Source of the DNA: Comamonas sp. lk
Lineage (GTDB): Bacteria > Pseudomonadota > Gammaproteobacteria > Burkholderiales > Burkholderiaceae_C
Reading direction: 5' to 3'
DNA: 41,245 bases
Assembly: GCA_945869165.1 (NCBI GenBank)
Contig: CAMBNY010000020.1
Span: 1 to 41,245, forward strand
The translations under genes and the position numbers were made by a program. Positions 1 to 41,245 of the stretch are shown one piece after another (the stretch's first letter is position 1; each line of letters begins with the position of its first letter). The notes under the pieces were generated by a model. The model was not told where the DNA came from, ran no database searches, and saw nothing but the letters and a program-made list of their open reading frames with translations.

Positions 1-405
1 GCCGGTATCAATATGGACCTCAAGCGCGTCTCTGGCGACGGCTACTGGGACAACGTCTGGCTCAAGCAGCCTTTCTGCGCGGTGTACTGGGGCAACCGTC
101 CCACCATCGACAACCAGTTCACTTCCACCTTTTACGGCGGCAAGAGCAATCCTTGGAACGACAGCCACTTCGAGAACGCCGACTTCACCAAAGCCCTGGA
201 AGCCGCGCGCGTTGAAATGGACCCCAAGAAGCGCCAAGAGTTGTACTCGCGCTGCCAGGAGCTGGTGTCGCAAAACGCCGGCATGGTGAACTACGCAGTG
301 CAAGACTACCTGGACGCGCACACCAACAAGCTGCAGGGCCTAACGCCTTCGGGCCGTTTTGACCTGGGTGATGGCCGCCTGGCTGAAAAAGGCTGGTTCG
401 CCTAA
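1..405 (+). CDS. ABC transporter substrate-binding protein, C-terminal part (SBP family 5)
   Basis: Open from the first base, so only the last 134 residues are present and the start lies outside the window. The sequence resembles the C-terminal lobe of periplasmic peptide/nickel/opine binding proteins (SBP_bac_5): a segment around YWGNRPTIDNQF, then a helix with the pattern MDPKKRQELYSRCQELV, which in this family is the usual 'd..kR..ly...q.iv' element before the final strands. Such proteins deliver oligopeptides or related solutes to a DppBC/DppDF-type permease in the inner membrane. No permease gene follows; the next gene is an unrelated exporter, so the rest of the operon must lie upstream. 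Family assignment is fairly secure; the substrate cannot be told. Confidence 0.8.
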   Translation, partial: AGINMDLKRVSGDGYWDNVWLKQPFCAVYWGNRPTIDNQFTSTFYGGKSNPWNDSHFENADFTKALEAARVEMDPKKRQELYSRCQELVSQNAGMVNYAVQDYLDAHTNKLQGLTPSGRFDLGDGRLAEKGWFA

Positions 406-456
406 TCAGGCTGCGCAAGCCGTGTGAGGGCTGCCGCAGGGCAGCGCCTCGCACCG

Positions 457-496
457 GCTTGTGTTGAGCGGCTAAATCACGCCGCTCAACACAAGC
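457..496. terminator. Perfect 16-bp inverted repeat after the ABC binding protein gene
   Basis: Arms 457-472 and 481-496 are exactly complementary around an 8-base loop. It lies 52 bases after the stop codon of the binding protein gene and before the next gene on the same strand, the usual place for a terminator. No T-run follows on either strand, so it may instead stabilise the 3' end of the message or act with Rho. Confidence 0.55.
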
Positions 497-568
497 TGCA
501 TTGCCATGTTGGTGTAGTACATTGCGTGCATGGGGTTTCAATTCGCACCGAGCACTAATGAAACCCCC

Positions 569-1471
569 ATGCAGATCCGTTTGCGCCTGATCGGTGTACT
601 TATCTTGTTGGGTGTCGGCTGGGGCAGCACCCAAGCGCTCGGCAAAATGGCGGTGTCTTCCGGCCACCAACACTTTGGCCTTATTTTTTGGCAAGCGACG
701 ATTGGCGTCTTCGTGTTGGGTGCGCTCAACATCGCGCGGCGCGGGCATTTTGCTTTGAACCGGGCCGGGCTGCGCTTTGCGTTCATCATTGCGTGCATTG
801 GCACGCTGATTCCCAACTCCACGTTTTACATCTCGGTGGCGCATTTGCCCAGCGGGGTAATGTCCATCCTGATCTCCACCATCCCCATGCTCTCGCTTCC
901 CATGGCCTTGGCTTTGGGCATGGACCGCTTGCATCCGCTGCGATTACTGGGCTTGTTGTGCGGCTTTGTCGGCGTAGCGCTGATCGCCATTCCGCAAACC
1001 AGTTTGCCCACGCCCGAGATGGCCGCCTGGCTGCCCTTGGCCATGGTGGGCCCGGTGTTTTATGCCATGGAAGGCAATTACGTCGCCAAGTGGGGCATGG
1101 GCGATCTGGACGCGGTACAAGCCATGTTCTGGGCCTCCTTGCTAGCCGCACTCATGGCATTGCCTTTGGCGCTGGGCATGGACCAGTGGATAGACCCGCG
1201 CCCGCCTTACGGCACCCCGGAACTGGCGCTCATGGCCTCGTCCACCATCCACGCACTGATGTACGCCGCCTATGTGTGGCTGGCTGCCAAAGCCGGGGCG
1301 GTGTTTGCCACGCAAACCAGTTATGTGGTGACGCTCTCCGGCGTGCTGTGGGCGATGCTGCTGCTCGATGAACATTTCAGCGCCTGGGTCTGGGCGGCTA
1401 TGGCGGTGATGTTGATTGGGCTTTTTTTGGTGCAGCCGCACGAGAGAGAAAACTCCCATCGCGCAGACTAG
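569..1471 (+). CDS. EamA-family drug/metabolite exporter
   Basis: About 300 residues, the normal length for a ten-helix EamA (DMT superfamily) permease with two repeated five-helix halves. Hydrophobic segments follow one another along the whole protein, and the first begins at once (LIGVLILLGVGWGSTQAL), typical of the first EamA helix. I start at the ATG at 569 because the 13 residues from the upstream ATG at 530 are polar and do not fit the family. Members export amino acids, drugs or metabolites across the inner membrane; the substrate is not readable. It stands alone after an inverted repeat and ends facing a convergent esterase gene with a mosaic repeat between them. Confidence 0.85.
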   Translation: MQIRLRLIGVLILLGVGWGSTQALGKMAVSSGHQHFGLIFWQATIGVFVLGALNIARRGHFALNRAGLRFAFIIACIGTLIPNSTFYISVAHLPSGVMSILISTIPMLSLPMALALGMDRLHPLRLLGLLCGFVGVALIAIPQTSLPTPEMAAWLPLAMVGPVFYAMEGNYVAKWGMGDLDAVQAMFWASLLAALMALPLALGMDQWIDPRPPYGTPELALMASSTIHALMYAAYVWLAAKAGAVFATQTSYVVTLSGVLWAMLLLDEHFSAWVWAAMAVMLIGLFLVQPHERENSHRAD

Positions 1472-1495
1472 GGAAGATCTGCATAAGTCCAAACT

Positions 1496-1668
1496 CGTCA
1501 TTGCGAGCGCAGCGAAGCAATCCATGTATTCATAGACTGCCACGTCGCTGCGCTCCTCGCAGTGACGGATGCACAGCTGCCACGTCGCTGCGCTGCTCGC
1601 AGTGACGGATGTCGCGAGGCCGAAGGCCGTCGCAAAGTGTCGTCATTGCGAGCGCAGCGAAGCAATCT
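1496..1668. repeat. Mosaic intergenic palindromic repeat, copy A (compound)
   Basis: First of five intergenic copies of one repeat family. Bases 1496-1567 form a unit opening with CGTCATTGCGAGCGCAGCG and closing with the complementary CGCTGCGCTCCTCGCAGTGACG. Partial units follow at 1580-1607, 1611-1635 (GCGAGGCCGAAGGCCGTCGC) and 1641-1668. It lies between convergent genes, and the stop codon of the esterase gene touches its last unit. Each unit could fold into a long hairpin. No coding function is apparent. Confidence 0.85.
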
Positions 1669-2647
1669 ACTTTGGCGCGCCAATCTTGCACGCTTGGGCC
1701 AGTTGCAACAAGGCCTCGCCCATCGCCGCAAAACTGGCAGCGGCCCGATGCGACATATGCCGTGCACGCAAATAGCCGTGTACCAATTCGGGCTCGTTGC
1801 GGTAACTTGCGGCCACACCGTCGGCCTGTAAGCGTTCCACGTAGATGCGTCCATCGTCACGCAAAGGGTCGATATCTGCAGTCACCACAAAGGCTGGTGG
1901 CATACCCAAAAAATCGGCTGCCTTGAGCGGCATCAATTCCGGGTCAGATGCGCTATCGCGGTCCATGCCGCCGGTGCGCAAGCCAAAGTACATGGCAGAT
2001 TCTGCGGTGGTCAACATAGGCGCGTGGGCATTGCTAACGTAAGACCCGCGTGAAGTGTCGCCGCCCAGGCCCGGATAAATCAGCAACTGGCCCACTGGCA
2101 TCACGCCACCCTGCGCACGCTGGCGCAAGCACAGCGCGGCTGCCAAATTGCCACCGGCACTGTCGCCGCCCGCGATGACACGCTGGCCTTGCGCATGCAA
2201 ATATGCAAAAGCCGCCTGCACATCATCCAACTGCGCAGGGTGCTGGTGCTCGGGGGCCAAGCGATAAGCAATGGCCACCACATCGATGCCGGTGGCGGCG
2301 CACCAGCCGCTGCATGCATCGGCATGGCTTTCCAAGCCCCCCAGCAAAAAGCCGCCGCCGTGTAAATACAAAAGCACCGTGCCCTCATGCTGCTGGTGCG
2401 CATGCCGGTAACGCCGCGCGGGTATGGCGCGTTGTGGCCCCAAAGCGGCGATTGAGAAGTCCGTGGTGGACACCTCGGCAGGCATGGCGCCGCGCATCTC
2501 GGTGGCATAGCGGTTGTACCAGGCGCGGTTTTCTTCTGCGCTAAAGGTGTAGGCATCGGCCGGGTAAAAGGCATTGGTGCGGGCGATGTAAGCCAGCACC
2601 TCCGGGTCGGTGGGCATGGGGTGCGGTGCAGGAGGTGATGTGGACAT
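1667..2647 (-). CDS. Alpha/beta hydrolase, hormone-sensitive-lipase type esterase
   Basis: 326 residues with the two signatures of the bacterial HSL (family IV) esterases: the oxyanion-hole motif HGGG at residues 96-99 and the nucleophile elbow GDSAGG with Ser163. A likely acid is in the ADIDPLRDDG segment and the catalytic histidine in ELVHGY near the C-terminus, so the triad looks complete. There is no signal peptide, so it should be cytoplasmic. Such enzymes hydrolyse short-chain acyl esters. The ATG at 2647 gives a normal-length protein. The gene is convergent with the EamA exporter and divergent from acetoacetyl-CoA synthetase; no operon partner. Natural substrate unknown. Confidence 0.88.
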   Translation of the reverse strand: MSTSPPAPHPMPTDPEVLAYIARTNAFYPADAYTFSAEENRAWYNRYATEMRGAMPAEVSTTDFSIAALGPQRAIPARRYRHAHQQHEGTVLLYLHGGGFLLGGLESHADACSGWCAATGIDVVAIAYRLAPEHQHPAQLDDVQAAFAYLHAQGQRVIAGGDSAGGNLAAALCLRQRAQGGVMPVGQLLIYPGLGGDTSRGSYVSNAHAPMLTTAESAMYFGLRTGGMDRDSASDPELMPLKAADFLGMPPAFVVTADIDPLRDDGRIYVERLQADGVAASYRNEPELVHGYLRARHMSHRAAASFAAMGEALLQLAQACKIGAPK

Positions 2648-2782
2648 AACAGGCGAACTTAGCTAATTGGATCGAACCTTAGCACGCGGATCAGGTTTCA
2701 AGGCAGCGCATAGCCGACATCCGCCCGCCGGTATGGCGCAAGCGCTAGGTGCCGCAGCGCCAAGCCTGATAGGCTTAGGTCC

Positions 2783-4912
2783 ATGAGCCCAACCGTCCCT
2801 ACCCAACGCACCCCGCCCTACGTTGCGCAGATCCGCCTGTATCAGGACTGGCTGCAAAGCACTCGCCAGTTGCACTTTACCGACTACCCCGCCCTATGGC
2901 GCTGGTCGGTGACCGATTTGGATGCTTTCTGGCAAAGCATTTGGGACTATTTCAATATGCAATCGCCCACGCCGCACAGTGCGGTGCTGGCGCGCAATGT
3001 GATGCCCGGCGCCCAGTGGTTTACCGGCGCGCAAGCCAACTATGCGCAGCAGGTGTTCCGCCATGTGCAAGCGGCGCATGCCGCAGGTTTTGCGGCCATC
3101 ATCTGCCAGGATGAATCGGGCCAGGTCACCGAACTTTCCTGGCCCGAGCTGCGCCGCCAGGCCGCTTCGCTGGCCCTGCATTTGCGCGCCCAGGGCGTGC
3201 AGCCGGGCGACCGCATCGCTGCTTACCTGCCCAATTGCCCAGAGGCCATGGTGGCGTTTTTGGCCACAGTTTCTCTGGGTGCAGTCTGGAGTATTTGCGC
3301 GCCAGACATGGGCACTGCATCGGTGCTGGACCGCTTTCGCCAGATCGAGCCCAAGGTGCTGATTGCCGTCGATGGCGTGCAGTATGCGGGGCGCATGCAC
3401 GACCGCATGGACGTGGTGCAAGCGCTCAAGGATGCGCTACCCACGGTGCAGCACCTGATCGTGCACCACCATATTGGCACTGCCGCCAGTTCCTCGCTGC
3501 CGGTGGCGCGCGCCACCGCGCTGTCCGATACGCTGCAAGCGGACAGCGCAGCCACCGATGCCTTTGAGCCCCTGTGGCTGCCCTTTGACCATCCTTTATG
3601 GATTGTGTATTCCAGCGGCACTACCGGCCTGCCCAAGCCCATCGTGCATGGCCACGGCGGCACCGTGCTGGTGGCGCTGGCCCTGAAAATTTTGCATAAC
3701 GACGTGGGCTGCAGCTACCAGCCCAATAGCTGGGGCGAGCGCTACCACTGGTACAGCTCCACCGGCTGGGTGATGTGGAACGCGCAAATGAGCGGCCTGC
3801 TCAACGGCACCACTTGCGTGATTTACGACGGCAACCCCTCCGGCCCCAAAGACGCGCCCGATTGGGGCACCTTGTGGCGCTTTGCCGCCAATAACCGCGT
3901 CACCTTTTTCGGAGCCGGTGCAGCCTTTTATGCCAATTGCCAAAAGGCCGGGTTGGATTTGGCCAGCCTGGGCGACCTCAGCCCTATTCGCGCGTTGGGT
4001 ACCACCGGTTCCCCGCTGGCACCGGAAACGCAAAACTGGGGTAGTGCCCAGTTCCGCGCGGTGCGCGCCGCTGCGCCAGCGCAAGCCTGGCCAGACGCTG
4101 ATATCTGGTGGTGCAATATTTCGGGCGGCACCGATTTTTGCGGCGCATTTATCGGTGGCAACCGCGAGCTGCCGCAAGAGCCTGGCGTGATGCAATGCCG
4201 CTTACTGGGTTGCGCGGTCGAGGCTTGGAACGAGGCGGGCGAACCGGTCGTTGGCGAAGTGGGTGAACTGGTTTGCAGCCAGCCCATTCCGTCCATGCCC
4301 TTGTATTTTTGGGGCGACCCCGAAAACCAGCGCTACCTGGCCAGCTATTTTGAGATGTACCCTAAAGGCCTAGGGCGCCAACCCGGCGGTGGCGATGCCG
4401 CGCCCGAGGCCGGCGGCGTCTGGCGCCACGGCGACTGGCTGCGCATAGGCGCGCAAGGCGCTTTGCAAGAGGGCTGCGTGATTTATGGCCGCAGCGACGC
4501 CACCATCAACCGCCACGGCCTGCGCATGGGCACCAGCGAGATTTACAGCGCCGTAGAGGCCTTGCCCGAAGTACTGGACAGCATGGTGGTGGACCTGGAA
4601 TACCTGGGTCGCGAAAGCTATATGCCGCTGTTTGTGGTGCTGCGGCCCGGCGTCAAGCTGGACGAGGCGCTCACGGCCCGGATTCGCGAGAGCATCCGCA
4701 GCGCCCTGAGCCCGCGCTTTTTGCCCAACGCCATCTTCCAGGTGGCGGAAATCCCGCGCACCTTGTCTGGCAAAAAGCAGGAACTGCCCATCAAAAAGCT
4801 GATGCTGGGCCAGCCCCTGGAAAAAGTGGTGAACCGCGAAGCCATGGCCAACCCCGGCTGCCTGGACTGGTACGTGGACATGGCGCGCGCGCATCTGGCG
4901 CGCAGCGCCTGA
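2783..4912 (+). CDS. aacS: Acetoacetyl-CoA synthetase (acetoacetate-CoA ligase)
   Basis: 709-residue acyl-adenylate-forming enzyme, slightly longer than the usual 650-670. The N-terminal segment before residue 100 (WSVTDLDAFWQSIWDYF, then VMPGAQWFTGAQANYA) is the ACAS_N domain shared by acetyl- and acetoacetyl-CoA synthetases. The AMP/phosphate motif YSSGTTGLPKP lies near residue 275, and the C-terminal catalytic lysine region IPRTLSGKKQE near 660. The segment STGWVMWNAQMSGLLNG fits the acetoacetate-specific subgroup. It activates acetoacetate with ATP and CoA in the cytoplasm, returning ketone bodies from PHB breakdown to acetoacetyl-CoA, which agrees with the PHA depolymerase gene later in the window. 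Monocistronic. Confidence 0.9.
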   Translation: MSPTVPTQRTPPYVAQIRLYQDWLQSTRQLHFTDYPALWRWSVTDLDAFWQSIWDYFNMQSPTPHSAVLARNVMPGAQWFTGAQANYAQQVFRHVQAAHAAGFAAIICQDESGQVTELSWPELRRQAASLALHLRAQGVQPGDRIAAYLPNCPEAMVAFLATVSLGAVWSICAPDMGTASVLDRFRQIEPKVLIAVDGVQYAGRMHDRMDVVQALKDALPTVQHLIVHHHIGTAASSSLPVARATALSDTLQADSAATDAFEPLWLPFDHPLWIVYSSGTTGLPKPIVHGHGGTVLVALALKILHNDVGCSYQPNSWGERYHWYSSTGWVMWNAQMSGLLNGTTCVIYDGNPSGPKDAPDWGTLWRFAANNRVTFFGAGAAFYANCQKAGLDLASLGDLSPIRALGTTGSPLAPETQNWGSAQFRAVRAAAPAQAWPDADIWWCNISGGTDFCGAFIGGNRELPQEPGVMQCRLLGCAVEAWNEAGEPVVGEVGELVCSQPIPSMPLYFWGDPENQRYLASYFEMYPKGLGRQPGGGDAAPEAGGVWRHGDWLRIGAQGALQEGCVIYGRSDATINRHGLRMGTSEIYSAVEALPEVLDSMVVDLEYLGRESYMPLFVVLRPGVKLDEALTARIRESIRSALSPRFLPNAIFQVAEIPRTLSGKKQELPIKKLMLGQPLEKVVNREAMANPGCLDWYVDMARAHLARSA

Positions 4913-5108
4913 AAGCTCTGATCGCGCTACCCGATGTGACGCTTATCAGCGAAGCCCGCCATACACCCAACCATGTCGATGGGCTCGTACAGCCCAGAGC
5001 CAAAGTTACCCAAATCGGGCAAAGCGACCCAAAACGGCCCGCACTGGCCAACTTTTACGCCGCCTCTAGGGCCCAAAATTCGGTAAAGCGCTCCAATTTG
5101 CCCTGTAC

Positions 5109-5138
5109 TTTTGCCTTCGGGGCGGAAAAAAGGCAAAA
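5109..5138 (+). promoter_or_regulatory. Hairpin just upstream of the zinc-ribbon gene
   Basis: Arms TTTTGCCTT (5109-5117) and AAGGCAAAA (5130-5138) pair perfectly over nine bases around a 12-base loop. The hairpin ends seven bases before the ATG at 5146 and just ahead of the G-rich ribosome-binding run, so in the mRNA it could limit access of ribosomes. It may alternatively be a remnant terminator of aacS. No other feature was seen in the 233-base gap after aacS. Confidence 0.4.
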
Positions 5139-5145
5139 TGGGGGG

Positions 5146-5397
5146 ATGCGCGATAACACCACCACCAAGATCAGTCCCGACGGCCTCCGCTACCGCTCAC
5201 GCGCCTCGGGGTCCCCTTTTGCACAATCCTCCGGTAACGCCAGCATGAGCTGCGCCAAGTGCGGTTTGCACAAACCGCGTTCTTTGGGATCATTTCGCAA
5301 GCTGGCAGGCAAAAGCATGTTTGTCTGCGGCGATTGCGTGCCGCCCAAGCCGGCCACCCCCCCAGCGGCGCCCCAAGCGCCCGCCAGCGAAAGCTGA
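5146..5397 (+). CDS. Small zinc-ribbon-like protein
   Basis: 83 residues. The reading frame is open further upstream to 4936, but I start at the ATG at 5146, which has a GGGGGG run directly before it; the upstream extension has no recognisable feature and overlaps a hairpin. Two CxxC pairs (SCAKCG and VCGDC, about 20 residues apart) would bind one zinc ion. The centre is basic (HKPRSLGSFRKLAGK), and the last 17 residues are a Pro/Ala tail. Short proteins of this kind occur in Comamonadaceae without a known function; nucleic-acid binding is plausible but only inferred. It is followed by a perfect hairpin. Confidence 0.65.
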   Translation: MRDNTTTKISPDGLRYRSRASGSPFAQSSGNASMSCAKCGLHKPRSLGSFRKLAGKSMFVCGDCVPPKPATPPAAPQAPASES

Positions 5398-5409
5398 AAC
5401 GCCGCTAAC

Positions 5410-5430
5410 GCGCTCCTCCGTGAGGAGCGC
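5410..5430. terminator. Perfect hairpin after the zinc-ribbon gene
   Basis: GCGCTCCTC (5410-5418) and GAGGAGCGC (5422-5430) form a 9-bp stem with a 3-base loop, 12 bases after the stop codon. There is no T-run, so termination efficiency is uncertain. Confidence 0.5.
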
Positions 5431-5457
5431 GCCTTGGGGCACACCTGACAACACCCC

Positions 5458-6030
5458 ATGCGAATCGCCATAGCCGTGGCTTTGCCGCAAGAGTTGGACA
5501 GCGCCTTAGTGCAAGGCGCGGCGCAGGTTTTCTACACCGGCGTGGGCAAAGTCAACGCCACCCTGGCTACGCTGCAAGCCCTGCAAAGTTTCCATCCCGA
5601 TATCCTGATTAACTTCGGCACCGCCGGAGCAGTCCACCCTAGCCTGTCCGGCCTGTTGCCGATCTCGCGGGCAGTGCAACGAGATATGAATGCCGAACCG
5701 CTGGCGCCGCGGGGTATCACGCCTTTTCACACAGGGCTACACCCTTTGGACAGCGGGCAAGCCGGTTGGGTCTGCGGCACAGGCGACAACTTTGTGAGCG
5801 CGCATGACCCTTGGTTTGACACCGCGGGCATCCATGTGGTGGACATGGAACTGTTTGCGATCGCCAGCGTCTGCCAACACCAAGGCACGCCGTGGCGCAG
5901 CATGAAATTTATCTCCGACCAGGCCAATGGCGATTCACCCACCGATTGGCAAGCCAATGTGCGCCGTGGCCAAGAGTTGTTTGTACCTTGGTTTTTTGAC
6001 GAGTTTTTGGCGCAAACCAAGACGACCTAA
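5458..6030 (+). CDS. Nucleoside phosphorylase-superfamily protein (MTA/SAH-nucleosidase-like)
   Basis: 190 residues, short for the family (about 230). The N-terminus MRIAIAVALPQELD matches the first strand and glutamate loop of MtnN-type nucleosidases. INFGTAGAVHPSLSGLLPI is the conserved glycine-rich strand, VDMELFAIASVC holds the substrate-binding Met-Glu pair, and FISDQANGD carries the catalytic Asp. These enzymes cleave the glycosidic bond of 5'-methylthioadenosine, S-adenosylhomocysteine or other nucleosides in the cytoplasm. Because the middle part is shortened, the exact substrate is uncertain. The gene is convergent with the XRE-cupin regulator 62 bases away. Confidence 0.78.
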   Translation: MRIAIAVALPQELDSALVQGAAQVFYTGVGKVNATLATLQALQSFHPDILINFGTAGAVHPSLSGLLPISRAVQRDMNAEPLAPRGITPFHTGLHPLDSGQAGWVCGTGDNFVSAHDPWFDTAGIHVVDMELFAIASVCQHQGTPWRSMKFISDQANGDSPTDWQANVRRGQELFVPWFFDEFLAQTKTT

Positions 6031-6092
6031 GGCTTGCACCGGTACCAAGCGCTACGTTGCAGGTCCGCCAACACTCAAACCAAAGCCGCGCT

Positions 6093-6722
6093 TTAGTAAT
6101 GCGGCGGCGTGATCACCCAGATAACTCGCACCGGCACTTCGCCGGGGTTGGCGCAGCGGTGGACATCGGTGCTTTTGAAGGAAAAGCTGTCGCCCTCGTG
6201 CAAGCGGAAATGCCGGCCTGAGACCCACAAATCTAAAGTGCCGGACAAGACGTAACCGGCCTCGGCGCCATCATGGAAATAGTCTTCGCTGTCCGAGCCT
6301 GGCTCGATGGTGCTGAGCAGCATTTCTAAGGGGCCGCTCAAATTGGGGGACAGCAGTTCTTCCTGGATACCTAGCCCGGTAAAGGACATGCGGCGGCGGT
6401 GGGTACTGCGCACCACCACATCACGCTCTGCCGGGTCGCCATCGGTGTTTTGCTGGAAGAACCAGTTCATATGCACGCCTAGCGCGTCGCTGATGCGTTT
6501 GAGCACCGCAATCGGCAGGCGCGAATGGTTGCGCTCTAGCTGGCTGAGGTAGCCGACCGAGATACCGGCTTTTTCGGCGACTTCGCGCAGGGTCAGATTT
6601 TTCACCAGGCGCAGTTCGCGCAATTGCTCGCCAATGGCCGCGCCCGGGTCGATGTCTTCCAGCACGGCCAATGATTCATCGTGGTCCTCGGGATGCGCCT
6701 GGCGTGTTGCTTGGATGGCCAT
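6093..6722 (-). CDS. XRE-family regulator with C-terminal cupin domain
   Basis: 209 residues. A helix-turn-helix of the Cro/XRE type spans about residues 30-88 (GEQLRELRLVKNLTLREVAE, then KAGISVGYLSQLERN), and a cupin_2 barrel about 130-205 (DYFHDGAEAGYVLSGTLDLWV, LHEGDSFSF). This architecture is shared with PuuR and many regulators of amine and amino-acid catabolism, where the cupin senses a small ligand. It lies 47 bases downstream of, and on the same strand as, the first dimethylglycine-dehydrogenase-like gene, so it probably controls this locus and itself. A 16-bp palindrome sits directly upstream of it. The effector is unknown. Confidence 0.88.
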   Translation of the reverse strand: MAIQATRQAHPEDHDESLAVLEDIDPGAAIGEQLRELRLVKNLTLREVAEKAGISVGYLSQLERNHSRLPIAVLKRISDALGVHMNWFFQQNTDGDPAERDVVVRSTHRRRMSFTGLGIQEELLSPNLSGPLEMLLSTIEPGSDSEDYFHDGAEAGYVLSGTLDLWVSGRHFRLHEGDSFSFKSTDVHRCANPGEVPVRVIWVITPPHY

Positions 6723-6751
6723 GTTTGCTTGTTACGTAAATCGGACCGGCT

Positions 6752-6767
6752 GGTAATACTAATTACC
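6752..6767. promoter_or_regulatory. Palindrome upstream of the XRE-cupin gene
   Basis: GGTAAT-ACTA-ATTACC, 30 bases before the regulator's start codon and three bases beyond the stop codon of the preceding flavoprotein gene. Position and symmetry suit an operator for an autoregulating dimer; this is an inference from one site. Confidence 0.4.
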
Positions 6768-6769
6768 GA

Positions 6770-9214
6770 TTAGACCTTGATGCGCGCCGAGCTAGGGTCA
6801 TACAAGGGCGCCAGAGATGGCTGCGCGCTGTAGCGAACACCGGCTACCTCAATCTCGTATTTGCCTTGCAAAATAGCCTCAGGCGCTTCGCCCTGGGTTT
6901 GGCATTCCACATAGCCCATGCCCAACGACTTGCCCAGGTGGTGGCCAAACATGCCCGAGCTGATGCGCCCCACGATAGCGCCATCGCGGCAAATAGGCTC
7001 GTTGTGGTAGAGCAAAGGCGTGGCGTCGTCCAGCGCGAACTGCACCAGGCGGCGCGTGAGGCCTGCTTCTTTTTGCGCTTGCAAAGCTTCCAAGCCGATA
7101 AAGCCGCCGGGCTTTTTCATGGCGACGGCAAAGCCTAGGCCCGATTGCAGCGGCGTATCTTCGTCGCTGATGTCGTGGCCCCAATGGCGGTAGCCTTTTT
7201 CCATGCGCAGCGAATTGAGCGCGTGGTAACCAGCCAGACGGCCACCGACCGAAGGCGCGGCCTGCATCAAAGCGTCGAACACGCCGGGCGCGCACTCGGT
7301 GGGGATGTACAACTCCCAGCCCAGCTCGCCCACATAGGTAATGCGGCTGGCGCGCACACGGGCATAGCCCAGGTCGATGATTTGCGAAGTGCCGAAGGGG
7401 AAGGCCGCAGGGGACATATCGGCATCCGTCAACTGGCTGAGCAACTCGCGCGAACGCGGGCCCATCACACCCAGGACTGCCATGCTGGAAGACACATCGA
7501 TGGCCATGGCGCGCGCATCGGCGGGAATATTGCGCTGTAGCCAAGAGAAATCGCGCGTTTGCGTGGCGGCGGCGGTGACGACCAAATAGCGGTCTAGCGC
7601 CTCGCGCGTCACCGTCAAATCGGACTCAATACCGCCGCGCTCATTAAGCCACTGCGTATAGACCACTTTGCCCACAGGCACCGACATATTGTTGGCGCTG
7701 ATGCGGTTGAGCACGGCCTCGGCATCCGGGCCTTGCACCACAAATTTGGCGAATGACGATTGGTCAAAAATGCCCACCGCATTGCGCACGGCTTGGTGCT
7801 CGGCGGCCGAGTAGTCAAACCAGTTTTGGCGACCGTAGCTGTACGCGTATTCGGCTTTAACGCCTGCGGGCGCGTACCAATTGGGCCGCTCCCAGCCAGC
7901 CGTTTCGCCAAAGCAGGCGCCGTGCGCGGCCAGGCGGTCGTGCAAGATAGAGCGGCGTACGCCACGCGCCGTCTCGGGCTGGCGGAAGGGCCAGTGCATG
8001 GCGTAGAGCAAGCCCAGCGATTCGACGGTGCGGTCGCGCAAATAGCTGCGGTTGCGTTGGAAGGGCATGACGCGGCGGATATCCACGTCCCACAAGTCCA
8101 TGGGCGGATGGCCGTCCAGCATCCAGTCGGCCAGCACTTTGCCTGCGCCACCGGCAGACTGGATGCCGATGGAGTTAAAGCCTGCGGCCACGAACAAATT
8201 GCGCACTTCGGGCGTTTCGCCCAGCAAATAGCGGTCGTCTGGGGTAAAGCTTTCGGGGCCGTTAAAGAACAAATTGATGCCGGTTTTTTCCAGCGCCGGG
8301 GTGCGGTGCATGGCCGCGGCCAACAGCGGCTCGATGTGCTCTAAATCGTCGGGCAAGGATTCAAAGCTAAAGGTCTCGGGGATACCTTTCATGCCCCAGG
8401 GTTTGGCCACCGGCTCAAACCAGCCGACCAAAAGCTTGCCCGCGTCTTCTTTGAAATACGCGCAGCCATCCGGGTCACGCAGCACCGGCAGGTTGGAGTG
8501 CAAGCCTTCCATGGGCTCGGTGACGATATAGAAATGTTCTGCGGCATGCAGCGGCACGGTGGTGCCCGCTTTGGCGCCAAGCTCATGCGCCCACATGCCG
8601 GCGCAGTTGACCACCATGTCGGCGCGAATGGTGCCGAACTCGGTGCGCACGCCCACGGCTTTGCCGTTTTCAACCAAAATTTCTTGGGCCGCGCAATTTT
8701 CAAAAATGCGCGCGCCACGGCTTTTCGCTCCTTTGGCCAGCGCTTGCGTGGTGTCAATCGGGTTGGTGCGTCCGTCTTTGGGGAGGTACACGCCGCCCAC
8801 CACATCGGACACGGTGACGCCGGGCCACATGCTGGCGATTTCTGAAGGCGTGAGGGTCTGCACTTCCAGGCCAAAGCACTTGGCCATAGAGGCACCACGC
8901 TTAAGTTCCTCAAAGCGCGCCTGGTGCGTGGCAATCGCAATCGAGCCAGTTTGCCGAAAGCCGGTGGCTTGCCCGGTTTCTTGCTCCAGCGAGGCGTACA
9001 AATTGGTGGTGTACTGCGCCAGGCGCGTCAGGTTGTAAGTGGCGCGCAATTGGCCGACCAGCCCGGCGGCGTGCCAGGTAGTGCCACAAGTGAGTTGCTT
9101 GCGCTCAAGCAGCACCACATCCCTGCACCCGCGCAATGTCAGGTGATACCCCAAGCTACATCCGACGATGCCGCCGCCCACAATGACCACACTGGCCTGA
9201 TTAGGTAGATCCAT
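6770..9214 (-). CDS. Dimethylglycine/sarcosine-dehydrogenase-like flavoprotein with GcvT domains (paralogue 1)
   Basis: 814 residues, the typical length of the four-part DMGDH architecture. An N-terminal DAO Rossmann fold (VVIVGGGIVGCSLGYH, residues 9-24) is followed by TCGTTWHAAG with His48, which matches the histidine that carries covalent FAD in mammalian dimethylglycine dehydrogenase. An FAO_M domain comes next (about 380-430), then the folate-binding GcvT domain (about 440-700, including YVGELGWELYIPTE) and GcvT C-terminal barrel. In characterised relatives an N-methyl group is oxidised and passed to tetrahydrofolate. It is divergent from a second paralogue and cotranscribed with the XRE-cupin regulator. 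The precise amine is not determined by sequence. Confidence 0.85.
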   Translation of the reverse strand: MDLPNQASVVIVGGGIVGCSLGYHLTLRGCRDVVLLERKQLTCGTTWHAAGLVGQLRATYNLTRLAQYTTNLYASLEQETGQATGFRQTGSIAIATHQARFEELKRGASMAKCFGLEVQTLTPSEIASMWPGVTVSDVVGGVYLPKDGRTNPIDTTQALAKGAKSRGARIFENCAAQEILVENGKAVGVRTEFGTIRADMVVNCAGMWAHELGAKAGTTVPLHAAEHFYIVTEPMEGLHSNLPVLRDPDGCAYFKEDAGKLLVGWFEPVAKPWGMKGIPETFSFESLPDDLEHIEPLLAAAMHRTPALEKTGINLFFNGPESFTPDDRYLLGETPEVRNLFVAAGFNSIGIQSAGGAGKVLADWMLDGHPPMDLWDVDIRRVMPFQRNRSYLRDRTVESLGLLYAMHWPFRQPETARGVRRSILHDRLAAHGACFGETAGWERPNWYAPAGVKAEYAYSYGRQNWFDYSAAEHQAVRNAVGIFDQSSFAKFVVQGPDAEAVLNRISANNMSVPVGKVVYTQWLNERGGIESDLTVTREALDRYLVVTAAATQTRDFSWLQRNIPADARAMAIDVSSSMAVLGVMGPRSRELLSQLTDADMSPAAFPFGTSQIIDLGYARVRASRITYVGELGWELYIPTECAPGVFDALMQAAPSVGGRLAGYHALNSLRMEKGYRHWGHDISDEDTPLQSGLGFAVAMKKPGGFIGLEALQAQKEAGLTRRLVQFALDDATPLLYHNEPICRDGAIVGRISSGMFGHHLGKSLGMGYVECQTQGEAPEAILQGKYEIEVAGVRYSAQPSLAPLYDPSSARIKV

Positions 9215-9368
9215 ACGACCCCCGCAAGTAAAAAAATTGTCGAAAATTATTCTAGTGTAAAAAATTCGCGCTAAATTTTAATTTTTATGCCTACAATTCA
9301 AAAAAATTCGCGCCAGGGAGCATTGTGAACCTTGGCCTTGGTGTGAGACCGTCTTCGGAGCTTGATTC
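9215..9368. promoter_or_regulatory. Divergent AT-rich control region between the two flavoprotein genes
   Basis: 154 bases, strikingly AT-rich against GC-rich neighbours. It holds two perfect 13-bp direct repeats, AAAAAATTCGCGC at 9259-9271 and 9301-9313, whose starts are 42 bp apart (about four helical turns), and a weaker third version at 9231-9242. These are candidates for cooperative binding of the XRE-cupin regulator. CGGAG before the ATG at 9369 is a good ribosome-binding site. No confident -35/-10 pair was found. Confidence 0.5.
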
Positions 9369-11795
9369 ATGACAGAACATGCGCGCGTCGTTGTCATTGG
9401 AGGTGGAGTGGTGGGCTGTAGCTGCCTCTACCACCTGGCCGCTTTAGGGGTGAAAGACGCCCTGCTTTTGGAACGCGACGAATTGACGTCGGGCTCCACC
9501 TGGCACGCGGCGGGTAATCTGCCCACGTTTTCCAGCAGCTGGAGCATTCTGAAGCTGCAAAAGTATTCCGCAGCGCTGTACCGCAAGCTGGCCGCGTCGG
9601 CTGAAAACCCCATTAATTACCACCTGACTGGTTCGGTGCGACTGGCCCATGGCCGCAACCGGATGGACGAGTTTCACCATGCGAAAAGCATGGCCAAGGC
9701 CAATGGCCTGGAATACGAAATCCTCTCGCCCTCGGACCTTAAAAACCGCTACCCGCTGATTGAAACCCACGACTTGCAAGGCGCGTTGTGGGACCCGCTC
9801 GATGGCGATATCGACCCCTCGCAACTGACGCAAGCCCTGGCGCGCGAAGCGCGGCTTTTGGGCGGCACCATCCGCCGCCACACCCGCGTCACGGCACTGG
9901 CGCAAAAGCCCAATGGCGAATGGTTGGTCACCACAGACAAAGGTAAAATCACCGCCGAAATCATCGTCAACGCTGCAGGCTTTCGCGCTGGCGAAGTGAT
10001 GGCCATGGTAGGTCGCCATTTACCTATCGCCGTCATGTCGCACCAGTATTTGGTGACGGAAGACGTGCCCGAGCTCACTTCACGCGGCGACGCGCGACTG
10101 CCGCTGTTGCGTGACCCGGATACTTCTTATTACCTGCGCCAGGAACGCGAAGGTTTCATCCTCGGGCCGTATGAATGGAAAGCCACACCCATGTGGCTAG
10201 ACGGCATGCCCGACGACTTTGCCAACCAGTTGTGGAACGACGATTTCGAGCGCCTAGAAAAATACATCGAAGACGCCATGGCCCGCGTGCCTGCGCTGTC
10301 GCGCGCCGGTATCAAACGCGGCGTGAACGGCCCCATCCCCTATTCGCCCGACGGCAACCCCTACATCGGCCCCGAGCCAGGCTTGCGCAACTTCTTCCAT
10401 TGCAACACCTTTAGCTTTGGCATCACCCAAGGCGGCGGCGCAGGTAAAGCATTGGCCGAGTGGGTGGTACACGGACAAACCGAATGGGACTTGTGGTCCC
10501 TGGACCGTCGCCGCTATGGCGACTACGCCACCACCGAGTACACCGTGGCCAAGGCCATCGAGGTGTACCAAAACGAATACGCCTCGTCCTTCCCCTACGA
10601 AGAGCGGCCCGCCGGGCGCCCACTGCGCACCTCGCCGCTGTACGAAACCCTCAAAGCCAAGGGTGCCCGCTTTGGCGCGCGCGGCGGCTGGGAGCGCGCG
10701 GTGTACCTGGACTTGAAAGGCGACGTGCCTGCCGACACGCATTCTTTCCGCCGCGAAAACGTGTGGCACGGTGCGGTAGCCGAGGAAGTCAAAGCCGTTC
10801 GCGAGCGCGTGGGCATTTTGGATTTACCCGGCTTTACCAAATACGAACTCAAAGGCCCGGGCGCATCCAAGCACCTGGATTATTTGTCTTGCTCCAAACT
10901 GCCTACGCAAGGCCGCGTGTCGCTGGCCTATGCGCTCACGCCCACCGGCAAACTGTGGAGCGAGTTCACTATCACGCGCTTGGGCGAGGACCATTTCTAC
11001 ATCATCAGCGCTGCGATTGCCGCTACGCACGATATGGACTTGCTGCGCCAGGGCTTGCCCGATAACAGTCCTATTAGCGTGACCGATGTCACCGCCGATT
11101 TCGGCACTTTGATCATCGCCGGGCCCCGTGCGCGCGATGTGCTCGGCCAAGTCACGAAAGCGGATTTGTCCAATGCCGGTTTCCCTTGGCTGACGGCGCA
11201 ATACATCGAAACCGTAGCGGGCCGCTGCCTGGCCATGCGCGTCAACTATGTAGGCGAACTGGGCTGGGAGTTGCATGCACCGGTGGCCCAACTGCCCAAG
11301 CTGTACGCCGCCATCTGGGCTGCGGGCACGGCCCACGACATCCGCGACTTTGGCCTGTATGCCATGGACAGCTTGCGCGTGGACAAGTGCTACCGCGGCT
11401 GGAAGAGCGACCTGGAAAGTGGCTACACGCCCTTAGAGGCCTCGCTAGACCGTTTTGTGGACGTGAACAAGGCCGACTTCATCGGCAAAGCCGCACTGGT
11501 CGCCGAACATGCACGCGGCGCAGCGCAACGTTTTGTACCGCTGATTTTTGACGAAGACGGCGATGCCGAGAGCCCGTATTGCGCGCAAGTGTTTGATGGC
11601 GAACACAATGTGGGCCTGACCACGTCGGGCGTGTGGAGCCACACCTTAAAGAAGAGCGTGGCCCTGGCCTACGTCAAAGCCGACAAAGCCACGCCCGGCA
11701 CCAAGTTGCAAGTGAATGTGCTGGGCACCATGCGCAGCGCCACCGTGCACGCCGAGCCTTTGTACGACCCGAAAAACGCGAAGCTGCGCGCCTAA
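9369..11795 (+). CDS. Dimethylglycine-dehydrogenase-like flavoprotein with GcvT domains (paralogue 2)
   Basis: 808 residues with the same architecture as the divergent paralogue: dinucleotide fold VVVIGGGVVGCSCLYH at the N-terminus, SGSTWHAAGN with His46 for covalent FAD, a central FAO_M linker, a GcvT folate-binding domain (NYVGELGWELHAP near residue 625) and the GcvT C-terminal domain. The two proteins are clearly homologous but differ throughout, so they probably act on different N-methyl compounds or successive demethylation steps. It is followed after 71 bases by the MttB-like methyltransferase on the same strand. The order suggests methyl removal by MttB and then oxidative demethylation of the product; that is inference. 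Confidence 0.85.
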   Translation: MTEHARVVVIGGGVVGCSCLYHLAALGVKDALLLERDELTSGSTWHAAGNLPTFSSSWSILKLQKYSAALYRKLAASAENPINYHLTGSVRLAHGRNRMDEFHHAKSMAKANGLEYEILSPSDLKNRYPLIETHDLQGALWDPLDGDIDPSQLTQALAREARLLGGTIRRHTRVTALAQKPNGEWLVTTDKGKITAEIIVNAAGFRAGEVMAMVGRHLPIAVMSHQYLVTEDVPELTSRGDARLPLLRDPDTSYYLRQEREGFILGPYEWKATPMWLDGMPDDFANQLWNDDFERLEKYIEDAMARVPALSRAGIKRGVNGPIPYSPDGNPYIGPEPGLRNFFHCNTFSFGITQGGGAGKALAEWVVHGQTEWDLWSLDRRRYGDYATTEYTVAKAIEVYQNEYASSFPYEERPAGRPLRTSPLYETLKAKGARFGARGGWERAVYLDLKGDVPADTHSFRRENVWHGAVAEEVKAVRERVGILDLPGFTKYELKGPGASKHLDYLSCSKLPTQGRVSLAYALTPTGKLWSEFTITRLGEDHFYIISAAIAATHDMDLLRQGLPDNSPISVTDVTADFGTLIIAGPRARDVLGQVTKADLSNAGFPWLTAQYIETVAGRCLAMRVNYVGELGWELHAPVAQLPKLYAAIWAAGTAHDIRDFGLYAMDSLRVDKCYRGWKSDLESGYTPLEASLDRFVDVNKADFIGKAALVAEHARGAAQRFVPLIFDEDGDAESPYCAQVFDGEHNVGLTTSGVWSHTLKKSVALAYVKADKATPGTKLQVNVLGTMRSATVHAEPLYDPKNAKLRA

Positions 11796-11866
11796 ACCGC
11801 GCTTGGTTTTGCACGCACACAACGGCATTGATAGACCCCATTACTGGCATTTAACCGAGGTACCCC

Positions 11867-13435
11867 ATGAGCGCAATTCTTGAAAAAACCAATCCCCGTG
11901 GCGGCGCCCGTGATGCCCGCCGCGCTGCGCGCTCTGCGCCTCTGCCCGACAGCCTGCGCCCCGTGCGCCCGGGCATGAATGGCGGCGCCTACAAAGCGCT
12001 TAGCGATGCCGATGTGGTCAAAATCCATAACGCCGCTTTGGACGCACTGGAGAACATCGGCCTGGCCGATGCGCCGGAGAGCGGTATCGAGTTGATGACC
12101 AAAGCCGGTGCCAAACTCACCGACACAGGCCGCTTGCTGTTCCCCCGCGCACTGATTGAAGACACCGTGGCCAATGCCGCACGCCACTTTGTGTTGCACG
12201 GGCAGGACCCCAAGCACGACATGGAGCCCTGGGGTAGCAAGGTGTATTTCGGCACCGCTGGCGCAGCCGTGAGCATGGTAGACCCGTATACCGGCGACTA
12301 CCGCGACTCCACCACCCAGGACCTGTACAACATCGCCCGCGTGGTGGACACGCTAGAGCACATCCACTTTTTCCAACGCTCAGTGGTCTGCCGCGATCTG
12401 GATTTGCCGCGCGAGATGGACTTCAACACCACCTACGCCAGCGTCAGCGGAACTACCAAGCACGTGGGCTCTAGCTGGGTATCGCCCGAGCACCTGGAAG
12501 AAACGCTCAAGATGCTGCACATCATCGCCGGGGGCGAAGACAAGTGGCGCGCGCGCCCCTTTGTCAGCCAGTCCAACTGCTTTGTCGTGCCGCCTATGAA
12601 GTTTGCCTACGACGCTTGCAAGTGTCTGGAAGTGGCGGTGCGTGGCGGTATGCCGGTGTTGCTGTTGTCCGCCGGTCAAGCTGGTGCCACCGCACCCGCA
12701 TCCTTGGCCACCGCGCTGGTGCAAGAAACCGCCGAATGCCTGGCCGGCTTGGTGTATGTGAATGCCGTCAAGCCCAAAGCACCGGCCATGTTCGGCACTT
12801 GGTGTTTTGTGTCCGACCTGCGTACGGGTGCTATGTCGGGCGGTAGCCCGGAGCAAGCGCTGCTGTCAGCGGCCAGTGCACAAATGGCGCGCTTCTACGA
12901 CCTGACCGGCGCCACCGCTTCAGGCATGTGCGACTCCAAACTGCCCGACGCCCAAGCCGGTTTTGAGAAGGCCTACAACCACGCGCTGGTGGGCAATGCT
13001 GGTGCCAACCTGATTTATGAATCGGCGGGCATGCTGGCCAGCCTCTTGGGCTTCTCGCTGGAAAGCCTGCTGATCGACAACGACATCATCGGCGCAGTGC
13101 AGCGCACGATTCGCGGTATTGAAGTGAACGACGAAACCTTGTCGCTAGACACCATCCGCGACGTTTGCCTGAACGGCCCCGGCCATTACCTGGGCGCGCC
13201 GCAGACTTTGCAGTTGATGCAAAAAGACTATCTGTACCCACAGGTAGCAAACCGCGCAAGCCCCAACCAATGGACCGAAGCGGGTCGCCCGACGATTGTG
13301 GAAACTGCGTCCAAGAAACTGCAAGTCATTCTCGATGGCCACTTCCCCTCGCATATTTCACCGGAGATGGACGCCCAGATTCGGGCCGAGTTTCCGGTGA
13401 AGCTGGCGCGCGAAGGCATGTTGCCCAAACATTAA
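11867..13435 (+). CDS. Trimethylamine-methyltransferase (MttB) superfamily protein without pyrrolysine
   Basis: 522 residues of the MttB superfamily: the N-terminal SDADVVKIHNAALDALENIG pattern is the family's standard opening, and the barrel runs to the C-terminus (YLYPQVANRASPNQW). True MttB reads an in-frame TAG as pyrrolysine; this frame has no internal stop, so it is a non-pyrrolysine member. Some such members demethylate quaternary amines (glycine betaine, proline betaine, carnitine) and pass the methyl group to a corrinoid protein. No corrinoid-binding protein is in this window. Its place after two DMGDH-like flavoproteins points to a quaternary-amine pathway feeding methyl groups to folate. 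The substrate is unknown. Confidence 0.85.
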   Translation: MSAILEKTNPRGGARDARRAARSAPLPDSLRPVRPGMNGGAYKALSDADVVKIHNAALDALENIGLADAPESGIELMTKAGAKLTDTGRLLFPRALIEDTVANAARHFVLHGQDPKHDMEPWGSKVYFGTAGAAVSMVDPYTGDYRDSTTQDLYNIARVVDTLEHIHFFQRSVVCRDLDLPREMDFNTTYASVSGTTKHVGSSWVSPEHLEETLKMLHIIAGGEDKWRARPFVSQSNCFVVPPMKFAYDACKCLEVAVRGGMPVLLLSAGQAGATAPASLATALVQETAECLAGLVYVNAVKPKAPAMFGTWCFVSDLRTGAMSGGSPEQALLSAASAQMARFYDLTGATASGMCDSKLPDAQAGFEKAYNHALVGNAGANLIYESAGMLASLLGFSLESLLIDNDIIGAVQRTIRGIEVNDETLSLDTIRDVCLNGPGHYLGAPQTLQLMQKDYLYPQVANRASPNQWTEAGRPTIVETASKKLQVILDGHFPSHISPEMDAQIRAEFPVKLAREGMLPKH

Positions 13436-13452
13436 TTCCCGTCTACATCAGT

Positions 13453-13545
13453 TCGCCGTTGCGCCAAGCGCAGCGAGCGCTGATCCATTCAGCCCTGAAG
13501 CGATGGATTGCCGCGGCCCAGGGCCTACGGCCTCGCAAAGACCTG
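13453..13545. repeat. Mosaic intergenic palindromic repeat, copy B (degenerate)
   Basis: Degenerate copy of the family at 1496: GCGCAGCGAGCGCTGATCC on the left, then GATGGATTGCCGCGG and GGGCCTACGGCCTCGCAAAG on the right. It lies between the convergent MttB-like and pirin genes. Confidence 0.7.
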
Positions 13546-13568
13546 CTCATCGCCTATGGCCTGCCCTG

Positions 13569-14366
13569 CTACAGCGGCCGCAGTTGCGCAATGCGCTGCG
13601 TGCCGCGTTGCAGGGCCTCGCGCGCGGTGTGTACCGAGTGCGAACCGAGCACCAAAGGATAGGGATGCCGCACGGCAGAGCCCAAAAGAAATGCGCAGTC
13701 GCCCTGGGCGCAAAACACAATTTCGCTGGCGCCGTCGGCAAACACCGCTGCTTCGCGCTCCAGCGTCTGCCCCGCCACTTCCAAGCGCCCCTGCTGCGCA
13801 AACACCCAGGCCAGCGTATGTGCTGCAGGTAGTGTGTAAGTCCAGCGCTGGCCGCCCCGCAATTGCACCCACAGGTAGTTGGCATCAAAAGGCGCGGGAA
13901 TCGCACTGCGTGCCTCGCCATAGCCGCCCAGCAGCACGGTGACCGGGCCGGATACCGGCACATTTTCCGGCTGGATAAATAGTGCTGATGGTTCTGCGTT
14001 TTCATGTGAGGGCGGCATGGAGAACCAGATTTGAAAACCGCGGATAGCGTCCTCTCCCAACGGCTTGGCGCGGTGCCAGATGCCACCGCCGGCCATCATC
14101 CACTCGATGCCACCGCGCCGCACCCGGTCTATCTGGCCTTGCGAGGTTTCATGCTCGATGTCAAAGCTCAAAGGGAAAGTCAGCGTGGCAATGCCGGAGT
14201 GCGGATGGAAACCGAAATTGGGCCCGCCGCCGCCCGGCGCTTCCAGGTAATCTAAAAACACAAAAGGCTTGAGTAGCTCTCCCAGATCCCCCGGACTGAA
14301 AACACGGGTAATGGGCCCGTGCCGTTTACCCGCAGTGCGCGTCAGGATCGAGGCTGGCGCCGACAT
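13569..14366 (-). CDS. Pirin-family cupin protein
   Basis: 265 residues of the pirin family. The N-terminal cupin has FHPHSGIATLT with His54 and His56 and GGGIWHRA with His98, equivalent to three iron-binding histidines of human pirin. The fourth ligand of the human protein is the Glu two residues after the last histidine; here that place is Ala100, so metal binding may differ, as in some other bacterial members. Roles of bacterial pirins vary (quercetinase-like activity, redox or regulatory functions), and none can be assigned here. Its start codon overlaps the stop codon of an upstream 42-residue membrane protein gene (TGATG), suggesting translational coupling. Confidence 0.88.
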   Translation of the reverse strand: MSAPASILTRTAGKRHGPITRVFSPGDLGELLKPFVFLDYLEAPGGGGPNFGFHPHSGIATLTFPLSFDIEHETSQGQIDRVRRGGIEWMMAGGGIWHRAKPLGEDAIRGFQIWFSMPPSHENAEPSALFIQPENVPVSGPVTVLLGGYGEARSAIPAPFDANYLWVQLRGGQRWTYTLPAAHTLAWVFAQQGRLEVAGQTLEREAAVFADGASEIVFCAQGDCAFLLGSAVRHPYPLVLGSHSVHTAREALQRGTQRIAQLRPL

Positions 14367-14494
14367 CAGTCTTGCCCTTCATGCGCATCTCGGTCATCCC
14401 GCGCTTGCCAACCGCGCCGGTAACCTGCGCGAAAACCCAACCATGCACCACCACCGGCGGCCAGGAGAATCAAAATAACAATTGCTGGAACCAC
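14366..14494 (-). CDS. Small single-pass membrane protein, 42 residues
   Basis: Starts at GTG 14494, with AAAGGA 8 bases upstream as a good ribosome-binding site. A longer frame to 14671 exists but adds non-membrane sequence without a better start. The protein is one hydrophobic helix (AIVILILLAAGGGAWLGF) followed by a basic then acidic tail (RAGYRRGWQARDDRDAHEG), predicting an N-out, C-in inner-membrane peptide. The stop overlaps the pirin start by one base (TGATG). No family is recognised. The combination of RBS, membrane helix and coupling makes it likely to be real. Confidence 0.6.
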   Translation of the reverse strand: MVPAIVILILLAAGGGAWLGFRAGYRRGWQARDDRDAHEGQD

Positions 14495-14714
14495 TTTTTT
14501 TCCTTTATTGCATGCGTAGGGCCCGTGCACTGGGCTGTCGCCCCAATATACCGCTATTGCCAAACCGGCACGAAACGCGAAGACCAAGCCATTGGCAGCG
14601 CTAGGGCCTCGACCTGCGATCCACATTTTTTCGAGCAATTGATTCAAAAATGCGTCACCAAGCAATGGCACAATGTTCTGTCAAGTCTTCATGAACATCA
14701 AGGAGTTTTCCCCC

Positions 14715-15686
14715 ATGCAGCGTCGTCATCTTTTGCAAGCGGCCGGTGTCGCAAGCGTGTTTCCCGGTCTAGCCTTGGCACAGGAAAAATACCCCAGTAA
14801 AACGATTAGCTGGATCTGCCCCTACGGCGCCGGTGGCAATGCGGACTTGCGCTCGCGCCAATTGGCTAAACTGATGGGTGAAATACTGGGGCAGTCCATC
14901 ATCGTAGATAACAAGGCGGGCGCGGGGGGCAACATCGGGACCGAGGTAATTGCCAAAGCCAAGCCGGACGGCTACACCATCGGCATGGGCAACTTTGCAC
15001 CGCTGGCCGTGAACCACGCCTTATTCAAAAAACTTAACTTTGATGCTGCTGCTGACATCACTCCGATCGCACTGATTGAACGCGGACCTTTAATCCTGAT
15101 GGTGCCCGCCGACTCCCCCTACAAAACGGTTAAAGACGTGGTGGCCGCTGCCAAAGCGGCACCGGGCAAATTGAGCTATGCATCGGGTGGCATCGGTGGC
15201 ACGCACCACTTGAGTGGCGCGTTGTTTGAGTTCGCAGCCGGTATCGACATGATCCACGTGCCCTACAAAAGCGGCGCTGCGGGCACCAATGACTTGATGG
15301 GCGGGCAAGTGCAAATGATGTTCGAGCAGATGTACACCGCCATGCCGGCGATGAAAGGGGGCCGTTTGCGCGGCTTGGCCATTACCAGCAAAACCCGCTC
15401 TCCCCTGTTGCCGGACCTGTCCACCATGGGTGAGCAAGGCTACCCCGCGGTGGAAGTATTGAATTGGCAAGGCCTGATCGGCCCTAAAGGCCTGCCCACC
15501 GACATCATCAAAACCCTCAATGCCGCTTGCAATAAAGCGCTGCAAGACCCCGATTTACGGGAAAAAATGCTGGGCCAAGGCAATGAGATTGCTGGTGGTA
15601 CGCCCGAACAATTTGCCGCACTGATCAGAGCCGAGTCGCCGCGCTGGGGCAAGGTGGTGCGGGACGCGAAGATCGAACCAGAATAA
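14715..15686 (+). CDS. Bug-family tripartite tricarboxylate transporter receptor (TctC-like)
   Basis: 323 residues from the ATG at 14715, which has AAGGAG at the right distance; upstream ATGs lack this and would precede the signal peptide. The signal sequence MQRRHLLQAAGVASVFPGLALA begins with twin arginines and ends in a typical cleavage site before QEKYPSK. The mature part has the Bug signatures: YGAGGNADLRSRQLA, DNKAGAGGNIGTE and GKLSYASGGIGGTHHLSG. These periplasmic proteins bind carboxylates or other small solutes and are very numerous in Burkholderiales, often without TctAB nearby, as here. The ligand is unknown. Convergent with an MFS gene. Confidence 0.9.
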   Translation: MQRRHLLQAAGVASVFPGLALAQEKYPSKTISWICPYGAGGNADLRSRQLAKLMGEILGQSIIVDNKAGAGGNIGTEVIAKAKPDGYTIGMGNFAPLAVNHALFKKLNFDAAADITPIALIERGPLILMVPADSPYKTVKDVVAAAKAAPGKLSYASGGIGGTHHLSGALFEFAAGIDMIHVPYKSGAAGTNDLMGGQVQMMFEQMYTAMPAMKGGRLRGLAITSKTRSPLLPDLSTMGEQGYPAVEVLNWQGLIGPKGLPTDIIKTLNAACNKALQDPDLREKMLGQGNEIAGGTPEQFAALIRAESPRWGKVVRDAKIEPE

Positions 15687-15689
15687 AGC

Positions 15690-15729
15690 TTGCGGCTGGG
15701 GCGCGACGAAGCGCCCGACCAGACCGCAA
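15690..15729. terminator. Bidirectional hairpin between convergent genes
   Basis: Nested complementary arms TTGCGG/CCGCAA, CTGG/CCAG and GGGCGC/GCGCCC form a long, slightly bulged stem exactly between the convergent Bug and MFS genes. It lacks a clear T-run on both strands but is well placed to end both transcripts. Confidence 0.55.
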
Positions 15730-15739
15730 AAGGCCTTGC

Positions 15740-16936
15740 TTAAATAGCCGTGGGCGTTTGCGCCAAAGCCTGCGCTCGGCGTATGCTTTCCTGGCCGGGC
15801 AGCCACAGCACGGCCAGCACGCCGGTAGCCGCGATGCAGGCCATCAGCGTCATCAAGGTACCAAAGCCAGCCGCTTTGACCAATGGCCCGAGTAAATACA
15901 CCGCCATCGAACTGATACCAAAGGAAATGGCAATGCGCGTACCGCTGACACGCGAGCGCATGGAATCATCGATATAGCGCACCACCATGGCGTCGCTAAA
16001 CGGTATAGCGGCAAACACCATCACCATGTACCCGATAGCGGCCAGGTACCACTGCCAGCCACTGGTTTGCGAGGCCACGGCAAAAGCCAGGCACTGCAAT
16101 ATCAAAATACCCACAAACAAAGGCTTAACCGCCACCCGGTCTAGCAGGCGCCCGACCACGAGCTGCGCCAGCGAGCCGATGGCGTAGACCCCCGCGAGCA
16201 ACATGCCCAATGTAGAAGGATCGCTGACCAAGCCTTGCAATCGATCGGCCAGCAATTGGGCGTTGCCGTTGGTGGTGAAGTTGAACAACAAGCTGGTTGT
16301 GGTGGCGGTAATCACCATCACCAGAAAAGTGCGCAGCACCAGGCTCTTGGGCATTGTCACGCTGGCAGAGCGGCTGCGTGCGGGCGTGGCGGACTCAGCC
16401 GGAGCCTGCCAGGCAAACAGCAGGCCCAAGCCCATGCACACCAGCGCGGGCACCACAAAGGCCACGCGCCAGCCGAAATGCTCCACCAGAAAACCGGTAG
16501 ACAAAGCCGCCGTGGCAATTCCCAAATTGCCCGCCAGCCCATTCACACCAATAGTCCAGCCCGGACGCGCCGCACTTTGCACCAGCATGGGAATACCGAC
16601 CGGGTGGTAAATCGAAGAAAAAGCGCCCATCACTACCAAAGCGATGGCCATCTCGGTGGGTGTGCGGGTGCACGCCACAGCCAGCGCGGACAAGCCCATG
16701 CCAAAGAAGAACACCAGCATCATGCGGCGCCGGCCCCATAAATCGCCCAGGCGCCCCGAGGGCACCGAGCCCAGGCCAAACAGCACAAAAGCACCGGTGG
16801 TGTAAGGCATCATGTCTTCCCAGCGCGCCAGGCCAAAGTCTGTGGCAATCGCGCCCACGGCAGCGGCAAAAATAAGCAAAAACAAATGGTCCAGCGCATG
16901 GGCCAGGTTGAGCAATATTTGCGTGGTGCGGTTCAT
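15740..16936 (-). CDS. MFS transporter
   Basis: 398 residues with about twelve hydrophobic segments. Loop 2-3 carries the major-facilitator motif GRLGDLWGRRRMM (residues 60-75). FSSIYHPVGIPMLVQ (near 107) and the GNLGIATAA segment are typical of MFS proteins of the fosmidomycin-resistance/YNFM-like groups. It should be an inner-membrane proton-linked exporter or importer of a small molecule; the substrate cannot be told. Start ATG 16936. It is divergent from the molybdopterin oxidoreductase with an intergenic repeat between them, and no operon partner is seen. Confidence 0.85.
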   Translation of the reverse strand: MNRTTQILLNLAHALDHLFLLIFAAAVGAIATDFGLARWEDMMPYTTGAFVLFGLGSVPSGRLGDLWGRRRMMLVFFFGMGLSALAVACTRTPTEMAIALVVMGAFSSIYHPVGIPMLVQSAARPGWTIGVNGLAGNLGIATAALSTGFLVEHFGWRVAFVVPALVCMGLGLLFAWQAPAESATPARSRSASVTMPKSLVLRTFLVMVITATTTSLLFNFTTNGNAQLLADRLQGLVSDPSTLGMLLAGVYAIGSLAQLVVGRLLDRVAVKPLFVGILILQCLAFAVASQTSGWQWYLAAIGYMVMVFAAIPFSDAMVVRYIDDSMRSRVSGTRIAISFGISSMAVYLLGPLVKAAGFGTLMTLMACIAATGVLAVLWLPGQESIRRAQALAQTPTAI

Positions 16937-16991
16937 CGGGCCATTCTAGGCAAGCTCTGTCCAGGCAGGTCGAGGCGATACCCGCCACACC

Positions 16992-17068
16992 CGTCACTGC
17001 GAGGAGCGCTAGCGACGCGGCAGTCCATAACTTCATGGATTGCCACGGCCTTCGGCCTCGCAATGACC
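16992..17068. repeat. Mosaic intergenic palindromic repeat, copy C
   Basis: Well-preserved 77-bp copy: CGTCACTGCGAGGAGCGC at the left, CATGGATTGCCACGGCC and TTCGGCCTCGCAATGACC at the right. It lies between the divergent MFS and molybdopterin oxidoreductase genes. Confidence 0.85.
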
Positions 17069-17169
17069 GGCTCTCGCTGGCGTGGCGAAGCCATCGCTTT
17101 GTCGCCTAGTGGACGCGGCGGCGCATGCGCTTACACCGACAATCGCGCGCAACACCACAGGCCACCACT

Positions 17170-19293
17170 ATGACGCAATCGACATCCGCACCCGAACAAA
17201 GCCATTACCGCATTTGCCCTTTGTGCGAAGCTTGTTGCGGCCTGGAAGTACGCACGCAGGGCGAAAAAATTATTAGCATTCGCGGCGCAGAGCACGATGT
17301 GTTTAGCCACGGCTATATCTGCCCCAAAGGCGTATCGCTCAAAGACCTGCATGAAGACCCGGACCGTCTGCGCACGCCGCTGATCAAGCGCGACGGTGAA
17401 TTTATCGAAGCGAGTTGGGAAGAGGCTTTTGCTGAAATAAGCAAGCGCTTGCCGCCCTTAATCGCCGCGCATGGCAGCGACACCGTGGGCTGCATCGTGG
17501 GCAACCCAGTGGCGCACAAGATTGGGCTCTTGGCCTACTTTCCACGCTTGGTGCGCGCCATCGGCACACGCAATATTTTTTCTGCCTCTTCGCTGGACCA
17601 GATCCCCAAGCAGCTCAGCAGCGGCCTGATGTTTGGCGATTGGAATGCAGTCGCGGTGCCCGATATTGAGCGTACTGATTTCATGCTGATATTGGGCGCC
17701 AACCCCATGGTCAGCAACGGCAGTTTGTGGACCGTGCCCGATTACCGGGGCAAAGCGCGCGCGATGCGCGAGCGCGGCGGACGCATCGTGGTGGTGGACC
17801 CGCGCCGCACTGAAACCGCGGCACAGGCCGATATGCATATCCCCATTAAGCCGGGCGGCGATGCATTCTTCTTGCTGGGCTTGGTGCATACCTTGTTTGC
17901 AGAAAACTGGGTGCGTCTGGGCCATCTAGAGCCGCATCTTGCGGGCCTGGATGCGCTGCGCGAAGCCGTGCGCCCCTTCAGCCCCGAGCGCATGGCGCCA
18001 GGCTGCGGTATCGATGCGGACACCCAGCGCCGCATCGCAGGCGAACTGGCTCAGGCCGAACGCGCCGTGGTCTATGGCCGTATTGGCACCTGCACCCAGC
18101 GCTTTGGCACTATCAATAGTTGGCTGGTCGATGTGCTCAATATCTTGACGGGCAACCTGGACCGTGAAGGCGGCGCCATGTTTACCAAGGCCGCGGCCTT
18201 TGCGGTGAACACCAGCGGTACACCGGGCCAAGGGCGTGGCGTGATCACCGGCAGGCGTCACAGCCGCGTATCCAAAGCGCCAGAAGTGTTTGGCGAGTTT
18301 CCCATCACCTGTGTGGCCGAAGAAATCGAAACACCCGGCCCCGGCCAGATCAAGGCTTTGATTTGCATAGGCTCCAACCCGGTGCTCTCCACGCCGCAAG
18401 GGCCGCGCATCGCCAAGGCGCTTTCGTCTTTATCCTTCATGCTGAGCTTGGACATCTACCTCAACGAAACCAGCTGCCATGCGGATGTCATCCTGCCCGG
18501 CCTCTCGCCGCTGGAGGATGTGCACTACGACATCGCCTTCCCGCAGTTTTCCTACCGTAACCATGCGCGCTTTAGCGGGGCTGTATTTGCCAAGCCGCCA
18601 GGGCAGCCCCAAGAGTGGCAAACCTTGCTGCACCTGGCCGACATCCTCCAAGGCAAACCCGAGGCTCCGCTTGCGGGCCCAGAGCACGGGCCCGAAGCGC
18701 TCATCGACCAGGCACTGCGCGCCGGGCCTTATGGTCTGACGCTCGATCAAGTGAAGGCCGCGCCCGGCGGCATCGACCTGGGCGCTTTGCAAAGCCGCAT
18801 GCCCGAGATGCTGCGCACGCCATCAGGCAAGATCGAATTGGCGCCACCCATGGTGCTGGCCGACTTGGCGCATGTGGAGGCAGCATTGAATACGGTGCCC
18901 GAAGGCATGCTCTTGATCGGGCGGCGTGACGTACGCTCGGGCAATAGCTGGATGCACAACCTGCCGGTGCTGGCCAAAGGCCCTGAGCGTTGCACCTTGC
19001 TCATGCATCCCCAAGATGCTGCCCGCTTGGGCCTGGCACAAGGCGCCTTAGCGCAGCTCAGCGCCCAAGGTACGACCCTGAGCGCGCCAGTGGACATCAG
19101 CGACGACATGATGCCCGGCGTCGTCAGTCTGCCGCACGGCTGGGGCCACGACCTGCCCGGTAGCCAACTGCAAGTGGCAGCGCGCCGACCGGGAATCAAC
19201 CTCAACGCCTTGCTCAGCGACGGTGCGCGCGATCCACTGTCAGGCAATGCGGTGCTGAGCGGGGTGCCGGTGCAGGTGTCGGCTATGGCGTGA
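17170..19293 (+). CDS. Molybdopterin oxidoreductase, formate-dehydrogenase/nitrate-reductase-like, stand-alone
   Basis: 707 residues from the ATG at 17170; the longer frame from 17125 only adds arginine-rich residues ahead of the normal N-terminus. Cys16, Cys19, Cys23 and Cys51 (CPLCEACC ... YICPKG) bind a [4Fe-4S] cluster as in the DMSO-reductase family. ILGANPMVSNGS, VVVDPRRTETA and the C-terminal GHDLPGSQLQVAARRPGINLNAL are cofactor-binding segments. In the loop that usually carries the metal-ligand Cys or SeCys the sequence is NIFSASSLDQIPKQ (about 135-148), with no cysteine, so Ser or Asp may bind the metal. No FeS or membrane subunit and no Tat signal were seen, so it is probably cytoplasmic. 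The substrate is unknown. Confidence 0.85.
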   Translation: MTQSTSAPEQSHYRICPLCEACCGLEVRTQGEKIISIRGAEHDVFSHGYICPKGVSLKDLHEDPDRLRTPLIKRDGEFIEASWEEAFAEISKRLPPLIAAHGSDTVGCIVGNPVAHKIGLLAYFPRLVRAIGTRNIFSASSLDQIPKQLSSGLMFGDWNAVAVPDIERTDFMLILGANPMVSNGSLWTVPDYRGKARAMRERGGRIVVVDPRRTETAAQADMHIPIKPGGDAFFLLGLVHTLFAENWVRLGHLEPHLAGLDALREAVRPFSPERMAPGCGIDADTQRRIAGELAQAERAVVYGRIGTCTQRFGTINSWLVDVLNILTGNLDREGGAMFTKAAAFAVNTSGTPGQGRGVITGRRHSRVSKAPEVFGEFPITCVAEEIETPGPGQIKALICIGSNPVLSTPQGPRIAKALSSLSFMLSLDIYLNETSCHADVILPGLSPLEDVHYDIAFPQFSYRNHARFSGAVFAKPPGQPQEWQTLLHLADILQGKPEAPLAGPEHGPEALIDQALRAGPYGLTLDQVKAAPGGIDLGALQSRMPEMLRTPSGKIELAPPMVLADLAHVEAALNTVPEGMLLIGRRDVRSGNSWMHNLPVLAKGPERCTLLMHPQDAARLGLAQGALAQLSAQGTTLSAPVDISDDMMPGVVSLPHGWGHDLPGSQLQVAARRPGINLNALLSDGARDPLSGNAVLSGVPVQVSAMA

Positions 19294-19337
19294 AGTGCAG
19301 GCTTGGCGCGCTGCAAACGAAGGGGTCAATGCGTTAC

Positions 19338-20381
19338 CTATCCGCGCAGCGTGGCCGGCGGCCCCATAGGCTGGCGCAAATGGCCGATACCGCGAAACTC
19401 CAGGTTTTGGGTGGTGATGGTTTCCCACAAGTGGTCGCCATAGTAAAAGGGCTCAAAGGCCTCTGCGCCCGGTAAGTCCAGTGGCGCGATGACCGCATCG
19501 GCGCGGGGCTCGTAAAAATAGGGAATGGAAAAACGCTCCTGCCCCCAACCCAGCACGCGGTGCACCGTGGCCTGCACCCGGCCGGCCGTCCAGCGTTGCA
19601 GCACCTTGCCAAAATTGACCGCCAAAGTGCCTTCGGTGGGCGCGATATCGAGCCAATGCCCGTCGCGATGGCGGGCCTGCAAACCGCCCACACCGTTTTG
19701 TGCCAACAGGGTTAAAAAACCGGTGTCGGCATGCGGCCTGCCGGTCAGGTAATAGCGCTGGCCCGCATGCTCGGCCCACATCGCTTCGTCACCCAGCGCT
19801 TGCAAGGATTCTGCGCTGCGCACCGGGTAGCGGATAAAGCGCAGCGTAGAAATACCTTGGACAAAAGCAGCATCAAACGAGTGCTCGGGCAAGCCCAGAC
19901 CGCGCGCCACACTTTGCATGATGGCGGCGCTGAGCTGGTGCATGGCCTGGTAGTACTGCGCCGCGGCAACGCGCCACCCCGGCAACGCTTGCTCCAAGGG
20001 TAATGGGCTGGGCTCGCGCAAGGGGTCGCCCTGCGAAAGCGCCAGTTCGGGCCAGACCAAATCCGGGCCGATATCTATGCCCTCTTTGTAAGTGGGAAAG
20101 CCGTTTTGCAAAGGAAACCAACCGCGGTATATATTGGGCTGCGAGGCCTCAAATTTGCGCTGCCACAGGCGCTTTAATGCCGGCTCTGGCAGCGAAAAAA
20201 TACGCAACAAAGTTTGGCGCTGCGCCGCATCCAGATGCGCCCAGGCGGGCAAGTCGTCCAGCAGAAAAAAGCCGGTATCGCGGGCGGCAATGGCGATAGC
20301 TCGGTCCGCAGCGCTTTGACGCTGCAACGCGCCTGACAACAAATCAGCGGCAGAAATTGTGGGAATGGCTTGCGGGGACAT
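19338..20381 (-). CDS. Isopenicillin-N-synthase-like 2-oxoglutarate/Fe(II) dioxygenase
   Basis: 347 residues. The double-stranded beta-helix core carries the facial triad His217-x-Asp219 (GRPHADTGFLTLL) and His274 (VQATVHRVLG), and the cosubstrate pair Arg283-x-Ser285 (ERFSIPYFYEPR). The N-terminal region resembles the DIOX_N domain (IPTISAADLL ... ARDTGFFLLDD). Members hydroxylate or desaturate small molecules, or make ethylene from 2-oxoglutarate, in the cytoplasm. The gene is convergent with the molybdopterin enzyme and has no operon partner, so no substrate can be proposed. It is the last gene before the tRNA-Val module array. Confidence 0.87.
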   Translation of the reverse strand: MSPQAIPTISAADLLSGALQRQSAADRAIAIAARDTGFFLLDDLPAWAHLDAAQRQTLLRIFSLPEPALKRLWQRKFEASQPNIYRGWFPLQNGFPTYKEGIDIGPDLVWPELALSQGDPLREPSPLPLEQALPGWRVAAAQYYQAMHQLSAAIMQSVARGLGLPEHSFDAAFVQGISTLRFIRYPVRSAESLQALGDEAMWAEHAGQRYYLTGRPHADTGFLTLLAQNGVGGLQARHRDGHWLDIAPTEGTLAVNFGKVLQRWTAGRVQATVHRVLGWGQERFSIPYFYEPRADAVIAPLDLPGAEAFEPFYYGDHLWETITTQNLEFRGIGHLRQPMGPPATLRG

Positions 20382-20491
20382 GGCGGGATGCGGGCGGTTT
20401 TGGTAGTGGCCATTGTGATGTATGCCGCCAGACCTTTGGGCGCCACCCTGCTTTCAAAAGCAGTGCACCACGCCACGCAAGCAATAGGCGC

Positions 20492-20523
20492 AAAAAAAGC
20501 ACCGGGAGCCATGTCCGGGTGCT
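20492..20523 (-). terminator. Intrinsic terminator, probably the original tRNA-Val terminator
   Basis: On the minus strand, AGCACC-CGG pairs with CC-GGTGCT around a short loop, followed by seven T residues (20498-20492). It lies 27 bp beyond the CCA end of att1, where a terminator of a minus-strand tRNA gene would stand, and no other minus-strand gene ends here. This suggests that the whole array was inserted between the tRNA gene and its terminator. Confidence 0.75.
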
Positions 20524-20550
20524 TTCATGTTTGCTTTGCCACCAAATAAA

Positions 20551-20595
20551 TGGTGGGCGGTGCAGGTTTCGAACCTGCGACCCCCACAGTGTGAA
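20551..20595 (-). other. att1: 45-bp copy of the tRNA-Val 3' end
   Basis: Reproduces tRNA-Val from the anticodon loop through the T-arm to the encoded CCA, but no 5' half follows. It carries the GGGCGGT/GCAGG allele (plus-strand reading), which differs from the live tRNA (GGGCGAT/GCAAG) at paired T-stem positions, so the stem is intact in both. Taken as the outermost attachment site of the integrated array. Confidence 0.85.
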
Positions 20596-20757
20596 GATTC
20601 CGGCAGTTTGCTAATTTCCTATTTTAAATCAATAGCTTAGCTATTTTAGAATCCATCAAAGTAGTATACAAGTAGTATAGTTAACAGATTAAAAAGTTTG
20701 GTTTATATCATCATTTATAACAAAAAGAAATAAAACCGTAAAGACTCTTTACGCTTG
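20596..20757. repeat. Element end X, copy 1
   Basis: About 160 bp starting directly at att1 and repeated with high identity after att3 (23212-23373). It contains two GTAGTATA boxes (20661 and 20672, 11 bp apart) 66 bp from the core, and ends in the hairpin CGTAAAG-ACT-CTTTACG (20737-20753). Read as the attachment-site arm of an integrative element. Confidence 0.8.
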
Positions 20758-20899
20758 ACTAACTTTGAACTTGCAACCAATCTGTGGCTTCCATGCACTG
20801 GCAAATCAAAGTATATGGAATAGTCGCTTCAATCCAAATTTCGATCACTAGATTTGAAATATTTGACCGAAAAACAATGAAAAAAATCGCGTTTTTCAA

Positions 20900-20919
20900 T
20901 GCTCACACGAGTGTGAGCA
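20900..20919. repeat. Covarying hairpin H1
   Basis: TGCTCACAC-GA-GTGTGAGCA, a perfect 9-bp stem followed by TAATC. Member of a set sharing the outer TGCTCA/TGAGCA with different but complementary inner pairs. Confidence 0.85.
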
Positions 20920-20980
20920 TAATCTTTCCTTCATAGGGAAACAATAGGTAAAAACGTGATATTTTTAATCAAAAAACCGA

Positions 20981-21000
20981 TGCTCATATTAGTATGAGCA
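20981..21000. repeat. Covarying hairpin H2
   Basis: TGCTCATA-TTAG-TATGAGCA, an 8-bp stem followed by TAATC, 81 nt after H1. Confidence 0.85.
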
Positions 21001-21061
21001 TAATCAATTTTTCAGAGGAGAGCAATGAGGAATATCCCGAATATCAGGCCTAAAAACCCGT

Positions 21062-21078
21062 TGCTGCCTCGGGCAGCA
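21062..21078. repeat. Hairpin H3
   Basis: TGCTGCC-TCG-GGCAGCA, a 7-bp stem followed by TATCAG, 81 nt after H2 and identical to H6 at 25271. Confidence 0.8.
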
Positions 21079-21148
21079 TATCAGAAAATATGAAGAATTA
21101 AATCCGGAAAACCACCTAAGTTGTTAATCTATATAAGATTTTTTTACT

Positions 21149-21193
21149 TGGTGGGCGGTGCAGGTTTCGAACCTGCGACCCCCACAGTGTGAA
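21149..21193 (-). other. att2: 45-bp copy of the tRNA-Val 3' end
   Basis: Same length and same allele (GGGCGGT/GCAGG) as att1, flanked on the left by element end Y exactly as the live tRNA is. Two GTAGTATA boxes follow at 21259 and 21270, again 66 bp from the core and 11 bp apart. Confidence 0.85.
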
Positions 21194-21405
21194 AACTCCT
21201 ACATTTCATCTTTTTCCCATTTAGAAACAACAACTTAGCTGTTTTACAGGGGGTCAAAGTAGTATAGTTGTAGTATACTCATATAATTACAAAGTGATAT
21301 TTTAAATTTCACTTTGTGGCGTCAGTTGTAAACCAGTGTCATTTCTTTTTACGGTGCTGCTTTTTTAAGCACGTGTCGAGCGACCATTGTGGCCCAACGA
21401 TGGCT
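21194..21405. other. X-like arm of module 2; no gene seen
   Basis: Weakly similar to element end X (the CTTAGCTGTTTTA and AAAGTAGTATAG segments and the paired boxes at 21259/21270). Past 21280 I see no gene, tRNA or terminator. Confidence 0.55.
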
Positions 21406-21520
21406 CAATGTATATGCAGTTTTCGTGGCGAGCGGCCAATGTATATAAAGTTTCGCGCCGCAAACCGGCAATGTATGTGGAGTTTTGGTTCGCACTGGCC
21501 AATGTACATAGAGTTTTGTT
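21406..21520. repeat. Four degenerate direct repeats of 31-32 bp
   Basis: CAATGTATATGCAGTTTTCG and three variants begin at 21406, 21437, 21469 and 21500. Each has CAATGTA, a central GTTTTG-like block and a GC-rich spacer. The regular phase suggests protein-binding sites, for example sub-terminal transposase sites as in IS21-type elements (inference). Related words occur at 20806, 23451 and 25107. From 21521 to 21791 I see no gene. Confidence 0.6.
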
Positions 21521-21791
21521 AGCAACCATTGAGCACCCTCGTCCACTGAGTTGGGCACCACAAGATGGCGATTGCTTTGTGCGCGCCCGATCCAAAGTCA
21601 ATGTGCGGAATTTGATAACAGTTAAATTGCCGGAACAATTTCACAGCTATGATCAAGTATCATTTTTTTACGCTGCGTGATTTTCAAGCCACCACTTTCA
21701 AGCGAGTCACTGGTAGAGCCATCGCTCGATGTGTATAAATTTTTCTTCTGAAGTGGCCGATGTGCATGATGATTGTGAATTTAACTTCGCC

Positions 21792-22172
21792 CTACCAGCG
21801 AAGCAGCATAGTCTGATCTCGATGCCCAAGAATTTGCGATGCCACGCCAACACCAACGCCGTTCCTCAACAGCGATGCAGCGACCTAATGTCGGATGTCA
21901 TGCACGCCTAAATCTGGACGTCGCAACATGCCCGTCATGCTGCTCCACTTCTTTCGATAGCAAATGGGCGAAATGCCATTGCGACCCGCAAAGATCAATC
22001 GATCCGCAGAACCGGCAGTCAATGCAGGCTTCAAACGTTTGGCCAACGCCATCGTTTCTGGCGTAAAAAACAATGTTCGCGAATCTCCGTTCTTGGTTCT
22101 GGGGACGATGAGTTTCCCGCCTGGGATATCCAGGTCTTGCCATGATCCAGTTGCCGATGGATGGTGAGGTAA
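21792..22172 (-). pseudogene. Tyrosine recombinase (integrase) relic
   Basis: Reading the minus strand in one frame gives DLDIPGGKLIVPRTKNGDSR near the start, then VFF-like LFFTPETMALAKRL, LIFAGRNGIS and VHDIRH, followed by a TAG stop (21885-21887) and, still in frame, VAASLLRNGVGVGVASQILG and HRDQTMLLRW. This is the C-terminal catalytic domain of phage-type integrases: HDIRH holds the HxxR pair and LGH the next histidine. At the position of the nucleophilic tyrosine (nine residues after GH) stands Trp, and the N-terminal two-thirds, including the first catalytic Arg, is missing. The gene is therefore dead. It lies inside module 2, as expected for the original integrase of a tRNA-targeted element. 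Confidence 0.85.
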
Positions 22173-22192
22173 TTATGGGAAAGATGCTAAAT

Positions 22193-22218
22193 TTGCTCTT
22201 GTCGAAGCAAGATATAAT
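22193..22218 (+). promoter_or_regulatory. Possible promoter of the repeat lipoprotein gene
   Basis: A perfect TATAAT lies at 22213-22218. The best upstream hexamer, TTGCTC at 22193, is only 14 bp away, so the -35 box is poor. A 10-codon frame preceded by GAGAG (22255-22287) opens the transcript and could be a leader peptide. Confidence 0.4.
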
Positions 22219-22312
22219 TGCTATTTCTTATCCAATTCTCGTTGAGAGTTGATCATGAGTGAGTTTCAATATTCAAAGTTTGTTTAAACAAAGAAACCAA
22301 GTGCAATTTATT

Positions 22313-22822
22313 ATGAATAACTTTTTCCGATTTGCGATTGCATCATTTTCCATTTTCTTATTGAGTGCTTGCAACAAAAGTGAAAATAGCTTTTCATCAT
22401 TTACACCAGCCTACATTCCTCAAAACTCCATACCATCAACGGACTCCCTTAAACCTGATGAAGCGTTAGTTAGTGTTGGAGATGGGCAATTCTTAAACAC
22501 AAGAAATGGATCAATACTCATGCATATGGGCGGCAATGACTATCTAGATACCAAAAGTGGAACGATGATCATGCACATGGGCGGAGGAGACTATCTCAAC
22601 ACAAAGACTGGCGCAATGATCATGCATATGGGTGGTGGAGATTACCTCAACACTCAAACTGGTTCAATGATCATGAATATGGGCGGTGGTGACCTACTTG
22701 ATACTAAAAGTGGATCAATTCTGATGCATATGGGCGGCGGCGATTACTTAGACACGAAAAGTGGTGCAATTATTATGAATATGGGAGGCGGCGATAAAAT
22801 GGTAATAGGAGGAGATGACTAA
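22313..22822 (+). CDS. Lipoprotein with six 17-residue Met/His/Gly-rich repeats
   Basis: 169 residues from the ATG at 22313, chosen because it opens a lipoprotein signal MNNFFRFAIASFSIFLLSAC with lipobox LSAC and Cys20; an upstream GTG at 22259 would bury it. After a polar linker (21-55), residues 56-160 hold six tandem repeats of the form GGGDYLNTKTGAMIMHM, the first shorter, with Asn/Asp, Thr/Ser and Met/His positions conserved. The regular 17-residue period and alternating pattern suggest a beta-solenoid or beta-roll. The Met-His-Met tips could bind a soft metal such as copper, which is only inference. It ends GGGDKMVIGGDD. AT-rich codon use differs from flanking chromosome. No known family recognised. 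Confidence 0.8.
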   Translation: MNNFFRFAIASFSIFLLSACNKSENSFSSFTPAYIPQNSIPSTDSLKPDEALVSVGDGQFLNTRNGSILMHMGGNDYLDTKSGTMIMHMGGGDYLNTKTGAMIMHMGGGDYLNTQTGSMIMNMGGGDLLDTKSGSILMHMGGGDYLDTKSGAIIMNMGGGDKMVIGGDD

Positions 22823-23116
22823 AACTCTGTACACCCTCAGACGCACGGGACTATGAATACAAATGGGTTTTGCTTACTGATGTCTAAAAGGGGCGCGTGG
22901 GGGTTCTTCCAGCCAGAAATGACAAGGGGTGGGCTGCTTCAGCTGCGAGAGGACTCAACTCTAACAAGTGTTAATGTTGGATGTCGGTATATTGCGGTGG
23001 GGAGTCTCTGCTCTTTTGAATGGAAAGACTTCTTGTGGTTCGATGTTTGAAATACCTAAGCACCATCAAACCGGTTTAAAAACACCGAGTTAGGACATTT
23101 TTAGGACACCCATAAC
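22823..23116. other. No convincing gene
   Basis: A 65-codon frame at 22853-23050 has no ribosome-binding site or recognisable domain. TTAGGACA occurs twice within 20 bp near 23090-23106. Nothing else was seen before the terminator at 23117. Confidence 0.5.
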
Positions 23117-23148
23117 AAAAAAGCACCTGGAGTTTCCTCTAAGTGCTT
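23117..23148 (-). terminator. Intrinsic terminator beside att3
   Basis: On the minus strand, AAGCAC...GTGCTT with inner pairs and a TTTC/GAAA loop is followed by six T residues. It stands 18 bp beyond the CCA end of att3, the same arrangement and similar sequence (GGTGCTTTTTT) as the terminator beyond att1, so a tRNA 3' flank was probably carried in with this att copy. Confidence 0.7.
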
Positions 23149-23166
23149 GATTTAATTGTGAATTTT

Positions 23167-23211
23167 TGGTGGGCGATGCAAGTTTCGAACTTGCGACCCC
23201 TGCAGTGTGAA
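23167..23211 (-). other. att3: 45-bp copy of the tRNA-Val 3' end
   Basis: Identical to the live tRNA over the whole segment from CCA to the anticodon loop (GGGCGAT/GCAAG allele). Two GTAGTATA boxes follow at 23277 and 23288, 66 bp from the core. Left border of the cargo-bearing element. Confidence 0.85.
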
Positions 23212-23373
23212 GATTCCGGCAGTTTGCTAATTTCCTATTTTAAATCAATAGCTTAACCATTTTCGCAACCACCAAAGTAGTATACAAGTAGTATACTTGA
23301 TAGATCCAAAAGTTGGATTTGTATGACCATTTATAACAAAAAGAAATAAAACCGTAAAGACTCTTTACGCTTG
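23212..23373. repeat. Element end X, copy 2
   Basis: Near-identical to 20596-20757 over its first 50 and last 45 bases, including AGATTCCGGCAGTTTGCTAA and the terminal hairpin CGTAAAG-ACT-CTTTACG (23353-23369); the middle has diverged except for the paired boxes. From 23374 to 23608 I see no gene, only a GTGTATGGAGTTTTCGC word at 23456. Confidence 0.8.
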
Positions 23374-23608
23374 AGCGTTTTGAAGCCAGGACAACGCCGT
23401 CACTGCGTTTTGAACTCTCACCTAAGCCACCAACAAGACTCGGCTTGCTCCAAAGTGTATGGAGTTTTCGCTGTAACTTCTGAGGCGTTTATAGATTTGC
23501 CAAATCAGACTGGTCAAACCGAAATCGGTGCGCCTGGTCAAATCAGCGCCAGTGTCGAGACTTTTACGCAAAAGCTAGGACACGCCCCGAACCAGATATA
23601 GGTGAAAA

Positions 23609-24265
23609 TTAGTCAACCAATAAGTGCCCTGTCTTGACAAAGATTGTGCAACCTTCGACGCTAAAAGGTTTGTGTGAGCTCATGTGCGGACTACGCAACC
23701 AAGTTCCCTTGGGGTAGCGTCCATACTCATCCTCAAACACGCCATCAATGACAAATATTTCTTCGCCCCCAAAATGCCTGTGTGGGTTGAAATAAGTACC
23801 CGGCGCCCATCGAACCAAGGCCGTGCTGGTGGTTCCAAATGAGGACAGTGGCAACACTGTCAGACCAGGCACCATTCCAGCAAACCAAGACGATGAGTGA
23901 GTGTTGATGACTACGCGCTCATCATCTAGGGGGTCAAGGTATCTGAGTTTGACAAACAAGGTGCAGCCTGTGTCTGTAAATGGTGTGTGGGATGAGCCGG
24001 GTGGATTCTTGACGTAAGTGCCTGCGGAATATTGACCATGCTCGTCTTGAAACTTGCCCTCTAGTACTAGGAATTCTTCCCCTAGATCGTGCTGGTGGAC
24101 GAAGCTGGATTTGGGCGCATAGCGCACTAGACTGGTAGCGCGAGCAATTTCATCGCCATCGCGCTCAAGCATGACTCTTTCAACACCTTTCTGAGGAGAG
24201 GCTAGCCATGGTAGATCGCCACAATTAACAGCTAATTTTTGAGATAAATCGGTATTGATTTGCAT
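23609..24265 (-). CDS. Double-cupin protein, ChrR-cupin type
   Basis: 218 residues made of two similar ChrR-like cupin domains. The first has HQHDLGEE with His57, His59 and Glu63/64 plus His93; the second has HRHFGGEE with His162, His164 and Glu168 plus His198. Both therefore keep a full metal site of three histidines and a glutamate. There is no zinc-binding anti-sigma domain, so it is not a ChrR regulator itself. Relatives are acetylacetone-dioxygenase-like or of unknown activity. It follows the thioredoxin-like gene by 35 bases on the same strand, probably one transcript. AT-richer than the chromosome and located inside the tRNA-Val array. Confidence 0.8.
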   Translation of the reverse strand: MQINTDLSQKLAVNCGDLPWLASPQKGVERVMLERDGDEIARATSLVRYAPKSSFVHQHDLGEEFLVLEGKFQDEHGQYSAGTYVKNPPGSSHTPFTDTGCTLFVKLRYLDPLDDERVVINTHSSSWFAGMVPGLTVLPLSSFGTTSTALVRWAPGTYFNPHRHFGGEEIFVIDGVFEDEYGRYPKGTWLRSPHMSSHKPFSVEGCTIFVKTGHLLVD

Positions 24266-24300
24266 GCGAAATTTTCAAGTGTTATTGGCGATCGATACCT

Positions 24301-24795
24301 TCAAATCCATCGCGACAAGGCCTGGACATCTTCAGCAAACATCTGTCCCTTTTCATGCTGCACCAATAGACCAGACTTGTCGTAGACCGTGACCACTGGA
24401 ACAGCAGAAGGTTTTTTGAGATCTGACTTTAACTGTGGATCTAGCCATGTTGAAGGAAAGCTGTAGCGATGTTTTTGAAAATGTGCCTTTGCAGCAGATA
24501 AATCTTTGTCAACAGATACGCCCAACACGAACAGACCTTTGCTTTGGTATTTCACAGACAACTTTTCAATCTCGGGGGTTTGTTGCGCGCAGAACGGACA
24601 CCAACTTGCCCAAAAGTAAGTCACCAGAACTTGACCCTTGAGTTGAGATGAATTAAGGGCTTCATCATTAAGCAGTTTGACCTGCGACCACTGGATGACG
24701 GAGCCAATATCAGTGCTATTGTTTTGGGAAAAAACAAGGGAAGGTAAGCAGGCCACCAAAGCGCCAGCTTGGATTAAATTTCTTCTTGGAATCAT
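24301..24795 (-). CDS. TlpA-like periplasmic thioredoxin
   Basis: 164 residues. The N-terminus MIPRRNLIQAGALVACLPSL has twin arginines and a hydrophobic stretch ending near VFSQ, a probable Tat or Sec signal. The redoxin domain has FWASWCPFC with Cys66 and Cys69, then VLGVSVDKD and the cis-proline segment SAVPVVTVYD, as in TlpA/ResA proteins. Such proteins reduce or isomerise disulfides, or handle peroxides, in the periplasm. First gene of a probable two-gene unit with the double-cupin protein. Hairpin H4 lies 41 bases upstream of its start codon, in the promoter region. Cargo of the array's third module. Confidence 0.85.
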   Translation of the reverse strand: MIPRRNLIQAGALVACLPSLVFSQNNSTDIGSVIQWSQVKLLNDEALNSSQLKGQVLVTYFWASWCPFCAQQTPEIEKLSVKYQSKGLFVLGVSVDKDLSAAKAHFQKHRYSFPSTWLDPQLKSDLKKPSAVPVVTVYDKSGLLVQHEKGQMFAEDVQALSRWI

Positions 24796-24835
24796 GATCT
24801 GGGCAGACTACTTTCACCAAATTCAGATAAAAAAT

Positions 24836-24854
24836 TGCTCACGTAGCGTGAGCA
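24836..24854. repeat. Covarying hairpin H4, in the thioredoxin gene's promoter region
   Basis: TGCTCACG-TAG-CGTGAGCA, an 8-bp stem followed by TATG. Same outer bases as H1, H2 and H5 with yet another complementary inner pair set. From 24855 to 25024 I see no gene, only ATCAACC-TTAGT-GGTTGAT at 24985-25003. Confidence 0.8.
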
Positions 24855-25024
24855 TATGCCGTTATGTAAGCTAATTCAATCCGCTTTAACGCGATGTATG
24901 AGGCAGGGAGTTTCAGTATTTGACAGACGAAAAAAATGCTTCAAGAGTAAGCATACTGAAAACTTTTAAAAAGTAAATCCTTAAATCAACCTTAGTGGTT
25001 GATATCTTTCAGTATTTTCAAGGG

Positions 25025-25069
25025 CGGCGTGCGATGAAAGTTTCGAACTCGCGACCCCTGCAGCGTGAA
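25025..25069 (-). other. att4: degenerate copy of the tRNA-Val 3' end
   Basis: Aligns over 45 bp with the live tRNA (GTTTCGAACTCGCGACCCC and CAGCGTGAA) but has lost the CCA and several stem pairs. Unlike att1-3 it has no GTAGTATA boxes. It borders element end Y copy 2 directly. Confidence 0.7.
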
Positions 25070-25189
25070 CTTGCAACCAACCTGTAACCTCCATGCACTG
25101 GCGAATCAAAGTATATGGAGTATTCATTTCAATCCAAATTTCGATCACTGGATTTGAAATATTTGACCGTTATTTTGGACTAGAAAGAA

Positions 25190-25208
25190 TGCTCAGGTAG
25201 CCTGAGCA
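25190..25208. repeat. Covarying hairpin H5
   Basis: TGCTCAGG-TAG-CCTGAGCA, an 8-bp stem followed by TAATC. Confidence 0.85.
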
Positions 25209-25270
25209 TAATCAGTCCTTCATTGGGGCGCAATAGGTAAAAGTACCTGTTTGTAGCCCAATATTTCGAA

Positions 25271-25287
25271 TGCTGCCTCGGGCAGCA
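25271..25287. repeat. Hairpin H6
   Basis: TGCTGCC-TCG-GGCAGCA followed by TATCAG; identical to H3 and 81 nt after H5. Confidence 0.8.
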
Positions 25288-25357
25288 TATCAGAAAATAT
25301 AAAGAATTAAATCCGTAAAACCACCTAAGTTATTAATCTATATAAGATTTTTTTACT

Positions 25358-25432
25358 TGGTGGGCGATGCAAGTTTCGAACTTGCGACCCCTGCAGTGTG
25401 AATGCAGTGCTCTACCCCTGAGCTAATCGCCC
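25358..25432 (-). tRNA. tRNA-Val(CAC)
   Basis: 75 bases on the minus strand fold as a complete cloverleaf: acceptor GGGCGAT/ATCGCCC with discriminator A and encoded CCA, D-arm GCTC...GAGC, anticodon stem CTGCA/TGCAG with loop TTCACAC (anticodon CAC, reading GUG), a five-base variable region, and T-arm GCAAG-TTCGAAA-CTTGC. It lies 25 bases after dnaQ. Its 3' 45 bases are the integration target copied four times downstream, so the present 3' half was probably supplied by an integrated element. It is the only full tRNA in the array. Confidence 0.95.
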
Positions 25433-25456
25433 TGAAACTGGTCAGGCAAGCTAGCA

Positions 25457-25462
25457 ATTATA
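25457..25462 (-). promoter_or_regulatory. -10 box of the tRNA-Val promoter
   Basis: A perfect TATAAT on the minus strand, overlapping the dnaQ stop codon and 24 bases before the tRNA 5' end. No good -35 box is visible, so part of the tRNA may also come from dnaQ read-through. Confidence 0.5.
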
Positions 25463-26168
25463 CGGTTGATTCGGCGCGCACCCAGACGGTCTTGCCCGCG
25501 CTCGCCTTGTCTATTTCGGCCAGCACCTTGGCATGGGCTTGTAATTCTTGCTCGGTCGCTGACAGCACTGGCAAGGCCAAGGTGGCGAAATCGACCCGGC
25601 TGCCTGCAGCTTGCGCGCCGGTCTCGCTGCGGCTGTCCATGAGCAAAGCGTCTTGCCCGCGCGTCATGTTGATGTACACCTCGGCCAGCAATTCGGCGTC
25701 CAGCAATGCGCCGTGCAACTGGCGGCCACTGTTGTCCACCTCCAGCCGCGCGCACAAAGCGTCCAGGCTGTTGCGCTTGCCAGGAAACATTTCCTTGGCC
25801 ATGAGCAAGGTGTCTATCACCCCGCTCACGCAAGTGTGCAGCGGCGGCTTAGCCAGCAAAGACAGCTCGCGGTTTAAAAAACCAATATCAAAGGGCGCGT
25901 TGTGGATGATGAGTTCGGCGCCTTGTATAAAGGCCAATACCTCGTCAGCCACTTGCGCGAACTTGGGCTTGTCCAGCAAAAACTCGTTGCTGATGCCGTG
26001 CACTTTCAGGGCCTCTTCGTGGCTATCGCGCTCGGGGTTGACGTACAGGTGTAGCTTATTGCCAGTGAGCTTGCGGTTGACCAATTCCACGCAGCCGATT
26101 TCAATGACACGGTCACCCTGCTCGGCAAACAGGCCGGTAGTTTCGGTGTCTAAAAATACCTGGCGCAT
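25458..26168 (-). CDS. dnaQ: DNA polymerase III epsilon subunit (3'-5' proofreading exonuclease)
   Basis: 236 residues of the DEDDh exonuclease family. Exo I is FLDTETTGL with Asp7 and Glu9, Exo II is IHNAPFDIGFLNREL, and Exo III carries the His-Asp pair in LHGALLDAELLAEVYI. It proofreads within the polymerase III core next to DnaE. The C-terminal 50 residues are the alpha-binding tail. The gene starts 3 bases after the fdx stop codon, so it may be cotranscribed with the isc operon, and its stop codon overlaps the -10 box of tRNA-Val. Length is normal. Confidence 0.93.
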   Translation of the reverse strand: MRQVFLDTETTGLFAEQGDRVIEIGCVELVNRKLTGNKLHLYVNPERDSHEEALKVHGISNEFLLDKPKFAQVADEVLAFIQGAELIIHNAPFDIGFLNRELSLLAKPPLHTCVSGVIDTLLMAKEMFPGKRNSLDALCARLEVDNSGRQLHGALLDAELLAEVYINMTRGQDALLMDSRSETGAQAAGSRVDFATLALPVLSATEQELQAHAKVLAEIDKASAGKTVWVRAESTV

Positions 26169-26171
26169 GGC

Positions 26172-26510
26172 TTAGTGGTTTTCTTTGGCGTGGTTAATGG
26201 AGTATTTGGGAATCTCCACCACCAGGTCTTTGTTGCTGACGATTGCCTGGCAAGACAAGCGCGAATTGGGCTCCAAGCCCCAGGCGCGGTCTAGCAAATC
26301 TTCTTCGGTTTCTTCGGCTTCGTTGAGCGAGGCCAGGCCTTCGCGCACGATCACGTGGCAGGTGGTGCAGGCGCAGCTCATGTCGCAAGCGTGCTCGATG
26401 GCGATGCCGTTTTCCAGCAAGGCCTCGCAAATCGTGGTGCCTGCGGCAGCGCGCACCTGGGCGCCTGTGGGGCAGTATTCGGAATGGGGCAGTATGTGAA
26501 TGATGGGCAT
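26172..26510 (-). CDS. fdx: ISC-type [2Fe-2S] ferredoxin
   Basis: 112 residues from the ATG at 26510; an upstream extension to 26579 only reads into hscA. The cluster motif C-x5-C-x2-C is in HACDMSCACTTCHV, and the fourth cysteine in RLSCQAIV, as in adrenodoxin-type Fdx of the ISC system. It supplies electrons to IscS/IscU during Fe-S cluster assembly. Last gene of the isc operon, 10 bases after hscA, and directly before dnaQ. Confidence 0.93.
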   Translation of the reverse strand: MPIIHILPHSEYCPTGAQVRAAAGTTICEALLENGIAIEHACDMSCACTTCHVIVREGLASLNEAEETEEDLLDRAWGLEPNSRLSCQAIVSNKDLVVEIPKYSINHAKENH

Positions 26511-26520
26511 AGCCGGGGAT

Positions 26521-28395
26521 TTAGGTTTTAAAGCTGTCTTGCAGCGAGTCCAAAGTGTGGCCGGACAAGGCCTGGGCAATGCCGCGGTTCATGCGCTGGG
26601 CGGCAAAGGCTTCGGTCACTTGGGCAAGTTGTTTGCTCACCGCTTCTATTTGCGCCGCGTCTTCGCCTTGCGCGGATGCCAGCAAAGCGGCTATCGCGGC
26701 ATCCACATCCGCGCGCTCTTGCGGGCTGAGCAAATCGCCATCCGCCTTCAAAGCGCTTTGCGTAGCCAGCACCAGGCGCTGCGCATCCACACGCGCCTCG
26801 ACCAGCGCGCGCGCGCGCATATCCACTTGCGCGGTGCTAAAACTTTCTTGCAACATGCGGGCGATTTGATCGTCGCTCAAACCATACGAAGGTTTGACAT
26901 CAATTTGCGCCTCGACACCGCTGACTTGCTCGCGCGCGCCCACATGCAGCAGCCCATCGGCGTCGACGGTAAACGTAACGCGGATGCGCGCAGCGCCAGC
27001 CACCATGGGCGGGATGCCGCGCAACTCAAAGCGCGCCAGGCTGCGGCAGTCGGCCACCAAATCGCGCTCGCCTTGCACCACATGCAGCGCCAGCGCGGTC
27101 TGCCCGTCTTGGTAGGTGGTGAAGTCCTGGGCCATGGCGGTGGGAATCGTCTGGTTACGGGGTACTATGCGCTCTACCAAACCGCCCATCGTCTCTATGC
27201 CCAAGGACAGGGGAATCACATCGAGCAGCAGCAAATTGCCCGAGGGGTTGTTGCCCGCCAATTGGTTAGCCTGGATGGCTGCGCCAAGGGCCACTACTTC
27301 GTCCGGATTCAGGTTGGTCAAGGGCGCTTGCCCGAAAAAATCTGCCACCGCTGCGCGCACCTGGGGCATGCGCGTGGAGCCGCCCACCAGCACCACGCCT
27401 TGGATATCGGTGGTTTGCAAACGCGCATCGCGCAAGGCTTTGCGCACCGCTTGCAGGGTGCGCGCCGTCAAAGGCTGCGTGGTCGCTTCAAATTGGGCGC
27501 GGTTCACCGACAAGTCAATACGCGCTGCCTCCAGGCTTAACTCCACGGGCGCAATATCTTCATCCGACAAAGCCTCTTTGCAGGCGCGCGCTGCTTGCAA
27601 TAACAAAGCCTGGTCTTCCATGCCCTGCACGGCCACGCCGGACTGGGCCACGATCCAATCGGCCAAGGCGCGGTCGTAGTCATCACCGCCCAAAGCCGAG
27701 TCGCCGCCAGTAGCCAGCACCTCAAACACGCCTGCGGACAAGCGCAATATGGATATATCAAAGGTGCCGCCGCCCAGGTCATAGACCGCGTAAACGCCTT
27801 CACTGGCGTTGTCCAAGCCATAGGCAATTGCGGCAGCCGTGGGCTCATTGATCAGCCGCAAAACATTGAGGCCGGCCAGTTGCGCCGCGTCTTTGGTGGC
27901 TTGGCGCTGCGCGTCGTCAAAATACGCCGGCACGGTAATCACTGCGCCAAAAATATCGTCGTTAAAACTATCTTCGGCGCGGAAACGCAGGGTCGCCAAA
28001 ATTTCGGCGCTCACTTCCACCGGGCTTTTTTCACCGGCAATGGTGCGCACCTTGACCATGCCCGGCGCATCGACCAATGCATAGGGTAAACGGGCTGCAT
28101 CGGCGATGTCCGCCAAACCCCGGCCCATCAAGCGCTTGACAGAGGCTATCGTGTTACCGGGGTCCGCGCTTTGCTGCTGCAAAGCCTCCTGCCCTATCTG
28201 GCGGCGCTGCGCGTCCAGGTAGCGCACCACGCTGGGCAGAAGCACTGCGCCAGCGGCATCGGGCAGGCATTCGGCCACGCCGTTGCGCACCGCAGCCACC
28301 AACGAATGCGTGGTGCCCAGGTCGATGCCAACGGCAATACGCCGCTCGTGCGGATTGGGCGATTGGCCCGGTTCAGAAATTTGGAGCAAGGCCAT
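26521..28395 (-). CDS. hscA: Fe-S assembly Hsp70 chaperone HscA
   Basis: 624 residues of the Hsp70 family: ATPase motifs [12 protein letters not shown] near residue 24, [14 protein letters not shown] near 205 and [14 protein letters not shown] near 338. The acidic, shorter substrate-binding part is typical of HscA rather than DnaK. It binds the LPPVK motif of IscU (present here in IscU) and, with HscB, drives cluster release. Located between hscB and fdx as in other proteobacteria; the gap to hscB is 7 bases. Confidence 0.93.
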
Positions 28396-28402
28396 AAAAG
28401 AA

Positions 28403-28918
28403 TCAGCTCAGCGCGTCAAAGCGCGCGTCCAGGTCGTGGCGGAATTTTTCGATAAACATCAGGCTGCGCACCAGAGGCACGGCAGCGGGATAGTCCTGCC
28501 GATCGTCCAGTGCTTGGGCACACAGCGCCAGCAAGTCGTTTTGCGTCGAGTCTACCGAAGCGGCCAGGGCGTCTAAGTCGGCCACGCTGCGGGCCTCGTC
28601 TAGGGCCTCGCGCCACTCTATTTGCTGCATCAAAAAAGCAGGCGCCATGGCGGTGTTGCTGTGCGCTTGGATGGGTGCGCCTTGCAACTCGCACAAATAG
28701 GCGGCGCGTTGCAGGGGGTTTTTAAGGCGCTGGTAGGCCTCATTGATACGCACCGACCATTGCATGGCCAGGCGCTGGGCGGCCGCGCCTTGGGCGGCAA
28801 ATTTGTCGGGGTGGGCCTGGGCTTGCAAGGTTTTCCAGCGCGCATCCAAGGCGCTGCGCTCTTGCGCAAACTGCTGGGTCAGGCCAAACAGTTCGAAATC
28901 ATTGGATTGGAGGTTCAC
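28403..28918 (-). CDS. hscB: Fe-S assembly J-domain co-chaperone HscB
   Basis: 171 residues. The J-domain holds HPDK at residues 36-39, and the C-terminal half is the three-helix bundle that binds IscU ([20 protein letters not shown]). It recruits IscU to HscA and stimulates ATP hydrolysis. Its start overlaps the end of iscA by four bases, indicating coupled translation. Confidence 0.92.
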
Positions 28919-29238
28919 ACCCGGAAGGACTCACCGCAGCCGCATTTGTCGCGCTCGTTGGGGTTGTTGAAGCGAAAGCCTTCGTTCAATCCCTCGCGCA
29001 CAAAGTCGAGCTCAGTGCCATCGATATAGGCCAGGCTTTTGGGGTCCACCAGCACTTTTACGCCGTGGCCTTCAAACACAATATCCTCACCACTGAATTC
29101 GTCCACGTATTCCAGCTGGTAAGCCAGGCCCGAGCAGCCGGTGGTGCGCACACCCAGACGCACGCCTACGCCTTTACCCCGCTTGGTCAGGTAGCGGGTC
29201 ACGTGGCGCGCTGCGGCCTCAGTCAGAGAAACTGGCAT
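28915..29238 (-). CDS. iscA: Iron-sulfur assembly A-type carrier IscA
   Basis: 107 residues with the three conserved cysteines of A-type carriers: Cys35 (TTGCSGLAY) and Cys99/Cys101 (KCGCGESF). It receives or delivers iron or Fe-S clusters for apo-proteins. It lies directly after iscU with a one-base gap and overlaps hscB by four bases. Length and sequence are typical. Confidence 0.93.
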
Positions 29239-29239
29239 A

Positions 29240-29626
29240 TCAGTTCAGGTGTTTTTTCTTGTAATCATCGACCGCTGCCTTGATGGCGTCTTCGGCCAGG
29301 ATGGAGCAGTGGATCTTGACTGGCGGCAAGGCCAGTTCTTGCGCGATTTCGCTGTTTTTGAGCGATGCCGCTTCGTCCAAGGTTTTACCCTTAACCCATT
29401 CGGTAACCAAAGAGCTTGACGCAATCGCCGAGCCGCAGCCATAGGTTTTGAAGCGCGCGTCTTCGATCACACCGGTGAGCGGGTTGACCTTAATTTGCAG
29501 CTTCATCACGTCGCCGCAAGCCGGTGCGCCCACCATGCCGGTGCCTACGGTGTCGTCGCCTTTGTCAAAACTGCCCACGTTGCGGGGGTTTTCATAGTGG
29601 TCCACCACTTTGTCGGAATAAGCCAT
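29240..29626 (-). CDS. iscU: Fe-S cluster scaffold IscU
   Basis: 128 residues. The cluster ligands Cys37 (PACGDV), Cys64 (YGCGSA) and Cys107 (KIHCSIL) are all present, with the HscA-recognition motif LPPVK at residues 100-104. IscU receives sulfur from IscS and builds [2Fe-2S] clusters. Third gene of the operon, 45 bases after iscS. Confidence 0.95.
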
Positions 29627-29671
29627 TGTGTTTACCTCGTTGAATGTGAATTAGGAGCCGATGCCCTGCGC

Positions 29672-30892
29672 TTAATGCGCCGCCCATTGGATGGTGGAAA
29701 TGTCGATGCCTTCCTGGTACATATCCCACAAAGGGCTTAAGTCGCGCAACTTGGCGACGTGGAATTTGATGGTCTCCACCGCATAGTCGATTTCGGCTTC
29801 GGTGGTCCAGCGGCCAATCGTCATGCGCAAGCTGCTGTGCGCCAACTCGTCGCTGCGGCCCAGGGCGCGCAGCACATAGCTGGGCTCCAAGCTGGCCGAG
29901 GTACAGGCCGAGCCGCTGCTTACCGCCAAACCCTTAATGCCCATCATCAGCGACTCGCCTTCCACGTAGTTAAAGCTCATGTTCAGGTTGTGCGGTACGC
30001 GCTTTTCCAAATCGCCGTTGATAAACACCTGCTCCACGTCTTTCAGACCTTCCAGCATGCGCTCGTGCAGCGCGCGAATGCGGATGTTTTCGCTGGCCAT
30101 TTCTTCTTTGGCGACGCGAAAAGCCTCGCCCATGCCCACGATTTGGTGCGTGGGCAAAGTGCCGCTGCGCATGCCGCGCTCGTGGCCGCCGCCGTGCATT
30201 TGCGCTTCCAGGCGGATACGCGGCTTGCGGCGTACAAACAAAGCACCAATCCCTTTGGGGCCGTAGGTTTTGTGCGAGGTCAGGCTCATTAAATCGACCG
30301 GCATATCGGCCAAATTGAAATCCACCCGGCCCGTGGCCTGCGCGGCATCGACATGGAAAATCACGCCTTTTTCGCGGCAGAGGGTGCCGATGGCGTGAAT
30401 GTCTTGAATCACCCCGATTTCATTGTTCACAAACATCACGCTGGCCAAAATCGTGTCCGGCCGGATGGCGGCTTTGAACACTTCCAGGTCTAGCAAACCG
30501 TCTTCCTGCACATCGAGGTAGGTCACTTCAAAACCTTGACGCTCTAGTTCGCGGCAGGTATCGAGCACCGCTTTGTGCTCGGTCTTGACGGTGATCAGGT
30601 GCTTGCCCTTGGTCTTGTAAAAATGCGCCGCACCTTTGATGGCCAGGTTGTTAGATTCGGTCGCGCCCGAGGTCCAGACGATTTCACGCGGGTCCGCGCC
30701 GATCAGCGCTGCCACTTGGCCGCGTGCGTTTTCGACGGCCTCTTCCGCCTCCCAGCCCCAGGCGTGGCTGCGAGAGGCAGGGTTGCCAAAGTGCGCGCGC
30801 AACCAGGGCACCATGGCGTCCACCACCCGCTCGTCGCAGGGGTTGGTGGCGCTGTAGTCCATGTAAATCGGGAAATGAGGGGTGGAGTCCAT
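29672..30892 (-). CDS. iscS: Cysteine desulfurase IscS
   Basis: 406 residues, a PLP-dependent class V aminotransferase fold. The cofactor lysine is Lys208 in [12 protein letters not shown], and the catalytic cysteine is Cys330 in the flexible loop [16 protein letters not shown], longer than in SufS, as expected for IscS. It releases sulfur from cysteine for IscU and for tRNA thiolation. Between iscR and iscU. Start ATG 30892. Confidence 0.95.
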
Positions 30893-30965
30893 AGCGGTCG
30901 GTGTTCAATCAATAAATAAGCAGGAGGCAGGTGTGCGGCCCAAGAGGGCGTTTGCGCTTTGGGTG

Positions 30966-31502
30966 TCAGACTTTAGAAAAGGCGTTTCCTAAAGCGAACA
31001 CCGAATTGGGCGCGTTGATGCGGACTGGTTGCGACACTGGGATAGCCGAAATCGCGCGCTTGATGCTGGGCTTTTCTTCCACTTGCAGGCCTTTGGCCAA
31101 TTGCTCATCCACCAGTTTTTGCAAGGTGACCGAGTTCAAAAACTCGACCATGCGCATATTGAGCGAACTCCACAAATCGTGCGTCATACAGCGCGAGCCG
31201 TCGGTTTGGCAGTTTTCTTTGCCGCCACAGTGGGTGGCATCTATGGGTTCGTCCACCGAGGTAATGATGTCTGCCACGGTAATGTCCGCTGCGCGCCGCG
31301 CCAGGGTGTAACCGCCGCCGGGGCCACGGGTGGATTCCACCAACTCATTGCGGCGCAGCTTGCCGAACAATTGCTCTAAATAGGAGAGAGAAATTTGCTG
31401 GCGCTGGCTGATGGCCGCCAGGGTGACCGGGCCGCCGGCCTGGCGCAGGCCCAGGTCAATCATGGCGGTGACGGCAAAACGGCCTTTGGTGGTGAGGCGC
31501 AT
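30966..31502 (-). CDS. iscR: Fe-S cluster-sensing regulator IscR
   Basis: 178 residues of the Rrf2 family. The winged helix is at the N-terminus ([19 protein letters not shown]). Cluster ligands are Cys92, Cys98 and Cys105 with His108 ([18 protein letters not shown]); the last spacing is one residue longer than in E. coli. With its [2Fe-2S] cluster it represses the isc operon through a type 1 site, seen here directly upstream. First gene of the operon, 73 bases before iscS. Confidence 0.94.
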
Positions 31503-31524
31503 GGCGGGCTCCTGAATCGGGTGT

Positions 31525-31550
31525 TAAGTTGACTAACTGACTCAAGTATA
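31525..31550 (-). promoter_or_regulatory. iscR promoter with type 1 IscR operator
   Basis: On the minus strand a TATACT -10 box (31550-31545) is overlapped by a 25-bp near-palindrome containing ACTTGAGTC and TTAGTCAACTT. This closely follows the E. coli type 1 IscR consensus (ATASYYGACTR ... YAGTCRRSTAT). It lies 23 bases before the iscR ATG, so feedback repression of the operon is expected. The -35 region is weak. Confidence 0.7.
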
Positions 31551-31604
31551 ACCAACAACCTACTGATTTGCTCGGGTAAATAGACCGCTCAGTATTAATT
31601 TTGC

Positions 31605-33713
31605 CTATCGAGCCCGCAGCGGCAGCAGCACTACCTTGTCGCGCCCCGCCGCGCCGAAGGCCTGTTCCTTCAGGATGGCTAATTGGTCGCGCACACGCGC
31701 CGCTTTTTCGAACTCCAGGTTGCGGGCGTGTTCCATCATCAGTTTTTCTAAGCGCTTGATCTCGCGCGCCACGTCTTTTTCGCTCATGTCCTCCACCTGG
31801 GCGCGCTGCATCGCGTCGCGCTCCAGACGGTCGGCCTCTTTGCCGGCTTTTTCGCTGTACACGCCGTCGATCAGGTCGCGCACTTCTTTGACAATGCTGC
31901 GCGGGGTGATGCCATGCTCCAGGTTATGGGCCACCTGGCGTGTGCGTCGCCGTTCGGTCTCACCGATAGCGCGCGTCATCGAGTCGGTAATGCGGTCGGC
32001 GTACAAAATCGCCCGGCCATGCAAATTGCGGGCGGCCCGGCCAATAGTCTGGATGAGCGAACGCTCAGAGCGCAAAAAGCCTTCCTTGTCGGCATCCAAA
32101 ATCGCTACCAGCGAGACTTCCGGCAAGTCAATACCTTCGCGCAGTAGGTTGATGCCCACCAGAACGTCAAACGCACCCAGGCGCAAATCGCGCAATATTT
32201 CCACCCGTTCCACCGTATCCACATCGCTGTGCAGGTAACGCACTTTCACGCCGTTGTCGCTCAAATAGTCAGTCAGTTGCTCGGCCATGCGCTTGGTCAG
32301 CGTGGTGATCAGCACGCGCTCGTTTTTGTCTACGCGAATGCGGATTTCCTGCAACACATCGTCCACCTGCGAGCTGGCCGGGCGCACTTCCACTTCCGGG
32401 TCCACCAGGCCGGTGGGGCGCACCAATTGCTCCACCACCTGGCCGGTATGGTCTTTTTCCCATTGCGCGGGAGTGGCCGATACGAACACCGCCTGGCGCA
32501 TTTTGCGTTCGAACTCTTCAAACTTCAGGGGCCGGTTATCCAGTGCGCTGGGCAGACGAAAGCCGTATTCGACCAGCGTGGTTTTGCGGGACCGGTCGCC
32601 GTTGTACATCGCGCCCAGTTGGCCAATCAGCACATGGCTTTCGTCCAAAAACATAAGGGCGTCTTTGGGCAAGTAGTCGGTGAGTGTGGCCGGTGGCTCA
32701 CCCGGCGCGGCACCTGACAAATGGCGCGAATAATTTTCAATACCTTTGCAATGCCCCACTTCGCTCAGCATTTCCAGGTCAAAGCGGGTGCGCTGCTCCA
32801 GGCGCTGGGCTTCGACCAGCTTGCCCATGCCCACCAGTTCCTTGAGCCGGTCCGACAACTCAGTCTTAATCGTTTCGACCGCCATCAACACCTGCTCGCG
32901 CGGCGTCACATAGTGGCTACTGGGATACACGGTAAAGCGCGGAATTTTTTGGCGAATGCGCCCGGTCAGCGGGTCAAAGAGTTGCAAAGACTCGATCTCG
33001 TCGTCAAACAACTCCACACGGATCGCCATTTCACTGTGCTCTGCGGGGAAGATGTCAATGGTGTCGCCGCGCACGCGGAAAGTGCCGCGAGAAAAATCCA
33101 TGTCATTGCGTTGGTATTGCATATGTACCAATTGCATGATCATGTCGCGCTGGCCCAGTTTGTCACCCGCGCGCAGCGTCATCACCATCTGGTGGTAGGC
33201 CTCGGGTTGGCCTATGCCGTAAATCGCCGACACCGTGGCCACGATGATCACATCGCGCCGCTCTAAGACGCTTTTGGTACAAGACAGGCGCATTTGCTCG
33301 ATGTGCTCGTTAATCGCAGAGTCCTTCTCGATAAACAAATCGCGCTGCGGCACATAGGCCTCGGGCTGGTAGTAGTCGTAGTAGCTGACGAAATACTCCA
33401 CCGCGTTGTTCGGGAAAAACTCGCGGAACTCGCTGTAGAGCTGCGCGGCCAGGGTTTTATTAGGGGCAAAAATAATCGCTGGCCGTCCTAGGCGGGCTAT
33501 CACATTGGCCATGGTGAAGGTCTTGCCCGAACCCGTCACCCCCAATAGGGTTTGGAACACTTCGCCGTCCCGCACGCCTTCGACCAATTGGGCGATCGCC
33601 GTTGGCTGGTCGCCCGCCGGGGGATAGGGCTGGTACAGCTCAAAGGGCGAATCAGGAAAACTGACAAATTCGCCCGGGCGCTGGGGGGCTATGACTTCGA
33701 GGGGTTCAGACAT
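31605..33713 (-). CDS. uvrB: UvrABC excision nuclease subunit B
   Basis: 702 residues from the ATG at 33713. The frame stays open to 33947, but that extension has no UvrB similarity and runs through an intergenic repeat. Walker A is [13 protein letters not shown] is in [11 protein letters not shown]. The beta-hairpin region [12 protein letters not shown] holds the DNA-clamping aromatic residues, and the C-terminal UVR motif ([12 protein letters not shown]) binds UvrC. It verifies damage and loads UvrC in nucleotide excision repair. Divergent from the aminotransferase gene. Confidence 0.95.
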
Positions 33714-33837
33714 GGGCTGCGGTAAGAGGACAACCCGCAAGCTTAGCGCAGTGCGCCTTGCCGCGCCTAGCGCTTTGCCGCCCCGCCCCGCCCCGCCTTG
33801 CCTTGGCATTAAGGGTTGCTCTACAAAAGGCCAAGCC

Positions 33838-33920
33838 CGTCTTTGCGAGGCCGCAGGCCGTGGCAATCCAGGCTTTGTGATTGCATGGATCGCCGCGTCG
33901 CTTTGCTCCTCGCGATGACG
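33838..33920. repeat. Mosaic intergenic palindromic repeat, copy D
   Basis: CGTCTTTGCGAGGCCGCAGG at the left and CGCCGCGTCGCTTTGCTCC...CGCGATGACG at the right: the same parts as the other copies but with the two arm types exchanged. It lies between the divergent uvrB and aminotransferase genes. Confidence 0.85.
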
Positions 33921-34039
33921 AACTTTTACGGACCTCCCTGGGGGCAATGAAAGCGCAAAGGCTAAAATGAGCGGCTGCTTTTTCGCTGGCCCCGCGTGGA
34001 TGCGGGCGCACCTTTCCTCAACTGCTTCAGGACTCCTAC

Positions 34040-35236
34040 ATGTCTCTTTTCTCCGCCGTCGAAATGGCCCCGCGCGACCCGATCTTGGGTCTGAACGAAC
34101 AATTCAATGCCGATACCAACCCCGCCAAAGTCAACTTGGGCGTGGGCGTGTATTTCGACGAGAACGGAAAGCTGCCCTTGCTGCAATGCGTGCAGGCGGC
34201 TGAAAAAACCATGATGGAAAAGCCCACCGCGCGCGGCTATTTGCCGATCGACGGGATTGCTGCCTACGACAGCGCCGTCAAAGGCCTGGTGTTTGGAGAG
34301 GGTTCGGAGCCCGTCACTTCCGGGCGCGTGGCGACCGTGCAAGCCGTGGGCGGCACCGGTGGCTTAAAAATCGGCGCGGACTTTTTGCACTACGTCAGCC
34401 CCGGCGCTACCGTCTTGATTTCGGACCCCAGCTGGGAAAACCACCGCGCGCTGTTCAGCCACGCCGGTTTCAAGGTCGAGACCTATGCCTATTACGACAG
34501 CCAAAAACACGCGGTCAACTTCGAGGGCATGCTGGCCTCGCTCAACGCCGCAGCGCCGGGCACCATCGTCGTCTTGCATGCCTGCTGCCACAACCCCACC
34601 GGCTACGACATTACCCCGGCGCAATGGGACCAGGTCATCGCCACCATCCAGGCCCGCAGCCTGACCGCCTTCCTGGACATGGCCTACCAAGGCTTTGGCC
34701 ACGGCATCGCTGAAGACGGCGCGGTAGTGGCCAAGTTTGTTGCGGCCGGATTGAACTTTTTTGTATCCACTTCTTTTTCCAAGAGCTTTAGCCTGTACGG
34801 CGAGCGCGTGGGCGCGCTGAGCGTGGTCTGCAAGGACAAAGAGGAATGCGCCCGCGTACTCAGCCAGCTCAAGATCGTGATCCGCACCAACTATTCCAAC
34901 CCGCCCATCCACGGTGGCGCGGTGGTCGCGGCAGTGCTGGGCAACCCCATATTGCGCGCCCAGTGGGAAGAAGAGCTTGGCACTATGCGCGTGCGCATCA
35001 AGACCATGCGCCAAAAACTGGTGGAGGGCCTGAAAGCGGCTGGCGTGACCCGCGATATGGGCTTTATCACCAGCCAAATTGGCATGTTCAGCTATTCCGG
35101 CCTGAACAAGGACCAAATGGTGCGTTTGCGCAATGAATTTGGCGTCTATGGCACCGACACCGGCCGCATGTGCGTGGCCGCGCTCAACACCAAAAACCTG
35201 GACTATGTGTGTCAGTCCATTGCCAAAGTGCTCTAA
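34040..35236 (+). CDS. tyrB: Aromatic amino acid / aspartate aminotransferase, class I
   Basis: 398 residues, PLP fold type I. The cofactor lysine is Lys248 in [23 protein letters not shown] (184-190) and the start [18 protein letters not shown] match the TyrB/AspC subgroup. It exchanges amino groups between aromatic amino acids or aspartate and 2-oxoglutarate in the cytoplasm. Its location divergent from uvrB is common in Burkholderiales. TyrB and AspC cannot be separated safely without alignment, so the symbol is the likeliest of the two. Confidence 0.9.
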
Positions 35237-35257
35237 GCGCGGCGCCTGTTTAGGAAA

Positions 35258-35279
35258 ACGCGTCGGATTGCCGACGCGT
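35258..35279. terminator. Perfect hairpin after the aminotransferase gene
   Basis: ACGCGTCGG (35258-35266) and CCGACGCGT (35271-35279) with a 4-base loop, 21 bases after the stop codon. There is no T-run. Confidence 0.5.
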
Positions 35280-35304
35280 AAGCGCGCCACCCAGGAAATG
35301 CTGT

Positions 35305-35333
35305 TATATTGCACTGCAACATTTTCCAAAGGA
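35305..35333 (+). promoter_or_regulatory. phaZ promoter region with PhaR-like palindrome
   Basis: A TATATT -10-like box (35305-35310) is overlapped by TTGCACTGCAA (35309-35319), a TGC-N3-GCA palindrome like the sites bound by the PHA regulator PhaR in other bacteria. AAAGGA (35328-35333) is the ribosome-binding site. A link to PHA metabolism is inferred from motif and gene. Confidence 0.5.
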
Positions 35334-35340
35334 TAGCCAG

Positions 35341-36810
35341 ATGCTCTACGAGCTTTACGAGACCCAGCGCGCACTGATGGAACCCTTTTCTGACCTGGCC
35401 AATTTCGCCGCCAAGTCGCTGTCCAACCCGGTTTCGCCGCTGTCCCAGAGCTCGCTTTCGCAACGTATGGCAGCGGGCTACGAGCTGATGCACCGCCTGG
35501 CCAAGGACTATGAAAAGCCGGAATTTGGCTTGCGCACGGTGGATGTCGATGGGGTTGAGGTGGCGATTCACCAGCGCGTTGAGTGGAGCCGCCCGTTTTG
35601 CGATTTGCTACGCTTTAAGCGCCTCACTGACGATCCAGACACGCTGATCAAGATCAAGGAGCAGCCGGTGGTGCTGATCGTGGCGCCGCTTTCGGGCCAC
35701 TACGCGACGCTGCTGCGCGATACCGTCAAAACCATGCTCAAAGACCACAAGGTCTATATCACCGACTGGAAAAACGCCCGCTTGGTGCCCCTCTCCGAGG
35801 GCCGCTTCAACCTGGACGACTACGTTAACTATGTGCAGGACTGCATCCGCCATGTGCAAGGCAAGTATGGCAACTGCCATGTGATGAGCGTTTGCCAGCC
35901 TACGGTGCCGGTGCTCGCTGCGGTGTCGCTGATGGCTTCGCGCAATGAAAAAACACCTTTGTCCATGACCATGATGGGCGGCCCGATTGACGCGCGCAAA
36001 TCGCCCACTGCCGTCAATAACCTGGCGATGAACAAAAGCTACAACTGGTTTGAAAACAATGTGATTTACCGCGTACCGGGCAAATTTCCCGGAGCCGGAC
36101 GTCGCGTGTACCCGGGCTTTTTGCAGCACACCGGTTTTGTGGCCATGAACCCGGACCACCATGCCAAAAGCCATTACGACTACTTCAAAGACCTGATCAA
36201 AGGCGATGACGTTAGCACCGAAGCGCACCGCAAGTTTTACGACGAGTACAACGCCGTGCTGGACATGGATGCGGACTACTACCTGGACACGATCAAAGTG
36301 GTGTTTCAGGACTTCAGTTTGGTCAACGGCACTTGGGACGTGCGCTCGCCACGCGGTGACGCCGAGCGCGTGCGCCCCGCTGCGATCAAAAGCACGGGCC
36401 TGCTGTCGGTGGAAGGCGAGTTAGACGATATTTCTGGCTCGGGCCAAACCCGTGCGGTGCATGAGATTTGCACTGGCGTGCCCGCTGCGCATAAAAAACA
36501 TTTTGAAGTGACGGGTGCTGGCCATTACGGTATTTTTTCCGGTCGCCGTTGGCGCGATATCGTTTATCCCACGGTCAAAGCGTTTATCAAGAGCTACCAA
36601 CCCGCGGGCGCGATGCCTGCCACCGCAGCGCCAAAAACATCCGTAGCTGCACCGCCCCCAAAAGCGGTGACGAGGACTCGCGGCATGGTTCCCAAGCTTG
36701 CTGTGAAAGCAGTCGTTGCCAAAGCTATGAAAACCACGGCCAAGGCTAAAGCTGTAGTGAAAAAAGCGGCTGCCAAGCCGGTACGCGCCAAGGCCAAGCG
36801 CAAAGCCTGA
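35341..36810 (+). CDS. phaZ: Intracellular polyhydroxyalkanoate depolymerase with lysine-rich tail
   Basis: 489 residues; the family is usually about 410-430. Residues 1-420 are a complete intracellular PHB depolymerase (PhaZ1 type): MLYELYETQRALMEPF at the start, the nucleophile Cys185 in HVMSVCQPTVP, an acid in VEGELDDISG, and His395 in TGAGHYGIFSG. The enzyme mobilises native PHB granules. Residues 421-489 are extra: Pro/Ala-rich, then KAVVAKAMKTTAKAKAVVKK and KPVRAKAKRKA, like histone H1, AlgP or the DNA-binding tail of the phasin PhaF. This tail could tie granules to the nucleoid (inference). A PhaR-like palindrome lies in the promoter; a soluble RnfB-like gene starts 10 bases later. Confidence 0.92.
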   Translation: MLYELYETQRALMEPFSDLANFAAKSLSNPVSPLSQSSLSQRMAAGYELMHRLAKDYEKPEFGLRTVDVDGVEVAIHQRVEWSRPFCDLLRFKRLTDDPDTLIKIKEQPVVLIVAPLSGHYATLLRDTVKTMLKDHKVYITDWKNARLVPLSEGRFNLDDYVNYVQDCIRHVQGKYGNCHVMSVCQPTVPVLAAVSLMASRNEKTPLSMTMMGGPIDARKSPTAVNNLAMNKSYNWFENNVIYRVPGKFPGAGRRVYPGFLQHTGFVAMNPDHHAKSHYDYFKDLIKGDDVSTEAHRKFYDEYNAVLDMDADYYLDTIKVVFQDFSLVNGTWDVRSPRGDAERVRPAAIKSTGLLSVEGELDDISGSGQTRAVHEICTGVPAAHKKHFEVTGAGHYGIFSGRRWRDIVYPTVKAFIKSYQPAGAMPATAAPKTSVAAPPPKAVTRTRGMVPKLAVKAVVAKAMKTTAKAKAVVKKAAAKPVRAKAKRKA

Positions 36811-36820
36811 TTCGGATGCG

Positions 36821-37510
36821 GTGACAACGAAGCCGCTCTTGATCGACGCGCTGGCTGCGCGCATCCTCGATGCGCTGCCCCAAACCCAGTGCACGCGCTG
36901 CGGCTATCCGGATTGCGCTGCGTATGCGCAAGCGATTGCGGCGGAGCAAGTGCCTATCAACCAGTGCCCGCCTGGTGGAGCCCAAGGGATTGCGCGCCTA
37001 TCAGCCATCACCGGCCAGGCCATCGCGCCCCTGAACCCCGAATTCGGCTCGGAAGGCCCGCGCACCGTGGCCTTTATCGATGAAGACTGGTGCATAGGTT
37101 GCACCTTGTGCATAGCAGCCTGCCCGACCGACGCCATCTACGGCACCAACAAGCGCATGCACGGCGTGATTGAACCATACTGCACCGGCTGCGAGTTGTG
37201 CATCCCGGTGTGCCCGGTTGATTGCATCTTGCTGGAGCGCGTGCATAGCGCGGAACCTGGCTTGGCATCGCCCACCGGCTGGGATGCCTGGTCAGATGGC
37301 CTGGCGTATACCGCGCGCATGCGCTACGCCGCTGCGCAAAGCCGCCGCGCGCAAAGTACGCAGGCCAAGCGCGCTGCAAAGGCAGAAGAGGCAGCAGAAA
37401 AACGGTCAGACCTAGCCAAGCATTCGCGCATCAGCGACCCGGAGGAGTTGGACCGCAAAAAAGCGCTGATTGAGGCCGCCATGGCACGGGCGCGGCGGCG
37501 CCAAACTTGA
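36821..37510 (+). CDS. Soluble RnfB-like ferredoxin
   Basis: 229 residues starting at GTG 36821. An N-terminal Fe-S domain of the RnfB/RsxB type has Cys24, Cys27, Cys32 and Cys49 (QCTRCGYPDC...NQCPPGG). Two [4Fe-4S] ferredoxin motifs follow: Cys91/94/97/101 (CIGCTLCIAACP) and Cys121/124/127/131 (CTGCELCIPVCP). The membrane anchor that opens true RnfB is absent, and no other rnf genes are near. The last 70 residues are a charged, alanine-rich helix. It is probably an electron carrier in the cytoplasm; partners are unknown. It is likely cotranscribed with phaZ from the 10-base gap. Confidence 0.87.
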   Translation: MTTKPLLIDALAARILDALPQTQCTRCGYPDCAAYAQAIAAEQVPINQCPPGGAQGIARLSAITGQAIAPLNPEFGSEGPRTVAFIDEDWCIGCTLCIAACPTDAIYGTNKRMHGVIEPYCTGCELCIPVCPVDCILLERVHSAEPGLASPTGWDAWSDGLAYTARMRYAAAQSRRAQSTQAKRAAKAEEAAEKRSDLAKHSRISDPEELDRKKALIEAAMARARRRQT

Positions 37511-37552
37511 TCGCGCCGTGCAGGCACCGCTTCGGGCTTGCTCTGCATTAAA

Positions 37553-37675
37553 CGTCATCGCGAGGAGCGCAGCGACGCGGCGATCCATGCAGGCATGAAG
37601 CCATGGATTGCCACGGCCTTCGGCCTCGCAATGACGGCTCTGGGCTCGATTGCTTCCTTGTGCTCGCAAGGACGG
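37553..37675. repeat. Mosaic intergenic palindromic repeat, copy E
   Basis: The best-preserved copy, 37553-37636: CGTCATCGCGAGGAGCGC, GCGACGCGGCGATCCATG, CCATGGATTGCCACGG and CCTTCGGCCTCGCAATGACG. A partial unit follows at 37648-37675 (CGATTGCTTCCTTGTGCTCG). It lies between the convergent RnfB-like and VOC genes. Confidence 0.88.
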
Positions 37676-37717
37676 ATCTGCTCTTTTGCGGGCCTTCTTT
37701 TATCGGCGTCGGCGCAC

Positions 37718-38200
37718 TTAAGCTGCAAGCGCCAAACGCGAAAACGCGCTGACCACTTCGGGCGGCGCTTGCACCAATTCAATCAACACGCCCTCCCCCG
37801 AGATCGGAAATTCTTCGCTGCCCTTGGGGTGCAAAAAGCAAATATCAAAGCCCGCTGCACCCTTGCGAATGCCGCCCGGCGCAAAGCGCACGCCTTGCTG
37901 CATCATCCAGTCCACGGCGGCGGGCAAATCGTCAATCCACAGGCCCACATGGTTGAGTGGCGTGGTGTGCACGGCCGGTTTTTTGTCCGGGTCTATGGGC
38001 TGCATCAAGTCCACTTCTACCTTGAACGGGCCGCTGCCGATGGCACAAATATCTTCATCCACGTTTTCGCGCTCGCTTTGAAACGTACCGGTTACTTCCA
38101 GCCCCAGCATGTCCACCCACAAGGCTTTAAGCCGCTGTTTGTTGGGCGCGCCGATGGCGATTTGCTGGATGCCTAAAACTTTAAAAGGGCGGTGATTCAT
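37718..38200 (-). CDS. VOC-family (glyoxalase fold) protein, candidate methylmalonyl-CoA epimerase
   Basis: 160 residues from the ATG at 38200, which has GGAG nine bases upstream; other starts at 38215 or 38218 are possible. Two beta-alpha-beta-beta-beta modules are visible: [20 protein letters not shown] at the N-terminus and [18 protein letters not shown] (about 80-97), with a metal-type glutamate in [12 protein letters not shown] at the end. VOC proteins include glyoxalase I, dioxygenases and methylmalonyl-CoA epimerase. Because a biotin carboxylase of the propionyl-CoA type is encoded on the same strand just upstream, epimerase is the likeliest role; this is inferred from context. A vapBC pair lies between the two. 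Confidence 0.72.
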
Positions 38201-38214
38201 GATTCTTAGCTCCA

Positions 38215-38589
38215 TCAAGGTTTAGCCTGGTAGCGCACACCGGGCAACTGCGCCAATGCAGCGTCTTGGGTGTAGAGGGTTGCGCCTTGGGTTTGGGCGG
38301 TTTGCCAGATGATGGCATCGGCCATGTGGAGTTTGTAGGTTTGGGCTGCAAGCGCCGCTTGGGCGTAGGCGGTCATCTCCAAGTGGACCAAGCGTCCTTG
38401 CTTGAAATAGGCCAAGGCCTTATCGACCCATGTTGTCCCATGAAGCTGTGCCAGCCTTTTACTCACTTCGTACACCACAAGGCCAGGCACGAGAAGTTGG
38501 GCGGTATCTTCAATCGCAGGCGCAAAAAAATCAGCGCCTGGATCGTCTAAAAAATAGGCCAACCAGCCACAAGAATCGACAACATTCAT
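38215..38589 (-). CDS. vapC: VapC-type PIN-domain toxin ribonuclease
   Basis: 124 residues from the ATG at 38589, which overlaps the antitoxin stop codon. The four acidic PIN residues are present: Asp5 ([12 protein letters not shown]), Glu41 (VYEVSKRL), Asp91 (HMADAIIW) and Asp109 (LYTQDAAL). VapC toxins cleave tRNA or rRNA with a magnesium-dependent active site and are held inactive by their partner. Length is normal. The pair sits between metabolic genes on the same strand. Confidence 0.88.
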
Positions 38590-38873
38590 GATGTGCTTAC
38601 GCGCCGCTCTCGCCACTGGGCATCGTCAATAGGGGCGCAACCACCAGGCCACTCGGGGCCTTCAGGGTCGTTTTCAATGTGCGCCACATCCACGCCAGGA
38701 ATTTTCGGCAGAAAACCGCGCGCTGAGCGAATGTCTAATTCAGGCTCTAGTACCGCTTGCCCTTGGTCATTCAAGCGCATGAAAACCTTTTGGCCCGTTT
38801 TGAGTTTGAGCGCCTGACGAATAGCTTTGGGTATAACAACCTGAAATTTCGGTGAAACAGTTAATGCAGTCAT
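38586..38873 (-). CDS. vapB: VapB-type AbrB/MazE-fold antitoxin
   Basis: 95 residues. The N-terminal swapped-hairpin AbrB DNA-binding domain is clear (ALTVSPKFQVVIPKAIRQAL, then KLKTGQKVFMRLND). The C-terminal 50 residues, rich in Pro, Asp and Glu (IPGVDVAHIENDPEGPEWPG), should wrap the VapC active site. Its last four bases overlap the vapC start (ATGA), the usual coupling in toxin-antitoxin pairs. It should repress its own promoter, where a perfect palindrome is found. Confidence 0.87.
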   Translation of the reverse strand: MTALTVSPKFQVVIPKAIRQALKLKTGQKVFMRLNDQGQAVLEPELDIRSARGFLPKIPGVDVAHIENDPEGPEWPGGCAPIDDAQWRERRVSTS

Positions 38874-38892
38874 ACAAACCTAATTTCGTAAA

Positions 38893-38908
38893 ACAATTTT
38901 AAAATTGT
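38893..38908. promoter_or_regulatory. Perfect 16-bp palindrome upstream of vapB
   Basis: ACAATTTTAAAATTGT, 20 bases before the vapB start and within AT-rich sequence between GC-rich genes. A fitting operator for autoregulation by VapB/VapBC. Confidence 0.6.
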
Positions 38909-38945
38909 ACAACTGCAATCCGATTCAGGCAACAAGGCCGGACTT

Positions 38946-40997
38946 TCAAGCCTCAAACTCCACAATCATCTGGTCCACCGTGAGCGATTCGCCCTGGCTG
39001 GCCACGACTTTTTTGACCACGCCATCGGCAGCGGCGAACAAGACGTTTTCCATCTTCATGGCCTCGATGACCGCCACGCGCTCGCCCGCTTGCACTTTTT
39101 GGCCGGGCTCGACCAGCACCTGCGACAAAAGTCCCGGCATGGGCGAGAGGACAAAGCGACTTAGGTCCGGTGGCGACTTGAAGGGCATCATGCGATGCAA
39201 CTCCGCCATGCGCGGCGAGACCACCAGTGCATCGATACGCGTGCCGTTGTGCTGCACGCGCAGTGCCAGCGGGTTCTTGGGCGTGCCGCGTTCGATTTGC
39301 GCGGTAAAGGCTTTGCCGTTGACGGTGCCGGTAATCACAATGTCGTTGAGGCGCGAGCGGCTGCGGATTTCGTAGCTGGTGTCCGCCACGCGCACACGCG
39401 CGGAGCCGGTCTCGCCCACGAATTCGTCCACATGCACCGGCGTGTAGGCGTGCGTGCCGCTGTCGGACATGGCGATAACCACGTAGTCTTTGCCTGCCTC
39501 CACGCCATAGCCGGGCAATTGCCCGCTGATGGCCGCCGTGCGCTCGCGCGACTTGCGGCGCACAAACGCGGCCAACGCGGTGAGGAAACGCGCGTCCTGG
39601 TGCGGCACGTCTTCAGCGCGGAAACCGTGGGCATAGTTTTCGGCGATAAAGCCGGTGTTGAAGTCGCCCGCCACAAACTTGGGGTGCGCCAACAAGGCAG
39701 CCTGGAATGGGATATTGCTGGACACGCCACGAATCACAAAGCCATTGAGCGCCTCGCGCATTTTGGCAATCGCGTCTAGGCGGTCGTTGCCGTGCACGAT
39801 CAGCTTGGCGATCATGGAATCGTAAAACATGGGTATCTCGCCACCGTCGCGCACGCCGGTATCCACGCGCACGCCCAGCAAGTTGGAGGTATCGCCCTGG
39901 AACATGGTTTGTGCGGGTGGCGCAAAACGCACCAAGCGGCCCGTGGATGGCAAGAAGTTGCGGAAGGGGTCTTCGGCATTGATGCGGCACTCGATGGCCC
40001 AGCCGTTACGTTGCACTTGCGCTTGCGTCAATGGCAACTTCTCGCCCGCCGCCACGCGGATCATCAGCTCCACCAAATCCAGGCCGGTAATCGCCTCGGT
40101 CACCGGATGCTCCACCTGCAAGCGGGTGTTCATCTCCAAAAAGTAAAAGCTCTGGTCTTTACCGACCACAAACTCTACCGTGCCTGCGCTTTGGTAGTCT
40201 ACGGCTTTGGCCAAAGCCACGGCCTGCTCGCCCATGGCTTTGCGGGTGGCGTCGCTGATGAAGGGCGAGGGCGCCTCTTCAATCACTTTTTGGTGGCGGC
40301 GCTGGATGGAGCATTCGCGCTCATTGAGGTACAGCACATTGCCGTGCGCGTCGCCAATGAGTTGGATTTCGATATGGCGCGGCTCTTCCACAAATTTCTC
40401 AACAAACACGCGGTCGTCACCAAAGCTATTGCGCGCCTCGTTGCGGCAACTGGTGAAACCTTCGAAAGCCTCTTTGTCGTTATAGGCCACGCGCAAGCCC
40501 TTGCCACCACCGCCCGCGCTGGCTTTGATCATGACCGGGTAGCCAATGCCTTTGGCAATCTCCACCGCACGCTCGGGCGTTTCAATCGCGTCGTTCACTC
40601 CGGGAATGCAATTGACGCCCGCCGCGCCGGCCAGCTTTTTAGACTCGATCTTGTCGCCCATGGCGGCGATGGAATGGTGTTTGGGCCCGATAAACACAAT
40701 GCCCTCAGCCTCGCAGCGTTTCGAAAATTCGGCGTTTTCGCTCAGGAATCCATAACCCGGATGAATCGCCTGCGCGCCGGTGGATTTAGCAGCGGCGATG
40801 ATCACATCGGCCAGCAAATAGCTTTCGCGACTGGGCGCTGGGCCTATGCGCACCGCTTCATCGGCCAAGGCCACATGGCGCGCTTCTTTGTCGGCATCCG
40901 AATAGACCGCCACGGTGGCAATGCCCATTTTGCGGGCGGTCGTGATGACACGGCATGCGATTTCGCCACGGTTGGCGATCAGAATTTTGGTAAACAT
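38946..40997 (-). CDS. pccA: Propionyl/acetyl-CoA carboxylase alpha subunit (biotin carboxylase + BCCP)
   Basis: 683 residues from the ATG at 40997, preceded by GAAGGAAG. The biotin carboxylase domain (MFTKILIANRGEIACRV; glycine-rich ATP loop ASAGGGGKGLRVAY near 165; EMNTRLQVEHPVTE near 290) fills the first 450 residues. A BT linker domain follows, and a BCCP domain with biotinyl-Lys648 in IEAMKMEN ends the protein. The single-chain layout is that of propionyl- or broad acyl-CoA carboxylases, not AccC. It carboxylates biotin with bicarbonate and ATP; the beta subunit is not in the window. The start overlaps a cupin gene's stop (TGATG). Confidence 0.88.
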   Translation of the reverse strand: MFTKILIANRGEIACRVITTARKMGIATVAVYSDADKEARHVALADEAVRIGPAPSRESYLLADVIIAAAKSTGAQAIHPGYGFLSENAEFSKRCEAEGIVFIGPKHHSIAAMGDKIESKKLAGAAGVNCIPGVNDAIETPERAVEIAKGIGYPVMIKASAGGGGKGLRVAYNDKEAFEGFTSCRNEARNSFGDDRVFVEKFVEEPRHIEIQLIGDAHGNVLYLNERECSIQRRHQKVIEEAPSPFISDATRKAMGEQAVALAKAVDYQSAGTVEFVVGKDQSFYFLEMNTRLQVEHPVTEAITGLDLVELMIRVAAGEKLPLTQAQVQRNGWAIECRINAEDPFRNFLPSTGRLVRFAPPAQTMFQGDTSNLLGVRVDTGVRDGGEIPMFYDSMIAKLIVHGNDRLDAIAKMREALNGFVIRGVSSNIPFQAALLAHPKFVAGDFNTGFIAENYAHGFRAEDVPHQDARFLTALAAFVRRKSRERTAAISGQLPGYGVEAGKDYVVIAMSDSGTHAYTPVHVDEFVGETGSARVRVADTSYEIRSRSRLNDIVITGTVNGKAFTAQIERGTPKNPLALRVQHNGTRIDALVVSPRMAELHRMMPFKSPPDLSRFVLSPMPGLLSQVLVEPGQKVQAGERVAVIEAMKMENVLFAAADGVVKKVVASQGESLTVDQMIVEFEA

Positions 40998-41245
40998 CAA
41001 ATACTTCCTTCTTTTTCAATAACCAGTACGCGCGAGGCGCCCCGTGGATGGGCTACATGTTCTGTTCCCACGTCCGCATAAAAAATGTCACCTGCATAAA
41101 GCGCGGTCACTTCCTCAAGGCCATTGACCCTGAAGTGCATGTCTACGACACCATCCATAACGGCAAAAACTTCCTGTCCATCATTGACGTGCCACTTGTA
41201 AGGCTGATCCGTCCAATGCAGTTTGACGGTGGTACCGTCCAGATT
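40997..41245 (-). CDS. Small cupin protein, C-terminal part
   Basis: Reading in from the window edge on the minus strand gives 82 residues: NLDGTTVKLHWTDQPYKWHV, then GQEVFAVMDGVVDMHFRVNG, DIFYADVGTEHVAHPRG and VLVIEKEGSI, ending in a TGA that overlaps the carboxylase ATG by one base. The pattern, with WHVNDGQE and EHVAHP, is a single-domain cupin with probable metal-binding histidines and glutamate. The start is outside the window. It is translationally coupled to pccA; function unknown. Confidence 0.75.
   Translation of the reverse strand, partial: NLDGTTVKLHWTDQPYKWHVNDGQEVFAVMDGVVDMHFRVNGLEEVTALYAGDIFYADVGTEHVAHPRGASRVLVIEKEGSI

Follow-up and report, generated by a model that had tools for sequence, protein, structure and literature searches.

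Tycheposons of aquatic bacteria are bordered by tRNA sequences, encode a tyrosine recombinase and carry variable cargo. In the passages devoted to them in PMC10872708, they are large cargo elements of 4–200 kb. The corresponding sections of the same paper and of PMC4119200 describe additive flexible genomic islands, fGI-2 of Methylopumilus at tRNA-Lys and fGI1 of Alteromonas, where a conserved tRNA is targeted by cassettes whose number varies; those of Methylopumilus fGI-2 range from 330 bp to 42 kb and have repeats of the tRNA end (PMC10872708). In CIMEs and tandem ICE/IME accretion (Pavlovic 2004, cited in PMC5704250), integration genes are lost, attachment ends are kept and the elements pile up as one after another integrates at a single target. 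Many tandem genomic islands sharing the same RNA-gene direct repeat occur at ssrA in Dehalococcoides, and 15 of them are without an integration module, according to the part of PMC3146451 that deals with them. Certain Rhizobium phages break a tRNA-Leu gene when they integrate and bring a whole copy of it with them, as the relevant portion of PMC8631192 reports.

The window, a stretch of 41,245 nucleotides from the freshwater bacterium Comamonas sp. lk, contains a 4.8-kb array that is very probably a stack of integrative elements, mostly decayed now, for which the anticodon loop of tRNA-Val(CAC) was the common site of successive entry. The target gene, the single intact tRNA in a gene scan, lies at 25358–25432 on the minus strand, with its 3' half serving as the attachment core; an Rfam search of positions 20400–25600 at E 0.1 returned this tRNA alone. 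The five minus-strand copies of the 3' half announced by the original prediction were all recovered with a 44-mer (at 20552, 21150, 23168, 25026 and 25359). The four displaced ones are co-oriented with the live tRNA: a degenerate copy (25025–25069, minus strand, 89% identical to the reference copy) separates modules 3 and 4, those at 23167–23211 (minus) and 21149–21193 (minus) separate modules 2/3 and 1/2, and the outermost one (20551–20595, minus), whose adjoining sequence resembles empty sites, is read as the displaced original end of the tRNA. Two allele classes exist, as had been claimed, since the copies at 20551 and 21149 are mutually identical, the latter matching the half of the G098 tRNA, and the copy at 23167 equals the live tRNA over 45 nt. 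Beyond the outermost copy lie the displaced terminator of the tRNA gene (20491–20524, minus) and, as the distal-side neighbour of the array, a 2OG-Fe(II) dioxygenase gene (19338–20381, minus). The conserved upstream neighbour of tRNA-Val (25458–26168, minus) is a putative dnaQ-like gene, the name following the original prediction.

The four modules, 0.3–2 kb in size, have G+C contents of 32.9, 43.5, 44.7 and 36.8%, compared with 60.6 and 58.7% in the flanks. The segments are AT-rich, as predicted; the accompanying description of unrelated cargo or nothing applies in part, since modules 1 and 3 are 90% identical over the distal 208 nt, core included, two segments are common to modules 1 and 4 (132 nt with the core, 94%; 104 nt, 90%), and module 2 holds an integrase remnant. 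Module 1 (20596–21148) is gene-free, its longest open stretch being 55 codons, and keeps attachment ends without integration genes, with the core on both sides and a distal arm; a proximal arm was not recognized in it. Module 2 (21194–23166) comprises a distal arm, the integrase remnant, a 187-aa ORF (22259–22822, plus) that spans a 51-bp tandem repeat, has no Pfam or NCBIfam match and is possible cargo, and a proximal end with a terminator and a TGTCCTAA repeat. Module 3 (23212–25024), with a distal arm 90% like that of module 1, carries two cargo genes on the minus strand, for a ChrR-type cupin protein (23609–24265; PF12973, E 5e-63) and a ResA/TlpA-like thiol-disulfide oxidoreductase (24301–24795, from a family search); the TraF match of this thioredoxin-like protein was below the cut-off when four module proteins were scanned. 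Module 4 (25070–25357) is a relative of module 1 that lacks the distal arm (the first about 170 bp), without which it is probably immobile.

Comparison of the locus in relatives, several of which are broken MAG contigs, revealed both empty and variable sites; base-for-base conservation of the array in all of them, which the original prediction had named as fatal to itself, was thus not seen. In G068, G098 and G099, tRNA-Val is followed directly by terminator-like sequence resembling that beyond the distal copy of the window (66–68 nt aligned, 82–87% identical), which bears out the proposal that the array was inserted between the tRNA gene and its terminator. At tRNA-Val, other relatives carry a single module (G091), an array or an island tens of kb long, the variation in module number being a comparison between species. 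Both arms occur in larger elements at tRNA-Val, of 26 kb (G116), 55 kb (G112) and 59 kb (the second island of Limnohabitans Bal53), and the distal arm only in a 26-kb element of Limnohabitans Rim28. In Zwartia hollandica, five displaced cores are spread across 30 kb, with the distal arm at two; an arm of the kind searched for was not found at the other three or in the first Bal53 island.

The distal module ends look like the attP arms of tyrosine integrases, with the core, an IHF-consensus site and two GTAGTATA repeats. The paired GTAGTATA starts 63 nt past the end of GTGTGAA behind three of the four displaced copies. All on the plus strand, these arm-type direct repeats lie at 20659–20679, 21257–21277 and 23275–23295 in modules 1, 2 and 3, and the sites matching the IHF consensus WATCAANNNNTTR lie at 20627–20639 (exact), 21225–21237 (one mismatch) and 23243–23255 (exact). 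The search of genomes for the core and paired GTAGTATA that the original prediction suggested bore fruit: in public genome contigs, 35 of 56 matches to the pair have the tRNA-Val(CAC) 3' half 62–63 bp away; single genomes contribute several of these matches, and some of the genomes also figure in the genus search. Divided by record title, these are 34 of 38 Burkholderiales matches versus 1 of 18 others, where Burkholderiales means every genome-contig record outside a hand-set list of 18 titles and an Akkermansia-titled contig with the core (L164) is counted among the others. The four Burkholderiales matches without a core by this rule are L121, L150, L163, where the tRNA half is present with a small deletion, and L138, where the arm is kept and the tRNA half is missing. 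Among 37 distinct distal arms, a set defined by a looser rule than the core count that takes in L138 and L164, the IHF consensus is exact in 18 (shuffles average 0.185, with a largest value of 2) and the offset of the site is constant in 35; many of the rows in these comparisons come from closely related organisms, some genomes contributing several, and are therefore not independent. One distal-arm geometry is maintained across hosts, and the motifs suggest that IHF and an integrase would bind there.

At least two types of proximal end occur in the window. Module 2 has an exact IHF-consensus site (23140–23152, minus) at +14 from CCA, overlapping the terminator, and a direct repeat TGTCCTAA with an 11-bp period (23090–23108, minus), similar to a repeat behind tRNA-Val in G058; the proximal ends of modules 1 and 4 have neither the IHF match at +14 nor the inverted repeat found at +61 elsewhere. 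We surveyed 80 stretches behind tRNA-Val in the genus, element-free sites included: 71 behind intact tRNAs (three of 74 being too short), five behind a split-tRNA crossover and four behind second tRNAs. The IHF consensus is exact in 18 of them, always at +13 to +15, and an inverted GTAGTA repeat is present in 17, in 15 cases at +60 to +63. This fixed position argues against the repeat being a plain terminator, as does the lack of a T run directly after it in the split elements of G061, G073, G100 and Zwartia (that of G410 has a short one); some copies may nevertheless be terminators, the hairpin being at +7 with a T run in G063 and at +50 in G079. A AATCAAGCACTTAG block behind the tRNAs is also part of a terminator, and its conservation may thus have another cause. 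A search for one integrase tied to the inverted-repeat ends did not find any.

The array itself contains one integrase, the decayed tyrosine integrase of module 2 (21774–22148, minus), which has two in-frame stops and is 88% identical to residues 171–295 of the 324-aa integrase of G037. Integrase homologues start 90–91 bp from the core or tRNA-Val; they are intact in G037, G113 and G115, in two frames in G118 and broken in G061, and a close homologue of the G037 integrase is missing in 14 of 19 arm-bearing or related genomes. An integron array was rejected for the window: six places in the genome match PF00589, and the sole one on the contig of the window is the module 2 remnant, with no IntI-type integrase; the G037 homologue scores 28.0 bits against the integron integrase (cut-off 435). 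The array borders are tRNA-Val 3' halves. Nor did a phage origin emerge: none of the 15 matches to the arm pattern in viral contigs has the core beside it, and the G037 integrase found only matches below 60% identity in phages (84 records), as it did in plasmids (1454 records). The exact pattern of the module 1 end had no match in viral contigs.

Thus, five cores, empty sites, attP-like arms of fixed geometry, and a decayed integrase with intact homologues near tRNA-Val in relatives lead us to serial site-specific integration, or accretion, followed by decay. Module 1 speaks for this reading too: it is 95.5% identical over 645 nt (cores included) in G091, where dnaQ DNA is 87.2% identical, and pieces of it are 93–98% identical in G073 (two shorter ones 85–87%), where dnaQ is at 84.8%. 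An incoming circle would bring a tRNA 3' half as its own core, and a tyrosine integrase, with IHF, would join it at the anticodon loop. The tRNA would be rebuilt with the half of the element and the old half pushed outward, so that the outermost module would be the oldest and the original terminator would lie beyond it. Through later deletions, which would have taken away the integrase and the bulk of the cargo, the elements would have shrunk to CIME-like modules that have presumably lost mobility.

A different reading is that the gene-free or gene-poor modules are active miniature elements, mobilized in trans by the integrases of larger relatives, the locus being a tRNA-based cassette platform. 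In its favour, module 1 is a gene-free segment with two cores and a distal arm, and between the genome of the window and G091 it is much more alike than dnaQ. A 486-bp element of G078, measured core to core, points the same way, with a proximal inverted repeat, a distal direct repeat, an IHF consensus that is exact at either end and open stretches of at most 71 codons, and so does the single geometry of the distal arms across hosts. However, beyond core and arm, module 1 occurs among 103 genomes of the genus only in the genome of the window (G000), G091 and, as pieces, G073, and among 399 sampled genomes of the family in G000 alone; neither a circle nor a second insertion site is known, and homologous recombination via tRNA and core could spread modules too. 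We regard this reading as unlikely. Equally doubtful, though worth formulating, is a broader one, in which tRNA-Val(CAC) would serve as a cassette platform of freshwater Burkholderiales for elements of any size, even gene-free, with standard attP ends, moved by the integrases of relatives; repeated landing would swap tRNA halves and drive tRNA evolution, and one branch would escape by a whole replacement tRNA.

If the copies had arisen by local duplication, or by unequal homologous exchange between tRNA copies, and no site-specific integration had taken place, the sequence shared by modules 1, 3 and 4 would be accounted for; this is very improbable given that cargo differs among modules, that the distal arm is found with an equal spacing in larger elements of other genera and that empty sites exist. 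Hardly any credence can be given to a tandem tRNA-Val cluster that lost its 5' halves. Several co-oriented 3' halves would fit it, but of the 79 loci of relatives that could be read, 74 have an intact tRNA-Val beside dnaQ, no tandem cluster appeared in the stretches read, and the empty sites speak against it as well; the anticodon loop is where the copies begin, and other genomes have the same arm behind them, whereas decayed tandem tRNA genes, which the original prediction had raised against itself, would not carry attP-like arms at a fixed distance.

The 3' half of tRNA-Val was swapped, and its 5' half differs from that of the nearest relatives at exactly the three facing sites; once the present 3' half had arrived with an element, three changes that restore pairing would have become established in the 5' half of the host. 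Sister elements in Rhodoferax-like bacteria, Zwartia and a third lineage (G061, G073, G100, Zwartia and G410) cut tRNA-Val in two and carry a whole tRNA-Val, whose sequence is the same in the five genomes, which span at least three genera. Such half-swapped and split tRNAs are the less usual features here, and they provide a natural experiment on the response of a host when integration replaces half a tRNA, with three matching changes in this strain and a whole carried tRNA in the sister elements.

The locus is therefore best explained by accretion with subsequent decay; its nearest kin are additive flexible islands and CIMEs, and it is not a new integron-like system. The tRNA-delimited modules of the original prediction are real, with five cores and arms of fixed geometry; its cassette system, as one of a new kind, is not supported, as everything present agrees with the way in which integrative elements that target tRNAs are known to accrete in tandem, with integrases in the larger relatives and a dead one in module 2. 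Like CIMEs, the modules keep ends, are without integration genes and are stacked at one target; they differ in their small size and in having more than one type of proximal end, the likeness lying in ends and stacking. The islands at ssrA in Dehalococcoides depend, as far as the cited sections go, on a serine recombinase and the tmRNA gene, whereas a tyrosine integrase and tRNA-Val are involved here. The split-tRNA sister elements resemble the Rhizobium phages in breaking a tRNA and bringing a whole one; those phages are prophages, and the elements here may be phages or islands. With tycheposons the locus shares tRNA borders, a tyrosine recombinase and variable cargo; its single modules measure 0.3–2 kb, the whole array 4.8 kb and the larger relatives 26–59 kb. 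The additive flexible islands also have a variable number of cassettes at one tRNA (here between species); this locus differs in its target, Val-CAC, in its hosts and in a demonstrated common arm layout, an IHF-consensus site and GTAGTATA repeats at fixed spacing, which together with the core provides a searchable signature that retrieves islands across lake Comamonadaceae and Alcaligenaceae.

All five copies of the 3' half of tRNA-Val(CAC) described in the original prediction were recovered at their positions and in a single orientation. They comprise the live gene (25358-25432, minus strand), which is the one intact tRNA-Val that a tRNA search detected in the window, and displaced cores at 20551, 21149, 23167 and 25025. 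Five 44-mer copies within 5 kb, including two identical pairs, are in our judgement not a product of chance. The division into two allele classes also held, 20551 and 21149 sharing one allele and 23167 and the live tRNA the other, and the segments between the cores (modules 1 to 4, numbered from the outermost copy towards the tRNA) are indeed A+T-rich, with 32.9-44.7% G+C versus 58.7-60.6% around them. The genome is 84% complete and consists of 81 contigs, of which the window is C20. An ORF at 22259-22822 (plus strand) spans 51-bp tandem repeats encoding 17-residue units and had no Pfam or NCBIfam match in a family search. Module 1 contains two palindromes of the form TGCTCA-N8-TGAGCA (20900-20919 and 20981-21000; 0.08 expected when one mismatch is allowed), the arms of which vary from copy to copy with matched changes; looser ones were seen by eye near 24838 and 25189.

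A dnaQ-like neighbour gene was detected in 83 of the 103 genomes of the genus, and comparison of the tRNA-Val-dnaQ loci revealed the empty and variable sites that a mobile array would predict. The site is empty in relatives G068, G098 and G099, where the counterpart of the terminator proposed beyond the outermost copy lies, with its spacer, directly behind the tRNA; in G068 it is followed by the dioxygenase gene, as in the window. Relative G091 carries one module, 95.5% identical to module 1 over 645 nt, cores included, and its dnaQ DNA is only 87.2% identical to that of the window genome. Partial tRNA-Val copies of about 45-54 nt over the 3' half occur in 14 of the 103 genomes (among them G050 and G055, which have no dnaQ locus for comparison), a low count because contigs often break at repeats.

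Many of the element ends share a conserved arm layout. In the window, two GTAGTATA repeats 11 bp apart lie 63 nt past a displaced copy in three of four cases. A search of the public genome collection for this pair gave 56 matches in 55 stretches. Of the matches in Burkholderiales, 34 of 38 had a tRNA-Val(CAC) core 62-63 bp away, as did one of the 18 others; none of 15 matches in viral contigs had one. One stretch, CALQKH020000002.1, titled as an Akkermansia muciniphila MAG, has a Limnohabitans-like element end near the contig edge, perhaps a binning error. Scored against what we take to be the IHF consensus, a predicted site between core and repeats is exact in 18 of 37 distinct distal arms, has at most one mismatch in all 37 and stands at one offset in 35; shuffled arms gave on average 0.185 exact matches and 3.9 with up to one mismatch. 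The proximal end was examined in 80 stretches of the genus following tRNA-Val, or the crossover where the tRNA is split, with or without an element. An exact IHF match was present in 18, always 13-15 nt past CCA, and an inverted GTAGTA repeat in 17, in 15 of them 60-63 nt past CCA. Within the window, the exact proximal match (+14) is confined to module 2, and modules 1 and 4 have none. Elements that split the tRNA have no tRNA 3' half at this end, yet keep the inverted repeat at an unchanged distance from the crossover and an IHF match with one mismatch at the usual place; the spacing of the repeat is thus a property of the element, not of the tRNA. The arms are arranged as in a lambda-type attP.

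In module 2, a fragment of a tyrosine integrase (PF00589, 6e-12), interrupted by two stops, shares 88% identity with a G037 protein (integrase domain, E 6e-18) over residues 171-295 of the latter; no intact integrase was found within the window's array. Intact homologues start 90 bp from tRNA-Val (G037, G115) or from a displaced core (G113, where the integrase and the GTAGTATA arm occupy opposite ends of a 26-kb element). Homologues 91 bp from a core are in two frames in G118 and broken in G061, further remnants occur in G107 and G116, and a close homologue of the G037 integrase was present in 5 of the 19 genomes searched. The tRNA probe matched 16 of the 18 genomes reached through arm matches. 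Limnohabitans Bal53 has tRNA-Val followed by two tandem islands of 55 and 59 kb, with both arms seen at the second only; both arms also delimit elements in G112 (55 kb) and G116 (26 kb), and Limnohabitans Rim28 has a 26-kb element with a distal arm. In Zwartia hollandica, displaced cores occupy five places across 30 kb, and a distal arm accompanies the first two. In strain LF4-65 of this species, a freshwater isolate, the tRNA-Val island contains an integron integrase (L190:6559-7569, minus strand; NCBIfam PRK15417, 794.5 bits) next to a short tyrosine recombinase.

Among 84 tRNA-Val loci beside dnaQ in 83 genomes, 79 were readable: 74 tRNAs are intact, all with full or G-U pairing in the acceptor and anticodon stems, and five are cut in two. 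The sequence of copies 20551 and 21149 is identical to the 3' half of the G098 tRNA, an allele also found in G061 (5' half; with G098 the nearest dnaQ relatives), G073 (5' half) and G091, and the spacer upstream of the window tRNA resembles those of G061, G098 and G073. Eight sites distinguish the live tRNA from the G098 one, three of them in the 5' half and five in the 3' half. In the computed acceptor and anticodon stems each of the three is paired with one of the five, and the two left over are opposite one another in the T stem, as judged by eye. The simplest reading of these sequences is that an element delivered a new 3' half and that a compensating change in the 5' half followed. Against this, a short tract recombined out of a near relative would give the same outcome, and the live allele does occur whole in near relatives G071, G087 and G099.

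In four of the five cut loci (G061, G073, G074 and G100), as well as in Zwartia (G104), G410 and G119, the 5' half leads into a proximal end whose inverted repeat lies 95-96 nt further on. The five of these seven with contigs reaching far enough carry a complete divergent tRNA-Val(CAC) at 255-260 nt. This spare tRNA is identical at 75/75 positions in all five and the DNA preceding it is just 58-66% identical between subgroups; it is therefore probably under selection and functional. Over the spare-tRNA stretch Zwartia, a member of the Alcaligenaceae, is 96.5% identical to G061, which points to a recent transfer. G410 alone among 399 genomes of the order matched nearly the whole probe, among the matches listed. 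No other full-length tRNA-Val was found in G061 or Zwartia with a probe of the usual type, which would miss a divergent one. The fifth split locus of the genus, in G022, harbours a second kind of splitting element, which brings a whole tRNA-Val of its own immediately next to the integrase (L082:9783-10772, plus strand); a displaced core lies about 44 kb away. Rhizobium phages are known to carry complete replacement tRNAs (PMC8631192).

We consider it likely that tRNA-targeting elements built up here in tandem and then decayed, a process of a known kind; the first Bal53 island and three of the Zwartia cores lack arms, which counts somewhat against this. Of the cassette system initially proposed, the stacked tRNA-bordered array stands, but the evidence fits known accretion and decay rather than a new kind of system. 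No title among the matches listed, judged by title alone, concerned this tRNA-Val family in freshwater Burkholderiales. Additive islands (PMC10872708, PMC4119200), tandem ssrA islands (PMC3146451) and CIME accretion (PMC5704250) have been described, and the Islander table, which requires an integrase in each island, lists just 4 tandems with at least three islands (PMC4383910). What makes the array worth a bench test is the gene-free module, together with an arm layout conserved from host to host, a half-tRNA swap with apparent compensation and a branch of elements that carry a spare tRNA.
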